A stretch of 64,000 bases of DNA, taken from the NCBI RefSeq assembly GCF_000971115.1, contig NZ_BBLV01000002.1:62001-126000 (forward strand). The letters are read 5' to 3'. Below the pieces are notes generated by a model, which was not told where the DNA came from, did not search any database, and was given only the letters and a program-made list of their open reading frames with translations. Shown here piece after piece: positions 1-64,000 of the stretch. This DNA comes from Demequina gelatinilytica. GTDB taxonomy: Bacteria > Actinomycetota > Actinomycetes > Actinomycetales > Demequinaceae. The stretch's first letter is position 1. Each line of letters starts with the position of its first letter. A program made the translations under genes and the position numbers.

Positions 1-327
1 AGCGGCCTCGCGCTTGTGGCCCGGCGAACTCGAGTTGAGGTCGAAGAAGTACGCCCCCTCCGGGATCCCGGCAGCGGCGGACGATGCCGCGTCAACACAG
101 TTCATGGCGGTCACCGCGGACACGACGAGCTCGGCGCCGGCAACGGCCTCGGCCGCCGATCCCGCGGGCTCGAGGCCCAGCTCGCGCGCGTTGCGGCGCG
201 CCCTCGACTCCGGGTCCCCGAACGCCGTGTCCCACGCGGAGAGGTCCGTGATCCCCACGGCCCGGAGCTCCTCGACGAACACCCTCCCCACCTCGCCCAG
301 CCCGATGAGGGCCACCCGCGCGCTCAT
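1..327 (-). CDS. NAD(P)-binding dehydrogenase, 6-phosphogluconate/3-hydroxyisobutyrate dehydrogenase type, partial (C-terminus beyond window)
   Basis: Only the first 109 codons are in the window. The N-terminus reads MSARVALIGLGEVG, a Rossmann fold with a GxGxxG nucleotide-binding motif. It is followed by a segment ending AYFFDLNSSSPGHK, which resembles the DUF1932-type branch of the 6-phosphogluconate dehydrogenase superfamily. The ATG overlaps the TGA of the upstream dioxygenase gene (ATGA), so it is the latest visible gene of the minus-strand aromatic-acid operon. I infer that it oxidises an intermediate made by the ring-cleavage pathway, but the substrate cannot be read from this fragment. 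This is a different family from LigC-type semialdehyde dehydrogenases. Confidence 0.8.
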   Translation of the reverse strand, partial: MSARVALIGLGEVGRVFVEELRAVGITDLSAWDTAFGDPESRARRNARELGLEPAGSAAEAVAGAELVVSAVTAMNCVDAASSAAAGIPEGAYFFDLNSSSPGHKREAA

Positions 328-1343
328 CGGCGCGCGTCCCCGCTGGGGCGCTTGCCGAGCATCCCGGTGGGACGGTAGATCTGCGTGTCCTGACCCTCCA
401 TCGGCGGCGTCCCGTGGGTGTGGAACGTCTCGATGGTGCCCAGGCCCCAGGCCTGGCCGCGCTTGCGCTCAGGCTCGGTCCACGTGACCACCGGCCAGTC
501 CGGAGCGAGGAGGAGCCGCGTGAGCGGGTTGCACATCTCGATGCGGTTGCCGCCGGGCTCGAACACGTAGAGGAAGAACGTCTGCTGGATCGCATGCTTG
601 TGCGGGCCGGTCTCGATGTGCACGCCCAGGTCGAGGCACAGGTCCGCGGCGCGCAGGATCTCCTCACGCGTGTCGGTCGCGAACGCGAGGTGGTGGAGGC
701 GGCCGCTGCCGCCGGTCCAGTCCTCGGTGTAGACCACGTCGTACGACTTCTGGCCGAAGGTCAGCCACTTCGCCGCGATGCGCCCGTCGTCCATCCGGAT
801 CTGCTCGGTCGGCCGGGCGCCGAGCACGTCGGTGTGGAAGTCCGCATTCGCCGACGGGTCGGCCGCGAGGAAGTTGATGTGGTCGAAGCGGCGCACGCCG
901 ATCCCGCGGTTGGGCTTCGCCTGCGCCTGGTTCTTGAGCCCCGCAGCGAGGTTCTCCGGAGCCTCGTACCAGACGGTGTCGTAATAGAGCGCGAGCTCGT
1001 GGCCGTCGGGATCCGTGGTGACGAACGTGCGCCCGCGCCCCGCGATCCCGTCCTCCCAGCGCCCGCCGCGTCCGGCATCCTGGATGGCGACCGCGCGCTC
1101 CTCGAGCGCCCGCTCGGACGTGGCACGCAACGCGGTGCGGCCGACGCCGGCCTGCGGCGCCTGCGTCGCGATGATCGAGCACTCCTCGTAGTCGTCGTAC
1201 GCGCGCAGGAAGGACATGCCGTCGACCCGGCGGGTCTCCGTCATCCCGAGGATGTTCTCGAAGAACCACACGGTCGCGTCGAGGTCGGGGGTGTTGAGCT
1301 GGGCGTAGCCGAGGTGGGCGATGTGCCCCTGCGGCATGGTCAT
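324..1343 (-). CDS. type I (VOC-fold) extradiol ring-cleavage dioxygenase
   Basis: The 339-residue protein has two vicinal-oxygen-chelate modules: an N-terminal non-catalytic one (about residues 8-130) and a C-terminal catalytic one (about 150-275). The expected Fe(II) ligands are visible as His155 (RFDHINF), His217/218 (RLHHLAF) and Glu269 (NRIEMCN). The family opens catechol-type rings next to the two hydroxyls (catechol 2,3-dioxygenase and relatives). Downstream enzymes here handle oxalomesaconate-type diacids, so a carboxylated catechol such as protocatechuate or a gallate-like compound is a reasonable but unproven substrate. An AGGAG ribosome site precedes the ATG. It lies 29 bp after the tautomerase gene and overlaps the next gene by 4 bp. 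Confidence 0.88.
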   Translation of the reverse strand: MTMPQGHIAHLGYAQLNTPDLDATVWFFENILGMTETRRVDGMSFLRAYDDYEECSIIATQAPQAGVGRTALRATSERALEERAVAIQDAGRGGRWEDGIAGRGRTFVTTDPDGHELALYYDTVWYEAPENLAAGLKNQAQAKPNRGIGVRRFDHINFLAADPSANADFHTDVLGARPTEQIRMDDGRIAAKWLTFGQKSYDVVYTEDWTGGSGRLHHLAFATDTREEILRAADLCLDLGVHIETGPHKHAIQQTFFLYVFEPGGNRIEMCNPLTRLLLAPDWPVVTWTEPERKRGQAWGLGTIETFHTHGTPPMEGQDTQIYRPTGMLGKRPSGDARR

Positions 1344-1372
1344 TCGGGGACTCCTTCGAGGGTCGGTCGCGG

Positions 1373-2425
1373 TCAGTGACGCGGGTGGACCTTGCCGTCC
1401 ATGATCATCCGCGCGGTGCGGACCACGCGGGACTCCCCCACGCGCGAGGGGTCGCCGGGGAACGGGTCGACGTACAGGTCGAGGAAGCCGGTCGGGTGCT
1501 CGATCCTCAGCGGCGCATCGTCCGCCGGGAGCTGGGCCAGCCCGGTGGCGACGGTGCCGGCGAGGCGGGCTCCGGCGGCCACCGAGGCCGCACCGAGCAC
1601 CCCGATCGCCTCATGCACGCGGTACGGGATGAAGCTGCGGGTGCGCAGGGTCCCGCCGTCCGCGGGCGGGGACAGCAGCACGATCTTGGGCGTGGTGGTC
1701 GTCTCGGGGGTGCCCGCGATGCCCATGAGGGGGAACGCGGCCGCGCGGATCTCGGCGATGCGGCGGACCACCTCGGGATCGCCCTCGAGGTTCGCGGGGA
1801 TCTCGCCTCCGGTGAGCCCCAGGTCCTCGGCGCGCACCAGCACGGACGCCATGCCGTTGTCGATGAGCGTGGCGTCCACGCCCGCGATCCTGTCGACCGC
1901 GTTGCCCGTGGGCAGCAGCGCGCCCGCGGCGGGGTCGAGCGCCACCTCGATCGGGGCGGCGGTCCCGGGCACCCCGGAGATCTCCGCATCGCCCTGGTAG
2001 GTCACCGCGCCACCGGGGGTGCGCACGGTGAGGGCCGCGATGGTCCCGGTGTTGACCATGCGGACGCGGACCACCGTGCACCCCTCGAGCGCGGGCACCA
2101 GGCCGCGCTCGATCGCGAACGGCGCGACGGCCGCGAGGATGTTCCCGCACGTCTGCGACGTCGACACCACGGGACGGTCGACGGCGACCTGCAGGAACAG
2201 GTAGTCGATGTCCGCGTCGCCGTCCTCGGACAGGCTCACCACGCCGACCTTGCTGGTGAGCGGGTGGGCCCCGCCGAGCCCGTCGATCTGGCGGAGGTCC
2301 GGGCTGCCCATGATGCGCAGCAGCAGATCGTCCCGGGCGGCCTCGTCCGCGGGGAGGTCGGAGGCGAGGAAGATCCCGCCCTTCGACGTCCCTCCCCTCA
2401 TGAGCGCGCACGGGATACCGGTCAT
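1373..2425 (-). CDS. PrpF-family isomerase, probable 4-oxalomesaconate tautomerase
   Basis: This 350-residue protein belongs to the PrpF/AcnD-accessory fold, shown by MRGGTSKGGIF near the N-terminus and SQTCGNILAA around residue 90, both characteristic of the family. Members near a CHA aldolase are usually GalD-like tautomerases that interconvert keto and enol 4-oxalomesaconate in gallate or protocatechuate 4,5-cleavage. The other PrpF role, aconitate isomerisation in propionate metabolism, is not supported because no prpBCD genes are nearby. The ATG overlaps the TGA of the aldolase gene (ATGA), indicating translational coupling. GalD function is inferred from sequence motifs plus context. 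Confidence 0.85.
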   Translation of the reverse strand: MTGIPCALMRGGTSKGGIFLASDLPADEAARDDLLLRIMGSPDLRQIDGLGGAHPLTSKVGVVSLSEDGDADIDYLFLQVAVDRPVVSTSQTCGNILAAVAPFAIERGLVPALEGCTVVRVRMVNTGTIAALTVRTPGGAVTYQGDAEISGVPGTAAPIEVALDPAAGALLPTGNAVDRIAGVDATLIDNGMASVLVRAEDLGLTGGEIPANLEGDPEVVRRIAEIRAAAFPLMGIAGTPETTTTPKIVLLSPPADGGTLRTRSFIPYRVHEAIGVLGAASVAAGARLAGTVATGLAQLPADDAPLRIEHPTGFLDLYVDPFPGDPSRVGESRVVRTARMIMDGKVHPRH

Positions 2426-3117
2426 GACGCGTCCGCCTCCGGGTGCCGCCGGTACGTCACGCCCAGGTCGGCGAGCACGGGGCGCATGCCGTAGCGGTCG
2501 AGGCCCAGCTCGCCGCCCAGGAACGCCTGACGCGTCGCCTCCTCCTTGTCGAGCCGCGCGCGCGACCGGACCAGCGCATCGTCCGCCTCCGCCCGCGGGA
2601 CCACGACCACGCCGTCGTCGTCGGCGACGACGATGTCACCGGCGTCGATCACCTGGCCGCCCACGACGATCGGCACGTTGATCGCGCCGGGCGTGTTCTT
2701 GACGGTGCCCATGACGTTGACGTGCCGCGACCACACCGGGAAGCCCATGTCGCGCATCTCCTGCGTGTCGCGCGCACCCGCGTCGATGAGCGCGCCTACG
2801 ACGCCTCGCCTCTGGAGCCCCGTCGCGAACAGCTCGCCGAACATGCCGTGCGAGGACGGCTCCCGCGTGGTGACCACCAGGATGTCGCCGGGGCCGCACT
2901 GCTCGATGGCCGCGTGGATCATGAGGTTGTCGCCGGGCCAGCTCATGACCGTCACCGCGGTGCCTGCCACGCGCACACCCTGCTGGATGGGGCGCAGCGC
3001 GGAGATCGAGCCGGTGCGCCCCATGGCCTCGTGGACGGTCGCGACTCCGATGCTCGCGAACGCCTCGACCGTCTCGCGGGCCGGGCGCGGCGGGTCGGTG
3101 AGGATCACGGTCTCCAC
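2422..3117 (-). CDS. RraA-like aldolase, probable 4-carboxy-4-hydroxy-2-oxoadipate (CHA) aldolase
   Basis: The 231-residue protein starts at a GTG placed one base after the TGA of the ABC ATPase gene (TGACGTG). Motifs typical of the RraA/HMG-CHA aldolase family are GALIDAGARDTQEM (about residues 115-128), with the conserved G-x-x-x-D-G-x-x-R-D-like core, and DIVVADDDGVVVVP (about 168-181). The family cleaves CHA into pyruvate and oxaloacetate with a divalent metal, the last step of gallate/protocatechuate 4,5-cleavage. RraA itself, an RNase E inhibitor, is about 160 residues; the extra N- and C-terminal sections and the neighbours favour the aldolase. Confidence 0.87.
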   Translation of the reverse strand: METVILTDPPRPARETVEAFASIGVATVHEAMGRTGSISALRPIQQGVRVAGTAVTVMSWPGDNLMIHAAIEQCGPGDILVVTTREPSSHGMFGELFATGLQRRGVVGALIDAGARDTQEMRDMGFPVWSRHVNVMGTVKNTPGAINVPIVVGGQVIDAGDIVVADDDGVVVVPRAEADDALVRSRARLDKEEATRQAFLGGELGLDRYGMRPVLADLGVTYRRHPEADAS

Positions 3118-3118
3118 G

Positions 3119-4012
3119 TCACGCCCCCGCCGCGCCGCGCGCGTCAGGCATCGGCGCGTCGGGGCGGTCGCCGCGCTTCGCGCGCTGGATGAGCGAGTAC
3201 ACGTGGCCGCGGAGCTCGCCGAAGCGCGGATGCGAGCGCGTGGTGAGCTGGTCGCGCTCGACGGGCAGGTCGACGTTGACGTCCTCCATGAGCACCGTCG
3301 GGCGGTTGGACAGGACGATGACACGCTCGCCCAGGTAGACGGCCTCGTCGATGTCGTGGGTCACGAACAGCACCGTGACGCCCAGGTGCTTCCACAGCGA
3401 GCGGACCAGGTCCTCGAGCTCCGCACGGGTCTGCGCGTCGACGGCCGCGAAGGGCTCGTCCATGAGCAGCACGGTCGGCTCGAACGCGATGGCGCGGGCG
3501 ATCGCGACGCGCTGCTGCATGCCGCCCGAGAGCTGCCAGGGGTGCTGATCGGCGGCCTCGGTGAGGCCCACCTCCTCGAGGGCACGGTTGACCTTGTCGC
3601 GCCGCGCGGCCCTGTCGAGGCCCTTCTCCTTGAGCGGGAGCTCGACGTTCTGACGCACCGTCATCCACGGGAACAGGCTGCGCCCGTACTCCTGGAACAC
3701 CACGGCCATGCCCTGAGGCGGCCCGGTCACGACGTTGCCGTCGAGCACCACCTCACCGGCGGTGAGGTCGAGCAGGCCCGCGATCGAGCGCAGCAGCGTG
3801 GTCTTGCCGGCGCCCGAGGGGCCGACGACGCATACGAGCTCCCCCTTGCGGACGGAGAAGTCGAGGTGGCGGATGGCCTCGACCTGAGGACGCCCGGGGG
3901 TGTCGTAGGTCTTCTGCACCGCGCGCAGGTCGAGCGCGACCGCCTGGTCCTGCGGCGCCGCCGCCGGGGCGTCGGACTTGAGACGTGACGTCAGATGGGT
4001 GGTGATGGACAT
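3119..4012 (-). CDS. ABC transporter ATP-binding protein (SsuB/TauB type) of the aromatic-acid importer
   Basis: This 297-residue nucleotide-binding subunit shows Walker A (GPSGAGKTT), Q-loop (VVFQEYGRSLFPW), signature (LSGGMQQR), Walker B (VLLMDEPF) and H-loop (VTHD). The SLFPWMTV segment and overall length are typical of the nitrate/sulfonate/taurine importer class. The ATG at 4012 lies 2 bp after the TGA of permease 1. With two permeases and one lipoprotein it forms a complete importer. Because the operon continues directly into ring-cleavage genes, I infer that it imports the aromatic acid degraded by them, as Pat-type phthalate importers do. Confidence 0.9.
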   Translation of the reverse strand: MSITTHLTSRLKSDAPAAAPQDQAVALDLRAVQKTYDTPGRPQVEAIRHLDFSVRKGELVCVVGPSGAGKTTLLRSIAGLLDLTAGEVVLDGNVVTGPPQGMAVVFQEYGRSLFPWMTVRQNVELPLKEKGLDRAARRDKVNRALEEVGLTEAADQHPWQLSGGMQQRVAIARAIAFEPTVLLMDEPFAAVDAQTRAELEDLVRSLWKHLGVTVLFVTHDIDEAVYLGERVIVLSNRPTVLMEDVNVDLPVERDQLTTRSHPRFGELRGHVYSLIQRAKRGDRPDAPMPDARGAAGA

Positions 4013-4014
4013 GC

Positions 4015-4794
4015 TTACTCTCCTCGCTCGATCTGACGCTGGCCCAGGTACCAGGCGAGCATCCGGTTCTCGACCACCTTGAACACGGCGGCGAGCAGGA
4101 CACCGATGAGGCCGAGCAGGATCACGCCCGTCCACATCTGGGGGATGGCGAAGCTCCTCTGGAACTGGACGATCGCGGCACCGAGGCCGCGGTTGGCCCC
4201 GAACAGCTCCGAGATGACCATGAGGATCACGCCGATGGACAGGGCCTGACGGGCACCCGTGAAGATGCGGGGGCTCGCCCCGGGAAGGACCACGAACACG
4301 AGGCGGCGCCACCTGCTGAGGTGATAGCTGCGTGCCGTGTCGCCCAGCACGGGCTCGAGCCCGCGGACGCCCTCGACCGTGTTGAGGAGGATCGGCCAGA
4401 GGCATCCGAGCGCGATGGTGATGATCTTGCCGAGCCAGCCGGTGTAGCCGGCGAACAGCGCGATGATCGGGACCAGCACCGGGGGCGGCACGGCGCGGAA
4501 GAACTCGAGGACCGGCTCCGACAGGGCGCGCAGGGTCGGCGACAGACCGATCGCGGTGCCCAGGACGATGCCGAGCACCACGGCGATGCCGAAGCCGATG
4601 CCCAGACGGGCGAGCGACGGGAACACGTCGGCGACGATGCGGTCCCAGGTCCATGTGGTGGGGAACGTCTCGATGATCGTGGACAGCGGCGGCCAGAAGG
4701 GATCCGTGGAGCTCGCCGAGCCGAACCACCACGCGGTCAGCAGGATCGCGGGGAGCCCGACGGCATAGCCCGCCGCCTTGAGGAACCTGGTCAT
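4015..4794 (-). CDS. ABC transporter permease 1 (SsuC/TauC type)
   Basis: A 259-residue inner-membrane protein with about six hydrophobic spans. The EAA-type cytoplasmic loop is visible as DTARSYHLSRWRRLVFVVLPGASPRI (about residues 150-175). The ATG overlaps the TGA of the second permease gene (ATGA at 4791-4794), so the two are translationally coupled. Its sequence differs clearly from permease 2, which suggests a heterodimeric channel rather than the homodimer usual in sulfonate importers. The substrate is inferred from context only. Confidence 0.9.
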   Translation of the reverse strand: MTRFLKAAGYAVGLPAILLTAWWFGSASSTDPFWPPLSTIIETFPTTWTWDRIVADVFPSLARLGIGFGIAVVLGIVLGTAIGLSPTLRALSEPVLEFFRAVPPPVLVPIIALFAGYTGWLGKIITIALGCLWPILLNTVEGVRGLEPVLGDTARSYHLSRWRRLVFVVLPGASPRIFTGARQALSIGVILMVISELFGANRGLGAAIVQFQRSFAIPQMWTGVILLGLIGVLLAAVFKVVENRMLAWYLGQRQIERGE

Positions 4795-5630
4795 GAGTTC
4801 TCGCTCCTCACCGAGGGGTGCCACCAGAGGGCCTTGCGCTCGACGAACCGTGCGAGCAGGTTGACGGCCACGCCGATGAGGCCGATGGCGATGACGAGCG
4901 CGTAGGTCTCGGGGACCGCGTTGGAGCTCTGCGCGATGCCGAGCTCGCGGCCCAGGCCATCCACGCCGATCACCAGCTCCGCGGTGATCTCGAGGATGAG
5001 CGCCACCGCCGCCCCGAGCCTGAAGGCCGTCAAGATGTACGGCAGCGCCGTGGGGTAGATGACGGACCGCGCGACACGGAGCGGCCCGAACTGGTACGAG
5101 CGCGCCGTGTCGCGGGCCACCGGGTCGACGTCGGCGACGCCGTAGAGGACCTGGACCAGCACCTGCCAGAACGCGGCGTAGAGCACGAGCACGAACGCCG
5201 ACTGCGGCTGCGCACCGAACAGCAGGATCACCAGCGGGATCAGCGCGACCGAGGGGATCGGGCGCAGGAACTCGATGGTCGAGCTGGTGACCTTGCGCAG
5301 GAACGGGACCGAACCGATCACGAAGCCGACCACGACGCCGAGCGCCATGGCCGCAGCCAGGCCGATCGCCCAGCCGCGCACGGTGAGCCACAACGCCTCC
5401 CAGAACCAGCCCTCGCCGAGCATCTCGAAGAGCGCCGCGTACATCGCGGTGACGGGCGGGAGGAAGTCGGGGTTGACGATGCCGGTCCGCGACAGGGTCT
5501 CGGCCCCCGCGAGGACGATGAGGACGCCGACGACGCCTAGCCGGAGATCATGGCTGCGACGCAGCCGGCGAGGGCGGGCGCCGACCCGCGGTCGGGCGGG
5601 GGGTGCCAGGGTGGATGGGCTCGAGGACAC
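4791..5630 (-). CDS. ABC transporter permease 2 (SsuC/TauC type)
   Basis: A 279-residue membrane protein with an Arg-rich cytoplasmic N-terminus and about six spans. The EAA loop reads DTARSYQFGPLRVARSVIYPTALPYI. The start is a GTG at 5630; no in-frame ATG lies nearby. It sits 111 bp after the binding-protein gene, and that gap holds a strong hairpin (5705-5736). It overlaps permease 1 by 4 bp. It is predicted to pair with permease 1 as the transmembrane heterodimer. Confidence 0.88.
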   Translation of the reverse strand: MSSSPSTLAPPARPRVGARPRRLRRSHDLRLGVVGVLIVLAGAETLSRTGIVNPDFLPPVTAMYAALFEMLGEGWFWEALWLTVRGWAIGLAAAMALGVVVGFVIGSVPFLRKVTSSTIEFLRPIPSVALIPLVILLFGAQPQSAFVLVLYAAFWQVLVQVLYGVADVDPVARDTARSYQFGPLRVARSVIYPTALPYILTAFRLGAAVALILEITAELVIGVDGLGRELGIAQSSNAVPETYALVIAIGLIGVAVNLLARFVERKALWWHPSVRSENS

Positions 5631-5704
5631 ACGGGCCTCCGATCCGACGGTGGACCGTCGGTTGGGGATGAGAGGGGGGAAGGCGGACGATGCCGGGGGA
5701 TGGC

Positions 5705-5736
5705 CCGGGGCCGCGGCGGGGATGCCGCGGCCCCGG
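5705..5736 (-). terminator. intra-operon hairpin between binding-protein and permease genes
   Basis: CCGGGGCCGCGGC and GCCGCGGCCCCGG form a perfect 13-bp stem around a 6-nt loop. There is no T-tract, as is normal in high-GC actinobacteria. Placed just after the lipoprotein stop, it could act as a partial terminator or as a 3' stabiliser so that more binding protein than permease is made. Confidence 0.65.
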
Positions 5737-5741
5737 TCCCG

Positions 5742-6764
5742 CTACTTGAGGTTGGACAGGTCCGGGATCTCGGTGAGCGTCCCGTCCGTCACGGCGAGCT
5801 CGGCCTGCAGATCCACCGACGCGGCGTCGATCTCGCTCGGCCAGCCCGGCAGCCTCACGGCGTTCGCCGTCTCCTCATCCATCTGGGTGTAGTCGAGCAC
5901 GATCGCGCGAACCTCGTCGGGGTGCGCGGTGGCGTACTCGAACGACTTGGCGAGCGCCGCCTCGAAGGCCGCGACCACCTCGGGGTTCTCGGCCGCGTAG
6001 TTGGACGAGGTGAAGTACTCGGCGATCATGAATGTCGGGCTCATCGCCAGGAAGTTCGATCCGATGCTCACCAGGTCCTGGTTCACGCCGGCCGTGCGGA
6101 ACGGCTCGACCACCTGGCCGGCGTCGATGTCGCCGGACACGATCGCGGGGACGATGTCAGGGAAGGGCAGCTCGACGTACGTGACCTTCGAGGGGTCGCC
6201 GCCGTCGTCGCGCACCATCTGGTTGATGGTCGCGGTGTTGACGTTGGCGAGCGCGTTGACGCCGACCTTCTTGCCCTCGAGATCCTTGGCGGAGGAGATG
6301 CCGGAGTCGGCGGTGGTGAGCACCGCGGCCATGTCCTCCTCGGTGCCGTTGGTCGAGGCGCCGGGGCCGACCGCCTCGAGGCCCACGCCGTTGGCGGTCG
6401 CAAGGATCAGCGAGGTGACGTTGCTGAACCCGAACTCGTAGTCTCCCTGGCTGACCGACGGGATGATGAAGGCGCCGCCCTGGGCGAGCTCGAGAGAGAG
6501 GTTGAGGCCCTCCTCCTCGAAGAAGCCCTTGTCGACCCCGAGGTAGATGGGACCCACGTCGAGGATGGGGATGAGGCCGACCGTGACGTCGGTCATCTCC
6601 ATGGGCTCCTCCATGGCGGTGTCGCCCGTGGTGGGCTCGGTGGCCGGAGACGTGGTCGTCTCGGCCGGGCTGTCCGAGCTGCACGCGGCGAGCGCGAGGA
6701 CGCCGAGGGCGGCCACCGCGCCGAACGCAGCGCGCACGCGGAGCGTCGGGGACTTGATCTGCAT
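5742..6764 (-). CDS. NMT1/THI5-type substrate-binding lipoprotein of the ABC importer
   Basis: A 340-residue secreted lipoprotein: a signal peptide with lipobox LALAAC (Cys28 becomes the lipid-modified N-terminus), an acidic/Thr-rich spacer, then a periplasmic-binding-protein type 2 fold of the SsuA/TauA/ThiY class (DVTVGLIPILDVGPIYLGVD, KVGVNALANVNTATINQM). AAGGAGG precedes the ATG. It is the first gene of the minus-strand operon and its promoter region carries the palindrome ATTGTCGACAAT shared with the adjacent GntR gene, so induction by a pathway compound through that regulator is likely. Ligand inferred to be an aromatic acid. Confidence 0.9.
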   Translation of the reverse strand: MQIKSPTLRVRAAFGAVAALGVLALAACSSDSPAETTTSPATEPTTGDTAMEEPMEMTDVTVGLIPILDVGPIYLGVDKGFFEEEGLNLSLELAQGGAFIIPSVSQGDYEFGFSNVTSLILATANGVGLEAVGPGASTNGTEEDMAAVLTTADSGISSAKDLEGKKVGVNALANVNTATINQMVRDDGGDPSKVTYVELPFPDIVPAIVSGDIDAGQVVEPFRTAGVNQDLVSIGSNFLAMSPTFMIAEYFTSSNYAAENPEVVAAFEAALAKSFEYATAHPDEVRAIVLDYTQMDEETANAVRLPGWPSEIDAASVDLQAELAVTDGTLTEIPDLSNLK

Positions 6765-6826
6765 GGGCTCCTCCTTGAGACCAGTGCCCTCACCTTTGAG
6801 GACGCTGCATGCGTCACCGTAGCAAG

Positions 6827-6838
6827 ATTGTCGACAAT
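6827..6838. promoter_or_regulatory. GntR-family operator, copy 1 (importer operon promoter)
   Basis: Perfect 12-bp palindrome ATTGTCGACAAT located 63-74 bp upstream of the binding-protein ATG. An identical copy lies before the GntR gene at 7619-7630. The surrounding segment is markedly AT-richer than the rest of the window. A second, looser copy-like stretch (TGTAGACGAAATTGGCAAC) follows immediately. Confidence 0.75.
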
Positions 6839-6907
6839 TCTGTAGACGAAATTGGCAACGTTTGTGTCACAAGCCTTCGAATGGCGATCTACCAGCGAAG
6901 TTGATGT

Positions 6908-7534
6908 TCAGACGATCGCCCTGAGCGCCTCGATCACGGAGACGATGTGCGCACGCATGGCCGCCTCGGCCGCATCCGCGTCGCGCGCGATCACCGCATC
7001 GATGATCGCCTGGTGCTGATGCACCGACACCTTGGAGCGTCCGGGGACGCGCGACAGCGCGAACTGGTGCCGCACCATCTGACCATGCAGGTGCGCGATG
7101 ATCCCGTTCGCCTTGTCATGGCGAGCGATGTCGCGCAGCAGCTGGTGCAGGCGCGCGTTGAGGTCGCTGTACTCGCCCACCTCGCCCGCCGCGACGGCGG
7201 CATGCATCGCCCGCCCGATCTCCGCGAGCGCCGCGGCCTCGGCGTCGTCGACGCGCTCGGCGGCGCGACGGGCGATGAGCCCCTCGACAACCTCGCGCAC
7301 CTGCGTGATCTCGACGGCCTCGTCGATGCCGATCTCGCGGATCCGTGCGCCACGGTTGCGCTGGCGCTCGACGAGGCCGTCCGCCTCGAGCGCCTGCAGC
7401 GCCGCACGCACCGCGAAGCGGCTCGCGTCGAACTGCTCGCACAGCTCGATCTCCACCAGGCGCTGGCGCGGCGCGAACTCGCCTCGCAGGATCGCGGCCT
7501 TGAGCTCCTCGGTCACCCGGGCGTCCGCCACCAT
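6908..7534 (-). CDS. GntR-family transcriptional regulator, FadR subfamily (FCD domain)
   Basis: This 208-residue protein has an N-terminal winged helix (about residues 5-68: LKAAILRGEFAPRQRLVEIELCEQF, ALQALEADGLVERQRNRGARI). An FCD ligand-binding domain follows (about 75-200), whose metal/ligand His residues appear in ARLHQLLRDIARH and HQHQAIIDAV. It lies upstream of the importer operon on the same strand, separated by a 143-bp promoter region. Identical palindromes lie before this gene and before the operon, so autoregulation plus control of the aromatic-acid operon is the simplest reading. FCD regulators usually release DNA when they bind a carboxylate ligand. Confidence 0.92.
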   Translation of the reverse strand: MVADARVTEELKAAILRGEFAPRQRLVEIELCEQFDASRFAVRAALQALEADGLVERQRNRGARIREIGIDEAVEITQVREVVEGLIARRAAERVDDAEAAALAEIGRAMHAAVAAGEVGEYSDLNARLHQLLRDIARHDKANGIIAHLHGQMVRHQFALSRVPGRSKVSVHQHQAIIDAVIARDADAAEAAMRAHIVSVIEALRAIV

Positions 7535-7612
7535 GGTTCTCCTCCCTTGGCGCCGGGGCGCCGCACGCGGATTCCGCGGGGACGGCCACGCTGCCGACCC
7601 GTGCGAGTCACC

Positions 7613-7630
7613 GACAATATTGTCGACAAT
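7613..7630. promoter_or_regulatory. GntR-family operator, copy 2 (own promoter)
   Basis: Two interlocked palindromes, GACAATATTGTC (7613-7624) and ATTGTCGACAAT (7619-7630), stand 79-96 bp upstream of the GntR start. The second is identical to the site before the importer operon. Confidence 0.72.
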
Positions 7631-7673
7631 ACAGGTTCCGGCGTGGGAGATGCGTCAACCGAGCCGAGTCGGC

Positions 7674-8990
7674 TCAGCCGACCGCTGCATCATCGGTACG
7701 CAGCGCCGGGACGATCGTGGGATCGTCGAAGACCGGCTGGAGCCCGTGACGCGCCGCGCCGACCATCCCCGCGCGGCTGCCGAGCCTGCCGGACTCGATG
7801 GTCACGGGCGCCAGCTTCTCGCTGCGCGGCGCGAGCTGCATCTGTATGCCGGGCTCGAGCCAGCGTCGCAGGCCGGCGAGGTAACCGCCGAGCACCACCG
7901 TGGACGGGTTGACCACGTCGTACGCGCTGCGAAGCGCGGCGCCGAGGATGTCCCCGGCGCGCAGCGCCACGTCGAGGGCGCGCTTCTCCCCGCGATCGAG
8001 CCGCGCGCGGAGCTCGTCCAGCGCTGCGGCACGTCCGGCCATGTGCGCGAGGTCCGTGAGCCTGGCCGAGGCGAGGAGCGCATCGGGACCCACATAGGTG
8101 GACACGCAGCCGATCGAGCCGCACTCGCAGGACCGACCGCGCCAGTCCACGGTGATATGCCCGACGGCTCCCGCATACCCGCGCCCACCCGCGAGGATGC
8201 GCCCGTCCGCGACGACCCCTCCGACCAGGCTCGGGCCGGAGCCGGTGCCGACGAGCACGGTGACCCCCGGCCGCGGCCGCGGCAGCACCCAGTGCTCGGC
8301 GAGCGCAGCGGCGCACGAGTCGCTCACCACGTCGAGGCGCAGCTGCTCGGGCGCACCCGCGGCACGGATGAGCCCCACGAGGTCGAGGTGGCCCCAGCCG
8401 AACTCGAGGGTGTCCGCGATCCGGTTGTCGGAGCCCACCGGCCCCGGCACAGTGACGGTGCAGGCCAGCAGGATTCCGCCGTGCGCATCGGCCAAGGTCG
8501 CCGCGCGCGCGATGAGCGCCGCGATCGCCTCCGCGACGTCGCCGGGCTGGCCCCAGCCGTGCGTCACCGTGCGCGACGAGGAGTCGAGCAGCAGCCCCGC
8601 GCTCGAATGCAGCTCCGCGGTGAGACGGGCACGCTCGATGCGGACCGCGAGACCCAGGACGCGATCGGGCACCTGCTCGACGGTGACGCGCGGCCTCCCA
8701 CGCCCTCTCGCCTCGCCGAAGCCGCCGCGCTGATCGCGGACCAGGCCGCGCGCGGCAAGGTCCGCGACAAGGTTGGTCACGGATGCGGGCACCATGCCCG
8801 TGGCGTGCTCGATGTCCTTGCGGGTGAGCGTGCCGTGGTCGCGCAGCATGCGCAGCACGATGCCGAGGTTGTGCGAGCGCAGCGTCGACAGGTCCGCGGC
8901 GGCCTCCCCTGGCAGGTGCCCCGGGACCTCCGCGGGGCGCGCGGCGCCGCGCGCGGGAGCGCCGCGGCGCGCTTCAGGCACGTCACCCAT
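7674..8990 (-). CDS. ROK-family transcriptional repressor
   Basis: The 438-residue protein has an N-terminal winged helix (about residues 35-95, RSHNLGIVLRMLRDHG...MVPASVTNLVADL) and a C-terminal ROK/actin-like ATPase fold. The ROK zinc motif CECGSIGC is present, preceded by GAVGHITVDWRG; the DNA-binding arm makes it a NagC/XylR-type sugar-responsive repressor rather than a sugar kinase. I start it at the ATG at 8990 because a TACCCT -10 box ends 7 nt upstream, implying a leaderless mRNA. No sugar catabolic genes adjoin it, so its target is unknown. Confidence 0.88.
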   Translation of the reverse strand: MGDVPEARRGAPARGAARPAEVPGHLPGEAAADLSTLRSHNLGIVLRMLRDHGTLTRKDIEHATGMVPASVTNLVADLAARGLVRDQRGGFGEARGRGRPRVTVEQVPDRVLGLAVRIERARLTAELHSSAGLLLDSSSRTVTHGWGQPGDVAEAIAALIARAATLADAHGGILLACTVTVPGPVGSDNRIADTLEFGWGHLDLVGLIRAAGAPEQLRLDVVSDSCAAALAEHWVLPRPRPGVTVLVGTGSGPSLVGGVVADGRILAGGRGYAGAVGHITVDWRGRSCECGSIGCVSTYVGPDALLASARLTDLAHMAGRAAALDELRARLDRGEKRALDVALRAGDILGAALRSAYDVVNPSTVVLGGYLAGLRRWLEPGIQMQLAPRSEKLAPVTIESGRLGSRAGMVGAARHGLQPVFDDPTIVPALRTDDAAVG

Positions 8991-8997
8991 GGGGAGC

Positions 8998-9003
8998 AGG
9001 GTA
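8998..9003 (-). promoter_or_regulatory. -10 box (TACCCT) of the ROK gene, leaderless type
   Basis: TACCCT on the minus strand ends 7 nt before the ATG at 8990, leaving no room for a ribosome-binding site. Confidence 0.6.
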
Positions 9004-9032
9004 GCGGCGCGCGTGGGCTGCACGGCCCACCG

Positions 9033-10178
9033 TCACCGCGCGCCCGCTCCCCTCACGCGCGCCACGAGCGACGCACGGGCGAACTCCGGAAGCGAGGCGA
9101 ACAGGCGCGCCTGTGCGAGCGGCGAGGCCTCCTCGTCGAGGAAGGCGAGGATCCGCGCCGGCGGGTTGCGCCGGAGCAGCGCGCCCAGGACGGAGCGCGC
9201 GCCGTCCGGATCGTCGCGGACCAGCCGCATCAGGGACGCGTCGAGGGCGCGGGCCCAGCGGCGTGGCGGCGCGGCGCGCGCGGGGTCCTCCCCCCGCGCG
9301 AGGGCGTCCGCGAGCGCGGCGCTGTGCCGCTGGATCCGCGCGAAGCCGTAGCCGGTGGTCTCCCGCACCAGGCCCGCCCGCGCACCGATGGGCACGATGC
9401 CTCGTGTCGCGCTCGCGAGCGGGCGGGGCAGGAGCGGGATGCGAGCGTGCTCGCGCCCGGTCTCCGCGGCGGCGGAGGCGCCGATCTCGCCCAGGTACCG
9501 CGCGAGGTGCGGCTCGTGATCGTGCACGGCGCCCGGCACGGAGAACACGGTGCGCTCGACCAGCGCCTCCCGGGCGGACGCGGGCAGCACGTACACGAAC
9601 GCGACGCCATCGTCCTGCGCGGTGCGGAAGTCCATGAGCGTGACGGCACCAGGGTCGAACACGGGGTCCTGCGCACGCACCCGCAGCCCCAGGACATCGA
9701 GGGCTGCGGACTCCGGCGCCTCCTCACCCGGCCCGACGGAGTCGAGGATGGTGCGTGCGCGCACGTCGACCCGCCCGTCCGGCGTATCGACCTCGACCCG
9801 CGCCCCCGCATCGTCCGCGACCACGCGCAACGCGCGCCCGCGGAGACGCCGCCAGGCCGGTCGCGAGGCGAACGCATCCTCCGCGGCGGCCGCGAGCGCG
9901 GCGCCGGGAAGCACCCGGTAGCCGTAGGGCGCGAGGTCCATCCGTCGGCGCCAGCCCGGGCCCGCGACCGCGGCCTGCCTCAGCACCACCGCGGCGCGCG
10001 GGTCGAACAGCCCGTCGCCGCGGGACCACCACGCCCACGCGCGCTCCCCGACCGGATGCTCACCGTCGTCGACGAGCACCAGCGAACCCCGCCAGCCGGT
10101 GCGGGCGAGGTGGCACACGAGCGAGAGGCCGGCCGCGCCGCCGCCGAGGACGGCGACGTCCACCCGTGCCTCACCCAC
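9033..10178 (-). CDS. lycopene cyclase, CrtY/CrtL type (FAD-dependent)
   Basis: A 381-residue flavoprotein with an N-terminal dinucleotide-binding motif (VDVAVLGGGAAGLSLVCHLA). Further cyclase features are WAWWSRGDGLFD, GYRVLPGAALAAAAEDAFA, the MDFRT segment and GYGFARIQRHSAALADAL near the C-terminus. The family closes the end rings of lycopene to give beta-carotene. No crtE, crtB or crtI is adjacent; the gene instead follows the P-type ATPase gene with a 7-bp gap on the same strand. The start is a GTG at 10178; a second in-frame GTG five codons later is possible. Heterodimeric CrtYc/Yd cyclases are a different family. Confidence 0.85.
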   Translation of the reverse strand: MGEARVDVAVLGGGAAGLSLVCHLARTGWRGSLVLVDDGEHPVGERAWAWWSRGDGLFDPRAAVVLRQAAVAGPGWRRRMDLAPYGYRVLPGAALAAAAEDAFASRPAWRRLRGRALRVVADDAGARVEVDTPDGRVDVRARTILDSVGPGEEAPESAALDVLGLRVRAQDPVFDPGAVTLMDFRTAQDDGVAFVYVLPASAREALVERTVFSVPGAVHDHEPHLARYLGEIGASAAAETGREHARIPLLPRPLASATRGIVPIGARAGLVRETTGYGFARIQRHSAALADALARGEDPARAAPPRRWARALDASLMRLVRDDPDGARSVLGALLRRNPPARILAFLDEEASPLAQARLFASLPEFARASLVARVRGAGAR

Positions 10179-10184
10179 CGCTCG

Positions 10185-12476
10185 TCACGTCCCGTACGCC
10201 GGGATCAGCCCGAACGCGTCCGCATCCTCCTGCGCGTTGTGCAGGCGCAGCACGGCGTACAGGCCGTAGAGCACGCGGCGCGCCTCCACGATCGACTCGG
10301 CGTCGGGAGGCTCGGGCGCGCCGTCGAGCAGCCGACGCAGCAGGGCCACCTGGTGCTCGATCTCGGCATGCGTGCGGGTCAGGGCGGCGACGGCCTCGCG
10401 CGTGCCCAGCGCGCGGGCGACGATGGGCACCAGGCGTTCCTCGTCGGCACGCTCGTGCGGGATGAGCTCGCTCTCGAGCGCATCCACCAGCTCGCGCGCC
10501 GCCGCGAGGTCGGGATGCCCGGTCGACAGCCCGTCCGCCACGGTCGCGACGCTCTCGACCAGCGGCCCGAGCCCGTCGTGCTCGACCCGGAGGGCGTCGA
10601 GCACCGCGCGGTCGTCGGCGGTGAGCGAGGGACGCGCGCCGCGCCCGGGCAGCACCGCGCGCAGCGCGATCGCGATCGCGAGCAGGTCGATGACCTCCTG
10701 GAGCGCGGCTCCCACGGTCGGGCTGAGGAACCCGAGCGCCGCCGCGATCATCGCGATCAGCGACAGCCCCATGCCGACGCCGACCGCCTGGAGCGCGATG
10801 CGCCGCGACCGCCGCGCGACGCTCATGGCGTGCGCGAGCGCATCGACACGGTCGACCGTGAGGACCACATCGGCGGCCTCGGAGGACGCGGTGGCGCCCC
10901 GCGCCGCGAGAGCGACGCCCACGTCCGCCGCGGCGAGCGCGGGCGCGTCGTTGATCCCGTCGCCCACCATGACCGTCGGACCCGCGGCGCGCTCACGCGC
11001 GAGGGCGGAGAGCTTGTCCTCGGGCGTGCAGTCCGCGAGCACCTCGTCGACCCCGACGATGCGCCCGACGGCATGCGCGACGTCCGCGCGATCGCCCGTC
11101 GCGAGCACCACTCGGGCGATGCCCGCGGACCTCAGCGCACGCATCATGCGCGGCGCGTCCGGCCGCACGGGATCCTGAAGCGTGAGGAGCGCGGCCGGCG
11201 CATCGTCGATCTCGACGAGCACGGTCATCGAGCCGTCGAGCTCCGCGCGGCGGCGCGCTCGCGCGACCCACACTGGCGGCGGCCCATCGAGGATCCAGCT
11301 CGCACGCCCGAGCCGGACGCGACGCCCGTCGACCGTCCCCTCGACCCCCTGGCCGTGCACCTCGCGGCTCTTCTCGGGCACCGTGAGAGAGAGCCCGCGC
11401 GCGAGCGCCGCCTCGACGATCGGCCCGGCGAGCACATGCGCGGACAGCTGGTCGAGGCTCGCGGCGAGGCGCAGGGCCTCGTCGGGATCCCCGCCTCCGG
11501 CGACCACGTCCGCGAGCGCAGGCCGTCCGCGCGTGAGCGTGCCGGTCTTGTCGACCACCATGACGCGCGAGCGAGCGAGGCGCTCGAGCGCGCCCCCGCC
11601 CTTGATCACCACGCCCAGGCGCGCGGCGCGCGACAGCCCGGACACGAGCGCGATGGGGGCCGCGAGCAGCAAGGGGCACGGCGTGGCGACCACGAGCACC
11701 GCGACGGCGCGCACGGGGTCGCCGGCGGCCCACCACGCCGCGCCGGCGAGCACCAGCGTGACCGGCACGAACACCAGCGCCCACCGATCGGCCGCGCGCA
11801 CGAAGGGCGCCGAGGTGGCCTGCGCTTCCTCGACCAGGCGCACGAGCGCGGCGTAGGTCGAGGCCTCCGCGGTCGTGGTGGTGACGATCTCGACGGCGGC
11901 GCCCGCGTTCACCACGCCCGACCGCACGTCCTCGCCCGCGGCGCGCTCGACCGGGGCGGGCTCGCCCGTGAGCGCGCTCTCGTCGAACGTCGCGCCCGTG
12001 CCCAGCCGCCCGTCCACGGGCACCACCTCGCCCGGGCGCACCAGGACGCGCGAGCCGACCTCGACCTCGGCGACCGGCACCTCGACCAGGCCGGCATCCG
12101 TGAGGAGGCGCGCGGCGCGCGGCGCGCGCGCGGTGAGCAGGCTGAGCTCGCGACGTGCTCGCGCGTCCGCGCGCGACTCGAGCACCTGCCCGGTCGCGAG
12201 CATGAGGGTGATGATCGCCCCCGCGAGCGGCTCGTCGACCCAGAGCGCGCCCGCGAGCGCGAGCACCGCGATCACGTCGACCGTGGGGCGGTGGTGGCGT
12301 GCCGCCTCTAACGTCGCGGCGAGCGCGAAGATGAGGCCGAGGATGGTGCCGGCGATCCAGAGGGACGTGGCGGCGTCGGGGGCGGAGGTCCACCAGGCGA
12401 CGGCACCTCCGGCCAGCAGGAGGCCCGAGACGACCAGCACGATCATCTCGAGGTGACGCCGGACCATCCCGACCAT
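10185..12476 (-). CDS. heavy-metal P1B-type ATPase with C-terminal hemerythrin-like domain
   Basis: About 763 residues. The transporter core has DESALTGEP (actuator, about 165), the membrane metal motif TPCP inside ATPCPLLLAAPIAL (about 265), the phosphorylated Asp in DKTGT (about 309) and GDGINDAPAL (hinge). It lacks an N-terminal heavy-metal-binding domain. After the last membrane span (LLAIAIALRAVLPG) about 160 residues remain that look like a hemerythrin/HHE four-helix cation-binding domain, with His/Glu clusters HDGLGPL, PHERADEER, HAEIEH and HNAQEDADAF. TPCP rather than CPC leaves the metal uncertain. Starts at 12485 (GTG) and 12467 (ATG) are possible alternatives. It is read with the lycopene cyclase gene. 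Confidence 0.87.
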   Translation of the reverse strand: MVGMVRRHLEMIVLVVSGLLLAGGAVAWWTSAPDAATSLWIAGTILGLIFALAATLEAARHHRPTVDVIAVLALAGALWVDEPLAGAIITLMLATGQVLESRADARARRELSLLTARAPRAARLLTDAGLVEVPVAEVEVGSRVLVRPGEVVPVDGRLGTGATFDESALTGEPAPVERAAGEDVRSGVVNAGAAVEIVTTTTAEASTYAALVRLVEEAQATSAPFVRAADRWALVFVPVTLVLAGAAWWAAGDPVRAVAVLVVATPCPLLLAAPIALVSGLSRAARLGVVIKGGGALERLARSRVMVVDKTGTLTRGRPALADVVAGGGDPDEALRLAASLDQLSAHVLAGPIVEAALARGLSLTVPEKSREVHGQGVEGTVDGRRVRLGRASWILDGPPPVWVARARRRAELDGSMTVLVEIDDAPAALLTLQDPVRPDAPRMMRALRSAGIARVVLATGDRADVAHAVGRIVGVDEVLADCTPEDKLSALARERAAGPTVMVGDGINDAPALAAADVGVALAARGATASSEAADVVLTVDRVDALAHAMSVARRSRRIALQAVGVGMGLSLIAMIAAALGFLSPTVGAALQEVIDLLAIAIALRAVLPGRGARPSLTADDRAVLDALRVEHDGLGPLVESVATVADGLSTGHPDLAAARELVDALESELIPHERADEERLVPIVARALGTREAVAALTRTHAEIEHQVALLRRLLDGAPEPPDAESIVEARRVLYGLYAVLRLHNAQEDADAFGLIPAYGT

Positions 12477-12531
12477 GACAACCACGTTATGGCCTGGATC
12501 GCCGCAGGCGCCGGGGCGAAGGTCACGGAGG

Positions 12532-12607
12532 TGGTGCGCCTGGCGCGATTCGAACGCGCGACACCCGCTTTAGGAGAGCGGTGCTCTATCCCCTGAGCTA
12601 CAGGCGC
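12532..12607 (-). tRNA. tRNA-Arg, anticodon CCT
   Basis: The minus strand folds as a standard cloverleaf: acceptor GCGCCTG/CAGGCGC, D-arm with AGCTCAGGGGATAGAGC, anticodon stem CCGCT/AGCGG around loop CTCCTAA (anticodon CCT, reading AGG), T-arm with GTTCGAATC, discriminator A and an encoded CCA at 12532-12534. Confidence 0.96.
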
Positions 12608-12720
12608 CTGCATCGGGGTGCGCACACCAGGGTACCGGCTGCGTGGGCGTGCCCCACGCATCGTGCCGTGCCTGCCCGAGCGTCGCGCCGCCCCTGGACG
12701 CCGCTGAGCGCCCGACCGGC

Positions 12721-13707
12721 TCAGAACACCCCGTGCACGTGCTCCCGGCAGTACGTCTCGTAGATCTGCTCGAGCCGGTCCATGACCTCGGGCGACAGCT
12801 CGGGAAAGCCCGCCGCGGCGGCGTTCGACTGCGCCTGCGACGCCTTCGACGCCCCGGGGATCATCGTCGCCACCCCGACCTGCGCCAGCCACCCGAGCGC
12901 CATCTGAGCCGTGGTCCAGCCCTCGGGCGTGAGCGCCGCGACCTCGCGGGCCGCCTGCACGCCCACCTCGAACGGGATGCCTGAGAACGTCTCGCCGATG
13001 TTCATCTTCGAGCCGTCCCGGTTCCACGTGCGGTGGTCCTCGGGGGCGAAGGTGGTGCGCTCGTCGTACTTGCCCGACAGCAGCCCCGAGGCGAGCGGCA
13101 GGCGCGCGATGATGCCCACGCCCCGTTCCGCCGCGAGCGGCAGCACCCGCTCGAGCGGCTTGCGCCGGAAGATGTTCACGATGATCTGGATGGTCGCGAG
13201 GTCGGGCTGCTCGAGCGCGGCGAGCGCCTCGTCCACCAGCTCGACGCTCACGCCCCAGCGCGAGATGCGCCCCTCGGCGACCAGCGTGCGCAGGTCGTCG
13301 TAGACGCGGCCATCCGAGAAGACCGGCGTCGGCGGGCAGTGGAGCTGCACCAGGTCGAGCGTCTCGACGCCCAGGTTCTCGCGCGAGCGGTCCGTCCAGC
13401 GGCGGAAGTTGTCGAGGCTGTACTCCCCGGGCACATGCGGGTCCGCGCGGCGGCCCATCTTGGTGAAGACCACGAAGTCGTCGCGGTCCTCGCGGCCGGC
13501 AAGGAAGCGCCCGATGGCCTTCTCGGACCGGCCGTCGCCGTACACGTCCGCCGTGTCGAACAGCCGCGTGCCCGCGTCGGCGGCGGCGTTCAGCACCTCC
13601 TGAGCGGCCTCGTCGCCCACGGTGGCCCAGTCGCCACCCAGCTGCCAGGTCCCCAGGCCCACCAGCGAGATCTCACGTCCCAGGTTCGGCACCATCGTCG
13701 TCCTCAT
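12721..13707 (-). CDS. aldo/keto reductase
   Basis: A 328-residue NADPH-dependent oxidoreductase of the aldo/keto reductase superfamily. The TIM-barrel catalytic tetrad is recognisable: FDTADVYGDGRSEKAIG supplies Asp and Tyr, FVVFTKMG supplies Lys, and VQLHCPP supplies His. ATMIPGASKASQ near the C-terminus is the cofactor-phosphate loop. I use the ATG at 13707, since a TACGGT -10 box ends 7 nt upstream (leaderless); an ATG at 13695 is less likely. The gene is monocistronic, between tRNA-Arg and the NlpC gene terminator. The substrate is unknown. Confidence 0.93.
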   Translation of the reverse strand: MRTTMVPNLGREISLVGLGTWQLGGDWATVGDEAAQEVLNAAADAGTRLFDTADVYGDGRSEKAIGRFLAGREDRDDFVVFTKMGRRADPHVPGEYSLDNFRRWTDRSRENLGVETLDLVQLHCPPTPVFSDGRVYDDLRTLVAEGRISRWGVSVELVDEALAALEQPDLATIQIIVNIFRRKPLERVLPLAAERGVGIIARLPLASGLLSGKYDERTTFAPEDHRTWNRDGSKMNIGETFSGIPFEVGVQAAREVAALTPEGWTTAQMALGWLAQVGVATMIPGASKASQAQSNAAAAGFPELSPEVMDRLEQIYETYCREHVHGVF

Positions 13708-13714
13708 GGATCCC

Positions 13715-13720
13715 ACCGTA
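13715..13720 (-). promoter_or_regulatory. -10 box (TACGGT) of the aldo/keto reductase gene, leaderless type
   Basis: Ends 7 nt before the ATG at 13707; no Shine-Dalgarno sequence fits between them. Confidence 0.55.
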
Positions 13721-13766
13721 GCGCCGTCGCAGAGCGCCGGGGGACGGTGCATCACGCCCGGACGCG

Positions 13767-13801
13767 ACGAGGGCCGCCACCGAGACGGTGACGGCCCTCG
13801 T
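13767..13801 (-). terminator. terminator of the NlpC/P60 gene
   Basis: ACGAGGGCCGCCACC pairs with GGTGACGGCCCTCGT around GAGAC (15-bp stem with one mismatch), 14 bp after the NlpC stop. Confidence 0.75.
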
Positions 13802-13815
13802 GCGACGCGTGGGGA

Positions 13816-14556
13816 TCAGGTCACGCGGACGTAGACGGGGCTCGACTGCCAGATCGCGCGGAACTGGACGGTCTTGCCGGGTCGCGGCGAGTCGATCTGC
13901 AGGTTCGGACCGGCGTAGATCGCCACGTGGCCCGGGGAGACGATGATGTCGCCCGGCTGCGGGTTCGACACGCGCGTGCCGACCGAGTAGTAGGCGCCCG
14001 ACGAGCGCGGCAGGGAGATGCCGAGCTGGGCGTAGACGTACGACACGAAGCCCGAGCAGTCGAAGCCGGCCGGCGTGGAACCGCCGGAGACGTAGGGCGT
14101 GCCCACGTACTTCGAGGCCTCGGCGATGACCGCCGAGCCGCTGATCGCGGCCGTCACGCTCGCCGACGGCGCGGTCGAGGTCGACGAGGAGGAGGACGTG
14201 GTCGACGACGAGGTCGACTCGCTCCGCGACACGGTGGTGGAGCCGCTCGTGGTCACGGGCTCGGTGGTCTGCACCACCACGGGCTCCGGCTCGGGCTCCG
14301 GCGGCGGCGGCACCTTGACCTTGACGGTCGGGGTGTCGATCTCGTAGGCGCTCTTCTTGGCGGCGGTCGTCACCTCGGGGATGTCGGCCACATCGCTCGT
14401 GTAGGCGGCGGCCGCATCAAGGACGGTGCCGGTGTCCGACGAGTCGTCGGTCACCAGGGCGGCGGCTGCGGCTCCGGTCAGGGGGACCACCACGAGTGCT
14501 GCACCCGTGGCCGCGGCCACCGCGCGCGTCTTGGCGCGCATGTATCCGTACTTCAA
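13816..14556 (-). CDS. secreted NlpC/P60 peptidoglycan endopeptidase
   Basis: About 246 residues: a signal peptide (RAVAAATGAALVVVPLTGAAAAA), a low-complexity linker with PPPPEPEPEP and Ser/Thr runs (about residues 75-125), and a C-terminal NlpC/P60 cysteine-peptidase domain (about 140-246). The catalytic Cys is in FDCSGFVSYVY and the His in PGHVAIYAG. Such enzymes cut gamma-D-Glu-diamino-acid bonds in peptidoglycan. I prefer a TTG start at 14556 because GGAAGGA lies 9 nt before it; the ATG at 14541 would be 24 nt from that site. The 152-nt region up to 14708 shows an AT-rich patch (14680-14712) but no riboswitch I can recognise. Confidence 0.88.
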   Translation of the reverse strand: MKYGYMRAKTRAVAAATGAALVVVPLTGAAAAALVTDDSSDTGTVLDAAAAYTSDVADIPEVTTAAKKSAYEIDTPTVKVKVPPPPEPEPEPVVVQTTEPVTTSGSTTVSRSESTSSSTTSSSSSTSTAPSASVTAAISGSAVIAEASKYVGTPYVSGGSTPAGFDCSGFVSYVYAQLGISLPRSSGAYYSVGTRVSNPQPGDIIVSPGHVAIYAGPNLQIDSPRPGKTVQFRAIWQSSPVYVRVT

Positions 14557-14708
14557 AGTTTTCGTTCCTTCCGCGCCCCGTGCGCGTCGATGTTTCTGCA
14601 CCCCTACGCTCGCGTCATCTTCGAGCGTTTCCTCTTGTGGGGGGCGCGGCGGAGATGGTCTCCATGCCGTCAAGGCCGTCGTTGTTACCGAAAATTTATC
14701 AAAGAACG

Positions 14709-15389
14709 CTAAGAAGGCAAGCCGAAGATGTGGCGGGCCTGATCGCGACCCAGCACACCCCGCTTGTCGGCCACCGTGACCACCACCGCATCGTCCTGCG
14801 CCGACAGACCGATGGTCGCGCCTGGCAGGAGGCCGTTCTGGACCATCTCGGAGAGCAGCTGGAGGTCCGCCTGCGGGTGCTCGCCGATGCGGGTGACTGT
14901 GACGCGCGTCACACCGGCGTCGGCGAGGTCCGTGAGGCCGCGCTCGTCGGGCACCACCCCGGCATCGGCGGCACCCAGCTCGTCGAGGCCCGGGATGGGG
15001 TTGCCGTAGGGCGACACGGTCGGCTCGCCGAGGATCTCGAGCAGGCGCATCTCGACGCGCTCGCTCATCACGTGCTCCCACCGGCACGCCTCCTCGTGGA
15101 CGTGCGAGAGGTCGAGGCCGATGACGTCCGTGAGCAGTCGTTCCGCGAGACGATGCTTGCGCATCACCCGCATGGCGAGCTCGCGGCCGTGCTCCGTGAG
15201 CTCGAGATGGCGATCGGGGGTGACCACCACGAGCCCGTCGCGCTCCATGCGCGCGATGGTCTGCGACACCGTGGGGCCGGCGTGGCCCAGGTGCTCCGCG
15301 AGGCGCGCGCGCATCGGGGTGACGCCGTCCTCGATCAGCTCGTAGATGGTCCGGAGGTACATCTCCGTCGTGTCGATGAGATCGCTCAT
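14709..15389 (-). CDS. DtxR/MntR-family metal-dependent transcriptional regulator
   Basis: A 226-residue regulator: winged helix (MSDLIDTTEMYLRTIYELIEDG...GPTVSQTIARMERDGLV, residues 1-65), a dimerisation and metal-binding domain (RVMRKHRLAERLLTDVIGLDLSHVHEEACRWEHVMS, about 80-120) and a C-terminal FeoA/SH3-like domain (about 150-226). The family represses iron or manganese genes when metal is bound. The ATG overlaps the TGA of the UDP-glucose dehydrogenase gene (ATGA), so the two are co-translated although their functions are unrelated. The DNA target and the iron-versus-manganese choice are not determined by the sequence. Confidence 0.93.
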   Translation of the reverse strand: MSDLIDTTEMYLRTIYELIEDGVTPMRARLAEHLGHAGPTVSQTIARMERDGLVVVTPDRHLELTEHGRELAMRVMRKHRLAERLLTDVIGLDLSHVHEEACRWEHVMSERVEMRLLEILGEPTVSPYGNPIPGLDELGAADAGVVPDERGLTDLADAGVTRVTVTRIGEHPQADLQLLSEMVQNGLLPGATIGLSAQDDAVVVTVADKRGVLGRDQARHIFGLPS

Positions 15390-16720
15390 GATGCGTGCCG
15401 CCCCATCCCGATGTAGCGCCAGCCGGCGTCGATCCACTGATCGGCGGGGAGGCAGTTGCGGCCATCGATGATGACCTTGCCTGCGACGAGCTCGGCAACC
15501 GCATGCGGGTCGAGCGAGCGGAACTCCTTCCACTCGGTCGCGACCACGACGACCTCGGCGCCCGCGCATGCCTCGACGGCGCTCTCGGCGAAGGTCAGCG
15601 TGGGCCACAGCGCGGCCGCGTTCGCCATGGCCTCCGGGTCGTAGACCCGCACATCCGCGCCCTTGAGGTGCAGACGGCCCGCCACGTCGAGCGCGGGCGA
15701 GTCGCGCACATCGTCCGACTCGGGCTTGAAGGCGGCTCCGAGCACCGCGACCCGCCCTCCCTGGAGGCGTCCGTTCAGCTCGCCGGCGACAAGCTCGATC
15801 ACGTGCTCGCGGCGGCGCATGTTGACGTCGTCGACCTCGCGCAGGAACGTGAGGGCCTGATCGACGCCCAGCTCGCCCGCACGCGCCATGAAGGCGCGGA
15901 TGTCCTTGGGGAGGCAGCCTCCGCCGAAGCCCAGCCCGGCCCCGAGGAACTTGCGGCCGATGCGGGCGTCGTGCCCGATCGCGTCCGCCAGGGCGACCAC
16001 GTCGCCTCCCGCGGCCTCGCAGACCTCCGCGATCGCGTTGATGAAGGAGATCTTGGTCGCGAGGAACGCGTTCGCGCTGACCTTGACGAGCTCCGCGGTC
16101 GCGAGGTCGGTCACCAGGAACGGCGTGTCACGCGCGATCGCGTCCGCGTAGACCTCGCGCGCGACCTCCTCGATGCGCCCGGGGCGTGCCGGGTCGACGC
16201 CGACCACCAGGCGGTCGGGACGCAGCGTGTCCTCGACCGCGAAGCCCTCGCGCAGGAACTCAGGGTTCCACCCGAGCTCGGCCTGGTCGCCCACGGGGGC
16301 GAGCTCGCGGACCCGCGCGGCGAGGCGCGCGGCCGTGCCGACCGGGACGGTCGACTTGCCCAGGATCACGGCGGGGCGCCTCAGCAGCGGCGCGAGGGTC
16401 TCGATGACGGAGTCGACGAACGTCATGTCTGCCGCGTAGGAGCCCTTCTTCTGGGGAGTGCCGACCCCGATGAAGTGGACGTCCGCGAAGTCCGCCGCCT
16501 CGGCGGCGTCGGTGGTGAAGCGCAGCCGCCCGGAGTCGACGTGCTTCTTCAGGAGCTCCGGGAGCCCGGGCTCGTAGAACGGGACCTCCCCACGCTGGAG
16601 GCGCTCGATCTTGGCCGGGTCGATGTCGACACCGATCACCTCATGTCCCAGCTCCGCCATGCCGGCTGCGTGCGTGGCCCCCAGATAACCCGTCCCGAAG
16701 ACGGAGATGCGCATTGCCAT
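15386..16720 (-). CDS. UDP-glucose/GDP-mannose dehydrogenase, probable UDP-glucose 6-dehydrogenase
   Basis: A 444-residue NAD-dependent sugar-nucleotide dehydrogenase. The N-terminal Rossmann motif is VFGTGYLGATHAAGMAELGH; the catalytic Cys lies in GFGGGCLPKDIRAF (about residue 260) and the substrate Lys in VKVSANAFLATKISFINA. It converts UDP-glucose to UDP-glucuronate for cell-wall polysaccharide. The ATG at 16720 has a TAGCCT -10 box ending 7 nt upstream (leaderless); an internal ATG at 16714 is the alternative. It is followed by the overlapping DtxR gene. Confidence 0.93.
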   Translation of the reverse strand: MAMRISVFGTGYLGATHAAGMAELGHEVIGVDIDPAKIERLQRGEVPFYEPGLPELLKKHVDSGRLRFTTDAAEAADFADVHFIGVGTPQKKGSYAADMTFVDSVIETLAPLLRRPAVILGKSTVPVGTAARLAARVRELAPVGDQAELGWNPEFLREGFAVEDTLRPDRLVVGVDPARPGRIEEVAREVYADAIARDTPFLVTDLATAELVKVSANAFLATKISFINAIAEVCEAAGGDVVALADAIGHDARIGRKFLGAGLGFGGGCLPKDIRAFMARAGELGVDQALTFLREVDDVNMRRREHVIELVAGELNGRLQGGRVAVLGAAFKPESDDVRDSPALDVAGRLHLKGADVRVYDPEAMANAAALWPTLTFAESAVEACAGAEVVVVATEWKEFRSLDPHAVAELVAGKVIIDGRNCLPADQWIDAGWRYIGMGRHAS

Positions 16721-16727
16721 GCGCCCC

Positions 16728-16733
16728 AGGCTA
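16728..16733 (-). promoter_or_regulatory. -10 box (TAGCCT) of the UDP-glucose dehydrogenase gene, leaderless type
   Basis: TAGCCT ends 7 nt before the ATG at 16720. It lies within the 21-bp gap after the manA stop, so the gene has its own promoter despite the close packing. Confidence 0.6.
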
Positions 16734-16741
16734 GCGGGTGG

Positions 16742-17956
16742 TCAAGGCCTCGCCGGAGGCGTCTCGACCACCACCGCGGACCCCACCGCGTCCACAATCA
16801 GACGACCATCCACAAACGGGACGAACGCTGCCTCGCCGCGCCTGAGGCTCACCGATCCACGGTCGCCATGGAGCGTCGCCGTGCCGTCCACGGCAAGGAC
16901 GATGCGGGGCCCCGGCGCGAAGGCCGCGGTGCCCCGCTCCACCACGGTGAGAGCGAACTCGTCGACCGGTGCCGGGTACCGCGTCGCGACGCCCTCGGAC
17001 TCGGTCACCACCACGGGCGGAGGGGTCGGGGTGCCGTCCGTGAGCTCGACGAGGAGGTCGATGTCGACGGGCTTGGGCGTGAGGCCCGCGCGCACCACGT
17101 TGTCGGAGTTCGCCATGATCTCGACGCCCACACCCGACTGGTACGAGTGGATGACGCCCGCGCCGGTGAAGCACGCCTGACCGGGGGTGAGGCGCACCAC
17201 GTTGAGCGCGACGGCGACCAGGGCCCCGGGATCGCCGGGGAACTCGAGCGCCGCCGCGGAGGCGACGGCGAGCGACTCGGGGACGCCGGAGCGGCCGCCG
17301 ACCTCCACGAGCGCCTCGAGCGCTGCGGGCGCCTCGGGGTCGCGCAGGACGCGCTGGATGTACTCGCCGAGCGCCACGGTCGGCTCGGTCGCGTTCGCGA
17401 GGTCCTCGGCCCACCGGCGCGTGCACGGCTGCCCCAGCCACACGAGGTCCTTCGCGACGGCCGATGCGGGACGGAAGCCCGCAAGCAGCGTCATCGGGGT
17501 GAGCGCGACGATCATCTCCGGCTTGTGCGAGCGGTCCTTGAAGGTGCGCGTGGCGGCGTCGACGGGGACGCCGCGCCCCTCCTCGTCCTTGAAGCCTGCC
17601 TCGGCCTGGTCGAGCGTCGGATGCACCTGGAGGGACAGCGGCTTCGCGATCGCGAGGACCTTGAGCAGGTACGGGAGCCTCTCCCAGCGGGAGGCGAGGT
17701 CGGGACCCAGCATCGCCTCGGGCGCACGCGAGATGAGCGCGTCGAGGGGCGCTTCCTCTCCGGGACGCATGCCGAGCTCGTCCGCGCCGTCGTGGTGCGC
17801 GGCGGTGGCGAGAGCGGGCGCGGACATGTGCGCCCCCCACCATGCCTCGGCGACGGGGTCTCCGGACACGGGAAGTCCGACCAGGTCCTCGAGGACCTCG
17901 GTCATCCCCCAGGCGTAGTTCTGAAGGGCGGGCGTGAGGCGGTACACGAGCGCCAT
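16742..17956 (-). CDS. manA: mannose-6-phosphate isomerase, class I
   Basis: A 404-residue type I phosphomannose isomerase. Zinc ligands are visible in LQVHP (about residue 112) and HKPEM (about 148), and near FTGAGVIHSYQSG. The cupin barrel ends with a segment around LHGDRGSVSLRRGEAAFVP. It interconverts fructose-6-P and mannose-6-P, feeding GDP-mannose for glycosylation. It is divergent from serC across only 32 bp and lies upstream of UDP-glucose dehydrogenase on the same strand, consistent with a cell-envelope sugar role. Confidence 0.94.
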   Translation of the reverse strand: MALVYRLTPALQNYAWGMTEVLEDLVGLPVSGDPVAEAWWGAHMSAPALATAAHHDGADELGMRPGEEAPLDALISRAPEAMLGPDLASRWERLPYLLKVLAIAKPLSLQVHPTLDQAEAGFKDEEGRGVPVDAATRTFKDRSHKPEMIVALTPMTLLAGFRPASAVAKDLVWLGQPCTRRWAEDLANATEPTVALGEYIQRVLRDPEAPAALEALVEVGGRSGVPESLAVASAAALEFPGDPGALVAVALNVVRLTPGQACFTGAGVIHSYQSGVGVEIMANSDNVVRAGLTPKPVDIDLLVELTDGTPTPPPVVVTESEGVATRYPAPVDEFALTVVERGTAAFAPGPRIVLAVDGTATLHGDRGSVSLRRGEAAFVPFVDGRLIVDAVGSAVVVETPPARP

Positions 17957-17976
17957 GATGCCAGCACCGCCGCCAT

Positions 17977-17982
17977 TACAGT
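17977..17982 (+). promoter_or_regulatory. -10 box (TACAGT) of serC, leaderless type
   Basis: TACAGT ends 6 nt before the serC ATG. The whole divergent manA-serC gap is 32 bp, so the promoters of the two genes must overlap each other or the coding regions. Confidence 0.6.
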
Positions 17983-17988
17983 GATGCC

Positions 17989-19113
17989 ATGACGGACAAC
18001 ATCGAGATCCCGCCTGCCCTCCTGCCCCGCGACGGACGCTTCGGCTCGGGGCCGTCGAAGGTCACCGACGCGCAGGTGGAGGCCCTGGTCGCGAGCCAGC
18101 CCGGAGTGCTCGGCACGTCCCATCGCCAGGCGCCCGTGAAGAACCTCGTGCGCGACATCCGCGCGATGCTCGGGGAGCTCTACGGGCTCCCGGCCGGCTA
18201 CGAGGTCGTGCTGGGCAACGGCGGCTCGACCATGTTCTGGGACGCCGCGGCGTTCTCGCTCGTGCGTGAGCGCGCCCAGCACTGCGCGTTCGGGGAGTTC
18301 GGCTCGAAGTTCGCCAAGGCGACGGACGCCGCACCCCACCTGGGTGCATCGTCCCTCCGCACCGCGGCGCCGGGAGGAGCGATCCTCCCCGAGGCGGAGG
18401 CCGGCATCGACGTGTACGCGTGGCCGCACAACGAGACCTCGACGGGGGTCTGCGTGCCCGTGACCCGCCCGGCGGGCATCGGCGACGCCCTCACCGTGGT
18501 CGACGCGACCTCCGCCGCGGGCGGGGTCGAGGTCGACATCGCGCAGGCGGACGTCTACTACTTCGCGCCGCAGAAGAGCTTCGCGGCGGACGGCGGGCTG
18601 TGGTTCGCGATCATGTCCCCGGCGGCGATCGCCCGCGTCGAGGAGATCGCGGCGAGCGGACGCTGGATCCCCGAGTCGCTGTCGCTCAAGGTCGCGCTCG
18701 ACAACTCCCGCGCCGACCAGACGCTCAACACTCCCGCGGTGGCGACGCTCGTGCTCATGCGTGCGCAGCTCGAGTGGATGCTGGCCGGAGGCGGCCTGCC
18801 CTTCACCGCGGCACGCTCGCGCGAGTCGTCCGACCTGCTCTACGGCTGGGCGGCACGAACCGGATGGACTGAGACATTCGTCACAGACCCTGGCCTCCGC
18901 TCCCCCGTGGTTGCGACCATCGATCTGCACCAGAGCGTCGACAGCGCCGAGCTGCGCAGGCACCTGCGCGCTCAAGGGGTTGTCGATATTGACCCGTACA
19001 GGAAGCTTGGCCGGAACCAGATCCGCGTGGGCGTGTATCCCGCGGTCGAGCCGGAGGACGTGAGCCGCCTGGTGCAGTCGATGGACTACCTCGTGGAGAG
19101 ATTGCTGACATGA
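17989..19113 (+). CDS. serC: phosphoserine aminotransferase
   Basis: A 374-residue class V PLP aminotransferase of the actinobacterial SerC type. The PLP-binding Lys lies in YYFAPQKSFAADGG (about residue 195), the phosphate-binding region in LGNGGSTMFWDAA, and substrate residues in GTSHRQAPVKNLVRD. It transaminates 3-phosphohydroxypyruvate to phosphoserine, the second step of serine synthesis. The TGA overlaps the ATG of the CAP-domain gene (ATGA). A leaderless promoter fits (TACAGT, 6 nt upstream). Confidence 0.94.
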   Translation: MTDNIEIPPALLPRDGRFGSGPSKVTDAQVEALVASQPGVLGTSHRQAPVKNLVRDIRAMLGELYGLPAGYEVVLGNGGSTMFWDAAAFSLVRERAQHCAFGEFGSKFAKATDAAPHLGASSLRTAAPGGAILPEAEAGIDVYAWPHNETSTGVCVPVTRPAGIGDALTVVDATSAAGGVEVDIAQADVYYFAPQKSFAADGGLWFAIMSPAAIARVEEIAASGRWIPESLSLKVALDNSRADQTLNTPAVATLVLMRAQLEWMLAGGGLPFTAARSRESSDLLYGWAARTGWTETFVTDPGLRSPVVATIDLHQSVDSAELRRHLRAQGVVDIDPYRKLGRNQIRVGVYPAVEPEDVSRLVQSMDYLVERLLT

Positions 19114-19949
19114 CCGAGATGCAGGATGTGCTGGAGCGCAACCGCCGACGTCGTCGTCACGCTCCGGCCATCCTGCTCGGCGGGCTGCCGGTCGTGATCG
19201 CCTCGACGGTGCTCGCCAGCGCGTACACCTTCGCCCCCGCCACCGCGTCCTACGCGCAGGACGCGATCGACGCCCCCGCCGTCGAGGACACGCAGCCGCA
19301 GGCGCTGCCCACCATCACGGCCTCCGCCGAAGGCGTCGAGGCCCCCCGGACGCACACCGTCAAGGTCACCAAGCCGAAGCCGACCCCGACGCCCACGCCC
19401 GCCCCGACCGCGGCCTCGACCTCCGCATCGTCCGGCGGCACCGTCTCCGCCCCGAGCACCTCGGGCTCGACCACGCGGTCGACGTCGGGCTCCTCCGGTT
19501 CGACCACGCCGGCGAGCACCACGGTGGACTTCACCGCCTACTGCGCCAACCCGCAGGCACCCTCGGGCGCCTCGAGCGTGAGCGGGCTGCTCGCGGCGGC
19601 GAACGCCGAACGCGCCAAGGCCGGGATCGCACCGCTCACGTGGTCCGGCTCGCTCGCCTCGGCCGCGCAGTCGTGGTCGCGGTCCATGGCGGCGGCGGAC
19701 TCGAAGACCGATGCCCCCGCGGACGCCCTCGCGCACAACCCTTCGCGCCCCGGCGCCGAGAACGTGGGGGTCGCCTACCGCTCGACGGGCATGTCCGAGT
19801 CGACGGCGATGAACAAGCTCCACGTCAACTGGGTCTACTCGTCGGGGCACTGCGCGAACCTCATGAACCCCGCCTACAGCCAGATGGGCGCGGGCGCGGC
19901 GGTCACCGACGACGGCACCACCTGGTACGCGACGCAGAACTTCCGCTGA
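19110..19949 (+). CDS. secreted CAP-domain (SCP/PR-1-like) protein
   Basis: 279 residues: an Arg-rich cytoplasmic start, a hydrophobic signal or anchor segment (ILLGGLPVVIASTVLASAYTF, about 20-42), a linker with KPKPTPTPTPAP and Ser/Thr-rich stretches (about 85-145), and a C-terminal CAP domain (about 155-279) with LLAAANAERAKAGI, AENVGVAYRST and YSQMGAGAAV. Bacterial CAP proteins (YkwD-like) have no settled biochemical role. It is coupled to serC by ATGA. Its stop codon abuts the stop of the convergent MFS gene with no base between, the six bases TGATCA serving both. Confidence 0.9.
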   Translation: MTEMQDVLERNRRRRRHAPAILLGGLPVVIASTVLASAYTFAPATASYAQDAIDAPAVEDTQPQALPTITASAEGVEAPRTHTVKVTKPKPTPTPTPAPTAASTSASSGGTVSAPSTSGSTTRSTSGSSGSTTPASTTVDFTAYCANPQAPSGASSVSGLLAAANAERAKAGIAPLTWSGSLASAAQSWSRSMAAADSKTDAPADALAHNPSRPGAENVGVAYRSTGMSESTAMNKLHVNWVYSSGHCANLMNPAYSQMGAGAAVTDDGTTWYATQNFR

Positions 19950-21152
19950 TCAGTCGGTCCGGTGCACGTGCGCCGGTCGTCCTCGCGGCACCCACCGGAG
20001 GAACCCTGCGGTCACCGCGAGGCCGATGCCTCCGACCGCGACGTACCCGACGGGCAGCGCGATGAGCGCTCCGGCGGACACCAGCGCGGGACCGGCGAGC
20101 CCGCCGACGTCCTGGAGCACCATCCATACGCCGGTGAACACCGACCTGCCGCGCACGGGCGCGACATCCGCGCCGAGGGTCATGATGAGCCCCGAGCCCC
20201 ACCCGTTGCCCACCCCGAGGACCAGCGCCGCCGCCGTCACCTGGGCTACGCCGTGCGTGAGCGGCAGCAGCAGGAAGCCCGCCGCGAGCAGGAGCGACGA
20301 CGGCACGGCGGTCCACAGCCGGCCGCGTCGATCCATGGTCGCCCCGGCCGGGTAGAAGAGCAGCATGTCGATGCCAGCAGAGATCGAGAAGATGAGCGTC
20401 GACAGCTCGGGGCTGAGGCCCACATGCGCTGCCCACAGCGGGATCACCGCGATGCGCGCCTGGCGCAGCGCACCCGTCGCCACCACGGTGAGGCCCAGCG
20501 TGGACAGGACCTGCCGCTGCTCGCCGACCACCTCTCGCAGGCTCGCGGGGCTCGGCGGTCGGACGATGCGCCGGTCGCCGCGCATGCCGACGATCGCCAG
20601 GAGCGCCATCGCGGCGACGATGCACACGAGGCCGAGCCAGTAGGTCGCGGGCAGGCCCCACGTCGCGATGACGGCGGCGCCGACCAGCGGCCCGATGAAG
20701 TTTCCGATGCGCCACACGCCCGCGAGCGACGTGAGCGATCGCGCGATGCCGGCATGGCTGACGACCCCGAGGATCTGGTCCTGACGGGCGACGTGGTACG
20801 CCGCGTGACCGAGCCCGACGAGCACGGCGCCGATCATGAACACCGCGAGGTCCGGCTCGAGCGCTGCCGCCGCGGCGCCCGCGCCGATGAGGGCGAGCGA
20901 CACGAGCGCGGCGTGCGCCGAGCCGAGACGATGCGTGAGCGCACCGCCGACGGCCGAACCGGGCAGGCGGCCCAGCTGGTACGCCGCGACCGCGAGCGAG
21001 CCGAACGCGGCCGTGTGGCCCATCTCGACCACGGTGAGCGCAAGCACCGGCAGCATCGCTCCGATGCCGATCTCCGCGACGAGCGTGGGGATGTAGACCC
21101 GCGCGGCGAGCGCGCGTGCGACGCGCGCCGTGGCCGCGGCGGGCTCAGTCAG
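19950..21152 (-). CDS. MFS transporter; start codon not conventional
   Basis: About 400 residues with twelve predicted membrane spans and MFS features (GALTHRLGSAHAAL and ATMDRRGRLWTA loop motifs). It resembles drug/sugar efflux MFS proteins. Upstream of the first span (IPTLVAEIGIGAMLPVLALTVV) there is no in-frame ATG, GTG or TTG until deep inside the preceding gene. The closest candidate is CTG at 21152, overlapping the DUF3027 stop (CTGACTGA); the first ATG would remove much of span 1. The start is therefore uncertain, and I chose CTG from the coupling geometry. The substrate is unknown. Confidence 0.82.
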   Translation of the reverse strand: MTEPAAATARVARALAARVYIPTLVAEIGIGAMLPVLALTVVEMGHTAAFGSLAVAAYQLGRLPGSAVGGALTHRLGSAHAALVSLALIGAGAAAAALEPDLAVFMIGAVLVGLGHAAYHVARQDQILGVVSHAGIARSLTSLAGVWRIGNFIGPLVGAAVIATWGLPATYWLGLVCIVAAMALLAIVGMRGDRRIVRPPSPASLREVVGEQRQVLSTLGLTVVATGALRQARIAVIPLWAAHVGLSPELSTLIFSISAGIDMLLFYPAGATMDRRGRLWTAVPSSLLLAAGFLLLPLTHGVAQVTAAALVLGVGNGWGSGLIMTLGADVAPVRGRSVFTGVWMVLQDVGGLAGPALVSAGALIALPVGYVAVGGIGLAVTAGFLRWVPRGRPAHVHRTD

Positions 21153-22137
21153 CCTGGCGCTCCGCGTCCTCGGTCTCCTCGGCGGGCTCTGCGACGGCGG
21201 CGTCCTCCGGGGTGGCCTCCTCGGCGGGCTCGGCCTCCGCGACCGCCTGGGTCTCGGGCTCGGGCTCGGGCGCAAGCTCCGGCTCCGCGGGCACCTCGTC
21301 CTCCGAGGGCTCGGAAGCCTCCGCCACCGGCTGATCCTCCGGCTCTGCGGACGCCTCGGGCTCAGCGGCGGGCTCGGGCTCCGGCTCGGGCTCGGCAGTG
21401 AGGTCGAGCGCCACCGGCACATCGTTCTGGAACACGGGGTCCGGGTCCGGCCACTGCGTGGCGCCGCGCTCGACATCGGTCTCGGAGTGCGCACCGCACC
21501 CGTGGTCGACGCTCACCACGCGGCCGTCCGAGGGCGACCACTCGTTGGCGCATGCGCCGAAACGCATGCGCATCGAACCGGTGAGGGGGATGAAGAACGC
21601 GCAGGTCGAGCACGGCGAGGCGGACGCCATCGCGGACGCGGCGCTCGGGCCGTGCGATCCGCGGTACCAGCGGTCGGCGACCTCGGTGCGGCCGTCCTGG
21701 CCCAGCACGCGCGGGCGACCCAGCCCGAGCTCCCAGTTCGCGAGCCGGTCCTCGTCCTCCTCGCCCGTGGACTCGTAGCCCTGGACCAGGCGGCCGTCGC
21801 CGGGGATGTACGGGAGGACCATCGACGGCTCGAGGTCGCCGGGGCGCACGCGGTCCGCCCACGGCACCCACGCGGGGGCGAGGAGGGCATCGTCCGCGGG
21901 CACCAGGTGGGCCTCGCAGACGGTCGCGACCTTCTGGCGCGGCGCGCGCGCGAGCGTGACGGACCAGACCCACCCGCGGTACCCGGGCATCGTGCACGCG
22001 AACAGGTGCGTCACCAGTCGGTCCTCGACCGTGGTGGCGCTCAGGTGGTCGCCCACCAGGGCATCGTCGCCTGCGGCCTCGACCGCCGCCTCGCGGGCGA
22101 GATCGAGGGCGCCCAGCAGCACCGCATCCTTGGCCAT
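21145..22137 (-). CDS. DUF3027 protein with acidic Glu/Pro tail
   Basis: 330 residues. The first about 240 match the actinobacterial DUF3027 type (HLSATTVEDRLVTHLFACTMPGYRGWVWSVTLAR and a Cys cluster SPCSTCAFFIP...RFGACANEWSP...HGCGAHSE that could bind a metal). The last about 80 are a repetitive acidic tail (EPEPEPEPAAEPEASAEPED). Function is unknown for the family. The ATG shares its A with the TGA of the cold-shock gene (TGATG), the common csp-DUF3027 arrangement in actinobacteria. Longer in-frame extension upstream is out-of-frame reading of the csp gene and was not used. Confidence 0.88.
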   Translation of the reverse strand: MAKDAVLLGALDLAREAAVEAAGDDALVGDHLSATTVEDRLVTHLFACTMPGYRGWVWSVTLARAPRQKVATVCEAHLVPADDALLAPAWVPWADRVRPGDLEPSMVLPYIPGDGRLVQGYESTGEEDEDRLANWELGLGRPRVLGQDGRTEVADRWYRGSHGPSAASAMASASPCSTCAFFIPLTGSMRMRFGACANEWSPSDGRVVSVDHGCGAHSETDVERGATQWPDPDPVFQNDVPVALDLTAEPEPEPEPAAEPEASAEPEDQPVAEASEPSEDEVPAEPELAPEPEPETQAVAEAEPAEEATPEDAAVAEPAEETEDAERQAD

Positions 22138-22517
22138 CAGACGTCCAGCTGGTCCGCGACGGCACGCAGTACCGCGGCCACCGGCTTGCTCTTCGCGGCA
22201 TCCGGGTAACGGCCCTTGCGCAGCGCGTTGGAGACGCCGTCGAGCATCTTGATGAGGTCCTCGACGATGACCGTCATCTCCTCGGGCTTCTTGCGGAGGT
22301 TGGCGGCGACCGAGGGCGCGGCCTCGACGACGGTCACGTTGAGCGCGGACGGGCCGCGGCGGCCGTCGGCGACGGAGAAGTCGACCTTGGCGCCCGGGCG
22401 GACCGTGGTGCCTGCAGGAAGCGCCGAGGCGTGCAGGAAGACCTCGGAGCCGTCTTCGCTCGCGATGAATCCGAACCCCTTGTCGGTGTCGAACCACTTC
22501 ACCTTGCCAGTGGGCAC
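22137..22517 (-). CDS. cold-shock-domain protein with C-terminal extension
   Basis: 126 residues: a cold-shock OB-fold (1-67) with RNP1 KGFGFIASEDG and RNP2 VFLHASAL, then a helical about 60-residue extension (KKPEEMTVIVEDLIKMLDGVSNALRKGRYPDA...VLRAVADQLDV) typical of long actinobacterial Csp proteins. It binds single-stranded RNA/DNA as a chaperone. It is the first gene of a csp-DUF3027-MFS run with 1-bp and 8-bp overlaps. Confidence 0.93.
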   Translation of the reverse strand: MPTGKVKWFDTDKGFGFIASEDGSEVFLHASALPAGTTVRPGAKVDFSVADGRRGPSALNVTVVEAAPSVAANLRKKPEEMTVIVEDLIKMLDGVSNALRKGRYPDAAKSKPVAAVLRAVADQLDV

Positions 22518-22689
22518 ATCTACCTCGTTCGTCCTGGATGGTGCCGCAGCTCGGCACCCCGCACGATTCTAGCCGGACCCCGGGACACCGTCCCATGCCG
22601 AGGGTCCGCGGTGGGGTGCTTTGCTTCCGGGCACCGGATGTGGGCAGACTGGAGACGTAGAGGGAAGCCCGGAACCACTCGAGGTGAAC

Positions 22690-23412
22690 ATGCCCACGCC
22701 CACCACGCCTGCCTGGCTGCTCCCCGCATTCGTGCGGGAGGCGACCGCGGTGGGAGCGACGGCATCGTCGGAGGAGGTGTCCGAGGCAGGCGCACGCCTG
22801 CTGCGACGCTGGCAGAACCCCGCCCGCCGCTTCCACGACGTCCGCCATCTTGTCGAGCTCCTCACGCGCGTCGACGAGCTCCAGCAGGAGACCCGTCTGC
22901 CGCACTGCGTGCGCCTGGCCGCCTGGTACCACGGTGCGGTGTTCTCCTCGGACTCCGAGTCGGCCTATGCCGCCCGCGGCGGCGAGGACGAGGATGCGAG
23001 CGCGGAGTACGCGCGGATGGAGCTGAGGGACCTCGGCGTCCCGGCCGAGAAGATCGACGCGGTGGCGACGATGGTCAAGGGCCTGGCACGCCATGTCGCG
23101 GTGCCCGACACCCCGGATGCCGCGGTCCTCTCGGATGCGGACCTCGCGATCCTCGCGTCGGACCCGCAGCGGTACAAGGCGTACATCACCGACGTCCGCG
23201 AGGAGTATGCGGAGATCCCCGAGGACCGGTTCCTCGCGAGCAGGCGCGCGATCGTGGCCCGCCTGCTGTCCCGCGAGCGCCTCTACACGAGCCCCCTGGG
23301 CGCCACGTGGGAGGCCCAGGCGCGGCAGAACCTCACGGCGGAGCTCGCGCGGCTCGACAAGGCCATCGCGGCGATGTCCCCGGCCACGGACGCCTCCGCT
23401 CCCCTCCCCTGA
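22690..23412 (+). CDS. HD-superfamily metal-dependent phosphohydrolase-like protein
   Basis: 240 residues. Motifs RRFHDVRHLVELL (residues about 48-60) and AAWYHGAVFSSDSES (about 77-91) match the predicted HD-type hydrolase family COG4339, in which the canonical His-Asp metal pair is modified to HG. The substrate is unknown. The ATG at 22690 has GAGGTGA 2 nt upstream. The gene stands alone, with the WXG100 gene 71 bp downstream. Confidence 0.85.
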   Translation: MPTPTTPAWLLPAFVREATAVGATASSEEVSEAGARLLRRWQNPARRFHDVRHLVELLTRVDELQQETRLPHCVRLAAWYHGAVFSSDSESAYAARGGEDEDASAEYARMELRDLGVPAEKIDAVATMVKGLARHVAVPDTPDAAVLSDADLAILASDPQRYKAYITDVREEYAEIPEDRFLASRRAIVARLLSRERLYTSPLGATWEAQARQNLTAELARLDKAIAAMSPATDASAPLP

Positions 23413-23483
23413 GCGCGGGGCCTCCTCCGGGCACCTGAGCACCGCCTCCTAGCGTCGGCCTCACCGACACCGAGGAGGACACC

Positions 23484-23771
23484 ATGGAGTACCACGTCGA
23501 CGCGGCCGAGGTCTCGGCCGTCTCCGCCCGGGCCGCGCGGTCCGCCGATGCGATCCGTGGGGAGGTCGGGGCGCTCATGGCGGAGCTGACGCGGCTCGAC
23601 GGTTCGTGGCGCGGAGGCGCGGCGGCCGCCTTCGGGGACGTGCGTGAGCAGTGGCGCGGAGCGCAGGCCCACGTCGAGTCCGCGCTCGACGCGATCACCC
23701 AGGCCCTCGCGCACGCGGCGCGCTCGTACGAGGACGCGGAGGCGACGGCATCGCGCCTGTTCCGCACGTGA
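23484..23771 (+). CDS. WXG100-family (ESAT-6-like) small secreted protein
   Basis: 95 residues, with helix-turn-helix hairpin organisation and the signature WRG (SWRGGAAAAFGDV) at the turn near residue 42. Heptad-like Ala/Val patterns lie on both sides, and the C-terminal YEDAEATASRLF resembles the YxxxD/E export signal. Family members leave the cell as helical-hairpin dimers through type VII (ESX) secretion. No ESX core gene (eccC, eccD) and no LXG or toxin partner is adjacent, so it is an orphan. GAGGAGG lies 5 nt before the ATG. Confidence 0.9.
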   Translation: MEYHVDAAEVSAVSARAARSADAIRGEVGALMAELTRLDGSWRGGAAAAFGDVREQWRGAQAHVESALDAITQALAHAARSYEDAEATASRLFRT

Positions 23772-23830
23772 ACGGACGTGAGACTCCCCACACTCGCCGG
23801 GCACGGGAGGAACGGGGCCGCGTGCGCGCC

Positions 23831-23836
23831 TAGCAT
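23831..23836 (+). promoter_or_regulatory. -10 box (TAGCAT) of the GH6 cellulase gene, leaderless type
   Basis: TAGCAT ends 6 nt before the ATG at 23843. Confidence 0.55.
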
Positions 23837-23842
23837 GGCGCG

Positions 23843-25204
23843 ATGCGCAAGTGGTTCCCGACGTTCGCCGCCGCCGTCATCGGCGCGCTGGCGCTTGCCC
23901 TCGCAAGCCCTGCCGCGGCCGGCGCCGCCGCGCGCAGCTGCGCGGTGGAGTACACCGTGAACGCGCAGTGGGACGGCGGCTACACCGCCCAGGTGAGGGT
24001 CCGGCACCAGGGACCCACGCTGGACGGTTGGACGCTGCGCTGGAGGTACGGCCAGAAGCAGCGCATCACGCAGGCATGGAGCACCACCGTCGTGAGCGGC
24101 TCCGGCAAGGTGCGCCTCCGGGACGCGGGCTACAACGCGACCGTGCGCAGCGGCGACTCGATCGATCTGGGGTTCCTCGGCACGTGGTCGGGCAGGAACG
24201 GCAAGCCGACGGGCGTCATGCTGAACGGTCTCAAGTGCTCGGTGACCACCACGCTCGCGCAGGCGGGCGCATCGTCCGGCGCGTCCTCCTCGACGTCGTC
24301 GTCCACCGCCTCGACGGGCGCGAGCAACCCGCTCACGTGGACCAAGGCCCCGCAGGTCAAGGCGAGCCAGCGGTTCTTCGTCGACAAGCGCTCGCAGGCC
24401 TATGCCGCGTACTCGAAGGCCTCCGGTTCGACCAGGACGCAGCTGGGCAAGATCGCGAAGACGGCGACCTCGAGGTGGATCGGGTCGTGGCTCTCAGGCC
24501 CGCAGGCCCGCGCCGAGGTGCGGGACTACACGCGGCGGGCCAAGCAGGCCGGTCGCACCGGGGTGATGGTGATCTACGCGATCCCTGGACGCGACTGCGG
24601 CTCCTACTCCGCCGGCGGGGTCTCGACCAGCGAGTACGCGAGGTGGATCGACCAGGTGGCCGACGGGATCGTCGGTCGACCGTGGGTCATCCTCGAGCCC
24701 GATGCGCTCGCCCAGCTGGGCGACTGCTCCGGCCAGGGCGACCGCGTCGGGTACCTGCGCTACGCGGCGAAGAAGCTCACGCAGGCCGGCGCGCGCGTCT
24801 ACCTGGACGCCGGGCATTCGAACTGGCGCTCGGTGGACGACACGGTGGCACGGCTGCGCAAGGTCGGCTTCAAGTACGCCGCCGGATTCTCCCTCAACAC
24901 CTCGAACTACAACTCCACGGCGGCGGAACGCGCCTACGGCGTCGCGATCGCGAGGAAGCTGGGTGGCCGGACGTTCGTGATCGACACCTCGCGCAACGGC
25001 AGGGGATCCAACGGCCAGTGGTGCAACCCGCCCGGCCGAGGCCTGGGCATGCGGCCCAAGATCGCCGCCGACCGCACGTACGTCGACGCGTACCTGTGGA
25101 TCAAGGCGCCGGGCGAGTCGGACGGGTACTGCAACGGCGGCCCCGCGGCGGGAGCCTGGTGGCAGAAGGGCGCGCTGGCGCTCGCGCGCAACGCCTCGTG
25201 GTGA
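23843..25204 (+). CDS. secreted cellulase: CBM2 + glycoside hydrolase family 6
   Basis: 453 residues: signal peptide (1 to about 30), carbohydrate-binding module family 2 (about 31-133; CAVEYTVNAQWDGGY...GVMLNGLKC, with the two end cysteines and Trp residues of the cellulose-binding face), a Ser/Thr/Ala linker (about 134-162) and a GH6 domain (about 165-453). Catalytic aspartates are Asp251 in YAIPGRDCGSYSAGG and the probable general acid Asp287 in VILEPDALAQL. This N-CBM2-linker-GH6 order matches CenA-type endo-beta-1,4-glucanases of Cellulomonas. Endo- versus exo-action cannot be decided from sequence alone. A leaderless promoter fits. Confidence 0.95.
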   Translation: MRKWFPTFAAAVIGALALALASPAAAGAAARSCAVEYTVNAQWDGGYTAQVRVRHQGPTLDGWTLRWRYGQKQRITQAWSTTVVSGSGKVRLRDAGYNATVRSGDSIDLGFLGTWSGRNGKPTGVMLNGLKCSVTTTLAQAGASSGASSSTSSSTASTGASNPLTWTKAPQVKASQRFFVDKRSQAYAAYSKASGSTRTQLGKIAKTATSRWIGSWLSGPQARAEVRDYTRRAKQAGRTGVMVIYAIPGRDCGSYSAGGVSTSEYARWIDQVADGIVGRPWVILEPDALAQLGDCSGQGDRVGYLRYAAKKLTQAGARVYLDAGHSNWRSVDDTVARLRKVGFKYAAGFSLNTSNYNSTAAERAYGVAIARKLGGRTFVIDTSRNGRGSNGQWCNPPGRGLGMRPKIAADRTYVDAYLWIKAPGESDGYCNGGPAAGAWWQKGALALARNASW

Positions 25205-25244
25205 CGCGCGCGGGCCGGGTGAGGTCCGCGCCTACCCTGAGGTC

Positions 25245-25514
25245 ATGATCCTCATCGACCCGCCGCTCTGGCCCCGCCACGGTACGGTCTGGGGCCACCT
25301 CGTGTCGGACTCGTCGCTCGACGAGCTGCACCGCTTCGCGGCCGCGGCGGGCATCCCCCCGCGAGCGTTCGACCGCGACCACTACGACTACCCCGTCGAG
25401 CGCCGCAACGCGTTGGTGGCGCTCGGGGCGGCGGAGGTCTCCACGCGAGAGCTCATCGTGCGGCTGCGCCGGTCGGGGCTCCGCGTGACCGCGGCGCAAC
25501 GACGCGCGGTCTGA
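25245..25514 (+). CDS. DUF4031 protein
   Basis: 89 residues matching the DUF4031 pattern: MILIDPPLWPRHGTVWGHLVSD at the N-terminus, LHRFAAAAGIPPRAFDRDHYDYP in the middle and VSTRELIVRLRRSGLR at the end. The family is small, widespread in actinobacteria and without a known function. A TACCCT -10 box ends 6 nt before the ATG (leaderless), so the start is well supported although there is no Shine-Dalgarno sequence. Confidence 0.88.
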   Translation: MILIDPPLWPRHGTVWGHLVSDSSLDELHRFAAAAGIPPRAFDRDHYDYPVERRNALVALGAAEVSTRELIVRLRRSGLRVTAAQRRAV

Positions 25515-25546
25515 CCCGCACCACCCCAGCCTCGATACCGACGGAA

Positions 25547-25576
25547 AGTGCACGTTCCGAACCCGGAACGGGCACT
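25547..25576 (+). terminator. hairpin downstream of the DUF4031 gene
   Basis: AGTGCACGTTCCG pairs with CGGAACGGGCACT (one mismatch) around AACC, 32 bp after the DUF4031 stop. Confidence 0.65.
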
Positions 25577-25604
25577 CTCCGGCGGTGTACACGCTTGCAC
25601 GCGC

Positions 25605-25639
25605 GGGGGCGGGGCGGGGCGGAGTGGGGCGGGGCGGGC
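25605..25639 (+). repeat. G-tract repeat, potential G-quadruplex
   Basis: Seven consecutive G-runs of mostly 4-5 G separated by single C (one CGGAGT break) stand between the convergent DUF4031 and groEL genes, next to the groEL terminator. Confidence 0.7.
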
Positions 25640-25643
25640 ATGA

Positions 25644-25683
25644 CGAAGGCCCCGCCCCCGGCGAACCGGGAGCGGGGCCTTCG
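25644..25683 (-). terminator. groEL terminator
   Basis: CGAAGGCCCCGC pairs with GCGGGGCCTTCG, with the stem extended by CCCGG/CCGGG around CGAA, 30 bp after the groEL stop. Confidence 0.8.
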
Positions 25684-25712
25684 CGCTGGCCTCTGCGAAG
25701 CTCGAGCAGGGC

Positions 25713-27407
<1,695 letters not shown>

Positions 27408-27453
27408 TCACGTCACGCCAGGCCCCGCACCTCGGCGGAGAACCCTAGGTCTC

Positions 27454-27480
27454 TTAGCACTCGCGCCTGGCGAGTGCTAA
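27454..27480. promoter_or_regulatory. CIRCE element (HrcA operator), perfect
   Basis: TTAGCACTC-N9-GAGTGCTAA matches the CIRCE consensus exactly. It overlaps the region just upstream of the probable groEL -10 box TAGGGT at 27442-27447. Confidence 0.95.
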
Positions 27481-27488
27481 CGCCGATT

Positions 27489-27515
27489 CTGGCACTCTCC
27501 CCCGCCGAGTGCAAA
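27489..27515. promoter_or_regulatory. second, degenerate CIRCE element
   Basis: CTGGCACTC-N9-GAGTGCAAA (15 of 18 arm positions as in CIRCE) with centre 35 bp from the perfect copy. Confidence 0.75.
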
Positions 27516-27547
27516 CGGCCTGAACCGTGTTCGCCGAGGGCGTGGCG

Positions 27548-27577
27548 GCGCATCGTGCCCCCGCAGGGACGATGCGC
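27548..27577 (-). terminator. hairpin built from GCATCGTSC words, downstream of the LytR_C gene
   Basis: GCGCATCGT pairs with ACGATGCGC across about 12 bp, 28 bp after the LytR_C-domain stop. Both arms are copies of the iterated word described in the findings. Confidence 0.65.
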
Positions 27578-27604
27578 GGAGAAGCCCAGGCGGCGGACCT
27601 CGCG

Positions 27605-28210
27605 CTACGGCGAGGAGACCAGCTGGACCTCGATGTCGACTTCGGTGGTCGGCTCGCCCTGCTCGACGGTGTCGATGCCCAGCGTCGACGCGACCTCCGC
27701 GGCGGTGTCCGCCATCGCCTCGTCCGCGTAGACCACGCGGTTGGCCGTCGGGATCTCGCCCGAGAGGTTGTCCGCGGAGGGCGTCGCGAAGCCCGCCTCC
27801 TCGAGAAGCGTGGCCTGCGAGCCCGCGAGCCCGGTGATGCCCGAGCCGTTGAGGACGGCGATCGAGGCGTCGTAGTCGATGACCGGCTCCGGCTCGGCGG
27901 TCTCCGACGGCTCCTCGGACGGGGTCTCGGAGGGCTCCTCGGATGCGGTCTCGGTGGGCTCCGCAGACGGCTCCGTGGTCGCCTCGGTGGTGACCTCTGC
28001 GGTGGGCGACTCGCTCACGGTCGAGGACGGCGTGACGCCGGTGTTCCAGAACAGCTGCGCGACCACGAAGGCCAGCAGGCCCGCCACGACGAAGACGACG
28101 AGCGGCACGATCGCCACGCTCCACCACGGGCGGGGAGCACGGTGCACGCCCACAGGGCCGCCGCTCTGGGCGATCTGGTCGAACTCGTCGGGTTCTTGCG
28201 CGGTCGTCAC
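27605..28210 (-). CDS. membrane-anchored LytR C-terminal-domain protein
   Basis: 201 residues: a cytoplasmic N-terminus (1 to about 29), one membrane span ([27 protein letters not shown]), a Thr/Glu/Ser/Pro-rich extracellular linker ([20 protein letters not shown]) and a LytR_C domain (about 110-201; [25 protein letters not shown]). LytR_C domains occur as C-terminal modules of cell-wall LCP proteins or alone, as here; their ligand is unknown. GTG start at 28210 with TAGGGT ending 6 nt upstream (leaderless). Confidence 0.88.
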
Positions 28211-28216
28211 GCGGAC

Positions 28217-28222
28217 ACCCTA
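28217..28222 (-). promoter_or_regulatory. -10 box (TAGGGT) of the LytR_C gene, leaderless type
   Basis: Ends 6 nt before the GTG start at 28210. Confidence 0.55.
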
Positions 28223-28232
28223 CCGTTCACCT

Positions 28233-28529
28233 TCACGCGCGCGCGGGACCCGCCGCGCGTCCACGCACGCGCGAGTCGCGCATGCGCCGCAGCCGCTGGA
28301 CCAGGACAGGGTCGTGGGCGAGCGCCGCCGGCGAGTCGATCACCGTGTTGAGCACCTGGTAGTACTGCGTCGCGCTGAGGCCCAGGCTCTCGCGCACCGC
28401 GTCCTCCTTGGCGCCCGCGTAGCGCCACCAGCGGCGCTCGAGGTCGAGGACCTGGACGGCGCGCTCGTCGAGCTCCGGCGGCGGCGCAGGGTGCTGCGCC
28501 GGGGCGGCGGCGTCGTTCGTCGGGTCCAT
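28233..28529 (-). CDS. DUF3263 protein
   Basis: 98 residues. The core [65 protein letters not shown] is the actinobacterial DUF3263 signature; the QYYQVLN helix pair looks like a sigma-70 region 4-like helix-turn-helix. Function is unknown. The ATG at 28529 has GGAGG 5 nt upstream. It lies directly upstream of the LytR_C gene (22-bp gap), a pairing common in actinobacteria. Confidence 0.88.
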
Positions 28530-28600
28530 GATCGCCTCCAGGGTAGGCGCGGCGGCGGGCGCTCCCGTACAGGCGCGCGCGGCGCATCGCCCGCCGTCGC

Positions 28601-28606
28601 TAGGGT
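28601..28606 (+). promoter_or_regulatory. -10 box (TAGGGT) of ung, leaderless type
   Basis: Ends 7 nt before the ATG at 28614. Confidence 0.6.
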
Positions 28607-28613
28607 GAGCGGC

Positions 28614-29282
28614 ATGCGTGAGGCGTGGATGGGTCCCGTGGCCCCGGACTGGGCCCGTGCGCTCGCCCCGGCCGCGCAGACGCTGGAGCGGCTCGACTCC
28701 GCCCTCGCGGGCGAGGCCTACCTGCCCGCGCCCGAGGCGGTGATGCGCACCTTCGGGCTGCCCCTCGCCGACGTGCGCGTCCTCCTGTTGGGCCAGGACC
28801 CCTACCCGACTCCGGGTGACCCCGTCGGCCTCTCCTTCTCCGTCCCTCCCGGCCATCCCCTGCCCCGCTCGCTGCGCAACATCGCGCGTGAGCTGCGCGA
28901 CGACACGGGCGAGGAGCTCGCGAGCGGCGACCTGTCCGCGTGGCACGCGCAGGGGGTGATGCTGCTCAACAGGGTGCTCACCGTGAGCCCCGGCGCCGCC
29001 GGGTCCCACCAGGGCCTCGGGTGGGAGGAGGTCACGGAGCTCGCGATCCGCACGCTCGCGGCGCGCGGAGGCCCGCTGGTCGCCGTCCTGTGGGGGCGGC
29101 AGGCGCAGGCGCTCGCGCCGATGCTCGGCGATGTGCCGTGCGTCGAGAGCGCACATCCGAGCCCGCTGAGCGCGTCGCGGGGATTCTTCGGCTCGCGGCC
29201 GTTCTCGCGGGTCAACCGCCTGCTGGAGGAGCAGGGCGCCGCGCCGATCGTCTGGGGCACGGGCACGCCGGCGCTCTTCTGA
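28614..29282 (+). CDS. ung: uracil-DNA glycosylase, family 1
   Basis: 222 residues. The water-activating Asp62 is in [20 protein letters not shown] and the catalytic His is in [21 protein letters not shown]. Both family-1 motifs are complete. It removes uracil from DNA to start base-excision repair. It is transcribed divergently from the DUF3263 gene, and the leaderless promoter fixes the start. The tRNA-Thr gene follows convergently. Confidence 0.96.
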
Positions 29283-29304
29283 CCGCCCCGGGACGGGGTG
29301 GGGA

Positions 29305-29380
29305 TGGAGCTGGCAGCGGGACTCGAACCCGCAACCTTCGCTTTACAAGAGCGCTGCGCTACCGATTGCGCCATGCCAGC
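29305..29380 (-). tRNA. tRNA-Thr, anticodon TGT
   Basis: Minus-strand cloverleaf: acceptor GCTGGCA/TGCCAGC, D-arm GCGCAATCGGTAGCGC, anticodon loop CTTGTAA (TGT, reading ACA), T-arm with GGTTCGAGTCC, discriminator T and an encoded CCA. The outermost anticodon-stem pair is a G-A mismatch. Confidence 0.95.
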
Positions 29381-29473
29381 CGGGGCGCCCAGGATACCGG
29401 CCCCGAAAGCGCGAGCGCCGCACCGCACCACCGGCATGGACCGGCGGGACGATGCGGCGCTCGAGCGGGAAGG

Positions 29474-30301
29474 TCAGCCCAGGCTCTCGATGTACGCCCG
29501 GAGCTCGCCCGCGGTGAAGTAGTCCACGACCGGGGCGTCGTCGTTGCCCTGCTCGTTGAGGATGACGCCGTCGGCGAAGTCGCCGGTGGCGGACACCCGC
29601 ACGGTCGGCGTGCCGCGCATGCCGTCGACGGAGGCCTGCTCGGTCGCGGCGGTCGCCCACTTCTTCATGCCGTCGTCGGCGAGGCTCGCCGCGACCTCCT
29701 CGGGCACGCCCGCGTCGATCGCGATCTGCTCGATCTGCGCGTCGCTCAGACCCTCGGAGTTCTCCTCGGGCTGGTTCGCGAACATCGCCGCGGTGAAGTC
29801 GAGGTAGGCCTCGGGTGCGAGGTGCGCCACCACGCCGGCGGCGCCGGCCGAGCGGGTCGAGTAGTCGGTGCCGGACGAGTAGCGGTCGAGGATCGAGATC
29901 GGGTGGTAGTAGACCTGGATCTCGCCGGCCTCACGCATCGCGTCCAGCTCCTCGGCGTTGGTCTGCTCGAAGACGTTGCAGATGGGGCACATGAAGTCGA
30001 GGTAGACGTCGACGCGGGGCACGTCGGTGGCGAGGTCCTCGCCCACCACGCCGGTGGTGCCCACCGGGATGCCGCCCGTCGCGTCGGCGGCCGCCGGCGC
30101 CGTGGCGCCCTCGGTGCCGAGGGGCTCGACCTTGCCCTGGTTGATGATGAAGAAGATCAGGCCGCCGAAGATCGCGAGGCCGACGATCGAGCCCGCCACG
30201 ATCATGAGCATCGTCCGACGCTCCTGCGCGCGCACCTGCGCCTGTGCCTGCGCCTTGGCCGCGGCGCGCGCGTCGTTGGCCTTGCTGTTCTTGCTCGACA
30301 T
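29474..30301 (-). CDS. membrane-anchored DsbA-like thioredoxin-fold protein
   Basis: 275 residues: a charged Ala/Gln-rich cytoplasmic segment, one membrane span (MLMIVAGSIVGLAIFGGLIFFIINQG, about 32-57) and an extracellular DsbA/thioredoxin-like domain with active site DFMCPIC (about residue 105) and a cis-Pro loop in MRGTPTVRV. It is predicted to oxidise or isomerise disulfides of exported proteins. The ATG at 30301 follows GGAGAG. It is read after the MauE-like gene (54-bp gap), which probably supplies its membrane redox partner. Confidence 0.9.
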   Translation of the reverse strand: MSSKNSKANDARAAAKAQAQAQVRAQERRTMLMIVAGSIVGLAIFGGLIFFIINQGKVEPLGTEGATAPAAADATGGIPVGTTGVVGEDLATDVPRVDVYLDFMCPICNVFEQTNAEELDAMREAGEIQVYYHPISILDRYSSGTDYSTRSAGAAGVVAHLAPEAYLDFTAAMFANQPEENSEGLSDAQIEQIAIDAGVPEEVAASLADDGMKKWATAATEQASVDGMRGTPTVRVSATGDFADGVILNEQGNDDAPVVDYFTAGELRAYIESLG

Positions 30302-30355
30302 CGATCTCTCCAGGGTTCTGTCGTCGGTTGTCACAACAACTTTAGCTGCAGGCCG

Positions 30356-30865
30356 TCAGGCGGCCTTCATCCAGCCGTCGAGCGAGAAGCGGCTGCGCGG
30401 CCAGATCACCAGGTACGTGCCCAGCGCGACGAAGATCGCACGCTCGAGCATGTGCACCGGGTAGTTGGTGGTGCCCTCCGCGACCTCGCCGCCGCCGCCG
30501 AAGCAGCCGCAGTCGATGCTCAGCCCGTGGGCCCACGCCCAGATGACGCCCGTGACGAAGGCCGCCATCATGAGCAGCCACACGATCGACGCGACGCGCG
30601 TGAAGAGGCCGGCGAGCAGGAACACCGCGAGCAGCAGCTCGAAGAAGGGAAGCATGGTGCCGACCAGCGGGACGAGCGCCTCCGGAAGGATCTCGTAGGC
30701 ACGCACCGCGATGATCGACTGCGGGATGTCCGTCATCTTGGGGATCGCGGCCGCGATGAGGATGATCGCCATCGACAGGCGCACCAGCGTGCTCAGCCAG
30801 GGCTGGATGGCGGCCCAACGTCCCGTCTCCGTCGACTCGTCGGTCTGCACCGCATCGGCGTTCAT
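30356..30865 (-). CDS. MauE/DoxX-family membrane protein
   Basis: 169 residues with four predicted membrane spans. The motif SIDCGCFGGGGEV between spans 3 and 4 is characteristic of MauE-like proteins. MauE helps form disulfides in methylamine dehydrogenase; in actinobacteria MauE-DsbA pairs are thought to work like DsbB-DsbA. The immediate downstream DsbA-like gene supports this. No mau structural genes are present. Start at the ATG at 30865. Confidence 0.87.
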   Translation of the reverse strand: MNADAVQTDESTETGRWAAIQPWLSTLVRLSMAIILIAAAIPKMTDIPQSIIAVRAYEILPEALVPLVGTMLPFFELLLAVFLLAGLFTRVASIVWLLMMAAFVTGVIWAWAHGLSIDCGCFGGGGEVAEGTTNYPVHMLERAIFVALGTYLVIWPRSRFSLDGWMKAA

Positions 30866-30971
30866 CGCACGTTCTCCCTCGCTCGTCGCACTGCGCGCCA
30901 CGGTACCGCCGTGCGCCTGGGTGCTCGCACGCCCAACGTCCCACCCCTCGGGACCGTTCCCATCGCCCGTC

Positions 30972-32564
30972 TCACAGCGCGGGCGCCTGCGGCAACGGCC
31001 ACCACCAGTCGCCGGCACCGGCGACGAGCGCGATCGCCGCGACCAGGATCGCGGTCGCCGCGATGAGCACCCACGCCGCCGCGAGCCCCCCGGTGGGCGA
31101 GACGGCCGCCGCGAGCCGATGCGCGCCGGCGCGCGTGGTGGCCATGAGCGGCCCGAAGGCCATCACCAGCACGGCCGCCAGCCCCGCGAGGGCAAGCGTC
31201 GCGGAGTACAGGTGCGGGTCGCTCTGCGCGTCGGCCGACGCCCCGACCACGTCGAGCTGCCCAAGCGCCCACCAGGACCCCAGCTGGACGGCCACAGCGA
31301 CCGCGGCGGCCGTGAGCGCGGCCGGGATGGTCTCGACCGCGGCGCGCAGCACGTGCCACGGCAGCCCGATGGTCTGGACCACGGTGTCCGTGGTCCGACG
31401 GTGGCCGCGCCGCGCCTGCGCGGCCTCGATCGCGAGCTCGCGGCGCTGCACCGTCCTCGCGACGACTGCGACGCCGACCAGCACCAGGTACGTGAGCAGA
31501 GGCGCAAGCGGCGCCGCCGCCACGACCACCAGGCCCGCGAGCACCAGCAACGTGCGTCGACGCGGCGGCGGAAGCTCCTCGTGCGGCTCGACCGGCTCAC
31601 CGTGCTCGTCCACCACGTCGTCCCACGACCGGGGCTCCGCATCGTCCTCCCACTGCGGCTGGGCGGTGGTGACGGGGAGGTCCTCCCCGCTCGGGAGGAC
31701 GGTGGTCGCCTCGGGGTCCGCGCCCTCGCCGAGGTACCCGACGGGCGCCACCGCGGTCGCGGGGATGGCCGGCATCACCTCGGTGGCGCCGCTGAGCGCC
31801 GCGACCACGTCGCGCATGCCGGGTCTCGCGTCGACGTCACGACCGAGCGCGGCACGGAGCGCCGTCGCGCCTGCCACGTCCGGCAGGTTCGCCTCGGCCT
31901 CGAGCGTCCGGCTGATCGCACCGGTCCCCGCGCCGAACGGCGCCCTGCCCGTCATCGCGTACGCGACGGTCGCGGCCCACGACCATCGGTCGGCCTGGGC
32001 ACCCGGCTCGGCGCCGTCGATCACCTCGGGCGCGACGTAGCCCGGCGTGCCGCTCACCAGGCCCTCGCGCGTGAGGCGTGCATCGTCCGTCCGATGCGCG
32101 AGCCCGAAGTCGATGAGCACCGGCCCGTCCGGCCCCATCATGATGTTCGACGGCGTCACGTCGCGGTGCACCACCCCGGCCGCATGGACCGCCTCGAGCG
32201 CGGACGCCGTCCGCTCGGCGAAGGCCGCGAGCGCATGCCCGGCCAGGGGGCCGTGCTCCTGGATGTCGTCGAACAGGGTCTTGCCGGGCACCAGCTCGAA
32301 CACCACGAAGGTCTCGTCGTCGTCGAGCTCGGCGTCCAGGATCTGAGGGACTGCGGGATGCCGGAGCGACTGGAGCGCCCGCACCTCGCGCGCGAGCCGC
32401 GCGGCGGCGACGTGGTCCTCGCGGGCATCGACCAGCTTGAGAGCCGCCTCCGCGCCGCCCTCGTCGACCACGCGGTAGACGGAACCCGAGCCGCCCGTAC
32501 CCAGGCGCCCGACCACGCGGTACCCGCCGACGACGTCGCCCACCTCGCGCTGCAGCCCTGCCAT
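30972..32564 (-). CDS. membrane Ser/Thr protein kinase (Hanks type)
   Basis: 530 residues. The kinase domain (about 14-260) has a glycine loop LGTGGSGSVY, Lys43 (ALKLVD), catalytic loop HRDVTPSN (His133-Asp135) and metal-binding Asp152 in DFGLAH. The usual Lys two residues after the catalytic Asp is Thr137, so full activity should be tested although the rest of the loop is intact. An acidic linker and a C-terminal membrane region of about five spans follow. It has no PASTA repeats, unlike PknB. The start has TAGGTT ending 6 nt upstream (leaderless). It precedes the MauE/DsbA genes by 106 bp. Confidence 0.9.
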   Translation of the reverse strand: MAGLQREVGDVVGGYRVVGRLGTGGSGSVYRVVDEGGAEAALKLVDAREDHVAAARLAREVRALQSLRHPAVPQILDAELDDDETFVVFELVPGKTLFDDIQEHGPLAGHALAAFAERTASALEAVHAAGVVHRDVTPSNIMMGPDGPVLIDFGLAHRTDDARLTREGLVSGTPGYVAPEVIDGAEPGAQADRWSWAATVAYAMTGRAPFGAGTGAISRTLEAEANLPDVAGATALRAALGRDVDARPGMRDVVAALSGATEVMPAIPATAVAPVGYLGEGADPEATTVLPSGEDLPVTTAQPQWEDDAEPRSWDDVVDEHGEPVEPHEELPPPRRRTLLVLAGLVVVAAAPLAPLLTYLVLVGVAVVARTVQRRELAIEAAQARRGHRRTTDTVVQTIGLPWHVLRAAVETIPAALTAAAVAVAVQLGSWWALGQLDVVGASADAQSDPHLYSATLALAGLAAVLVMAFGPLMATTRAGAHRLAAAVSPTGGLAAAWVLIAATAILVAAIALVAGAGDWWWPLPQAPAL

Positions 32565-32570
32565 GGACCC

Positions 32571-32576
32571 AACCTA
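32571..32576 (-). promoter_or_regulatory. -10 box (TAGGTT) of the Ser/Thr kinase gene, leaderless type
   Basis: Ends 6 nt before the ATG at 32564. Confidence 0.55.
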
Positions 32577-32754
32577 CCGGCGCATCGTGCCTCCTCAGCA
32601 GGGTCGGGACCACGGGCGTGTGCCGGGTCCTGCACAGGCTGTGTCATGATGGGCGGGCCGGGAGGAGCCCGGCAGTGTCACTGTGGACACCACAACGGCA
32701 TTTCTTCACTACGGATCGTCCGGCACGTACCTGCCGGTGAAGGGAAACATGGCC

Positions 32755-33918
32755 ATGGCCACCGTTACTTATGACAAGGCGTCGAGGATCTACCCCGGCA
32801 CCGAGCGCCCCGCCGTCGACTCGCTCGACCTCGAGATCTCCGATGGCGAGTTCCTCGTCCTCGTCGGCCCCTCCGGTTGCGGAAAGTCGACCTCGCTGCG
32901 CATGCTCGCCGGCCTCGAGGACGTCGACAAGGGTGCGATCTTCGTGGGCGACCGCGACGTCACCCACGTGCAGCCCAAGGACCGCGACATCGCGATGGTG
33001 TTCCAGTCCTACGCGCTCTACCCGCACATGACCGTCGCGGACAACATGGGCTTCGCGCTCAAGATCGCCAAGGTCGACAAGGCCACGATCCGCGAGCGCG
33101 TCGAGGCCGCCGCGAAGATCCTGGACCTCACCGAGTACCTGGACCGCAAGCCGAAGGCCCTCTCGGGTGGTCAGCGTCAGCGCGTCGCCATGGGCCGTGC
33201 GATCGTCCGCCAGCCGCAGGTGTTCCTCATGGACGAGCCGCTGTCGAACCTCGACGCCAAGCTCCGTGTCCAGACCCGTACCCAGATCGCCGCCCTGCAG
33301 CGTCGCCTGGGCACCACCACCGTCTACGTGACGCACGACCAGGTCGAGGCCCTCACCATGGGTGACCGCATCGCGGTCCTCAAGGACGGCGTCCTCCAGC
33401 AGGTCGGCACGCCGCGCGAGATGTACGACACCCCGCAGAACGTGTTCGTCGCCGGCTTCATCGGCTCGCCCGCCATGAACCTCTCGACGTTCCGCGTCGA
33501 GGACGGCTACGCGCTCATCGGCGACTCGAAGATCCAGCTGCGTCGCGACACCGTCGCGAACATGACCGAGGCCGATGGCGGCGACGTCATCCTCGGCTTC
33601 CGTCCGGAGTCGCTCGACCGCGTCGCGCCGAACACGCCCGGCGCGTTCCCCGTCGAGGTCAACGTGGTCGAGGAGCTCGGCTCCGACGCCTTCGTGTACG
33701 GCACCCTCCCGACCCCGCTGGCCACCGCCTCGAAGAACGTCGTGGGCGGCGGCGGCGACGGCATCGTCCGCGTCGACCCGCGCGACGTCCCCGCCAAGGG
33801 CGACACCATCTGGGTGACCATCCGCGAGGGCGAGCAGCACGTCTTCTCGTCCGCCACGCAGCAGCGCATCTCGACGCACGTCGTCAAGACCGACGCGTCG
33901 CGCACGCTCGCGGGCTGA
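32755..33918 (+). CDS. ABC transporter ATPase of the MsmK/UgpC (multi-sugar) family
   Basis: 387 residues: ATPase domain (about 1-240) with [42 protein letters not shown] and VTHDQ, then an OB-type regulatory domain (about 245-387; GFRPESLDRV). This class energises several separate sugar importers from an unlinked locus, which fits its isolation here. I start it at the ATG at 32755, 9 nt after AAGGGA; an ATG at 32749 would be too close. Codons are strongly biased to the preferred set, as in highly expressed genes. The upstream 190 bp contains GTGTC-N6-GACAC (32675-32690), a possible regulator site. Confidence 0.93.
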   Translation: MATVTYDKASRIYPGTERPAVDSLDLEISDGEFLVLVGPSGCGKSTSLRMLAGLEDVDKGAIFVGDRDVTHVQPKDRDIAMVFQSYALYPHMTVADNMGFALKIAKVDKATIRERVEAAAKILDLTEYLDRKPKALSGGQRQRVAMGRAIVRQPQVFLMDEPLSNLDAKLRVQTRTQIAALQRRLGTTTVYVTHDQVEALTMGDRIAVLKDGVLQQVGTPREMYDTPQNVFVAGFIGSPAMNLSTFRVEDGYALIGDSKIQLRRDTVANMTEADGGDVILGFRPESLDRVAPNTPGAFPVEVNVVEELGSDAFVYGTLPTPLATASKNVVGGGGDGIVRVDPRDVPAKGDTIWVTIREGEQHVFSSATQQRISTHVVKTDASRTLAG

Positions 33919-33934
33919 GGCTCAGCGCTTCACC

Positions 33935-33971
33935 GAAGGGGCGGTCCCGGCGATGCCGGGGCCGCCCCTTC
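33935..33971 (+). terminator. terminator after the MsmK-type ATPase gene
   Basis: GAAGGGGCGG pairs with CCGCCCCTTC, with the stem continued by CCCGG/CCGGG around CGATG, 16 bp after the stop. Confidence 0.85.
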
Positions 33972-34040
33972 TGCGTGCTCCGGGCACGATGCGCTCTGCG
34001 CCGGCCGCCCGAGCGGAGCGGGGTCCCGGCCCGCGCTCGC

Positions 34041-34046
34041 TACGCT
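34041..34046 (+). promoter_or_regulatory. -10 box (TACGCT) of the DUF4032 gene, leaderless type
   Basis: Ends 6 nt before the ATG at 34053. Confidence 0.55.
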
Positions 34047-34052
34047 GGAGCC

Positions 34053-35525
34053 ATGCCGCACATCACCGGGGCCGCCGATCCTGGGCTCATGGAGCTGCCC
34101 TGGGACATCCCGCTGTCCGCCTGGCCCGAGGACGTCATCGCCGCTCTCCCCCGAGGACTGTCCCGCCATGTGGTGCGCTTCGTGCGCCACGGCGGCAACG
34201 TCCTCGCCGTCAAGGAGACCAACCGCGAGATCGCGTACCGCGAGTTCCAGATGCTGCGCGAGCTCGAGCGCCTCGAGGCCCCGTGCGTGCATGCCGTCGC
34301 CGTGGTGACGCAGCGGCGCACGCCCATGGGTGACGAGCTCTCCGCCGCGCTAGTCACCGAGCACCTCGCGTTCTCGCTGCCGTACCGCGCGCTGTTCTCG
34401 ACCGCGCTGCGCAAGGGCACCCTCAACCGCCTCATCGACGCGCTGTCCGTGCTGCTGGTGCGGCTGCACCTCACGGGCTTCTACTGGGGCGACGTGTCGC
34501 TGTCGAACGCGCTGTTCCGCCGTGACGCCTCGGAGTTCTCGGCGTACCTGGTCGACGCTGAGACGGGCGACCTTCACGACGCCCTGACGGACGGGCAGCG
34601 GTCCTACGACCTCGAGATCGCCACCACCAACATCATCGGCGAGATCCTGGACCTGCAGGCCAACGAGGACCTCGACGAGGGGATCGACCCCTTCAAGATC
34701 GGGGAGCGGCTCGAGTCCAAGTACAGCAAGCTGTGGGCCGCGCTGACCGCGACCGAGACGTTCGACGCGAACATCCCGCTGCGCGTCGCGGAGCGCGTGC
34801 GCGCGCTCAACGAGATGGGCTTCGACGTGGGCGAGCTCGACATGCTGTCGACCCCCGACGGCCAGGGCCTGCGCATCCGTCCCAAGGTGGTGGATGCGGG
34901 CTTCCACTCGCGTCGCCTCATGCGCCTCACGGGTCTCGACGTCCAGGAGAACCAGGCGCGTCGCCTGCTCAATGACCTCGACGAGTTCCGCCTGGTCCAC
35001 CCCGAGATCGGGGAGGACGAGGCCTTCGGCGCGCACGCATGGCTCACCAGCATCTTCGAGCCCACCGTCCGTGCCGTGCCGCGCGAGCTGCGCGGCAAGC
35101 TCGAGCCAGCGCAGGTGTTCCACGAGGTCCTCGACCACCGGTGGTACCTCGCGGAGTCCGCGGGCGAGGACGTGCCCATGCCCGTCGCGACCGCCTCCTA
35201 CGTGAAGAACGTGCTGCCGCTGCGTCCCGACGAGCGCGCCGTGCTGGGCAGGTCGCTCGCGGAGATGACGGCGGAGCTGCCCGCCCTCACCGACGAGGTC
35301 GGCACCGAGTTCGAGGCGCGCGACCCCTTCGAGAACGACAACACGTATGCGTGGGGCGAGGTCCCCGTGCCCGAGACGAGCGAGCCGCCGCAGGTGCGTC
35401 GCCAGTCGACCCGCGTCCCTGCGCCCGAGCGGTCGCCGCTCACGGGTCAGATCGCCGCGCAGGCGCAGGGGCGCGTCGACGCTTCCGGCGACGAGGACGA
35501 CGCGTCGGAGGAGTCCGGCTTCTAG
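34053..35525 (+). CDS. DUF4032 protein (lipopolysaccharide-kinase-like fold)
   Basis: 490 residues. The N-terminal half resembles WaaP/Kdo-type kinases: AVKETNREIAYREFQML carries a possible ATP-binding Lys and Glu, and FYWGDVSLSNALF looks like a D-x-x-x-x-N catalytic loop, with LVDAETGDL in the place of DFG. The remainder is DUF4032-specific (DNIPLRVAERVRALNEMGFDVGELDMLST-like helices). The C-terminal 60 residues are low-complexity. Family function is unknown, and a phosphotransferase role is only a structural inference. A leaderless promoter supports the start; a longer in-frame start at 33975 lies in the preceding terminator region. Confidence 0.86.
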   Translation: MPHITGAADPGLMELPWDIPLSAWPEDVIAALPRGLSRHVVRFVRHGGNVLAVKETNREIAYREFQMLRELERLEAPCVHAVAVVTQRRTPMGDELSAALVTEHLAFSLPYRALFSTALRKGTLNRLIDALSVLLVRLHLTGFYWGDVSLSNALFRRDASEFSAYLVDAETGDLHDALTDGQRSYDLEIATTNIIGEILDLQANEDLDEGIDPFKIGERLESKYSKLWAALTATETFDANIPLRVAERVRALNEMGFDVGELDMLSTPDGQGLRIRPKVVDAGFHSRRLMRLTGLDVQENQARRLLNDLDEFRLVHPEIGEDEAFGAHAWLTSIFEPTVRAVPRELRGKLEPAQVFHEVLDHRWYLAESAGEDVPMPVATASYVKNVLPLRPDERAVLGRSLAEMTAELPALTDEVGTEFEARDPFENDNTYAWGEVPVPETSEPPQVRRQSTRVPAPERSPLTGQIAAQAQGRVDASGDEDDASEESGF

Positions 35526-35558
35526 GGACGATGCAGGGCTCGCGCCCGGCATCGTCCC
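35525..35558. terminator. bidirectional terminator made of two inverted GGGACGATGC words
   Basis: GGGACGATGC (35525-35534) and GCATCGTCCC (35549-35558) pair perfectly. The loop itself can form GGGC/GCCC. It lies between the convergent DUF4032 and rlmB genes and begins at the DUF4032 stop codon. Confidence 0.8.
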
Positions 35559-35564
35559 TGTGCG

Positions 35565-36530
35565 TCAGGCGCGCGCAACCGCCTTGGACGCCTCGTAGAG
35601 CGCGATCGAGGCGGCCACCGAGGCGTTGAGGCTCTCGGTGCTCGCCGCGATCGGGATGGACGCCACCTGGTCGCAGGCCTCGCGCACCAGGCGGGACAGG
35701 CCCTCGCCCTCGGCGCCGACTACGATGACGAGCGGGCCGTCGAGCAGGTTGGACTCGTGCAGCTGCACGTCGCCGTCCCCGGCGAGGCCCAGCACGAACA
35801 GGCCGGCCTTCTTGTACTCCTCGATCGCGCGCACCATGTTGACCGCACGCGCGACGGGCAGGCGCGAGGCGGCACCGGCCGAGACCTTCCACGCGGCGAC
35901 GGTCATGCCGGCCGCGCGACGCTCGGGGATGAGGGCGCCGGTCGCGCCGAAGGCGGCCGCCGAGCGGACGATCGCGCCCAGGTTGCGCGGGTCCTGGATC
36001 CCGTCGAGCGCGATGATGCGCACGGGCGCGGGCGCCTCGAGGAGGTCCTGCGGCTCCGCGTACTGGTACGGCGGGACCTCGAGAGCGACGCCCTGATGAG
36101 GCGAGCCGCCCGCAAGCGTGTCGAGGGTGGCCTTGGTGACCTCGCGCACCGTCACGCCCTGCTCGACGGCGAGCGACACGATCTCGGTGACGCGGTCGTC
36201 GGCGTCGATGCGGTTGAAGATGCTGAGCATGTGGGCGGTCATGCCCTCACGCAGCGCCTCGAGCACGCTGTTGCGGCCCACCACCAGCTCGAGCGAACCC
36301 GAGGTGCGGTCGCGCGGCGTCGCCTTCACGGCCTTCTGAGGCCGCTTCGCAGCCTCCTTCTCGGCGCGCTGCTTCGCCTTGTACGCCTTGTGGTTGGGCC
36401 TGTCCTCGGCCCGCGGCGTGGGGCCCTTGCCCTCGAGCGCCTTGCGACCGTGGCCGCCGGTGCCGACCTGCGCGCCCTTCTTGGATCCTGCATTACGGGT
36501 CGCGCCGCGGCGCTTCGAGTTACCAGCCAT
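35565..36530 (-). CDS. rlmB: TrmH/SpoU-family 23S rRNA (guanosine-2'-O-)methyltransferase
   Basis: 321 residues: a basic N-terminal tail (KKGAQVGTGGHGRKA...KAKQRAEKEAAKRPQKA, 1 to about 75) typical of actinobacteria, a substrate-binding L30e-like domain (LVVGRNSVLEALREG), and a C-terminal knotted SPOUT domain with DGIQDPRNLGAIVRSAAAFG, VVGAEGEGLSRLV and ASTESLNASVAASIALYE. The family methylates the ribose 2'-OH of 23S rRNA G2251 (RlmB) or nearby sites; TsnR-like relatives are possible. A TACCCT -10 box ends 7 nt before the ATG. It lies 48 bp downstream of cysS, the usual actinobacterial pair. Confidence 0.92.
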   Translation of the reverse strand: MAGNSKRRGATRNAGSKKGAQVGTGGHGRKALEGKGPTPRAEDRPNHKAYKAKQRAEKEAAKRPQKAVKATPRDRTSGSLELVVGRNSVLEALREGMTAHMLSIFNRIDADDRVTEIVSLAVEQGVTVREVTKATLDTLAGGSPHQGVALEVPPYQYAEPQDLLEAPAPVRIIALDGIQDPRNLGAIVRSAAAFGATGALIPERRAAGMTVAAWKVSAGAASRLPVARAVNMVRAIEEYKKAGLFVLGLAGDGDVQLHESNLLDGPLVIVVGAEGEGLSRLVREACDQVASIPIAASTESLNASVAASIALYEASKAVARA

Positions 36531-36537
36531 GGCTACA

Positions 36538-36543
36538 AGGGTA
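36538..36543 (-). promoter_or_regulatory. -10 box (TACCCT) of rlmB, leaderless type
   Basis: Ends 7 nt before the ATG at 36530. Confidence 0.55.
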
Positions 36544-36577
36544 ATCGGCGCGGCGTGCCCCGGCCGTCCGCGAGCGG

Positions 36578-38002
36578 TCAGCCCTCGGAGGCGAGGGACC
36601 AGCGCGCGCCGTCCGCCGCGTCCGCGATGACGATGCCCGCACCGGCCAGGCGGTCGCGGATCGCGTCGGCGGTGCCCCAGTCCTTCGCGGCCCGCGCGGC
36701 CGCACGGGCCGCGATGTCCGCCTGGACCAGGAAGTCGAGCGCGCTCATCGCGGCGTCCGAGGCGCCGGCCTTCTCCGCCGCCCACTCGGGAGCGGCAGGG
36801 TCGAGGCCCAGCACCCCGAGCATCGCGCGCGCAGACATGAGCGCGGCGGCCACCGCGGCATCGTCCCCCGCCGTGAGGGCCGCGTTGCCGGCGCGGACCG
36901 TCTCATGGATCACCGCGAGCGCACGCGACACCGCGAGGTCGTCGTCCATGGCCTCCACGAACGCGTCGGGGAGCGCGGCGGCCGCGACATCCTCGAGCGA
37001 CGGAGCTCCCACCTTCTCCGAGGCGCGCGCCACGAAGCCCTGGAAGCGCGCCCACTGGGCCGAAGCCTCGTCGAGGGTCGACGGCGTGTACTCGAGCATG
37101 GAGCGGTAGTGCACCGCGGCCAGCGCGAGGCGCAGCGCCGCGGGCTCGTGGGCCGCGAGCACCTCGGAGACCAGGAGGCCGTTGCCCAGCGACTTCGACA
37201 TCTTGGCGCCGGACTGCGTCACCCACGCGGAGTGCATCCACAGCCGCGCGAAGCCGTAGCCCGCGGCCCGGGACTGGGCCTGCTCGTTCTCGTGGTGCGG
37301 GAAGCGCAGGTCGAGCCCGCCGCCGTGGATGTCGAACTCGTCGCCCAGGTAGCGCTGCGACATGGCGGAGCACTCGATGTGCCAGCCCGGGCGGCCCGGG
37401 CCCCACGGCGAGTCCCATGAGGCCGTCGTGGGCTCATCGTCCTTGCGGGCCTTCCACAGCGCGAAGTCGTGCGGGTCGCGCTTGTCCTCCGACGGCGAGT
37501 CCGTCGCGGGGCTGAGGGCGTCGAGCGCCTGGCGCGTCAGCGCTCCGTACTCGGCGAACGAGCGGACGTCGAAGTACACCGAGCCCTCGTGCGCGTACGC
37601 GTGACCGTTCTCGACGAGCCGCGCGATGAGCGCGACGATCTCCGGGATGTGCCCGGTGGCGCGCGGCTCCGCCGCCGGAGGCTTGACCCCGACCGCGGCG
37701 TAGGCGGCCTGGAACTCGCGCTCGTGGCGCAGCGCCCACGCCCACCAGTCGTCCCCCGCCTCGGCGGCCTTCACCAGGGTCTTGTCGTCGATGTCGGTGA
37801 CGTTGCGCACCAGCGTCACCTGGTAGCCGGACCGCTCGAGCCATCGCTGCAGGACGTCGAACGCGACGGCCGCGCGCAGGTGACCGACGTGGGGCGAGCC
37901 CTGCACCGTGGGACCGCACAGGTAGATGCCGACCCTGCCCGGGGTGAGGGGCGCGAAGTCGCGCTCGTCGCGGGTGGCGGTGTCGTACAGGCGGAGGGTC
38001 AC
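36578..38002 (-). CDS. cysS: cysteinyl-tRNA synthetase
   Basis: 474 residues, class I synthetase. The zinc Cys and HIGH-type motif are in [17 protein letters not shown], further zinc ligands in [14 protein letters not shown] and [18 protein letters not shown], and the KMSKS loop in [14 protein letters not shown]. MshC, the mycothiol ligase paralogue, is shorter and has a different C-terminus, so cysS is favoured. The GTG start at 38002 has TAGCCT ending 6 nt upstream (leaderless). It is followed by rlmB. Confidence 0.95.
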
Positions 38003-38008
38003 GCGCCC

Positions 38009-38014
38009 AGGCTA
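38009..38014 (-). promoter_or_regulatory. -10 box (TAGCCT) of cysS, leaderless type
   Basis: Ends 6 nt before the GTG start at 38002. Confidence 0.55.
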
Positions 38015-38048
38015 CCGGGCGTGACGTCCCCCGCCCCTCTCAGCCGGC

Positions 38049-38525
38049 TCAGGCCGCGACGATGAGCGCGGTGGCGATCGCGGCGATGCCCTCGCCACGC
38101 CCCGTGAGCCCGAGCCCGTCGGTGGTGGTCCCGGCCACCGTGACCGGCGCCCCGGCAGCGGCGGTCAACGCAGCCTCCGCCTCGGCGCGCCGCGGGGCGA
38201 GCTTGGGCCGGTTGCCGATCACCTGCACCGCGATGTTGCCGACCTCGAAGCCGGCCGCGCGGACCAGGCGCGCGCTCTCGGCGAGCAGCGCCGTGCCGGC
38301 GGCCCCGGCCCACTCGGGACGCGAGGTGCCGAAGTTCGCACCCAGGTCTCCGAGCCCGGCGGCGGACAGCAGCGCGTCGCAGGCCGCATGGGCCGCGACG
38401 TCCGCATCCGAATGCCCCTCGAGGCCCGGCTCGCCGGGCCACTCGAGGCCGGCGACCATGAGCGGACGGTCGCCGCCGAACGCATGCACGTCGACACCGA
38501 TGCCGGTACGGGGCAGCGTGGTCAT
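38049..38525 (-). CDS. ispF: 2-C-methyl-D-erythritol 2,4-cyclodiphosphate synthase
   Basis: 158 residues. Metal ligands are in GIGVDVHAF (Asp and His) and [19 protein letters not shown]; the substrate loop is [10 protein letters not shown] and the C-terminal [17 protein letters not shown] is canonical. It forms the cyclic diphosphate intermediate of the non-mevalonate isoprenoid pathway. The ATG overlaps the ispD stop (ATGA). The order carD-ispD-ispF is conserved in actinobacteria. Confidence 0.96.
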
Positions 38526-39205
38526 CGGGCCTCCTCGAGCGCGGACAGCGCCGCGATGTGCTCGGCGAGCGCGAGATCGCCCGCGTGCGTCACCTTGACG
38601 CCCCACACATGCCCCGGGGTCGCGACCACGCGGTAGCCCAGCGCTCGCGCGAGCGTCGCGTCGTCGGTCGCGCCGTCGCCTCCGCGCGCGTGCGCGTCGA
38701 GGAGCACGGAGGCTCGGAACCCCTGCGGGGTCTGGACGATGCGGAAGGCGTCCCGGTCGACCGGCTCGCCGAGCGCGCCGTCAGGGGCGGGCGCCGTCAC
38801 GAGCGTGTCGATCACGGGGACCACGGGGATCGCACCGTCCGCGCCCGCCTCGATCGCGGCGATGACGGCCCTCATGGCCTCCGTGGTCTGGAAGGCGCGC
38901 GCGGCATCGTGGACCAGCACCACGTCCCGCGACGCGAGGCCCAGCGCGGCGAGGCCCAGGTTGACGGACTCCTGGCGCGTGCCCGCACCCGGGACGATGC
39001 GTACGTCGAGGCCGTCGAGCGCGCGCGCGAAGTCGTCCAGATGGGTGGGCGGCGCGGTCACCACCACCCGGGTGGCGACGCGCGAGATGCGGCGCACGGC
39101 ATGCGCGACGAGCGGCTCGCCCGCCACGACGACGAGCGCCTTGGGAAGGTCGGAACCCAGCCGGGTCCCGTAGCCGGCGGCCGTGACGACGGCCGCGACG
39201 GTCAC
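38522..39205 (-). CDS. ispD: 2-C-methyl-D-erythritol 4-phosphate cytidylyltransferase
   Basis: 227 residues with the nucleotidyltransferase motif [19 protein letters not shown] (CTP-binding Arg and Lys), [10 protein letters not shown] (metal Asp) and [16 protein letters not shown]. The GTG start at 39205 overlaps the carD TGA (GTGA), so the carD-ispD-ispF genes are all translationally coupled. It provides isoprenoid precursors, which the lycopene cyclase pathway elsewhere in the window would ultimately use. Confidence 0.95.
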
Positions 39206-39684
39206 GAGGCGAGGACCTCGTCGAGCCGTGCCTCGGCGGCGCCCTCGTCGCACTTCTCGGCGAGCGCGAGCTCGCTCACGAGGATCTGGCGCGCCTTGTG
39301 GAGCATGCGCTTCTCGCCGGCGGACAGGCCCTTGTCGGTGTCGCGGCGGGACAGGTCGCGGACCACCTCGGCCACGCGGATGACGTCGCCGGAGGCGAGC
39401 TTCTCGACGTTGGCCTTGTAGCGGCGCGACCAGTTGGTCGGCTCCTCGATGTAGGGCTCGCGCAGCACGCCGAACACCTTCTCGAGACCCGCCTGGTCGA
39501 CGACGTCGCGGACACCCACCAGATCGACGTTCTCCGCCGGCACCTCGATGGTCAGGTCACCCTGCGCTACCTTGAGCTTGAGGTAGGTCTTCTCCTCGCC
39601 GCGGATGATGCGCTTCTTGATGTCCTGGATCTGGGCCGCCCCATGGTGGGGGTAGACGACGGTCTCGCCAACGACGAAGTTCAT
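39202..39684 (-). CDS. carD: CarD-family transcription regulator (RNA polymerase-binding)
   Basis: 160 residues: an RNA-polymerase-interacting Tudor-like domain ([19 protein letters not shown]...YLKLKV, 1 to about 55) and a helical DNA-binding domain ([45 protein letters not shown]). The Trp in NWSRRYK corresponds to the residue that wedges open promoter DNA. It binds the polymerase beta subunit and stabilises open complexes at rRNA and housekeeping promoters. The family-typical start MNF is used; in-frame ATGs upstream are ignored. Confidence 0.96.
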
Positions 39685-39892
39685 GGTGGAGTAATCCCCT
39701 TCTCGACGGAACTCCATTCTACCAGTTCGCAAAACCGCAATAACAGGCGCATCGTGCCTGGCAGTGGGCACTTGGTCCCTGTCGGCCGGAAATCGCGTCG
39801 CGCTAGGCTCCGCCCGCATCCGGGCACGGTGGCCGCACGGCACGCGGAGCCACTATCCTTCCAGTGACATCACCCCGGAAAGGTTCCCCGCC

Positions 39893-40354
39893 GTGAAGAT
39901 CCCCGCACGCGCCCTCCCGCTCGCCGCGCTCGCGCTCGTCGCAGCCGGCTGCAGCACCGTCAACCCCATCACGACCCAGATGGCGTACGACGCGTCGGAC
40001 GGCGTCAGCGTCGAGCTCGGCGACGTCACGGGCCTCAACCTGCTGGTCATCACCGAGGCGGAGGGTTCCGCCGCGGTCCTCACCGGATCGTTCAAGAACT
40101 CGGGCGCCGAGGACGCGACGGTCGCCGCGAGCCTCGACGGCGGAAGCATCGTCAGCATCGAGATCCCTGCGGGCGCGACGGTGCGCCTCGGCGGGGACGA
40201 GGGCGAGACGCACGTCGCCGGCACGTCCACCGCGGCGCCCGGCCTCCTCCAGGAGGTGCTGTTCCAGACCGAGACGGCCGGACAGATCTCCGAGGACGTC
40301 CCCGTCCTCGACGGCACGCTCCCGGAGTACGCGCCGGAGCTCGACAGCCTCTGA
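39893..40354 (+). CDS. small lipoprotein of unknown function
   Basis: 153 residues with a GTG start preceded by GGAAAGG. A signal peptide KIPARALPLAALALVAAGC has a good lipobox (LVAAGC), followed by a single beta-rich domain of about 130 residues (LNLLVITEAEGSAAVLTGSFKNSG, IPAGATVRLGG) with an immunoglobulin-like strand pattern. Similar lipoproteins accompany carD or pst loci in other actinobacteria, but no function is established. It is divergent from carD. Confidence 0.85.
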   Translation: MKIPARALPLAALALVAAGCSTVNPITTQMAYDASDGVSVELGDVTGLNLLVITEAEGSAAVLTGSFKNSGAEDATVAASLDGGSIVSIEIPAGATVRLGGDEGETHVAGTSTAAPGLLQEVLFQTETAGQISEDVPVLDGTLPEYAPELDSL

Positions 40355-40414
40355 CCCGGCGGCTCCGCCACGCAGCTGAACCACCGCATCGTTCCTTAAC
40401 AGGCGTGATGCGAA

Positions 40415-40453
40415 GCAAGAAGGGCCGATGCGCGACGCATCGGCCCTTCTTGC
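40415..40453. terminator. bidirectional terminator between lipoprotein gene and pstB
   Basis: A 17-bp perfect stem (GCAAGAAGGGCCGATGC with its complement) encloses a 5-nt loop between two convergent stops. Confidence 0.93.
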
Positions 40454-40483
40454 GTGGCGGAGCCGCTGGGGCTCGCCGGCGGA

Positions 40484-41263
40484 TCAGCCGAAGCGCCCCG
40501 AGATGTAGTCCTCGGTCGCCTTCTCCGACGGCGTGGAGAACATGGTCGGGGTGTCGTTCATCTCGATGAGCTTGCCCGGCTTGCCGGTGCCCGCGATGTT
40601 GAAGAACGCCGTGCGGTCGGAGACGCGCGCCGCCTGCTGCATGTTGTGGGTGACGATCACGATGGTGTACTCGTCCTTGAGCTCCTGCATGAGGTCCTCG
40701 ATCGCGAGCGTCGAGATCGGGTCGAGCGCGGAGCACGGCTCGTCCATGAGGAGCACGTCCGGCTTGATCGCGATCGCGCGCGCGATGCACAGACGCTGCT
40801 GCTGGCCGCCGGAGAGCGAGGAGCCCGGCTTGTCGAGGCGGTCCTTGACCTCCTCCCAGAGGTTCGCGCCGCGCAGCGAGGACTCGACCAGGTCGTCGGC
40901 GTCGGAGCGCGAGATGCGCTTGCTGTTGAGCTTGACGCCCGCGAGCACGTTCTCCGCGATCGACATGGTGGGGAACGGGTTGGGGCGCTGGAAGACCATG
41001 CCGACGTGGCGACGCACCGTCACCGGGTCGACGTTGTCGCCGTAGAGGTTGACGCCGTCGATGAGCACCTCACCCTCGACGCGGGCCCCGGGGATGACCT
41101 CGTGCATGCGGTTGAGGGTGCGGAGGAACGTCGACTTGCCGCAGCCCGAGGGGCCGATGAACGCCGTCACGGACTTCGGCTCGATGGCGAGGGACACGTC
41201 CTCGACGGCCAGGAAGCTCGAGTAGTAGACGTTCAGGTTGTTGACGTCGATGCGCTTGGACAC
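40484..41263 (-). CDS. pstB: phosphate ABC transporter ATP-binding protein
   Basis: 259 residues with [17 protein letters not shown] (Walker A), [13 protein letters not shown] (Q-loop, PstB-specific), [20 protein letters not shown] and [21 protein letters not shown] and [10 protein letters not shown] are PstB hallmarks. The GTG start follows CGGAG. It is the last gene of the pstSCAB operon. Confidence 0.97.
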
Positions 41264-41281
41264 GGATGCTCCGGTTCTGGC

Positions 41282-42238
41282 TCAGCGGCCGGTCTTGGGG
41301 GAGAAGTAGCGGGCGATGAGTCGCGCGATGAGGTTCAGCGCCATCACGATGAGGATGAGCACCAGGGCCGCGCCCCAGGCCCGGTACTGCGTGATCTCAC
41401 CGATGCAGGTGTCGGTGGCGCACGGCAGCACACCCTTCTCGTACTCCGAGATGATGTACACCGGCAGCGACATCATGCGGCCGTCGAAGAGGTTCCAGTT
41501 GAGGGAGTCCGCGACGCCCACCGCGACCAGCAGCGGGGCGGTCTCGCCGATGACGCGCGCGATCGCGAGGGTCACGCCGGTGGTGATGCCCGCGATCGCG
41601 GTGCGCACCACCACCTTCATGACGGTGAGCCACTTGGGCACGCCCAGCGCGTAGGACGCCTCGCGCAGCTCGTTGGGGACCAGGCGCAGCATCTCCTCAG
41701 AGGAGCGCACGACGACCGGGATCATGAGCACGGACAGCGCGACGGCGCCGACGATGCCCAGCTTGGTCCCGGGCCCCATGATGATCGCGAAGAGCGAGTA
41801 GGCGAATAGGCCGGCGACGATGGACGGGATGCCCGTCATGACGTCGACGAAGAAGGTGATGGACCGCTTGAGCCAACCCGAGCCGTACTCGACCAGGTAG
41901 ATGGCGGTGAGCAGACCCACCGGCACGGAGATCACGGTGGCGGCGAGCGTCATCATGACCGTGCCGACCACGGCGTGCATGATGCCGCCGTACGGGGCCT
42001 CGGCGCCGTAGATGCCGCGCATCGTCTGGTTGAGGAACTCGAGGTTGAAGCCCGAGTCGAGGCCGTTCGCGTCCGAGATCATGAAGCGGTCGAGACCGTT
42101 GACCACCACGGTCACCGCGAGCCAGATCAGCGGGATCACCGCGACGGCGAAGGCCGCGTAGATGACCACGGTCATCATGGCGTTCTTCATCCGGCGCGAG
42201 CGCGACAGCGCGCCCAGGGGCATGGTCGACGTCGCCAT
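41282..42238 (-). CDS. pstA: phosphate ABC transporter permease PstA
   Basis: 318 residues with six predicted spans. The EAA loop reads LVPNELREASYALGVPKWLTVMKVVVRTAIAGITTGV, and GIPSIVAGLFAYSLF and ARVIGETAPLLVAVG are PstA signatures. The ATG shares its A with the pstC stop (TGATG). Confidence 0.95.
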   Translation of the reverse strand: MATSTMPLGALSRSRRMKNAMMTVVIYAAFAVAVIPLIWLAVTVVVNGLDRFMISDANGLDSGFNLEFLNQTMRGIYGAEAPYGGIMHAVVGTVMMTLAATVISVPVGLLTAIYLVEYGSGWLKRSITFFVDVMTGIPSIVAGLFAYSLFAIIMGPGTKLGIVGAVALSVLMIPVVVRSSEEMLRLVPNELREASYALGVPKWLTVMKVVVRTAIAGITTGVTLAIARVIGETAPLLVAVGVADSLNWNLFDGRMMSLPVYIISEYEKGVLPCATDTCIGEITQYRAWGAALVLILIVMALNLIARLIARYFSPKTGR

Positions 42239-43236
42239 CAGTTGGCTCCCGAGAATTCGCTGCGGCGCGACACGATCCAGCGCGCGAGCATGTTGACGAG
42301 CAGGGTGATGAGGAACAGCGCGAGGCCCATCGCGATGAGCGAGCTCACACCCGTGGCGTTGGCCTCGGGGAACTGCAGCGCGATGTACGCGGCGATGGTG
42401 TTGTGCTGGTTCGGCTGGAGCACCAGCAGCGAGTAGGTGAGCCCGGGGCCGATGATCATGAGCACCGCCATGGTCTCGCCGAGCGCACGGCCCAGGCCGA
42501 GCATCGTGGCGCCGACCATGCCCGAGCGGCCGAACGGGAAGACGGCCATGCGGATCATCTCCCAGCGCGTCGCGCCCATCGCGAGCGCGGCCTCCTCGTG
42601 GAGCTTGGGCGTCTGGAGGAACACCTCGCGCGAGACGGCGGAGATGATCGGGATGATCATGATCGCGAGCACGATGCCCGCGGACATGGCTACGCGGCCC
42701 GTGAAGATCTCGCCGGACTCCGGCGGCGCGAAGAGCGGGATCCAGCCGAGGTAGTCCGCGAGGAACTGGTAGAAGGGCTGGAGGAACGGCACGAGCACCG
42801 CGACGCCCCACAGGCCGTAGACCACGGACGGCACGGCCGCGAGCAGGTCGATGAGGTACCCGAGCCCCTGCGCGAGCCTGCGCGGGGCGAAGTGCGAGAT
42901 GAAGAGCGCGATGCCGATCGACACCGGCGTCGCGAGCAGCAGCGCGATGAGCGAGATCAGCAGCGTCCCGTAGACCAGGAAGCCGACGATCTCGATGAGG
43001 CTCTGCCCCTGGTCCGGCTTGATGAAGGAGACGACCTTGCCGAGCTCCTCCGCGCCCATCGTCATGGCGGGCCAGGCCTCCACCAGGAGGAAGGTCGCGA
43101 CCGCGGCGAGCGTGATGAGGATGAGCGAGCCGGCGGCGGTCGACAGCCGCTTGAAGAAGCTGTTGGCGAAGGCGCCGGGATGGGTCCCGTAGTCGCTCGG
43201 CGGAGCAGCCTCAGGCTGCGTCTCGGTGGTGGTCAC
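42238..43236 (-). CDS. pstC: phosphate ABC transporter permease PstC
   Basis: 332 residues, six spans. AAVPSVVYGLWGVAVLVPFL, PKLHEEAALAMGATRWEMIRMAVFPFGRSGMVGATMLGLGRALGETMAV (EAA loop) and QFPEANATG are typical of PstC. The GTG start is preceded by GAGGGAG. It lies 97 bp after pstS, a gap holding a hairpin. Confidence 0.95.
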   Translation of the reverse strand: MTTTETQPEAAPPSDYGTHPGAFANSFFKRLSTAAGSLILITLAAVATFLLVEAWPAMTMGAEELGKVVSFIKPDQGQSLIEIVGFLVYGTLLISLIALLLATPVSIGIALFISHFAPRRLAQGLGYLIDLLAAVPSVVYGLWGVAVLVPFLQPFYQFLADYLGWIPLFAPPESGEIFTGRVAMSAGIVLAIMIIPIISAVSREVFLQTPKLHEEAALAMGATRWEMIRMAVFPFGRSGMVGATMLGLGRALGETMAVLMIIGPGLTYSLLVLQPNQHNTIAAYIALQFPEANATGVSSLIAMGLALFLITLLVNMLARWIVSRRSEFSGAN

Positions 43237-43277
43237 GCTCTGTACTCCCTCGGATCTGCGCCCATCGTAATGGGCGA

Positions 43278-43314
43278 GGTGGTGGGCCCACCCGTCAAGG
43301 GCAGGCCCACCACC
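43278..43314 (-). terminator. intra-operon hairpin between pstS and pstC
   Basis: GGTGGTGGGCC pairs with GGCCCACCACC (11 bp) 20 bp after the pstS stop. It is probably a leaky terminator or mRNA stabiliser that lets pstS exceed pstCAB. Confidence 0.75.
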
Positions 43315-43333
43315 GTCAGGTCAGGCGTCGGTC

Positions 43334-44479
43334 TCAGCCGGCCGCGATCTCGTCGAGGATCGACTCGACGTGAGCGGAGAGGTCGGCCGGGAGCGGCGCG
43401 GAGCCGGCGGCCTCGGCGGCGACGGCCTGGCCCTCCTCCGAGGCGACGTACTTCTCGAAGGCGGTGACCAGCGCACGCTCGGTCTCGTCGTCGTACTGCG
43501 AGCAGACGATGTGGTAGCTCACCAGCGTCAGCGGGTAGGCCGAGGAGTCGGTGGTGGTGCGGTCGATCGCGTACGCGAGGTCGTTCTCACCGTTGGCCTC
43601 GTCCGAGAGCGGCGACGCGGCGATGATGTTCGCGGCGGCCTCGGCCGAGTAGGGCACGTACTCCTCGCCCACCTTGAGGGCGACGGTGCCGAGCGAGCCC
43701 GCACGCGAGGCGTCGGCGTAGCCGATCGCGCCCGGCGTCGCGGTGACGCCCTCGACCAGGGCCGAGGTGCCGTCGTAGCCGACCTTCTGCGTGGCGGCGG
43801 AGTCGAACTCCTTGGTCGCCTCGTAGGGCCACGCGCCGTCCGACGCCTGCTCGAGGTAGTCGGTGAAGTTGTCCGAGGTGCCCGACGAGTCCGAGCGGTG
43901 CGCGACGGTGATGGTCGTGTCGGGGAGCTCGACGCCCTCGTTCTGCGACGCGATCGCCTCGTCGTTCCACTTGGTGATCTTGCCGTCGAAGATCTGCGCG
44001 ATGGTCGCGGCGTCCATGTTGAGCGACGTGATGCCGTCGAGGTTGAAGATCACGGCGACGGGCGAGATGTACATCGGCAGGTGGTACGCGCCACCGTCGC
44101 CGTCGCAGCGCTCGACGGCCGCGGCGTACTCCTCCGAGTCGAGCAGGCCGTCCGAGCCCGCGAAGGGCACCGCGGCGGCGAGGAACTGCTCGATGCCGCC
44201 GCCCGAGCCGACCGGGTCGTAGCCGACGGTCACATCGGGGTTGGCCTCCTGGAACTTCGCGCGCCAGGCGTCCATCGCGGACTCCTGCGAGGAGGCGCCG
44301 GCACCCTGGAGGTTGCCGGAGATCGCCATCGCGCCGTCGGTCGACTCGGCGGTCGTGCCGGCGGTGGACTCGTCGCTCGAGCCGCCCGCGGGAGCCTCGT
44401 TGGTGGGCGAGCACGCGGCGAGCGTGAACGACAGGGCGGCAGCGGTCAGCACCGCACCGGAACGGATCACAAGCTTCAC
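43334..44479 (-). CDS. pstS: phosphate-binding lipoprotein PstS
   Basis: 381 residues from the GTG used here. A lipoprotein signal ends FTLAAC, followed by a Ser/Thr/Glu spacer and a PBP type 2 fold with phosphate-binding loops (NLQGAGASSQESAMDAW, VGYDPVGSGGGIEQFL, HRSDSSGTSDNFTDYL, DGTSALVEGVTATPGAIGY). I prefer GTG 44479 because GAGGAAA lies 7 nt upstream; the ATG at 44500 gives seven more residues but a poorly spaced ribosome site. A three-unit PHO box stands 64-96 bp upstream of the ATG, so induction by phosphate starvation through the RegX3-like regulator is expected. Confidence 0.95.
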   Translation of the reverse strand: MKLVIRSGAVLTAAALSFTLAACSPTNEAPAGGSSDESTAGTTAESTDGAMAISGNLQGAGASSQESAMDAWRAKFQEANPDVTVGYDPVGSGGGIEQFLAAAVPFAGSDGLLDSEEYAAAVERCDGDGGAYHLPMYISPVAVIFNLDGITSLNMDAATIAQIFDGKITKWNDEAIASQNEGVELPDTTITVAHRSDSSGTSDNFTDYLEQASDGAWPYEATKEFDSAATQKVGYDGTSALVEGVTATPGAIGYADASRAGSLGTVALKVGEEYVPYSAEAAANIIAASPLSDEANGENDLAYAIDRTTTDSSAYPLTLVSYHIVCSQYDDETERALVTAFEKYVASEEGQAVAAEAAGSAPLPADLSAHVESILDEIAAG

Positions 44480-44563
44480 TTCGAGTTTCCTCACGTTCAT
44501 GGTTCCCCGGCTCGATGCCGGATGACCTTCACGTTAGGGACGCGAGGTAACGGGTCACGGGGC

Positions 44564-44596
44564 GGATTCTGAACTCGGGGTGAACATCCGATGAAC
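44564..44596 (-). promoter_or_regulatory. PHO box upstream of pstS (three 11-bp direct repeats)
   Basis: Read on the minus strand, units GTTCATCGGAT, GTTCACCCCGA and GTTCAGAATCC follow each other with exact 11-bp spacing, the pattern bound by PhoP/RegX3-type regulators. Confidence 0.88.
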
Positions 44597-44673
44597 GCCC
44601 CGGCAGCGTTATCGAAACGTGACGATGATGCCCGGCCGAGCGCCGCATCGTGCCCCTGCCGCCCCGCCCACGC

Positions 44674-44736
44674 GCCACCAGCCACCGACCACCGGCCACC
44701 AACCACCAGCCACCGGCCACCGGCCACCAGCCACCG
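44674..44736. repeat. tandem heptamer repeat (RCCACCR x 9)
   Basis: Nine uninterrupted 7-bp units, each GCCACCA, GCCACCG, ACCACCG or ACCACCA. It lies in the 386-bp gene-free stretch between pstS and the response-regulator gene, which also holds the PHO box, a GTGGTRCCTGGTGGTCG direct repeat (44742-44758, 44783-44799) and a long hairpin. I see no open reading frame of interest in this stretch. Confidence 0.9.
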
Positions 44737-44779
44737 CCGAAGTGGTACCTGGTGGTCGGTCCTGGGAGATCTCCGCGCC

Positions 44780-44834
44780 GCAGTGGTGCCTGGTGGTCGC
44801 CCCGGCGGTCGGGGCGGCAACCAGGCACCACTGC
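44780..44834 (-). terminator. long hairpin, probable terminator of the senX3-regX3-like operon
   Basis: GCAGTGGTGCCTGGT (44780-44794) and ACCAGGCACCACTGC (44820-44834) pair perfectly for 15 bp, and a further about 8 pairs (CGCCCC/GGGGCG) close the inner loop. It starts 53 bp after the response-regulator stop. Confidence 0.7.
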
Positions 44835-44886
44835 GAGCCCGCGATCCGCGAGATGCGACAAGGACCCACCACTTCCGGTGGGCCGC

Positions 44887-45582
44887 TCACGCCTCGAAGC
44901 TGTACCCGACCCCACGCACGGTCTGGATGAGCGTCGGCTCCGACGGGTCCGCCTCGACGCGGCTGCGGATGCGCTTGATGTGCACGTCGAGCGTCTTGGT
45001 GTCGCCGAAGTAGTCGGAGCCCCAGACGCGGTCGATGATGACCTGGCGCGGGAGCACGCGGCCCGCGTTCTGCGCGAGCAGGTGCAGGAGCGCGAACTCC
45101 TTGGGCGGCAGCGACTGGGTCTGGCCGTCGCGCGTGAGCTGGAGGCGCTCGGGATCAAGGGTGATCCCCGCGATGGTGAGGCGCTCGGGCTCGTCGGCGA
45201 TGTCCCCGGCGCCCGCGGCGTAGCGGCGCAGCACCGCGCGGATGCGCGCGACCAGCTCGCGGCCCGAGTACGGCTTGGTGACGTAGTCGTCGGCGCCCAG
45301 CTCGAGCCCGATGATGCGGTCCACCTGGTCGTCCTTGGCTGTCACCATGATCACCGGCACGTCGGAGCGCTCGCGCACCGCCTTGAAGACCTCGGGGCCC
45401 GACATGCCAGGAAGCATGAGGTCGAGCAGGATGAGGTCCGCACCGTCGCGGATGAAGGCGTCGAGGCCGGCGGTCCCGGTCGCGGCGAGCGCGACGGAGA
45501 AGCCCTCGCGCTCGAGCAGGAACTGGAGGGAGTCGCGATACGACTCCTCGTCCTCGACCACGAGGATCCGTGCCTCGGTCAT
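44887..45582 (-). CDS. OmpR-family response regulator, RegX3/PhoP-like
   Basis: 231 residues: a receiver domain (1 to about 118) with acidic pocket VVEDEE, phosphoacceptor Asp54 (LILLDLMLPG), and Thr/Lys switch residues MVTAKDD and DYVTKPYS; a winged-helix DNA-binding domain (about 130-228; LPPKEFALLHLLAQNAGRVLPRQVIIDRVWGSDYFGDTKTLDVHIKRIRSRVEADPSEPTLIQTVRGVGYSF). It is coupled to the sensor gene by overlapping ATGATGA. Position beside pst, phoU and PHO boxes supports phosphate control. An ATG one codon earlier (45585) is possible. Confidence 0.93.
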   Translation of the reverse strand: MTEARILVVEDEESYRDSLQFLLEREGFSVALAATGTAGLDAFIRDGADLILLDLMLPGMSGPEVFKAVRERSDVPVIMVTAKDDQVDRIIGLELGADDYVTKPYSGRELVARIRAVLRRYAAGAGDIADEPERLTIAGITLDPERLQLTRDGQTQSLPPKEFALLHLLAQNAGRVLPRQVIIDRVWGSDYFGDTKTLDVHIKRIRSRVEADPSEPTLIQTVRGVGYSFEA

Positions 45583-46691
45583 CATGCCTCCCGGTGAACT
45601 GCGAGCTTGAGGGTGAAGGTGGAGCCCACCCCGGGCTCGGACCACAGGGCCACCGAGCCGGAGTGCTGAAGTGCGATGTGCTTGACGATGCTCAGGCCCA
45701 GGCCCGTGCCGCCCGTCTCGCGCGAGCGGGCCGGGTCGGCGCGGTAGAAGCGCTCGAAGATGCGCTCCTGGTCCCCGACGTCGATCCCGATGCCCTTGTC
45801 GATGACGGCGACCGAGGCGACCCCGTCGCGCGCGGCCACCGAGACGACCACCTCGGTGCCCTCGTCGGAGTAGGCGACCGCGTTGTCGATGAGGTTGCGC
45901 AGCGCCATCACCAGGAGGTCGCGGTCGCCCAGGACCGTAGGGCGTTCGCGGACATCCATGACGAGCCGCATGTCCTTCGCCTCGGCGCCCAGGCGCGCAC
46001 CCTCGATGGCCTCGTGCACCACGCCCTCGAGGTGGAGCTCCTCGTGCTCGACCACCGAGCCGCCGCCCTGGAGGCGGGAGATCTCGATGATCTCCTGGAT
46101 CAGCTTGGTGAGCCGGCGCGACTCCTTGCGCATCTTCTTGGCGAACTTGCGCACCAGCTGAGGGTCGTCCGCGCCCTCCTCGATGGTCTCCGCGAGCAGG
46201 CTCAGCGCGCCCACCGGGGTCTTGAGCTCGTGGGAGACGTTGACCGCGAACTCGCGACGCGACTGCTCGGCGGCACGGGACTCGGTGTTGTCGTTGACCA
46301 CCGCGAGGCACAGCTCGTCGTCCAGAGGCGTCACGCGCACGTGGACGAAGCGCGGGTTGGTGAGGACGCCGCGATGGACCGCGACCTCGTCCTCGAGCGG
46401 CATCTCGCGCCGCCACGCCTCCTCCGCAAGGTCCGCGAGGTCGGAGTTCAGCGCGCCGTCCGGGCGCGCGACGCCCAGCGCAGCAGCGGTGCTGTTGCTG
46501 TACGCGCTCCGCCTGTCGCGGCGGATGACCACGGTGCCGGACTGCAGCGCGCTCATGAGCTGCCTGGTGCGATGCGGCACGAGGGTCGCGGCGATCGCCT
46601 GGTTGCGCTGGCGCAGCAGGAACGTGACGGACACGATCGAGGCGCCGACGGCGGCGCCGACGATCGCGGCGATCCACACCTCCGGGCTCAT
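45582..46691 (-). CDS. phosphate sensor histidine kinase, SenX3/PhoR-like
   Basis: 369 residues. A single N-terminal membrane span (VWIAAIVGAAVGASIVSVTFLL), a degenerate PAS-like region (about 40-140), an HisKA domain with His154 in FAVNVSHELKTPVGALSLLAETI, and an ATPase domain with N-box LRNLIDNAVAYS, DKGIGI and GGTGLGLSIVKHIA. The single-span architecture is that of SenX3. Start at the ATG at 46691 with TACTGT ending 6 nt upstream (leaderless). The PHO box overlaps the -35 region, suggesting feedback. Confidence 0.93.
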   Translation of the reverse strand: MSPEVWIAAIVGAAVGASIVSVTFLLRQRNQAIAATLVPHRTRQLMSALQSGTVVIRRDRRSAYSNSTAAALGVARPDGALNSDLADLAEEAWRREMPLEDEVAVHRGVLTNPRFVHVRVTPLDDELCLAVVNDNTESRAAEQSRREFAVNVSHELKTPVGALSLLAETIEEGADDPQLVRKFAKKMRKESRRLTKLIQEIIEISRLQGGGSVVEHEELHLEGVVHEAIEGARLGAEAKDMRLVMDVRERPTVLGDRDLLVMALRNLIDNAVAYSDEGTEVVVSVAARDGVASVAVIDKGIGIDVGDQERIFERFYRADPARSRETGGTGLGLSIVKHIALQHSGSVALWSEPGVGSTFTLKLAVHREA

Positions 46692-46697
46692 GGCGAC

Positions 46698-46703
46698 ACA
46701 GTA
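46698..46703 (-). promoter_or_regulatory. -10 box (TACTGT) of the senX3-like gene, leaderless type
   Basis: Ends 6 nt before the ATG at 46691. The PHO box at 46719-46740 sits at its -35 position. Confidence 0.6.
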
Positions 46704-46718
46704 TCCATGCGCCCCAGC

Positions 46719-46756
46719 GTTCACCCAATGTTCACGGTTGGCACCGATTGTTCACC
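46719..46756 (+). promoter_or_regulatory. PHO box in the divergent senX3-like/phoU promoter region
   Basis: GTTCACCCAAT and GTTCACGGTTG are contiguous 11-bp units (46719-46740); a third GTTCACC lies at 46750-46756, one base out of the 11-bp phase. Confidence 0.85.
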
Positions 46757-46830
46757 GAGGTCGTCAGGGGGTTTGCCCAAGGTGCCTGGCAGTGATGCCA
46801 GACTGAGGGGGCACAGCAAGAAGGAGAGCC

Positions 46831-47490
46831 ATGCGGACCCTGTTCAATGCCGAGATGTCGGAGCTCGCGGACGACCTGATCGCGATGGCGCGTCACGTCG
46901 AGGGCGCCATCACCGATGCCTCGACCGCCATCCTGTCCAGCGACGTGGAGCTCGCGCAGAGCGTGATCGCGAAGGACGCGAAGCTCGACGAGCTCGAGTC
47001 CCTGGTCGACGAGCGCTGCGTGCTGCTCATCGCCCAGCAGCAGCCGGTGGGGCTCGACCTGCGCACGATCATCTCGTCGCTGCGGATCTCCGCCTCGCTC
47101 GAGCGCATGGGCGACCTGGCCCAGCACATCGCCGAGGCGGCGCGCCGCGCCTACCCCGAGTCGGCGATCCCCGACTCTCACCGCGAGATCGTCACGGGCA
47201 TGGCGCAGGCCGCCAAGGAGGCCGCCGCGGAGACGGTCCGCCTGCTCGAGACCCGCGACCTCAACGTCGCCGCCGCGATCGTGTCCGACGACGACAACCT
47301 CGACCAGCTGCACGCCCGCGCGTACAAGGCGATCGTGGACGGCGAGTACCAGGGCAGCCCGCGCGAGACGCTCGATCTCGCGCTCCTCGCCCGCTACTTC
47401 GAGCGCTTCGGCGACCACGCCGTGGGCGTCTCGCGTCGCATCGTCTACCTGGTGACCGGCGACCTGTCCGACACCGACGCCAAGATCTGA
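46831..47490 (+). CDS. phoU: phosphate signalling protein PhoU
   Basis: 219 residues in two PhoU three-helix bundles (about 10-100 and 110-205). Metal-binding E/D-rich motifs appear in KDAKLDELESLVDERC and DDDNLDQLHARAYKA. PhoU links the Pst transporter to the sensor kinase and represses the pho response when phosphate is plentiful. AAGGAGAG lies before the ATG. It is divergent from the senX3-like gene across a shared PHO-box region. Confidence 0.95.
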   Translation: MRTLFNAEMSELADDLIAMARHVEGAITDASTAILSSDVELAQSVIAKDAKLDELESLVDERCVLLIAQQQPVGLDLRTIISSLRISASLERMGDLAQHIAEAARRAYPESAIPDSHREIVTGMAQAAKEAAAETVRLLETRDLNVAAAIVSDDDNLDQLHARAYKAIVDGEYQGSPRETLDLALLARYFERFGDHAVGVSRRIVYLVTGDLSDTDAKI

Positions 47491-47503
47491 CGCGGCCCGC
47501 ACG

Positions 47504-47541
47504 CGCGGAAGGCCCCGACCGGACGGTCGGGGCCTTCCGCG
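47504..47541 (+). terminator. phoU terminator
   Basis: A perfect 17-bp stem (CGCGGAAGGCCCCGACC and complement) with loop GGAC lies 14 bp after the phoU stop. It may serve both convergent genes. Confidence 0.92.
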
Positions 47542-47567
47542 TTCCCGGGGACGATGCGGGCCGCAGC

Positions 47568-48461
47568 TCAGCCCTGGAGGACGTCCCGGTTGAGCGCCCA
47601 GCCAGGCAGGCGCCCCGCCAGACCCAGCCCGGCGTAGGCGAGCGAAACCACGGCGACGATGCCCATGGTCCATACGAGCACGGCGTCGGACCCATCCCCG
47701 TCGGCGGGCCCGTAGTAGAAGGCGGGGTCGGCGGGGTCGTAGCGCACGGGGAAGGTGTCGCCGATCTCGCGGTCTCCAGCGGACCACTGTCCGATGACCT
47801 CTTGGCCGGCCTCGGTCTCGAACACGAACTCGATGTGATCACCGCCTCGTCCCGCCCACCAGCGATCGGTCACCGTGGCCTCGGCCGTGGGATCGTCGGC
47901 GTCGAGGTGAGCCATGGAGTCGATGCCGGCGGTCGCGATGGTGCCGCATAGCAAGGCGACGACGAGCCCGCAGGCCGCCGCCCCCTGCTGCGACGTCCAC
48001 CAGGCGCGGAGCCCGCGTCGCTTCCCACCACGGCGCCGGTGGCGCCAGACCACGAAGGCGAGCGCGAGGACGGCGACCGTGATGGCAGCGAAGGCGACGG
48101 TGTCGGTCCCGAGGGTGCCGAGCGCGGCGTCTCGCACGTAGGAGGCGGGGTCCTCGGACGAGTAGCGGACGAGCACGGTGGACCCCGCCTCCGGCGTGCC
48201 CGCGACATCGATCGAGGACGTGGTCACAGCCCGGCCGTCCTGCGTCGTGAACTCGATCGTCGCCCAGGTCGCGCCCAGCAACGTCCCGGTCTCCAGGATC
48301 GTGGCCTCGGCGGTCGGAGCGTGATCGCGCAGGTGCAGGTCGAAGTCGACGAGGATGCCGGTCATGGTCGCTCCGGCGAGCGCGAGCACGGTCAGCAGGA
48401 CGCTCCACGCCGGGTGACGAGGCACGCGCATGCGCGAGGGGCGCCCAGCATCGTCCGGCAT
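47568..48461 (-). CDS. DUF3592-like membrane protein of unknown function
   Basis: 297 residues containing two similar halves, each with a hydrophobic span, a beta-rich segment (AEATILETGTLLGATWATIEFTTQDGRAV; AEATVTDRWWAGRGGDHIEFVFETEAGQEV) that ends in a VRYSSEDPASYVRD / VRYDPADPAFYYGP motif, and another span. This matches the DUF3592 pattern (internal duplication, about four spans). Function unknown. A TAGCCT -10 box ends 6 nt before the ATG (leaderless). It is convergent with phoU. Confidence 0.8.
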   Translation of the reverse strand: MPDDAGRPSRMRVPRHPAWSVLLTVLALAGATMTGILVDFDLHLRDHAPTAEATILETGTLLGATWATIEFTTQDGRAVTTSSIDVAGTPEAGSTVLVRYSSEDPASYVRDAALGTLGTDTVAFAAITVAVLALAFVVWRHRRRGGKRRGLRAWWTSQQGAAACGLVVALLCGTIATAGIDSMAHLDADDPTAEATVTDRWWAGRGGDHIEFVFETEAGQEVIGQWSAGDREIGDTFPVRYDPADPAFYYGPADGDGSDAVLVWTMGIVAVVSLAYAGLGLAGRLPGWALNRDVLQG

Positions 48462-48467
48462 GGACGC

Positions 48468-48473
48468 AGGCTA
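48468..48473 (-). promoter_or_regulatory. -10 box (TAGCCT) of the DUF3592-like gene, leaderless type
   Basis: Ends 6 nt before the ATG at 48461. Confidence 0.55.
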
Positions 48474-48515
48474 GCGTTCCGGACCGCGCACACCGCGCAT
48501 CGTCCCAGGAAGCAC

Positions 48516-48547
48516 GGAGGCCCCCGACCTGATGGTCGGGGGCCTCC
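48516..48547 (-). terminator. gpmA terminator
   Basis: GGAGGCCCCCGACC pairs perfectly with GGTCGGGGGCCTCC around TGAT, 16 bp after the gpmA stop. Confidence 0.92.
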
Positions 48548-48562
48548 GGCGACGCGGGTGCG

Positions 48563-49309
48563 TTACTTCTTCTTGCCCTGGTTGGCGACGGCCTGGATGG
48601 CGGCCGCGGCGGCCTCCGGGTCCAGGTAGGTGCCGCCCGGGTTGGTGGGCTTCAGGGTCTCCTCGTCGAGGTGGTAGACCAGCGGGATGCCCGTGGGGAT
48701 GTTGACGCCCACGATCGCGTCGTCCGCGACGTCGTCGAGGTGCTTGACGATCGCGCGCAGCGAGTTGCCGTGCGCCGCGACCATGACGGTCTTGCCGGAC
48801 TTGAGGTCCGGGACCACCTCGGACTCCCAGTACGGAAGCGCGCGCTCGAGGACGTCCTTGAGGCACTCCGTCTTGGGGATCGGCTCGCCGGCGTAGCGCG
48901 GGTCGCCCTCCTGCGTGTACGGGTTCTCGGCGCTGATCTCCGGCGGCGGCACGTCGTAGCTGCGGCGCCAGATCATGAACTTCTCCTCGCCGAACTGCTC
49001 GAGGGTCTCGGCCTTGTTCTTGCCCTGGAGGTCGCCGTAGTGACGCTCGTTGAGGCGCCAGTGACGCTTGACGGGGATCCAGTGGCGGTCCGCGGCGTCG
49101 AGCGCGAGGTTCGCGGTCATGATCGCGCGGCGCAGCAGCGAGGTGTGCAGCACGTCGGGGAGGATGCCCTCCTCCTTGAGGAGCTCGCCGCCGCGCTTGG
49201 CCTCGCCCCAGCCCTTGTCGTTGAGCGGGACGTCGACCCAGCCCGTGAACAGGTTCTTCTCGTTCCACTCGCTCTCGCCGTGGCGGAGCAGGATCAGTGT
49301 GTAGGTCAT
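48563..49309 (-). CDS. gpmA: 2,3-bisphosphoglycerate-dependent phosphoglycerate mutase
   Basis: 248 residues. The phospho-His10 is in [23 protein letters not shown]; other active-site residues lie in [14 protein letters not shown] and [18 protein letters not shown]. It catalyses 3-phosphoglycerate to 2-phosphoglycerate in glycolysis. The start has TAGGCT ending 6 nt upstream (leaderless). The C-terminus is Lys-rich (NQGKKK). Confidence 0.97.
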
Positions 49310-49315
49310 GCGGTC

Positions 49316-49321
49316 AGCCTA
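49316..49321 (-). promoter_or_regulatory. -10 box (TAGGCT) of gpmA, leaderless type
   Basis: Ends 6 nt before the ATG at 49309. Confidence 0.6.
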
Positions 49322-49373
49322 GTAGGCACCGCCCGGGCCGCGCTGGCCCAAGGTCCCAGCGCCCGCCCATCCC

Positions 49374-49469
49374 GACAGTCGCAACGGAGTTCGCCTGGAC
49401 GATGCGGCGTGTCGCCCAATTCCGGGCCCGACACGCCGCGCGATCGGGACCGACTCCGTTGGGAGTGTC
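49374..49469. repeat. 95-bp palindromic intergenic repeat, copy A
   Basis: Ends GACAGTCGCAACGGAGT / ACTCCGTTGGGAGTGTC. The inner arms are GCGGCGTGTCG and CGACACGCCGC, in the reverse order to copies C-E. It lies between the divergent gpmA and arsR-like genes and contains one GGACGATGC word. Confidence 0.85.
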
Positions 49470-49513
49470 GGAAGCGGGTGCGAGGGCACCGGGACCACGG
49501 TCCCGGACCTGGA

Positions 49514-49527
49514 TACCCCCACGGGTA
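49514..49527. promoter_or_regulatory. TACCCC-N3-GGGTA operator before the ArsR-type gene
   Basis: An imperfect palindrome 13-26 bp upstream of the ArsR-type ATG, closely like the sites at 55903-55917 and 56320-56333 near the CsoR-family/CoA-disulfide-reductase genes. Confidence 0.6.
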
Positions 49528-49539
49528 CACACTTCAAAT

Positions 49540-49872
49540 ATGGCTCAATCGTCCACGGCCTCCCTCACCCTGCGGGCCGCACCCCCGCGCGACCCCCCAG
49601 CGGCCGTGGCGCTGCTCCAGGCCGCCGCGGACCCCGTCCGCTGGACCGTGCTCGCGCGCCTGGCCGACGGGCCCCGCTGCGTGTGCGACCTCCAGGAGCA
49701 TGTCGACGTGTCGAGCACGCTGCTGAGCTACCACCTGCGGATCCTCCGCGACGCGGAGCTGGTCACCGCGACCCGCCGCGGCCGCTGGATCGACTATGCG
49801 CTGGCGCCCGACGCATCGTCCCGCCTCACCGAGGCGCTGCCCGCGCCCGCCCGCGACCTCGGGGGCGCGTGA
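49540..49872 (+). CDS. ArsR-family transcriptional regulator
   Basis: 110 residues, winged helix. Cys47 and Cys49 in RCVCDLQEHVDVSSTLLSYHLRILRDAELV form the CxC metal/metalloid (alpha-3) motif of ArsR-type sensors. SYHLRILRDAELVTATRRGRWIDYAL is the recognition helix and wing. It is coupled by TGATG to a DUF318 permease gene and then a thioredoxin-like gene, an arrangement seen for arsenic or thiol stress. The operator overlap with the nearby persulfide-type sites is discussed in the findings. Confidence 0.9.
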   Translation: MAQSSTASLTLRAAPPRDPPAAVALLQAAADPVRWTVLARLADGPRCVCDLQEHVDVSSTLLSYHLRILRDAELVTATRRGRWIDYALAPDASSRLTEALPAPARDLGGA

Positions 49873-50927
49873 TGGCGGTGATGGAGCGCGTGCACCGCGC
49901 GACCCCGCTCGAGCGGTGGGCCGGGCTGGGCGCCGCGGCGCTGGGATGGTGGGCGCTGTACTCCGTCAACCTCCCGTTCTGGGACTGGCTCCTGCGCGAC
50001 GTGGTGGGCCTCGACCTCGAGACCCGGCTGGGCTCCGGCATCCACTTCTTCCTCTACGACACCGTCAAGATCCTGCTGCTGCTCGCGGGGATCATCTTCC
50101 TCGTCACGGTGCTGCGCTCCTTCATGTCGGTCGAGCGCACGCGCGCAATCCTGGGCGGCAGGCGCGAGGGCGTGGGCAATGTGGCCGCCGCGGCGCTCGG
50201 GGTGGTCACCCCGTTCTGCTCGTGCTCGGCCGTGCCGGCGTTCATCGGCTTCGTGGCGGCCGGCGTCCCGGTGGGCGTCACCCTGAGCTTCCTCATCGCG
50301 AGCCCGCTGGTGAACGAGGTCGCGATCGCGCTGCTGCTCGGGCTGTTCGGCTGGGGTCCCACTCTCCTCTACATCGGGGCCGGGCTGACCATCGCGATCG
50401 TCGCCGGCTTCATCCTCGGCCGCATGCGACCCGAGCGCTGGATCGAGCCCTTCGTCTTCGAGACCACGCTGGGCGGCCAGGCGGTCGACCCCGGCTACGC
50501 GCTGACATGGAACGACCGCGTCCAGATGGGCCTCGAGGAGGTCCGGGACATCCTCAAGAAGATCTGGCCGTACCTGCTGGTGGGGATCGGCATCGGTGCG
50601 GCGATCCACGGCTGGGCGCCCGAGCAGTGGTTCGCGGACCACGCGGGCCCTGAGAACCTGCTCGCCGTCCCGCTCGCCGTGCTGCTGGGCGTGCCGCTGT
50701 ACTCGAACGCCGCCGGCGTGCTCCCGATGGTCGAGGCGCTGTTCGACAAGGGTCTGCCCATGGGCACCCTGCTCGCCTTCATGATGGCGACGGTCGCGCT
50801 CAGCCTGCCCGAGATGATCCTGCTGCGCCGCGTGCTCAAGCCGCAGCTCATCGGGCTCTTCATCGCCGTCGTCACCGTCGGCATCGTCGCCGTCGGCTAC
50901 CTCTTCAACGCCGTCCTCCCCGCCTGA
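49872..50927 (+). CDS. DUF318/YraQ-family permease (ArsP-like)
   Basis: 351 residues with about eight membrane spans in two homologous halves. The family motif GVVTPFCSCSAVPAFIGFVAAGVPVG (CxC in a membrane segment) is complete, and the second half has VPLYSNAAGVLPMVEALFDKGLPMGTLLAFMMATVALSLPEMI. The CxC-containing branch includes ArsP, which exports trivalent organoarsenicals; other members have no known cargo. It is coupled to the ArsR-type gene by one shared base. Confidence 0.9.
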   Translation: MAVMERVHRATPLERWAGLGAAALGWWALYSVNLPFWDWLLRDVVGLDLETRLGSGIHFFLYDTVKILLLLAGIIFLVTVLRSFMSVERTRAILGGRREGVGNVAAAALGVVTPFCSCSAVPAFIGFVAAGVPVGVTLSFLIASPLVNEVAIALLLGLFGWGPTLLYIGAGLTIAIVAGFILGRMRPERWIEPFVFETTLGGQAVDPGYALTWNDRVQMGLEEVRDILKKIWPYLLVGIGIGAAIHGWAPEQWFADHAGPENLLAVPLAVLLGVPLYSNAAGVLPMVEALFDKGLPMGTLLAFMMATVALSLPEMILLRRVLKPQLIGLFIAVVTVGIVAVGYLFNAVLPA

Positions 50928-50949
50928 CACCACCCGAAAGGACAACGCC

Positions 50950-51189
50950 ATGCACATCAAGATCCTGGGCCCCGGCTGCACCAACTGCGCGAACCTCGAG
51001 CGCGTCACGCGCGAGGCCGCCGCGGAGCTGGGCCTCGACGCCACCTTCGAGAAGGTCACCGACTACGGCGCGATCGCCGGCTACGGCGTCATGCGCACGC
51101 CCGGCCTGGTGGTCGACGAGGCGCTGCTCATGTCGGGCCGCGTCCCCACCGCATCGGCCGTCAAGGAGCTGCTCGCGCCGCTCGCCTGA
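50950..51189 (+). CDS. small thioredoxin-like redox protein (TM0996/MTH895 type)
   Basis: 79 residues, a minimal thioredoxin fold with active site GPGCTNC (Cys10, Cys13) and a cis-Pro region VMRTPGLVVDEAL. The last 20 residues (SGRVPTASAVKELLAPL) are the typical ending of the small-redox-protein family usually found beside DUF318 permeases. AAAGGA precedes the ATG by 7 nt. It is probably the thiol reductant for the permease cargo or sensor. Confidence 0.92.
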   Translation: MHIKILGPGCTNCANLERVTREAAAELGLDATFEKVTDYGAIAGYGVMRTPGLVVDEALLMSGRVPTASAVKELLAPLA

Positions 51190-51218
51190 TCCGGGCGGAT
51201 ACCTGGGCGGAAGAGCGG

Positions 51219-52286
51219 TCAGACCTCGATGACGCAGGCCGGGCTCGCGACCTCGCCCACCGCATGCGGCAGGTCGACGACCTCGCCCACCCCCAGCTCG
51301 GGCGGCATCCCGATGACGTCGGCGAGCGCGTACGACCGCACCCGGTGCCCACGCTCCTCCCCCACCACGAGCCTGTCGCCCAGCGCCGCGAAGTACCGCG
51401 GCCAGTGCCCGGCGTCGAAGGCGCCGCGGTAGGCGAGCTCGCCCTCGGGAGCGACGTCGAAGATCGAGATCACGTCCGCGCCGCGCACGGACACGAGCAG
51501 CACGTCGCCCGTGTGCCCGCGCGTGAGCGCGACGTGCGCGTCCTGGAGCTCCGCGCTGCGGGGCGGGGCCAGGGTGGAGGGCCGCTCGGCGATGACCTCC
51601 GCGGTGGACGATGCACCGTCCCAGCGGAGCGTCCGCACCTGGTGGTCCAGCTCGCACGTGACGTACAGCAGGCTGCCCCGCACCGCGAGGTGGCGCGGTC
51701 CGGCACCGGGCGGCAGCACGGCGGCGATGCCGTCCGGCTCGAGCAGGCCGTCGTCGAGGATCCGGTAGCGGCGCAGCTGGTCGGTGCCGAGGTCCGCGAC
51801 GAGCACATGCCGCCCGCCCGGCGCGAGCGCCGCCGAGTGCGCGTGCGGCGCCTCTTGGCGGTCGGCGTTCGGCCCCGAGCCGGCGTGCCCCAGCAGCTGG
51901 GCGGGAGCATCCCCCACCGGCAGCCCGTCCTGGTCGAGCGGGACCACAGCGAGGTGCCCGCTCGAGTAGTGGCTCACGTACAGCGTCCGCGCGTCGACCG
52001 ACAGGAGCAGGTGGCAAGCATCAGCACCTCCGGTCACCAGACGGGTGACGAGGCGCGGGGCCGCAGGGCGGCTCACGTCGAGCACGGCGACCTCGCTCGC
52101 GGGCAGCTCGCATGCCGCGTAGACGAGCGGCAGCGTCGGGTGCGCGATCAGGAAGGAGGGCGCGGGCAGCGCGAGCACCTGCTCCGAGGCGACCGACTCA
52201 GGGGTGGCGGACCGCCAGATGCCTTCCCCGAGCCCGGCCGGGGTGCCGAGCCCCGCGACCGGGTAGGTGCCCCAGAGGAGCGTCAC
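51219..52286 (-). CDS. lactonase-family seven-bladed beta-propeller protein
   Basis: 355 residues matching the 6-phosphogluconolactonase (Pgl/YbhE) propeller family: repeated blades with PSFLIAHPTLPLVYAACE, DACHLLLSVDARTLYVSHYSSG, HSAALAPGGRHVLVADLGTDQLRRY and GPRHLAVRGSLLYVTCELDHQVR. The GTG start at 52286 overlaps the lsr2 TGA (GTGA). Actual lactonase activity is untested for many family members. It is read as the second gene after lsr2. Confidence 0.88.
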   Translation of the reverse strand: MTLLWGTYPVAGLGTPAGLGEGIWRSATPESVASEQVLALPAPSFLIAHPTLPLVYAACELPASEVAVLDVSRPAAPRLVTRLVTGGADACHLLLSVDARTLYVSHYSSGHLAVVPLDQDGLPVGDAPAQLLGHAGSGPNADRQEAPHAHSAALAPGGRHVLVADLGTDQLRRYRILDDGLLEPDGIAAVLPPGAGPRHLAVRGSLLYVTCELDHQVRTLRWDGASSTAEVIAERPSTLAPPRSAELQDAHVALTRGHTGDVLLVSVRGADVISIFDVAPEGELAYRGAFDAGHWPRYFAALGDRLVVGEERGHRVRSYALADVIGMPPELGVGEVVDLPHAVGEVASPACVIEV

Positions 52287-52606
52287 TGCGCGGCGTCGTA
52301 GGCCTCGCGGACCTTCGACGGGATGCGCCCGCGCTCGGGGACGTCGACGCCGTTCTCCTTCGCCCATGCGCGGACGGCGGCGGGCGCGGGTCCCGATCCG
52401 GACTTGCGCGCACGGGCGGGAGCCTTGCGCGTCGCCGTGCGACGGCCGGCAGCGATCCACGGCGCGAGCGCGTCACGGAGCTTCTGAGCGTTGCCCTCGG
52501 TGAGGTCGATCTCGTAGGACGACCCGTCGAGGGAGAACGACACGGTCTCGGATGCGGCGGTGCCGTCGATGTCGTCGACCAGGACCACCTGAACCTTCTG
52601 CGCCAC
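52283..52606 (-). CDS. lsr2: Lsr2 nucleoid-associated protein
   Basis: 107 residues: an N-terminal dimerisation domain (AQKVQVVLVDDIDGTAASETVSFSLDGSSYEIDL) and a C-terminal DNA-binding domain with the AT-hook-like RGR in VRAWAKENGVDVPERGRIPSKVREAY. Lsr2 is the actinobacterial H-NS analogue that silences AT-rich DNA. The GTG start at 52606 follows GGAAGGGA. The 267-bp region upstream is noticeably AT-richer than its surroundings, consistent with self-binding. Confidence 0.96.
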   Translation of the reverse strand: MAQKVQVVLVDDIDGTAASETVSFSLDGSSYEIDLTEGNAQKLRDALAPWIAAGRRTATRKAPARARKSGSGPAPAAVRAWAKENGVDVPERGRIPSKVREAYDAAQ

Positions 52607-52873
52607 AGCAGTTCCCTTCCTCAGCATGTGCCCCTGATATTCGCATTCGGGACACGTGCGCGTCAATTGCGCTCCAGGCGATTATCGGGTCGAGTTTCGG
52701 AGGCGAATCCGCGGCATTTCCCAAAATGCGGCGACGGACGCCGATAATCGCGGCGCGCCCGCACGCGAACGGCGCGGGATCACAGCGTTCGGCCAGGTCG
52801 TTGCCTTACGCGCATCGCCCCGGTAGCGTGCGGAGCCGGGCCATTCCGGGGCCACGCATCTGACGGAGGGTGA
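52607..52873. other. AT-richer intergenic region upstream of lsr2
   Basis: No gene. It contains several short AT-rich patches (for example CCTGATATTCGCATTCGG, GGCGATTATCGGG, CATTTCCCAAAATGC, GCCGATAATCG). It should hold the lsr2 promoter and, on the other strand, the promoter of the small membrane protein; TAGCGT at 52826-52831 is a candidate -10 box for the latter. Confidence 0.6.
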
Positions 52874-53062
52874 ATGCTGACCGAGCTGCGCGCCGCGAGC
52901 GCCCTGAGCCTTATCGCGGCGATCTCCGTCGCGTTCTCCCAGATCCCTGCGCTCGAAGGTGTCGCGGCGGCGCTGTGGCTCCTGTCCTTCGCGTGCGTGG
53001 TCGGCGCCGGGGTGCTCGCCTACGCCGCGGAGAACCAGGCTCCTCGGCACTCGGCTCGCTGA
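52874..53062 (+). CDS. small two-span membrane protein, unknown
   Basis: 62 residues, almost entirely two hydrophobic helices (ALSLIAAISVAFSQIPALEGVAAALWLLSFACVVGAGVLAYAA) with a short polar tail. GGAGGGTGA lies immediately before the ATG, a strong ribosome site that argues for a real gene. No function can be assigned. Confidence 0.7.
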   Translation: MLTELRAASALSLIAAISVAFSQIPALEGVAAALWLLSFACVVGAGVLAYAAENQAPRHSAR

Positions 53063-53081
53063 GCCGAGGCCCGCCCGAGCC

Positions 53082-53273
53082 TCAGGCCTGCGCGGGGCTC
53101 CCCGGCTGCGCCGACCGGGGCGCCTCGCCCGCCTCGTCCCCCGCCTCGGCAGCAGCGAGCGCCGCGCGCTCGTTGCGATCCGCACGGATCACCGCGCGCA
53201 TCACGTACCAGAACAGCGCACCCACGCCGATCGACGGGATGACACCCACCAGCACCTGCTGCCAGATCGGCAT
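53082..53273 (-). CDS. small single-span membrane protein downstream of lysS
   Basis: 63 residues: one membrane span (QVLVGVIPSIGVGALFWYVMRAVI) and a charged, Ala/Glu-rich tail. The ATG is one base beyond the lysS stop, so it is translated from the lysS mRNA. Similar small proteins follow lysS in related actinobacteria. Function unknown. Confidence 0.78.
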   Translation of the reverse strand: MPIWQQVLVGVIPSIGVGALFWYVMRAVIRADRNERAALAAAEAGDEAGEAPRSAQPGSPAQA

Positions 53274-53274
53274 G

Positions 53275-56224
<2,950 letters not shown>

Positions 56225-56318
56225 GATCCGCGCCGCGGCGTCGCCAGGCGTAGCCTGGAACGGCGCCCCACCAGGCGCATCGTCCCCGTCAGGAAACCCT
56301 CGGGACCAAGGTCGGAAT

Positions 56319-56334
56319 ATACCCCCCGGGGTAT
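56319..56334. promoter_or_regulatory. CsoR/CstR-type operator before the CoA-disulfide reductase gene
   Basis: TACCCC-CC-GGGGTA (56320-56333) with flanking A/T. A TAGCCT -10 box follows at 56339-56344, so the site overlaps the -35/spacer region. Confidence 0.8.
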
Positions 56335-56375
56335 CTGTTAGCCTGGTTCACGAACTTTCGACGGAAGGACATCGC

Positions 56376-58058
56376 ATGCGCATCCTGGTGATCGGTGGAG
56401 TGGCGGGCGGCATGAGCGCCGCGGCCCGGGCACGCCGGCTCAACGAGCAGGCCGAGATCATCGTGTTCGAGAAGGGCAAGTACGTCTCCTTCGCGAACTG
56501 CGGGCTCCCGTACCACGTGGGCGGCGAGATCGAGCAGGACTCGTACCTGCTGCTCCACTCCCCCGCCTCGCTCAAGGCGGAGCTCGACCTCGACGTCCGC
56601 ATCGAGCACGAGGTCATCAGCATCGACCGCGAGGCGCAGACCGTCCTGGTCGCGACCCCGGCCGGCACCGAGACCTTCGAGTACGACGCGCTCGTGCTCT
56701 CCCCCGGCGCGGACGCCATCGTCCCGCCCATCCCCGGCGTCGACCTCCCGCAGGTCACTCACCTGCGCACCGTCGACGAGGCGCGCGAGCTCGCCGCCCG
56801 CACGGCGACCGCCAAACGCGCCGTCGTCATGGGCGCCGGCTTCATCGGCCTCGAGACGGCCGAGGCGTTCCGCCACCGCGGCCTCGAGGTCACGCTCGTC
56901 GAGCTCGCGCCTCAGGTGCTCCCGCCGCTCGCGCCCGAGATGAGCGCGCTCGTGGAGAAGGAGCTGCGCGCGCACGGCGTCGACGTCCGCACCGGCGTCG
57001 CCGCGACGGGGATCCGCGAGGGCGGGGACGATGCGGCGGTCACCGTGACGCTCGGCGACGGCACGGAGGTAGCCGCCGACATCGTCGTGATGTCGGTGGG
57101 CGTGAGGCCCAACACCGCGCTCGCCGCCGAGGCCGGCCTCGAGCTGACCGACCGCGGCGCGATCCTGGTCGACTCGCTGCAGCAGACGTCCGACCCGCAC
57201 ATCTGGGCCGCCGGCGACGCGATCGCCGTGCGCCACGGCGTCACCGGCCAGGTGGGCCCCGTGCCGCTCGCCGGACCGGCGAACCGCCAGGGCCGCCGCG
57301 CCGCGGACTCGATCATGGGCCGCGTCGACCAGGCGCAGCCCGTGCTGGGCACCGCCATCGTGCGCGCCTTCGGGCTCACCGCTGCCATGACGGGCGCCTC
57401 GCCCCGCATGCTCGACGCGGCCGGCATCGAGTACTTCGTGGTCCACACCCACCCGGGCAACCACGCCGGCTACTACCCCGGCTCGCAGATCCTGCACCTC
57501 ATGGGCGTGTTCTCACCCGAGGGCAAGCTGCTCGGCGCGCAGGCCGTGGGCCCCGACGGCGCCGACAAGCGCATCGATGTGCTCGCGACCGCGCTGCGCG
57601 CCGGCATGGACGTCGACGACATCGCGGAGCTCGAGCTCGCGTACGCGCCGCCGTTCGGCTCGGCGAAGGACCCGGTCAACATGCTCGGCTTCCTCGCGCA
57701 GAACGTGGTCAACGGCACCACCAAGGTGTGGCGCTTCCAGGACCTCGACTGGGCGCGCGAGAACGCGCTGCTCATCGACGTCCGCTCGGAGCGCGAGTAC
57801 GCGATGGGCCACCTTCCCGAGGCGCTCAACCTCCCGCACACGCACATCCGTGAGTACATCGAGGGCGTCAAGCAGATGGCTGCCGGCCGTCCGGTGCGCG
57901 TGCTGTGCGCCTCGGGCGTCCGCTCCTACTACGCGCACCGCGTGCTCGCGCAGCACGGCCTCGACTCCGCGACGCTCGACGGCGGCATGTTCACGCTGGT
58001 CGAGGCGGTCCCGGGTCTCGAGCTCGCGACGGGGGCGTTCCAGCCGGCGAACGCCTGA
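56376..58058 (+). CDS. CoA-disulfide (persulfide) reductase with C-terminal rhodanese domain
   Basis: 560 residues. A FAD/NAD(P)H disulfide oxidoreductase module (1 to about 450) has VIGGVAGGMSAAARARRL, active Cys42 in FANCGLPYHVGG, a second dinucleotide motif VVMGAGFIGLETAEAF and the FAD end motif IWAAGDA. A rhodanese module (about 460-550) follows with catalytic Cys511 in VLCASGVRSYYAH. CoADR-RHD enzymes reduce CoA persulfides/disulfides and release sulfide. The regulator-operator arrangement upstream points to induction by reactive sulfur. AAGGA lies 8 nt before the ATG. Confidence 0.93.
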   Translation: MRILVIGGVAGGMSAAARARRLNEQAEIIVFEKGKYVSFANCGLPYHVGGEIEQDSYLLLHSPASLKAELDLDVRIEHEVISIDREAQTVLVATPAGTETFEYDALVLSPGADAIVPPIPGVDLPQVTHLRTVDEARELAARTATAKRAVVMGAGFIGLETAEAFRHRGLEVTLVELAPQVLPPLAPEMSALVEKELRAHGVDVRTGVAATGIREGGDDAAVTVTLGDGTEVAADIVVMSVGVRPNTALAAEAGLELTDRGAILVDSLQQTSDPHIWAAGDAIAVRHGVTGQVGPVPLAGPANRQGRRAADSIMGRVDQAQPVLGTAIVRAFGLTAAMTGASPRMLDAAGIEYFVVHTHPGNHAGYYPGSQILHLMGVFSPEGKLLGAQAVGPDGADKRIDVLATALRAGMDVDDIAELELAYAPPFGSAKDPVNMLGFLAQNVVNGTTKVWRFQDLDWARENALLIDVRSEREYAMGHLPEALNLPHTHIREYIEGVKQMAAGRPVRVLCASGVRSYYAHRVLAQHGLDSATLDGGMFTLVEAVPGLELATGAFQPANA

Positions 58059-58074
58059 CCCTCCGCGACAGCCC

Positions 58075-58169
58075 GACAGCGGCAACGGATCTCGAACCGA
58101 CACGCCGCATCGTCCCCCCTGGGGGCGGTGCGGCGTCGGCGTGTCGGGACCAGCTCCGTTGCGCCTGTC
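58075..58169. repeat. 95-bp palindromic intergenic repeat, copy C
   Basis: Ends GACAGCGGCAACGGATCTCG / AGCTCCGTTGCGCCTGTC. The inner arms CGACACGCCG / CGGCGTGTCG enclose GCATCGTCCCCCC. It lies between the convergent CDR and nadB stops and could act as a terminator for both. Confidence 0.88.
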
Positions 58170-58193
58170 GGGGCGGGGCGGGCGACCGCGCCG

Positions 58194-59888
58194 CTACTCG
58201 CCCAGCTCGAGCGGCGCCTTCGCGAACACCAGCGTGCCGTCGGGATCCAGCCGAGCCGCGAGACGCACCGCCCACTCGTCATCGGTCGCCGGGAAGTCGG
58301 ACCGCTGATGCCCGCCGCGCGACTCCTCGCGCCGCAGCGCCGCCTCGCACAGCACCGACGCCGTCGCGACGATGTTCGTGGCCTCCCACTCCGCCACCTG
58401 CGGCATCACGGTGGTGACCGGCTCGGTGTGGAACCGCGCACGGATGCGATCCAGCCGCGCGACGGCGTCGTCGAGCCCGTCGCCGTCGCGGACCGGCCCT
58501 GCGCCCTCGTGCGCGATCGCCTGGACGCGCGGGCGCATCGTCGCCGGGACCAGGGCGGACTCCCCCACCCGCTCGACGGGTTCGAGCTGCGGGAGCACGC
58601 CGTCCGCGACCATCGCGGCGGCGTCGCGCGCCGCCCGGCGGGCGAACACGAGCCCCTCGAGCAGGGAGTTCGACGCGAGGCGGTTGGCACCGTGGACCCC
58701 GGTGCAGGCCGCCTCGCCGATCGCGTAGAGGCCCTTCTGGGTCGACCGTCCGGAGAGGTCGGTGAGGATGCCGCCCGAGTGGAAGTGCTGCGCCGGCGCG
58801 ACCGGGATGAGGTCGTTGGCCATGTCGAGGCCGTGCTCCTTGAGCGACGCCCAGATCGACGGGAAGCGCTTCTTGAGGAAGCCCCGCTCGAGGTGGCGGC
58901 AGTCGAGGAAGACCGAGTCCGACTCCTCCTCGCGCATCACGTCGACGATGTTGCGGCTCACCACGTCGCGGGGCGCGAGCTCGGCGAGCTCGTGGCGACC
59001 GACCATGAACCGCTCGCCCGCGCCGTTGAGCAGGTAGGCGCCCTCCCCGCGGACCGCCTCGGAGATGAGGGGGAGCTGGCCGCGCGCATTCGCACCCTGC
59101 CACAGCACGGTGGGGTGGAACTGCACGAACTCGACGTCCGCCACCGCCGCACCGGCGCGCAGCGCCGCCGCGAGGCCGTCTCCCGTGGAGGATGCGGGAT
59201 TGGTCGACGAGCGGAACACCTGACCGATGCCGCCTGTCGCGAACACCACGGCCTTGGCGAGCGCCGCCCCCACGCCGTCGCGCGATCCCTCGCCGATCAC
59301 GTGGATGGTCGCGCCGCAGACCGGGCCGGGACGGCCGTCGGCGTCGGGAGCGCCCGTGAGCAGGTCGACCACCATGGCGTGCTCGATGACCTCGATGCCG
59401 GGGTCGTTGCGGATGGCCTCGAGCTGCTCGACCAGCGCGCGGGAGACCTCCGCGCCGGTCGCATCGCCTCCCGCGTGGACGATGCGGTCGCGGTGGTGGC
59501 CGCCCTCGCGCGTCAGGGTGAGGTCGCCGTTGGGGCCGGTGTCGAACTGCGCGCCGCGGCGCAGGAGCTTGCGGATGGAGTGCGGCCCCTCGGTCACCAG
59601 GACGCGCACGGCCTCCTCGGAGCACAGCCCCACCCCGGCGACGAGCGTGTCCTCGAGGTGCTCCTCGGGGGTGTCCTCCGGGTCCAGCGCCGCCGCGATG
59701 CCGCCCTGCGCCCACACGGTGGATCCCGAGCTCAGCAGGCCCTTGGTCACCACGAGCACGCGGTCCACCCGCTCACGCAGGTCCAGCGCGGTGGTGAGCC
59801 CGGCGATGCCGGACCCCACCACGATGACGTCGGTCTCGATGGTCCAGCCGGGCTGAGGCGCGGCAAGGCTGCGCACGAAGGCGGTCAT
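58194..59888 (-). CDS. nadB: L-aspartate oxidase
   Basis: 564 residues, FAD flavoprotein of the succinate-dehydrogenase/aspartate-oxidase family: VIVVGSGIAGLTTALDL, SSGSTVWAQGGIAAAL, EFVQFHPTVLW, HFHSGGILTDLSGRST and LYAIGEAACTGVHGANRLASNSLLEGLVF. It oxidises L-aspartate to iminoaspartate, the first NAD-synthesis step. A TAGCCT -10 box ends 7 nt before the ATG at 59888 (leaderless), so the gene can be expressed independently of panD. No nadA is visible. Confidence 0.95.
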   Translation of the reverse strand: MTAFVRSLAAPQPGWTIETDVIVVGSGIAGLTTALDLRERVDRVLVVTKGLLSSGSTVWAQGGIAAALDPEDTPEEHLEDTLVAGVGLCSEEAVRVLVTEGPHSIRKLLRRGAQFDTGPNGDLTLTREGGHHRDRIVHAGGDATGAEVSRALVEQLEAIRNDPGIEVIEHAMVVDLLTGAPDADGRPGPVCGATIHVIGEGSRDGVGAALAKAVVFATGGIGQVFRSSTNPASSTGDGLAAALRAGAAVADVEFVQFHPTVLWQGANARGQLPLISEAVRGEGAYLLNGAGERFMVGRHELAELAPRDVVSRNIVDVMREEESDSVFLDCRHLERGFLKKRFPSIWASLKEHGLDMANDLIPVAPAQHFHSGGILTDLSGRSTQKGLYAIGEAACTGVHGANRLASNSLLEGLVFARRAARDAAAMVADGVLPQLEPVERVGESALVPATMRPRVQAIAHEGAGPVRDGDGLDDAVARLDRIRARFHTEPVTTVMPQVAEWEATNIVATASVLCEAALRREESRGGHQRSDFPATDDEWAVRLAARLDPDGTLVFAKAPLELGE

Positions 59889-59895
59889 GAGGGCC

Positions 59896-59901
59896 AGGCT
59901 A
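59896..59901 (-). promoter_or_regulatory. -10 box (TAGCCT) of nadB, leaderless type
   Basis: Ends 7 nt before the ATG at 59888. Confidence 0.6.
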
Positions 59902-59943
59902 CCGGCGACGATGCGGGACCCTCGCCGCGCCCCTCCCTCTCCG

Positions 59944-60038
59944 GACAGTCGCAACGGATCTCGGATCGACACGCCGCGTCAGCCGGCACGATGCGCCCGG
60001 ACGGCCCGCGTGTCGCGGCGAGATCCGTTGCGGCTGTC
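59944..60038. repeat. 95-bp palindromic intergenic repeat, copy D
   Basis: Ends GACAGTCGCAACGGATCTCG / CGAGATCCGTTGCGGCTGTC, nearly perfect over 20 bp (one mismatch). Inner arms are CGACACGC / GCGTGTCG. The right end supplies two bases of the panD TGA stop. Confidence 0.9.
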
Positions 60039-60510
60039 AGGACGGGGAGGCGGGGTAGGCGTCCCAGCCCTGCGTGTGGAACCCGTGCACCGGCAGGCCC
60101 GAGGGCTCGAGCCCGGCGGCGTTGTCCGGGACCAGCCCGGGCTCGTCGGAGAGCTCGACCACGCGGTTGGCGCCGTCGACGAAGACCACATGCGGCTCGA
60201 AGGTCCGCGCCTCGGCATCGGCCAGCATGCCGTAACCGATGATGATCACCAGGTCGCCCTCGGTGATGAGGTGCGCGGCCGCGCCGTTGATGCACAGCAC
60301 CCCCGAGCCGCGCTCACCCGGGATCGCGTACGTGGTGAGCCGCGCGCCGTTGGTGACGTCGACGATGTCCACCTGCTGCCCGGGCAGCAGATCCGCCGCC
60401 TCCATGAGGTCGACGTCGATGGTGACGGACCCCACGTAGTGGAGGTCCGCCTGGGTCACGGTGGCCCGGTGGATCTTGGAGATCATCATCGGGCGCTGAA
60501 GCGAGGTCAT
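60037..60510 (-). CDS. panD: aspartate 1-decarboxylase (pyruvoyl-dependent)
   Basis: 157 residues. The self-cleavage site is Gly27-Ser28 in [15 protein letters not shown], producing the pyruvoyl group; [20 protein letters not shown] and [13 protein letters not shown] complete the double-psi barrel. It makes beta-alanine for pantothenate. AGAAGG lies 7 nt before the ATG. The C-terminal about 30 residues extend beyond the usual about 127-residue family length, up to a stop codon formed by repeat D. Confidence 0.94.
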
Positions 60511-60529
60511 GAGAAGCCTTCTGACTCTG

Positions 60530-60624
60530 GACAGCACGAACGGAGTTCGCCGTGACACGCCGGGGATCGGGTCACTATGCGCCGGCCGGCCCGGCGTGTC
60601 GGGACCAGCTCCGTTGGGGCTGTC
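60530..60624. repeat. 95-bp palindromic intergenic repeat, copy E
   Basis: Ends GACAGCACGAACGGAGTTCG / AGCTCCGTTGGGGCTGTC. Inner arms GACACGCCGGG / CCCGGCGTGTC form a 10- to 11-bp stem. It lies between panC and panD on the same strand. Confidence 0.9.
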
Positions 60625-60645
60625 GGGCGGGGTGGGCGGTACGCG

Positions 60646-61506
60646 TCAGGCGAACCGCGTCACCAGGTTGTCGATGAGCCGGGTCTCGCCCACGCGGGCA
60701 GCGACGGCGAGCACCGCCTCTCCACGGTAGCCCTCGGGCACCACATCGGCGGTCACGGGATCCTGGAACTCGAGGTAATCGACGTCGACGTCCGGCTCGG
60801 AGGCGAGCACGGCACGCCCGACCGCGAGCGCGGCGGACACCCCCGCGCCCGACCTGACCGCCGCATCGGCCTCTCGCAGCGCCGCGGAGAGGGCGAGCGC
60901 GCGCTCCCGCTCGGCGGGCGACAGGAACACGTTGCGCGAGGACAGCGCGAGGCCGTCCTTGTCGCGCACGGTCGGCACGGCCACCACCTGGACGGGGAAG
61001 TTGAGGTCGCGGACCATGGTCCGCACGGCGATGACCTGCTGCGCATCCTTCTGCCCGAAGAACGCCAGGTCCGGCTGGGTGAGGTTGAGAAGCTTCGCCA
61101 CCACGGTGAGCACGCCGTCGAAGTGGCCGGGACGATGCGCGCCCTCGAAGACCTCGCCGATCGCGCCCGCGGAGACCGTCACCACCGGCTCGCCGCCCGC
61201 GTAGACCTCCTCGACGGACGGCGCGAAGACCACGTCCACGCCGAGCGGTTCGAGCAGCGCGCAGTCCTCGTCGAGCGTGCGCGGGTACCGGTCGAGGTCG
61301 TCCGCATCGTCGAACTGGAGCGGGTTGACGAAGATGGTCACCACCACCTCGTCGGCGCCCTCGCGGGCCGCGCGCACCAGCGCCAGGTGGCCCTCATGCA
61401 GCGCACCCATGGTCATGACGACCGCCCGCGACGCGCGGTCCCCCGCACGCCTGGAGGGCCGCGTCGCGGCACCTCTGAGGTCGCTCGCCGTGTGGACGAT
61501 GCGCAT
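60646..61506 (-). CDS. panC: pantothenate synthetase (pantoate-beta-alanine ligase)
   Basis: 286 residues with VVMTMGALHEGHLALVRAA (HxGH nucleotide motif), FVNPLQFDDADDLDRYPR, LFFGQKDAQQ-type segment AFFGQKDAQQVIAVRTMV, VPTVRDKDGLALSSRNVFLSPAER. It condenses pantoate with beta-alanine from PanD. The ATG shares its A with the DUF2520 stop (TGATG). Confidence 0.95.
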   Translation of the reverse strand: MRIVHTASDLRGAATRPSRRAGDRASRAVVMTMGALHEGHLALVRAAREGADEVVVTIFVNPLQFDDADDLDRYPRTLDEDCALLEPLGVDVVFAPSVEEVYAGGEPVVTVSAGAIGEVFEGAHRPGHFDGVLTVVAKLLNLTQPDLAFFGQKDAQQVIAVRTMVRDLNFPVQVVAVPTVRDKDGLALSSRNVFLSPAERERALALSAALREADAAVRSGAGVSAALAVGRAVLASEPDVDVDYLEFQDPVTADVVPEGYRGEAVLAVAARVGETRLIDNLVTRFA

Positions 61507-62435
61507 CAATCTCCCATTCCGTCGGTGCCGAGCGTCGCGATGAGGTCGGCGTACTGCGCGGGGCCGATGCGGCCGCCGCTGAGCGCCAGGTCTGCCGTGG
61601 CGCGCGCCATGGCACGATACGCGAAAAGCGCCTCGGGCTGCCCCTCGAGCGCCCGCAGGTGCGCCGCGACCGTGCCGGCGTCGCCGCGGACCACAGGCCC
61701 GGTCAGGGTGGAGACGGCGCCCGGGGCGTCGCGCAGGGCCCCGTCGACGGACGCGTGGATGAGCGGCCCGAGCACACGCGCGGGCTCCTCGATCCCGATG
61801 CGCGCGAGCACCCCGCTCGCCTGCGCGACGGCCGTGACCACGTGGTTCGCGCCGTGCACCAGCGCCGCGTGATAGAGCGGGCGGTCCCACTCCTCCACGA
61901 CCACGGGCTCGCCGCCCATCTCCACCACGAGCGCCTGCGCGATCGGCAGCATGCCCGGAGGCGCGGTGACCGCGAACACGGCGTCGGTGAGCCGTGAACG
62001 GTCCATCGACGTGCCGGTGAAGGTCATCGCGGGGTGGATCGCGAGCGGCACGATCCCGGCGGCACCCGACTGCGCGAGCACGTCGATGCCGTGCCGGCCG
62101 GACGTGTGCACCACCAGCTGGCCGGGGCGCCACGCCTCGACCTTCGCAAGGCCCGCGGCCACGGGCGCGATCGCATCGTCCGGGACGGTGAGGAGCACCA
62201 GCTCGGCGGCGCGCACCACCTCGTCCGGGTCGGCCACCGGGACACCCGGCAGGAGCGCGTCGATGCGCGACAGCGTCGCATCCGAGACCCCGGATGCGGC
62301 GACGATCTCATGGCCGGCCTCGCGCAGCGCGGCCGCGAGCACCGCTCCCACGCGGCCCGCCCCCACCACGCCGATGCGCAGGCGCCCGGGCCGTCGCGTG
62401 TTGCCGTTGACCGCGTGTCCGCGGACGTCATCCAT
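61506..62435 (-). CDS. Rossmann-like and DUF2520 domain protein
   Basis: 309 residues: an N-terminal NAD(P)-binding Rossmann domain (IGVVGAGRVGAVLAAALREAGHEIV, VLLTVPDDAI, VVHTSGRHG) and a C-terminal all-helical DUF2520 domain (HAALVHGANHVVTAVAQAS). It is usually adjacent to panC in actinobacteria and has been proposed as a reductase-like or ketopantoate-related protein, though this is not proven. It overlaps the upstream PH-domain gene by 8 bp. Confidence 0.9.
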   Translation of the reverse strand: MDDVRGHAVNGNTRRPGRLRIGVVGAGRVGAVLAAALREAGHEIVAASGVSDATLSRIDALLPGVPVADPDEVVRAAELVLLTVPDDAIAPVAAGLAKVEAWRPGQLVVHTSGRHGIDVLAQSGAAGIVPLAIHPAMTFTGTSMDRSRLTDAVFAVTAPPGMLPIAQALVVEMGGEPVVVEEWDRPLYHAALVHGANHVVTAVAQASGVLARIGIEEPARVLGPLIHASVDGALRDAPGAVSTLTGPVVRGDAGTVAAHLRALEGQPEALFAYRAMARATADLALSGGRIGPAQYADLIATLGTDGMGD

Positions 62436-64000
62436 GCGGGTCTCCTTCGGGAGCGGAGGGAGCAGAGGAAGCTGAGGGGCCGGCGGGCGCCGCCGGCGCG
62501 AGCCCGACCGCGGTCATCCACTGCTCGGGGGTCTGGCGCCTCCGGCCCTCGCCGGCCCTCGCCGCCTGCGCGTCGAGCAGCGCGATCGCGTCGTCGAGGT
62601 CCAGGTGCGCCGCGACCGGCGTGACCGGCCCCGCGGTCGAGTGGACCTCGACGTTCGCGAGCCGCAGCGAGCGGCGCAGCGGGCCCTGGGTGAGCCCGAG
62701 CGACTGGGTGCGCTCGTGGGGGACGATCATGAGCTCGCGCGACCACCGTCCGCGCCGGATCAGCAGCGCACGCTCGGTGGCGCGCACGCCGCGGAACCGC
62801 CACTGGAAGGGGTCGAGGCGCCGCGCGCGCTCGGGGCTGGCGAGGAAGCCGCCCTCGGCCCCGGTGCCGTGGAGCGCGTAGCCCAAGGTGCCGTACGGGT
62901 CGGGCTCGCCCAGGTCGGGAAGCACCAGCCACACGGCGGTGAGGGCCTCCTCGCGCGTCGCGACCGGGTGCAGCACCGAGACCGCCTCGTCCGTGGCGCC
63001 GTAGCCGGCGACGTTGAGCGTGATGCGCCACCAGTCCTGGCCGCGCCACAGCAGCGGCTGGTGCAGGCGGATGGCCTGCACGCGTCCCGGCGGCACGGTC
63101 TGGCGGCGCGTCTCCATGAGGCCGTGGCGCAGACGCAGCCCGTCCGCGGACAGCGCCGCGGTGAAGCCGAAGCCCCCGTTGATGCGCGTCCAGAAGAAGC
63201 CGAGCAGCGCGCCCAGCGCACCGATGATCGCGAACAGGCTGGTACCGATCGCGGCGAGGACCCCGCCGAGCACGTCGATCTTCAGGAACACGGTCGCAAG
63301 GATCCCCGTGAGCGGCGCGAGCACCACGAACACCGCCGGGCCCGAGAAGAGCGTCGAGAGCACGAGCCGCCCGAACGGCACGCGGTACACCTCGCGCTCC
63401 TCCGCCGCCGCGACGGCCGTCCGCACGCGCTCGCGTCCCGTCAGCACGTCCTCGGGGCGCTCGAACGCGCGTGCCCGGTCGGCCGCGAGATCGCGGAGGG
63501 ACGATGCCCCGGCACCACCCGCATCGTCCTCGCCCCCGGCGGGGGCGGGCGGCGCCTCGCCGGACCTGAGCCCGGCGGCGAGGTAGAGGATCTCGTTGCG
63601 CAGCGCCTCCGCGTCCCCGAGGCGCAGGAACTTGAGCTCGACGCTCGAGCCCTCGCCGCCCGCGACCTGGACCGAGAGCGCCGCGAAGCCGAACAGCCGC
63701 GCGAGCAGCGGCTGCACCACGTCGACGGCCTGGAGCCGGTCGAGCCGCGCCTGGCGCTGCTGCTGGGTGACGATGCCGTGGCGGAGGTAGACGGCATCGT
63801 CGCCGATGCGGAACTCGGTGCGCCGCCACTGCCACACCGAGATCGCGAGCGTCGCGGCGAAGCCGAGCGCGGCGGCGATGATGAGACCGAGCAGCGGGAA
63901 CTGGTCGAAGAAGTCCCAGCCACCCTCGTCGCCGGCCACCCAGTCGGGCAGGCGCTGATGGATGACGTAGGCGAGGACGATGCCGAGCACGGCCCATCCG
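62428..64000 (-). CDS. bacterial PH-domain (bPH_2/YdbT-like) membrane protein, partial (5' end beyond window)
   Basis: At least 524 residues are visible. Paired hydrophobic spans precede each of three bPH_2 domains: EFRIGDDAVYLRHGIVTQQQRQARLDRLQAVDVVQ (about 60-150), ALSADGLRLRHGLMETRRQTVPPGRVQAIRLHQPLLWRG (about 270-370) and ERALLIRRGRWSRELMIVPHERTQSLGLTQG (about 410-490). The R-x-D/H-R-x-Q-x-[VI] pattern after each strand set is the family hallmark. Reading continues upstream of 63990 without a stop, so the true start lies outside. Function unknown. Confidence 0.9.
   Translation of the reverse strand, partial: GWAVLGIVLAYVIHQRLPDWVAGDEGGWDFFDQFPLLGLIIAAALGFAATLAISVWQWRRTEFRIGDDAVYLRHGIVTQQQRQARLDRLQAVDVVQPLLARLFGFAALSVQVAGGEGSSVELKFLRLGDAEALRNEILYLAAGLRSGEAPPAPAGGEDDAGGAGASSLRDLAADRARAFERPEDVLTGRERVRTAVAAAEEREVYRVPFGRLVLSTLFSGPAVFVVLAPLTGILATVFLKIDVLGGVLAAIGTSLFAIIGALGALLGFFWTRINGGFGFTAALSADGLRLRHGLMETRRQTVPPGRVQAIRLHQPLLWRGQDWWRITLNVAGYGATDEAVSVLHPVATREEALTAVWLVLPDLGEPDPYGTLGYALHGTGAEGGFLASPERARRLDPFQWRFRGVRATERALLIRRGRWSRELMIVPHERTQSLGLTQGPLRRSLRLANVEVHSTAGPVTPVAAHLDLDDAIALLDAQAARAGEGRRRQTPEQWMTAVGLAPAAPAGPSASSAPSAPEGDPHG

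Follow-up and report, generated by a model that had tools for sequence, protein, structure and literature searches.

A dispersed family of 95-bp palindromes with lineage-specific arms at gene ends in Demequina

The window analysed here, a stretch of 64,000 nucleotides from Demequina gelatinilytica, contains five imperfect palindromes belonging to a dispersed family of nearly fixed length, located mostly behind genes and equipped with arms that differ between lineages of the genus. These palindromes are tentatively interpreted as maintained duplex-DNA sites for a putative protein, acting as a boundary at transcript ends, a reading that appears plausible to us but is held with clear reserve.

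Results

The five palindromes described by the first-pass annotation were borne out in both position and length (Table 1). The genome (3.23 Mb) was searched for further copies with a covariance model, as that annotation had proposed, and the 53 places found with E<=0.01, of which one is partial, dispose of the possibility it had considered that no further copies exist. Since the pattern GACAGN4AACGGA also occurs 65 times in this genome versus once for the reversed pattern, the five copies are far beyond chance. All 65 exact arms sit in elements of 94-97 bp. The 43 copies that were read (45 finds minus two overlapping artefacts) measure 94 bp (2), 95 bp (29), 96 bp (11) or 97 bp (1) and share a layout in which two inverted half-sites, GACA-N5-AACGGA-N8-CGACACGCCG, flank a centre of about 29 bp. 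Tested on the family, terminal inverted repeats, an inverted doublet, a variable interior and an extragenic location are all present. Nearly all copies of this genome end in GACA; neither GTAG nor CGTC was found as a tag at the palindrome ends, and CGTC occurs within the centre of some copies, never at an end. The inner CGACACGCC arms, initially described as common to all five window copies, are plainly inverted in C, D and E (D and E each carry a single base change in one of the arms) and not in the other two: the inner pair of copy A is turned inside out (GGCGTGTCG...CGACACGCC) and the inner motifs of copy B are direct repeats, the left one being CGACACACC.

Table 1. Palindromes of the window and the corresponding sites in two sister species (window positions)
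Copy	Position	Length (bp)	Location	Site in D. subtropica	Site in D. iriomotensis	9-mer
A	49374..49469	96	between divergent pgm (-) and ArsR-type gene (+)	orthologue, locus L164		GGACGATGC at 49397
B	54824..54918	95	directly behind nadC, before lysS, both - strand	orthologue, L164	different palindrome	
C	58075..58169	95	between 3' ends of convergent + and - genes	orthologue, L164, 2/95 bases differ	different palindrome	
D	59944..60038	95	directly behind panD, before nadB, - strand	palindrome with different arms (GGCTCCGCCACAC)	AACGGA-type element	
E	60530..60624	95	21 nt behind panC stop, before panD, - strand	orthologue	orthologue	

Among the 84,980 species of the collection searched, the strict half-element pattern has matches in Demequina alone. 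Match numbers are patchy among congeners: the model built on the arms of this genome finds no match in 10 of 44, and the core pattern is also without a match in G048, so that the sites are dispensable. Contig C31 carries 13 of the 53 copies (5.7 expected); regional clustering was nevertheless rejected, since a chi-square test of 14 contigs gave p=0.07 and the Poisson test for the remaining contigs is post hoc, those 14 being the contigs that carry copies. Rfam 15, applied to the window at gathering score, returned just two tRNAs and msiK and no family for the palindromes.

The distance from stop codon to element ranges from -2 to 27 nt in 48 of 56 cases, gene calls being those of a crude codon-usage script and two divergent copies (copy A and one other of the 43) being left out. 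Copies B-E follow gene ends; copy C is flanked by a pyridine-nucleotide-disulphide oxidoreductase/rhodanese gene (+) and nadB (-), whose stops are 16 and 24 nt away. Most sites leave little of the intergenic gap free and, where genes converge, face both of them. The earlier statement that no copy lies in a coding region holds in general, except that nadC and panD take part of their TGA stops from the ends of B and D, respectively. The neighbouring genes, scanned as 10 window proteins plus 30 of the 48 proteins ending beside non-window copies, are household genes of many kinds, with a few lacking a match; the idea of a functional theme across the scanned proteins was rejected.

Of 33 distinct comparisons with the two sister species, 26 show the copy at the corresponding place, in a sample that leans towards presence (nine duplicates were removed from 35 'present' rows, and nine 'absent' rows represent seven comparisons, two with D. 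subtropica and five with D. iriomotensis). Upon reading, another palindrome or different arms occupy five of the seven 'absent' places; place L012/L135 retains the core and one arm, and L019/L121 is a shortened element overlooked by the finder. Among other relatives, the site of copy E between panC and panD was read as devoid of an element in eight genomes (G043, G049, G024, G017, G044, G006, G022 and G048). After correction for ascertainment, changed positions in both sister species amount to 18/619 in the motifs (inverted GACA, AACGGA and CGACACGCCG) versus 84/400 in the spacers (p=6e-21), the pairs being partly dependent on one another. Among the 19 pairs of D. subtropica orthologues, changes affect 0/152 positions of GACA, 4/226 of AACGGA and 16/376 of the inner motif, 35/190 of N5-9, 43/301 of N16-23 and 68/554 of the centre, and 71/533 and 431/5114 of flank positions 1-15 and 16-150. 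Gapped positions number 10 within these elements versus 37 in flank 1-15; spacing as well as motifs is thereby conserved at individual loci.

The arms form lineage dialects, among them GACA/AACGGA, GACA/GCACGG, TTCG/GCACGG and GAACC. GACAGN4AACGGA is counted 65 times in G000, 61 in G011 and 41 in G002; the counts of TTCGCTNNGCACGG are 44 in G049, 40 in G017, 29 in G024, 2 in G000 and 0 in G011. For copies found via their centre, GACA..GCACGG is present in 18/18 arms of G021 and 17/18 of G054. At one locus compared in four genomes, the centre with CCATTCTC is kept and the outer arms differ. Centres also recur: a GGACACGTTCACA-type centre occupies at least three loci in six genomes, and centres similar to that of copy C occupy three sites in G021 and a single one in G041. 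Two G000 copies 1.7 kb apart are identical, and their D. subtropica counterparts differ from each other. Past copying is supported by this recurrence at several loci; recent mobility is not supported for most copies compared, as the sister-species sites are largely syntenic.

A separate observation concerns the 9-mer GGACGATGC, which has 1,350 genomic sites versus 17 for its reversed control and resembles uptake sequences in its DUS-like numbers, absence of strand bias and dialects. A variant is present, mostly centrally, in 21 of the 43 copies, 16 of these starting at positions 42-44, the dyad centre; the other 22 copies are without it. By reading, the GGCCGATGC dialect is used by the centres of G015 (5/6) and G045 (2/2).

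Discussion

Under the preferred reading, each copy would be a fixed-geometry site in duplex DNA rather than a folded strand, half of the copies holding the abundant 9-mer or a near variant in their centre. Both halves are most likely bound by a putative multimeric DNA-binding protein whose specificity would shift from one Demequina lineage to another. The bound complex would most likely form a boundary at transcript ends where polymerase is halted or obstructed, as by a roadblock terminator or an insulator. The boundary role is proposed because most sites lie just behind stops, take up almost the whole gap and, where genes converge, face both of them; the gene-end location may also simply be where a 95-bp insert harms least. 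The search for a binding protein took in two protein families. DUF222-HNH genes were rejected as a partner: they occur in 42 of the 44 genomes, and their match numbers, 0-10, are by eye unlinked to element numbers.

The same elements could possibly, though rather doubtfully, be selfish DNA of REPIN or MITE type, spread by a trans-acting recombinase recognising the arms; as intact copies alone can move, the arms would be conserved and their dialects would follow the recombinase. Inverted arms, variable interiors and extragenic location agree with such an origin, as do the patchy numbers among congeners, presence or absence at panC-panD, the alternative palindromes or arms at 'absent' places, the similar centres at different loci and the identical G000 pair with differing D. 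subtropica counterparts. The RAYT or other transposase gene with matching ends envisaged at first was however not found: Y1_Tnp (PF01797, Y1/RAYT transposase) has no match in any of the 44 Demequina genomes at E<=0.001, in a search whose control was positive in 5 of 14 genomes, and the genome under study holds no transposase-carrying version, its exact arms all lying in the short elements. Direct repeats of at least 2 bp (2-9 bp tested) are missing beside the ends of all 42 copies tested, one of the 43 being left out of flank tests owing to an N (shuffled mean 0.15 for 2 bp); ends were taken at GACA/TGTC, which a longer true element would shift. Copy D has no match among 72,556 plasmid records, and viral contigs are free of the strict half pattern; a loose inner pattern matched 11 viral stretches, none of which, by reading, has Demequina outer arms. 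Old orthologous copies moreover retain their motifs while the spacers change.

It is unlikely that the elements work as folded RNA at mRNA 3' ends, as bidirectional terminators or 3'-end stabilisers, although their location behind stop codons would suit that purpose. A hairpin role may exist, since innermost positions 34-46 pair above chance (244/546 versus 204.7, 0/2000 shuffles) and window copies A, C, D and E fold better than shuffles (z -4.67 to -7.34); copy B does no better (z -0.74 for one strand, -1.59 for the other). The arms, by contrast, lack covariation (score 0.104 versus 0.120 shuffled, reached by 485/500 shuffles), and their variable positions pair at shuffled level, with 114/210 versus a mean of 114.2 at positions 5-9 and 124/336 versus 146.6 at positions 16-23. 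The selected stem structure of the first-pass annotation is not upheld in the arms; compensatory changes are missing from them, an outcome it had linked with chance-like palindromes, which these copies are not. Constant length with few indels also speaks against folded RNA, as does the composition of the flanks of 43 copies, with no T-run behind the arms and a purine-rich right flank; judging by these flanks and by the window gaps, the elements do not show the short-loop stem followed by a T-run of intrinsic terminators. Of 21 other non-divergent window gaps measured, 8 have hairpins of the ordinary kind, with 2-6 nt loops, that exceed all 20 shuffles and differ from the elements. The element itself is the best inverted repeat in four of the five element-bearing gaps, and the gap of copy B has none above shuffles; this survey gave the best repeat per gap, may miss a further small hairpin lying next to an element and skipped two gaps above 500 bp. 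Complementary flanks were rejected as a longer stem (one base 18/42, shuffled mean 18.3). Highly improbable, finally, is a role as DNA-uptake landmarks that biased natural transformation would have spread and maintained, in the manner of uptake sequences and their terminator pairs. The central 9-mer, its genomic behaviour and the G015 and G045 centres would fit, but half of the copies lack it and, unlike uptake sequences, the exact arms are confined to the elements.

For dispersed bacterial palindromes, the usual explanations are RAYT transposases or RNA hairpins. Neither fits the Demequina palindromes well: the search of 44 genomes gave no Y1 transposase, and covariation is missing from the arms. 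Integron attC was considered as an identity and dropped. REPINs, which have a size near 100 bp and a high copy number, look closest among known systems, and the REP-like analogy drawn by the first-pass annotation is a fair one. As described by Bertels and Rainey (PMC3116915), they are inverted REP doublets with conserved arms and an intervening spacer, extragenic and dispersed, traits shared by the Demequina elements. The latter differ in lacking a Y1/RAYT match and GTAG-tagged ends, in being mostly syntenic between species with conserved motifs but not spacers, and in their nearly fixed length and actinobacterial host. GTAG/CGTC REPs, as described in PMC3733652, are likewise extragenic and often downstream of coding regions, but are palindromes of 20-40 bp, one end of which bears a GTAG or CGTC tag, versus about 95 bp with GACA ends here, and Actinobacteria, a word that its main text never uses, are not among the host phyla it gives. 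MITEs are similarly small and non-coding with terminal inverted arms; parent transposase with matching ends (in the genome under study) and target duplication are missing here, and the interior differs among most copies. Intrinsic terminators, including the paired uptake sequences described in PMC1852404, share the dyad symmetry and position behind stop codons; the Demequina elements mostly have a long centre rather than a short loop, no T-run, and arms conserved in sequence without covariation.

Conclusions

It is conceivable, if unlikely, that these parts form a previously undescribed actinobacterial system in which a putative DNA-binding protein and about 50 gene-end sites co-evolve as Demequina dialects, the sites being built round an uptake-like 9-mer, so that transcript boundaries and biased DNA exchange would be linked. 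To our knowledge, no uptake signal of this kind has been described in Actinobacteria, nor does one appear in the titles and abstract openings screened; the 9-mer, if it acts in uptake, would be the first. Since orthologous copies keep their motifs and arm dialects differ between species, the family offers a natural experiment in the co-evolution of sites and protein, and genomes that differ in dialect are a means of finding a candidate partner protein. Should the sites delimit transcripts, they would represent a protein-based class of terminators in high-GC bacteria.

Extent and distribution of the family

The five palindromes proposed in the first-pass annotation were borne out, in position and length, by rereading of the window sequence. 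They belong to a dispersed family: a covariance model (R1), built from the 43 copies of the Demequina gelatinilytica genome (G000) possessing both arms, recovers 53 places in its 3.23 Mb at E<=0.01, one of them partial. The two-armed copies measure 94 bp (2), 95 bp (29), 96 bp (11) or 97 bp (1) and contain all 65 exact GACAGN4AACGGA arms of the genome, a pattern whose reversed control occurs once. A TTCG-type arm is present in two of the weakest R1 matches. The 255-kb contig C31, of which the window is positions 62001-126000, carries 13 of the 53 copies versus 5.7 expected, and regional clustering is not significant over the 14 contigs (p=0.07).

R1 matches at E<=0.001 in 34 of 44 Demequina genomes, an undercount where arms differ from those of G000. 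A strict half-element pattern was found in 53 stretches among 84,980 species, all of them from Demequina. The inner pair CGACACGCCG-N18..45-CGGCGTGTCG is carried by 9 of 11 members of the genus. Elsewhere in the order 10 of 138 sampled genomes have it, and the reversed control matched in 2 of all 149. Loci L204-L208, L209 and L221, from further genera of the order, contain palindromes that share the inner CGACACGCCG pair and differ in their outer arms. The five instances in one such relative (G032) are 38-bp cores with outer arms other than those of Demequina, such as GTGGGTGCA; an open frame of at least 240 nt (open frames only, no gene call) stops 18-62 bases ahead of the core in 5/5.

Features of the window
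Feature	Coordinates	Description
Copy A	49374-49469	96 bp
Copy B	54824-54918	95 bp
Copy C	58075-58169	95 bp
Copy D	59944-60038	95 bp
Copy E	60530-60624	95 bp
Second palindrome type	40355-40474	between convergent genes; arms GGCGGCTCCGCCACGCA/TGCGTGGCGGAGCCGC, inverted GGCCGATGC pair within
Gene-gap hairpin	47491-47567	18-bp stem, loop of 2
Imperfect inverted repeat	44739-44875	66-nt arms, 71% complementary, 5-nt loop; in 386-bp gap
msiK RNA element	32693-32749	Rfam RF01747, 63 bits

Architecture and pairing

Each copy consists of two inverted half-sites, GACA(1-4)-N5-AACGGA(10-15)-N8-CGACACGCCG(24-33), separated by a centre of about 29 bp. In some halves the inner motif is reversed and shifted inwards, often behind GGTCCCGG; reversed inner motifs are present in copies A and B. 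The position-19 bases of the two halves are unlike in 31 of the 43 copies, both C in 11 and otherwise alike in 1, versus approximately 20, 16 and 6 expected under independence by hand reckoning; two half types are combined within one copy beyond expectation. Pyrimidines tend to precede the arms and purines to follow them. The pyrimidine share is 77% in 32 convergent flanks and, in 24 tandem copies, 80% in the flank next to the stop codon and 72% in the opposite flank; since this bias exceeds the 50% measured behind 160 other genes, the tracts seem to be part of the element. Neither complementarity beyond composition nor direct repeats were found in the flanks.

Conservation of the arms had initially been attributed to a selected stem structure or a mobile palindrome. 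The stem is not sustained by RNAalifold, which gives 12 pairs, none with a compensatory change, and arm positions pair at or below the shuffled level. Among 42 distinct copies, positions 5-9 pair in 114/210 cases (shuffled mean 114.2) and positions 16-23 in 124/336 (146.6); when all 33 arm pairs are imposed, the covariation score is 0.104 versus 0.120 for shuffles, 485 of 500 of which reach it. The elements look like duplex sites and not stems, although two observations count against this reading: the innermost block (34-46) pairs above chance (244/546 versus 204.7, equalled by 0 of 2,000 shuffles), and shuffled sequences fold less well than the originals for four of the five copies in the window.

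Conservation and copying

Syntenic comparison with the sister species D. subtropica (G011) and D. iriomotensis (G002) gave 44 rows, 35 present and 9 absent, representing 26 and 7 distinct comparisons; the sample is biased to presence, most sister loci having been fetched by arm pattern. In the halves not used for finding (31 halves from 22 pairs, those with a common G000 copy not being independent), 18/619 motif positions are changed versus 84/400 spacer positions (Fisher p=6e-21).

Changes between copies at orthologous places
Region	D. subtropica (19 pairs)	D. iriomotensis (7 pairs)
GACA	0/152	0/56
AACGGA	4/226	2/84
Inner motif	16/376	8/140
Spacer N5-9	35/190	38/70
Spacer N16-23	43/301	27/109
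Centre	68/554	66/198
Flank 1-15	71/533	38/173
Flank 16-150	431/5114	229/1836
Gapped positions, element	10	8
Gapped positions, flank 1-15	37	37

The arms form dialects. GACAGN4AACGGA arms number 65 in G000, 61 in G011, 41 in G002, 4 in G022, 1 in G024 and 0 in G017, and TTCGCTNNGCACGG arms are most abundant in G049 (44), G017 (40) and G024 (29), followed by D. maris (G044, 12), G002 (10), G000 (2) and G011 (0). Among copies located by their centre and not by their arms, GACA..GCACGG arms account for 18/18 in G021, 17/18 in G054, 11/24 in G041 and 6/14 in G006, the last two also displaying GACG, GATG, ATTG or TCCG variants. TTCG..GCACGG arms account for 14/20 in G049, 10/16 in G017 and 9/18 in G044, which has 7 AACGG arms as well. 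GAACC-type arms are seen in G015, G045, G014 and G055, placed by a midpoint-rooted three-protein tree outside the 14-genome clade containing the remaining dialects, within which forks are mostly unresolved. TTCG-type arms lie about 200 bases or less from several G024 contig ends (C5, C6, C7 and C12), where palindrome sites may have caused assembly breaks.

Dialects also differ in place. At panD-nadB and one further place, GGCTCCGCCACAC-type arms in D. subtropica correspond to AACGGA arms in G000; the NadB proteins of the two are 97% identical. An arm type similar to the second window palindrome replaces the AACGGA type at two D. subtropica places. One locus of G006, G024, G041 and G049 has orthologous flanks on both sides and a centre retaining CCATTCTC, and its outer quartet varies; G002 has a similar centre, at a place not compared with that locus. 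GGACACGTTCACA-type centres, known from six genomes, occupy at least three different loci, and G021 and G041 have the copy C centre at three places and one place, respectively. Because centres recur at different loci, strict descent in place is disfavoured and past copying somewhat favoured. Two identical copies of G000, 1.7 kb apart (L023:2502-2596 and 4218-4312), have D. subtropica counterparts that differ from each other, which points to local homogenisation or copying.

Position relative to genes

According to our own crude gene caller, 16 of the 43 copies are convergent, 25 tandem and 2 divergent, compared with 20, 61 and 20 for all gaps of at least 60 bp in the same loci, element gaps included. 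The stop-to-element distance is -2 to 27 nt in 48 of 56 cases (median 14), and in 7 of the 56 the TGA stop is formed by a T and the GA of the element end. In the window, the element itself is the best inverted repeat in 4/5 element-bearing gaps, the gap of copy B having none above shuffles; a short-loop hairpin exceeding all 20 shuffles occurs in 8 of the 21 other non-divergent gaps measured (example tabulated). No functional theme was apparent among 40 proteins adjoining the copies.

The central 9-mer

The 9-mer GGACGATGC or a near variant is present in 21 of the 43 copies, starting at positions 42-44 in 16. It has 125 sites in 239 kb, 14.5 times the third-order Markov expectation, 115 of them outside elements with full context, and 1,350 (680+670) genome-wide versus 17 for the reversed control. 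Its sites, 41 in the window, fall in genes and gaps on both strands. In Asp-Asp-Ala contexts GACGAT is used in 54/80, though GAT represents 10.4% of Asp codons. GGCCGATGC replaces it in other Demequina species: G015 has 2,018 sites (reversed control 110) versus 202 for GGACGATGC, and G000 has 447 (124). In number and dialects the 9-mer resembles Neisseriaceae uptake sequences, as far as the relevant parts of PMC3630211 describe them, and the pair at 35526 and 35549 constitutes a gene-end hairpin of the kind that uptake sequences form in the portion of PMC1852404 concerned. The 9-mer looks like an uptake-sequence dialect system.

Relation to known systems

REPINs, as presented in part of PMC3116915, are closest in appearance to the Demequina palindromes, which differ from them in being without a Y1 transposase: a search of 44 Demequina genomes for the RAYT (Y1) partner suggested initially gave no match at E<=0.001. 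Unlike REPs, as outlined in part of PMC3733652, they are without REP tags. No paper describing the family was found in literature searches of titles and abstract starts. The palindromes are a genus-wide family, best read as duplex sites of nearly fixed geometry, mostly at gene ends, whose motifs are conserved; they would be recognized by a putative binding protein and may serve a boundary function.
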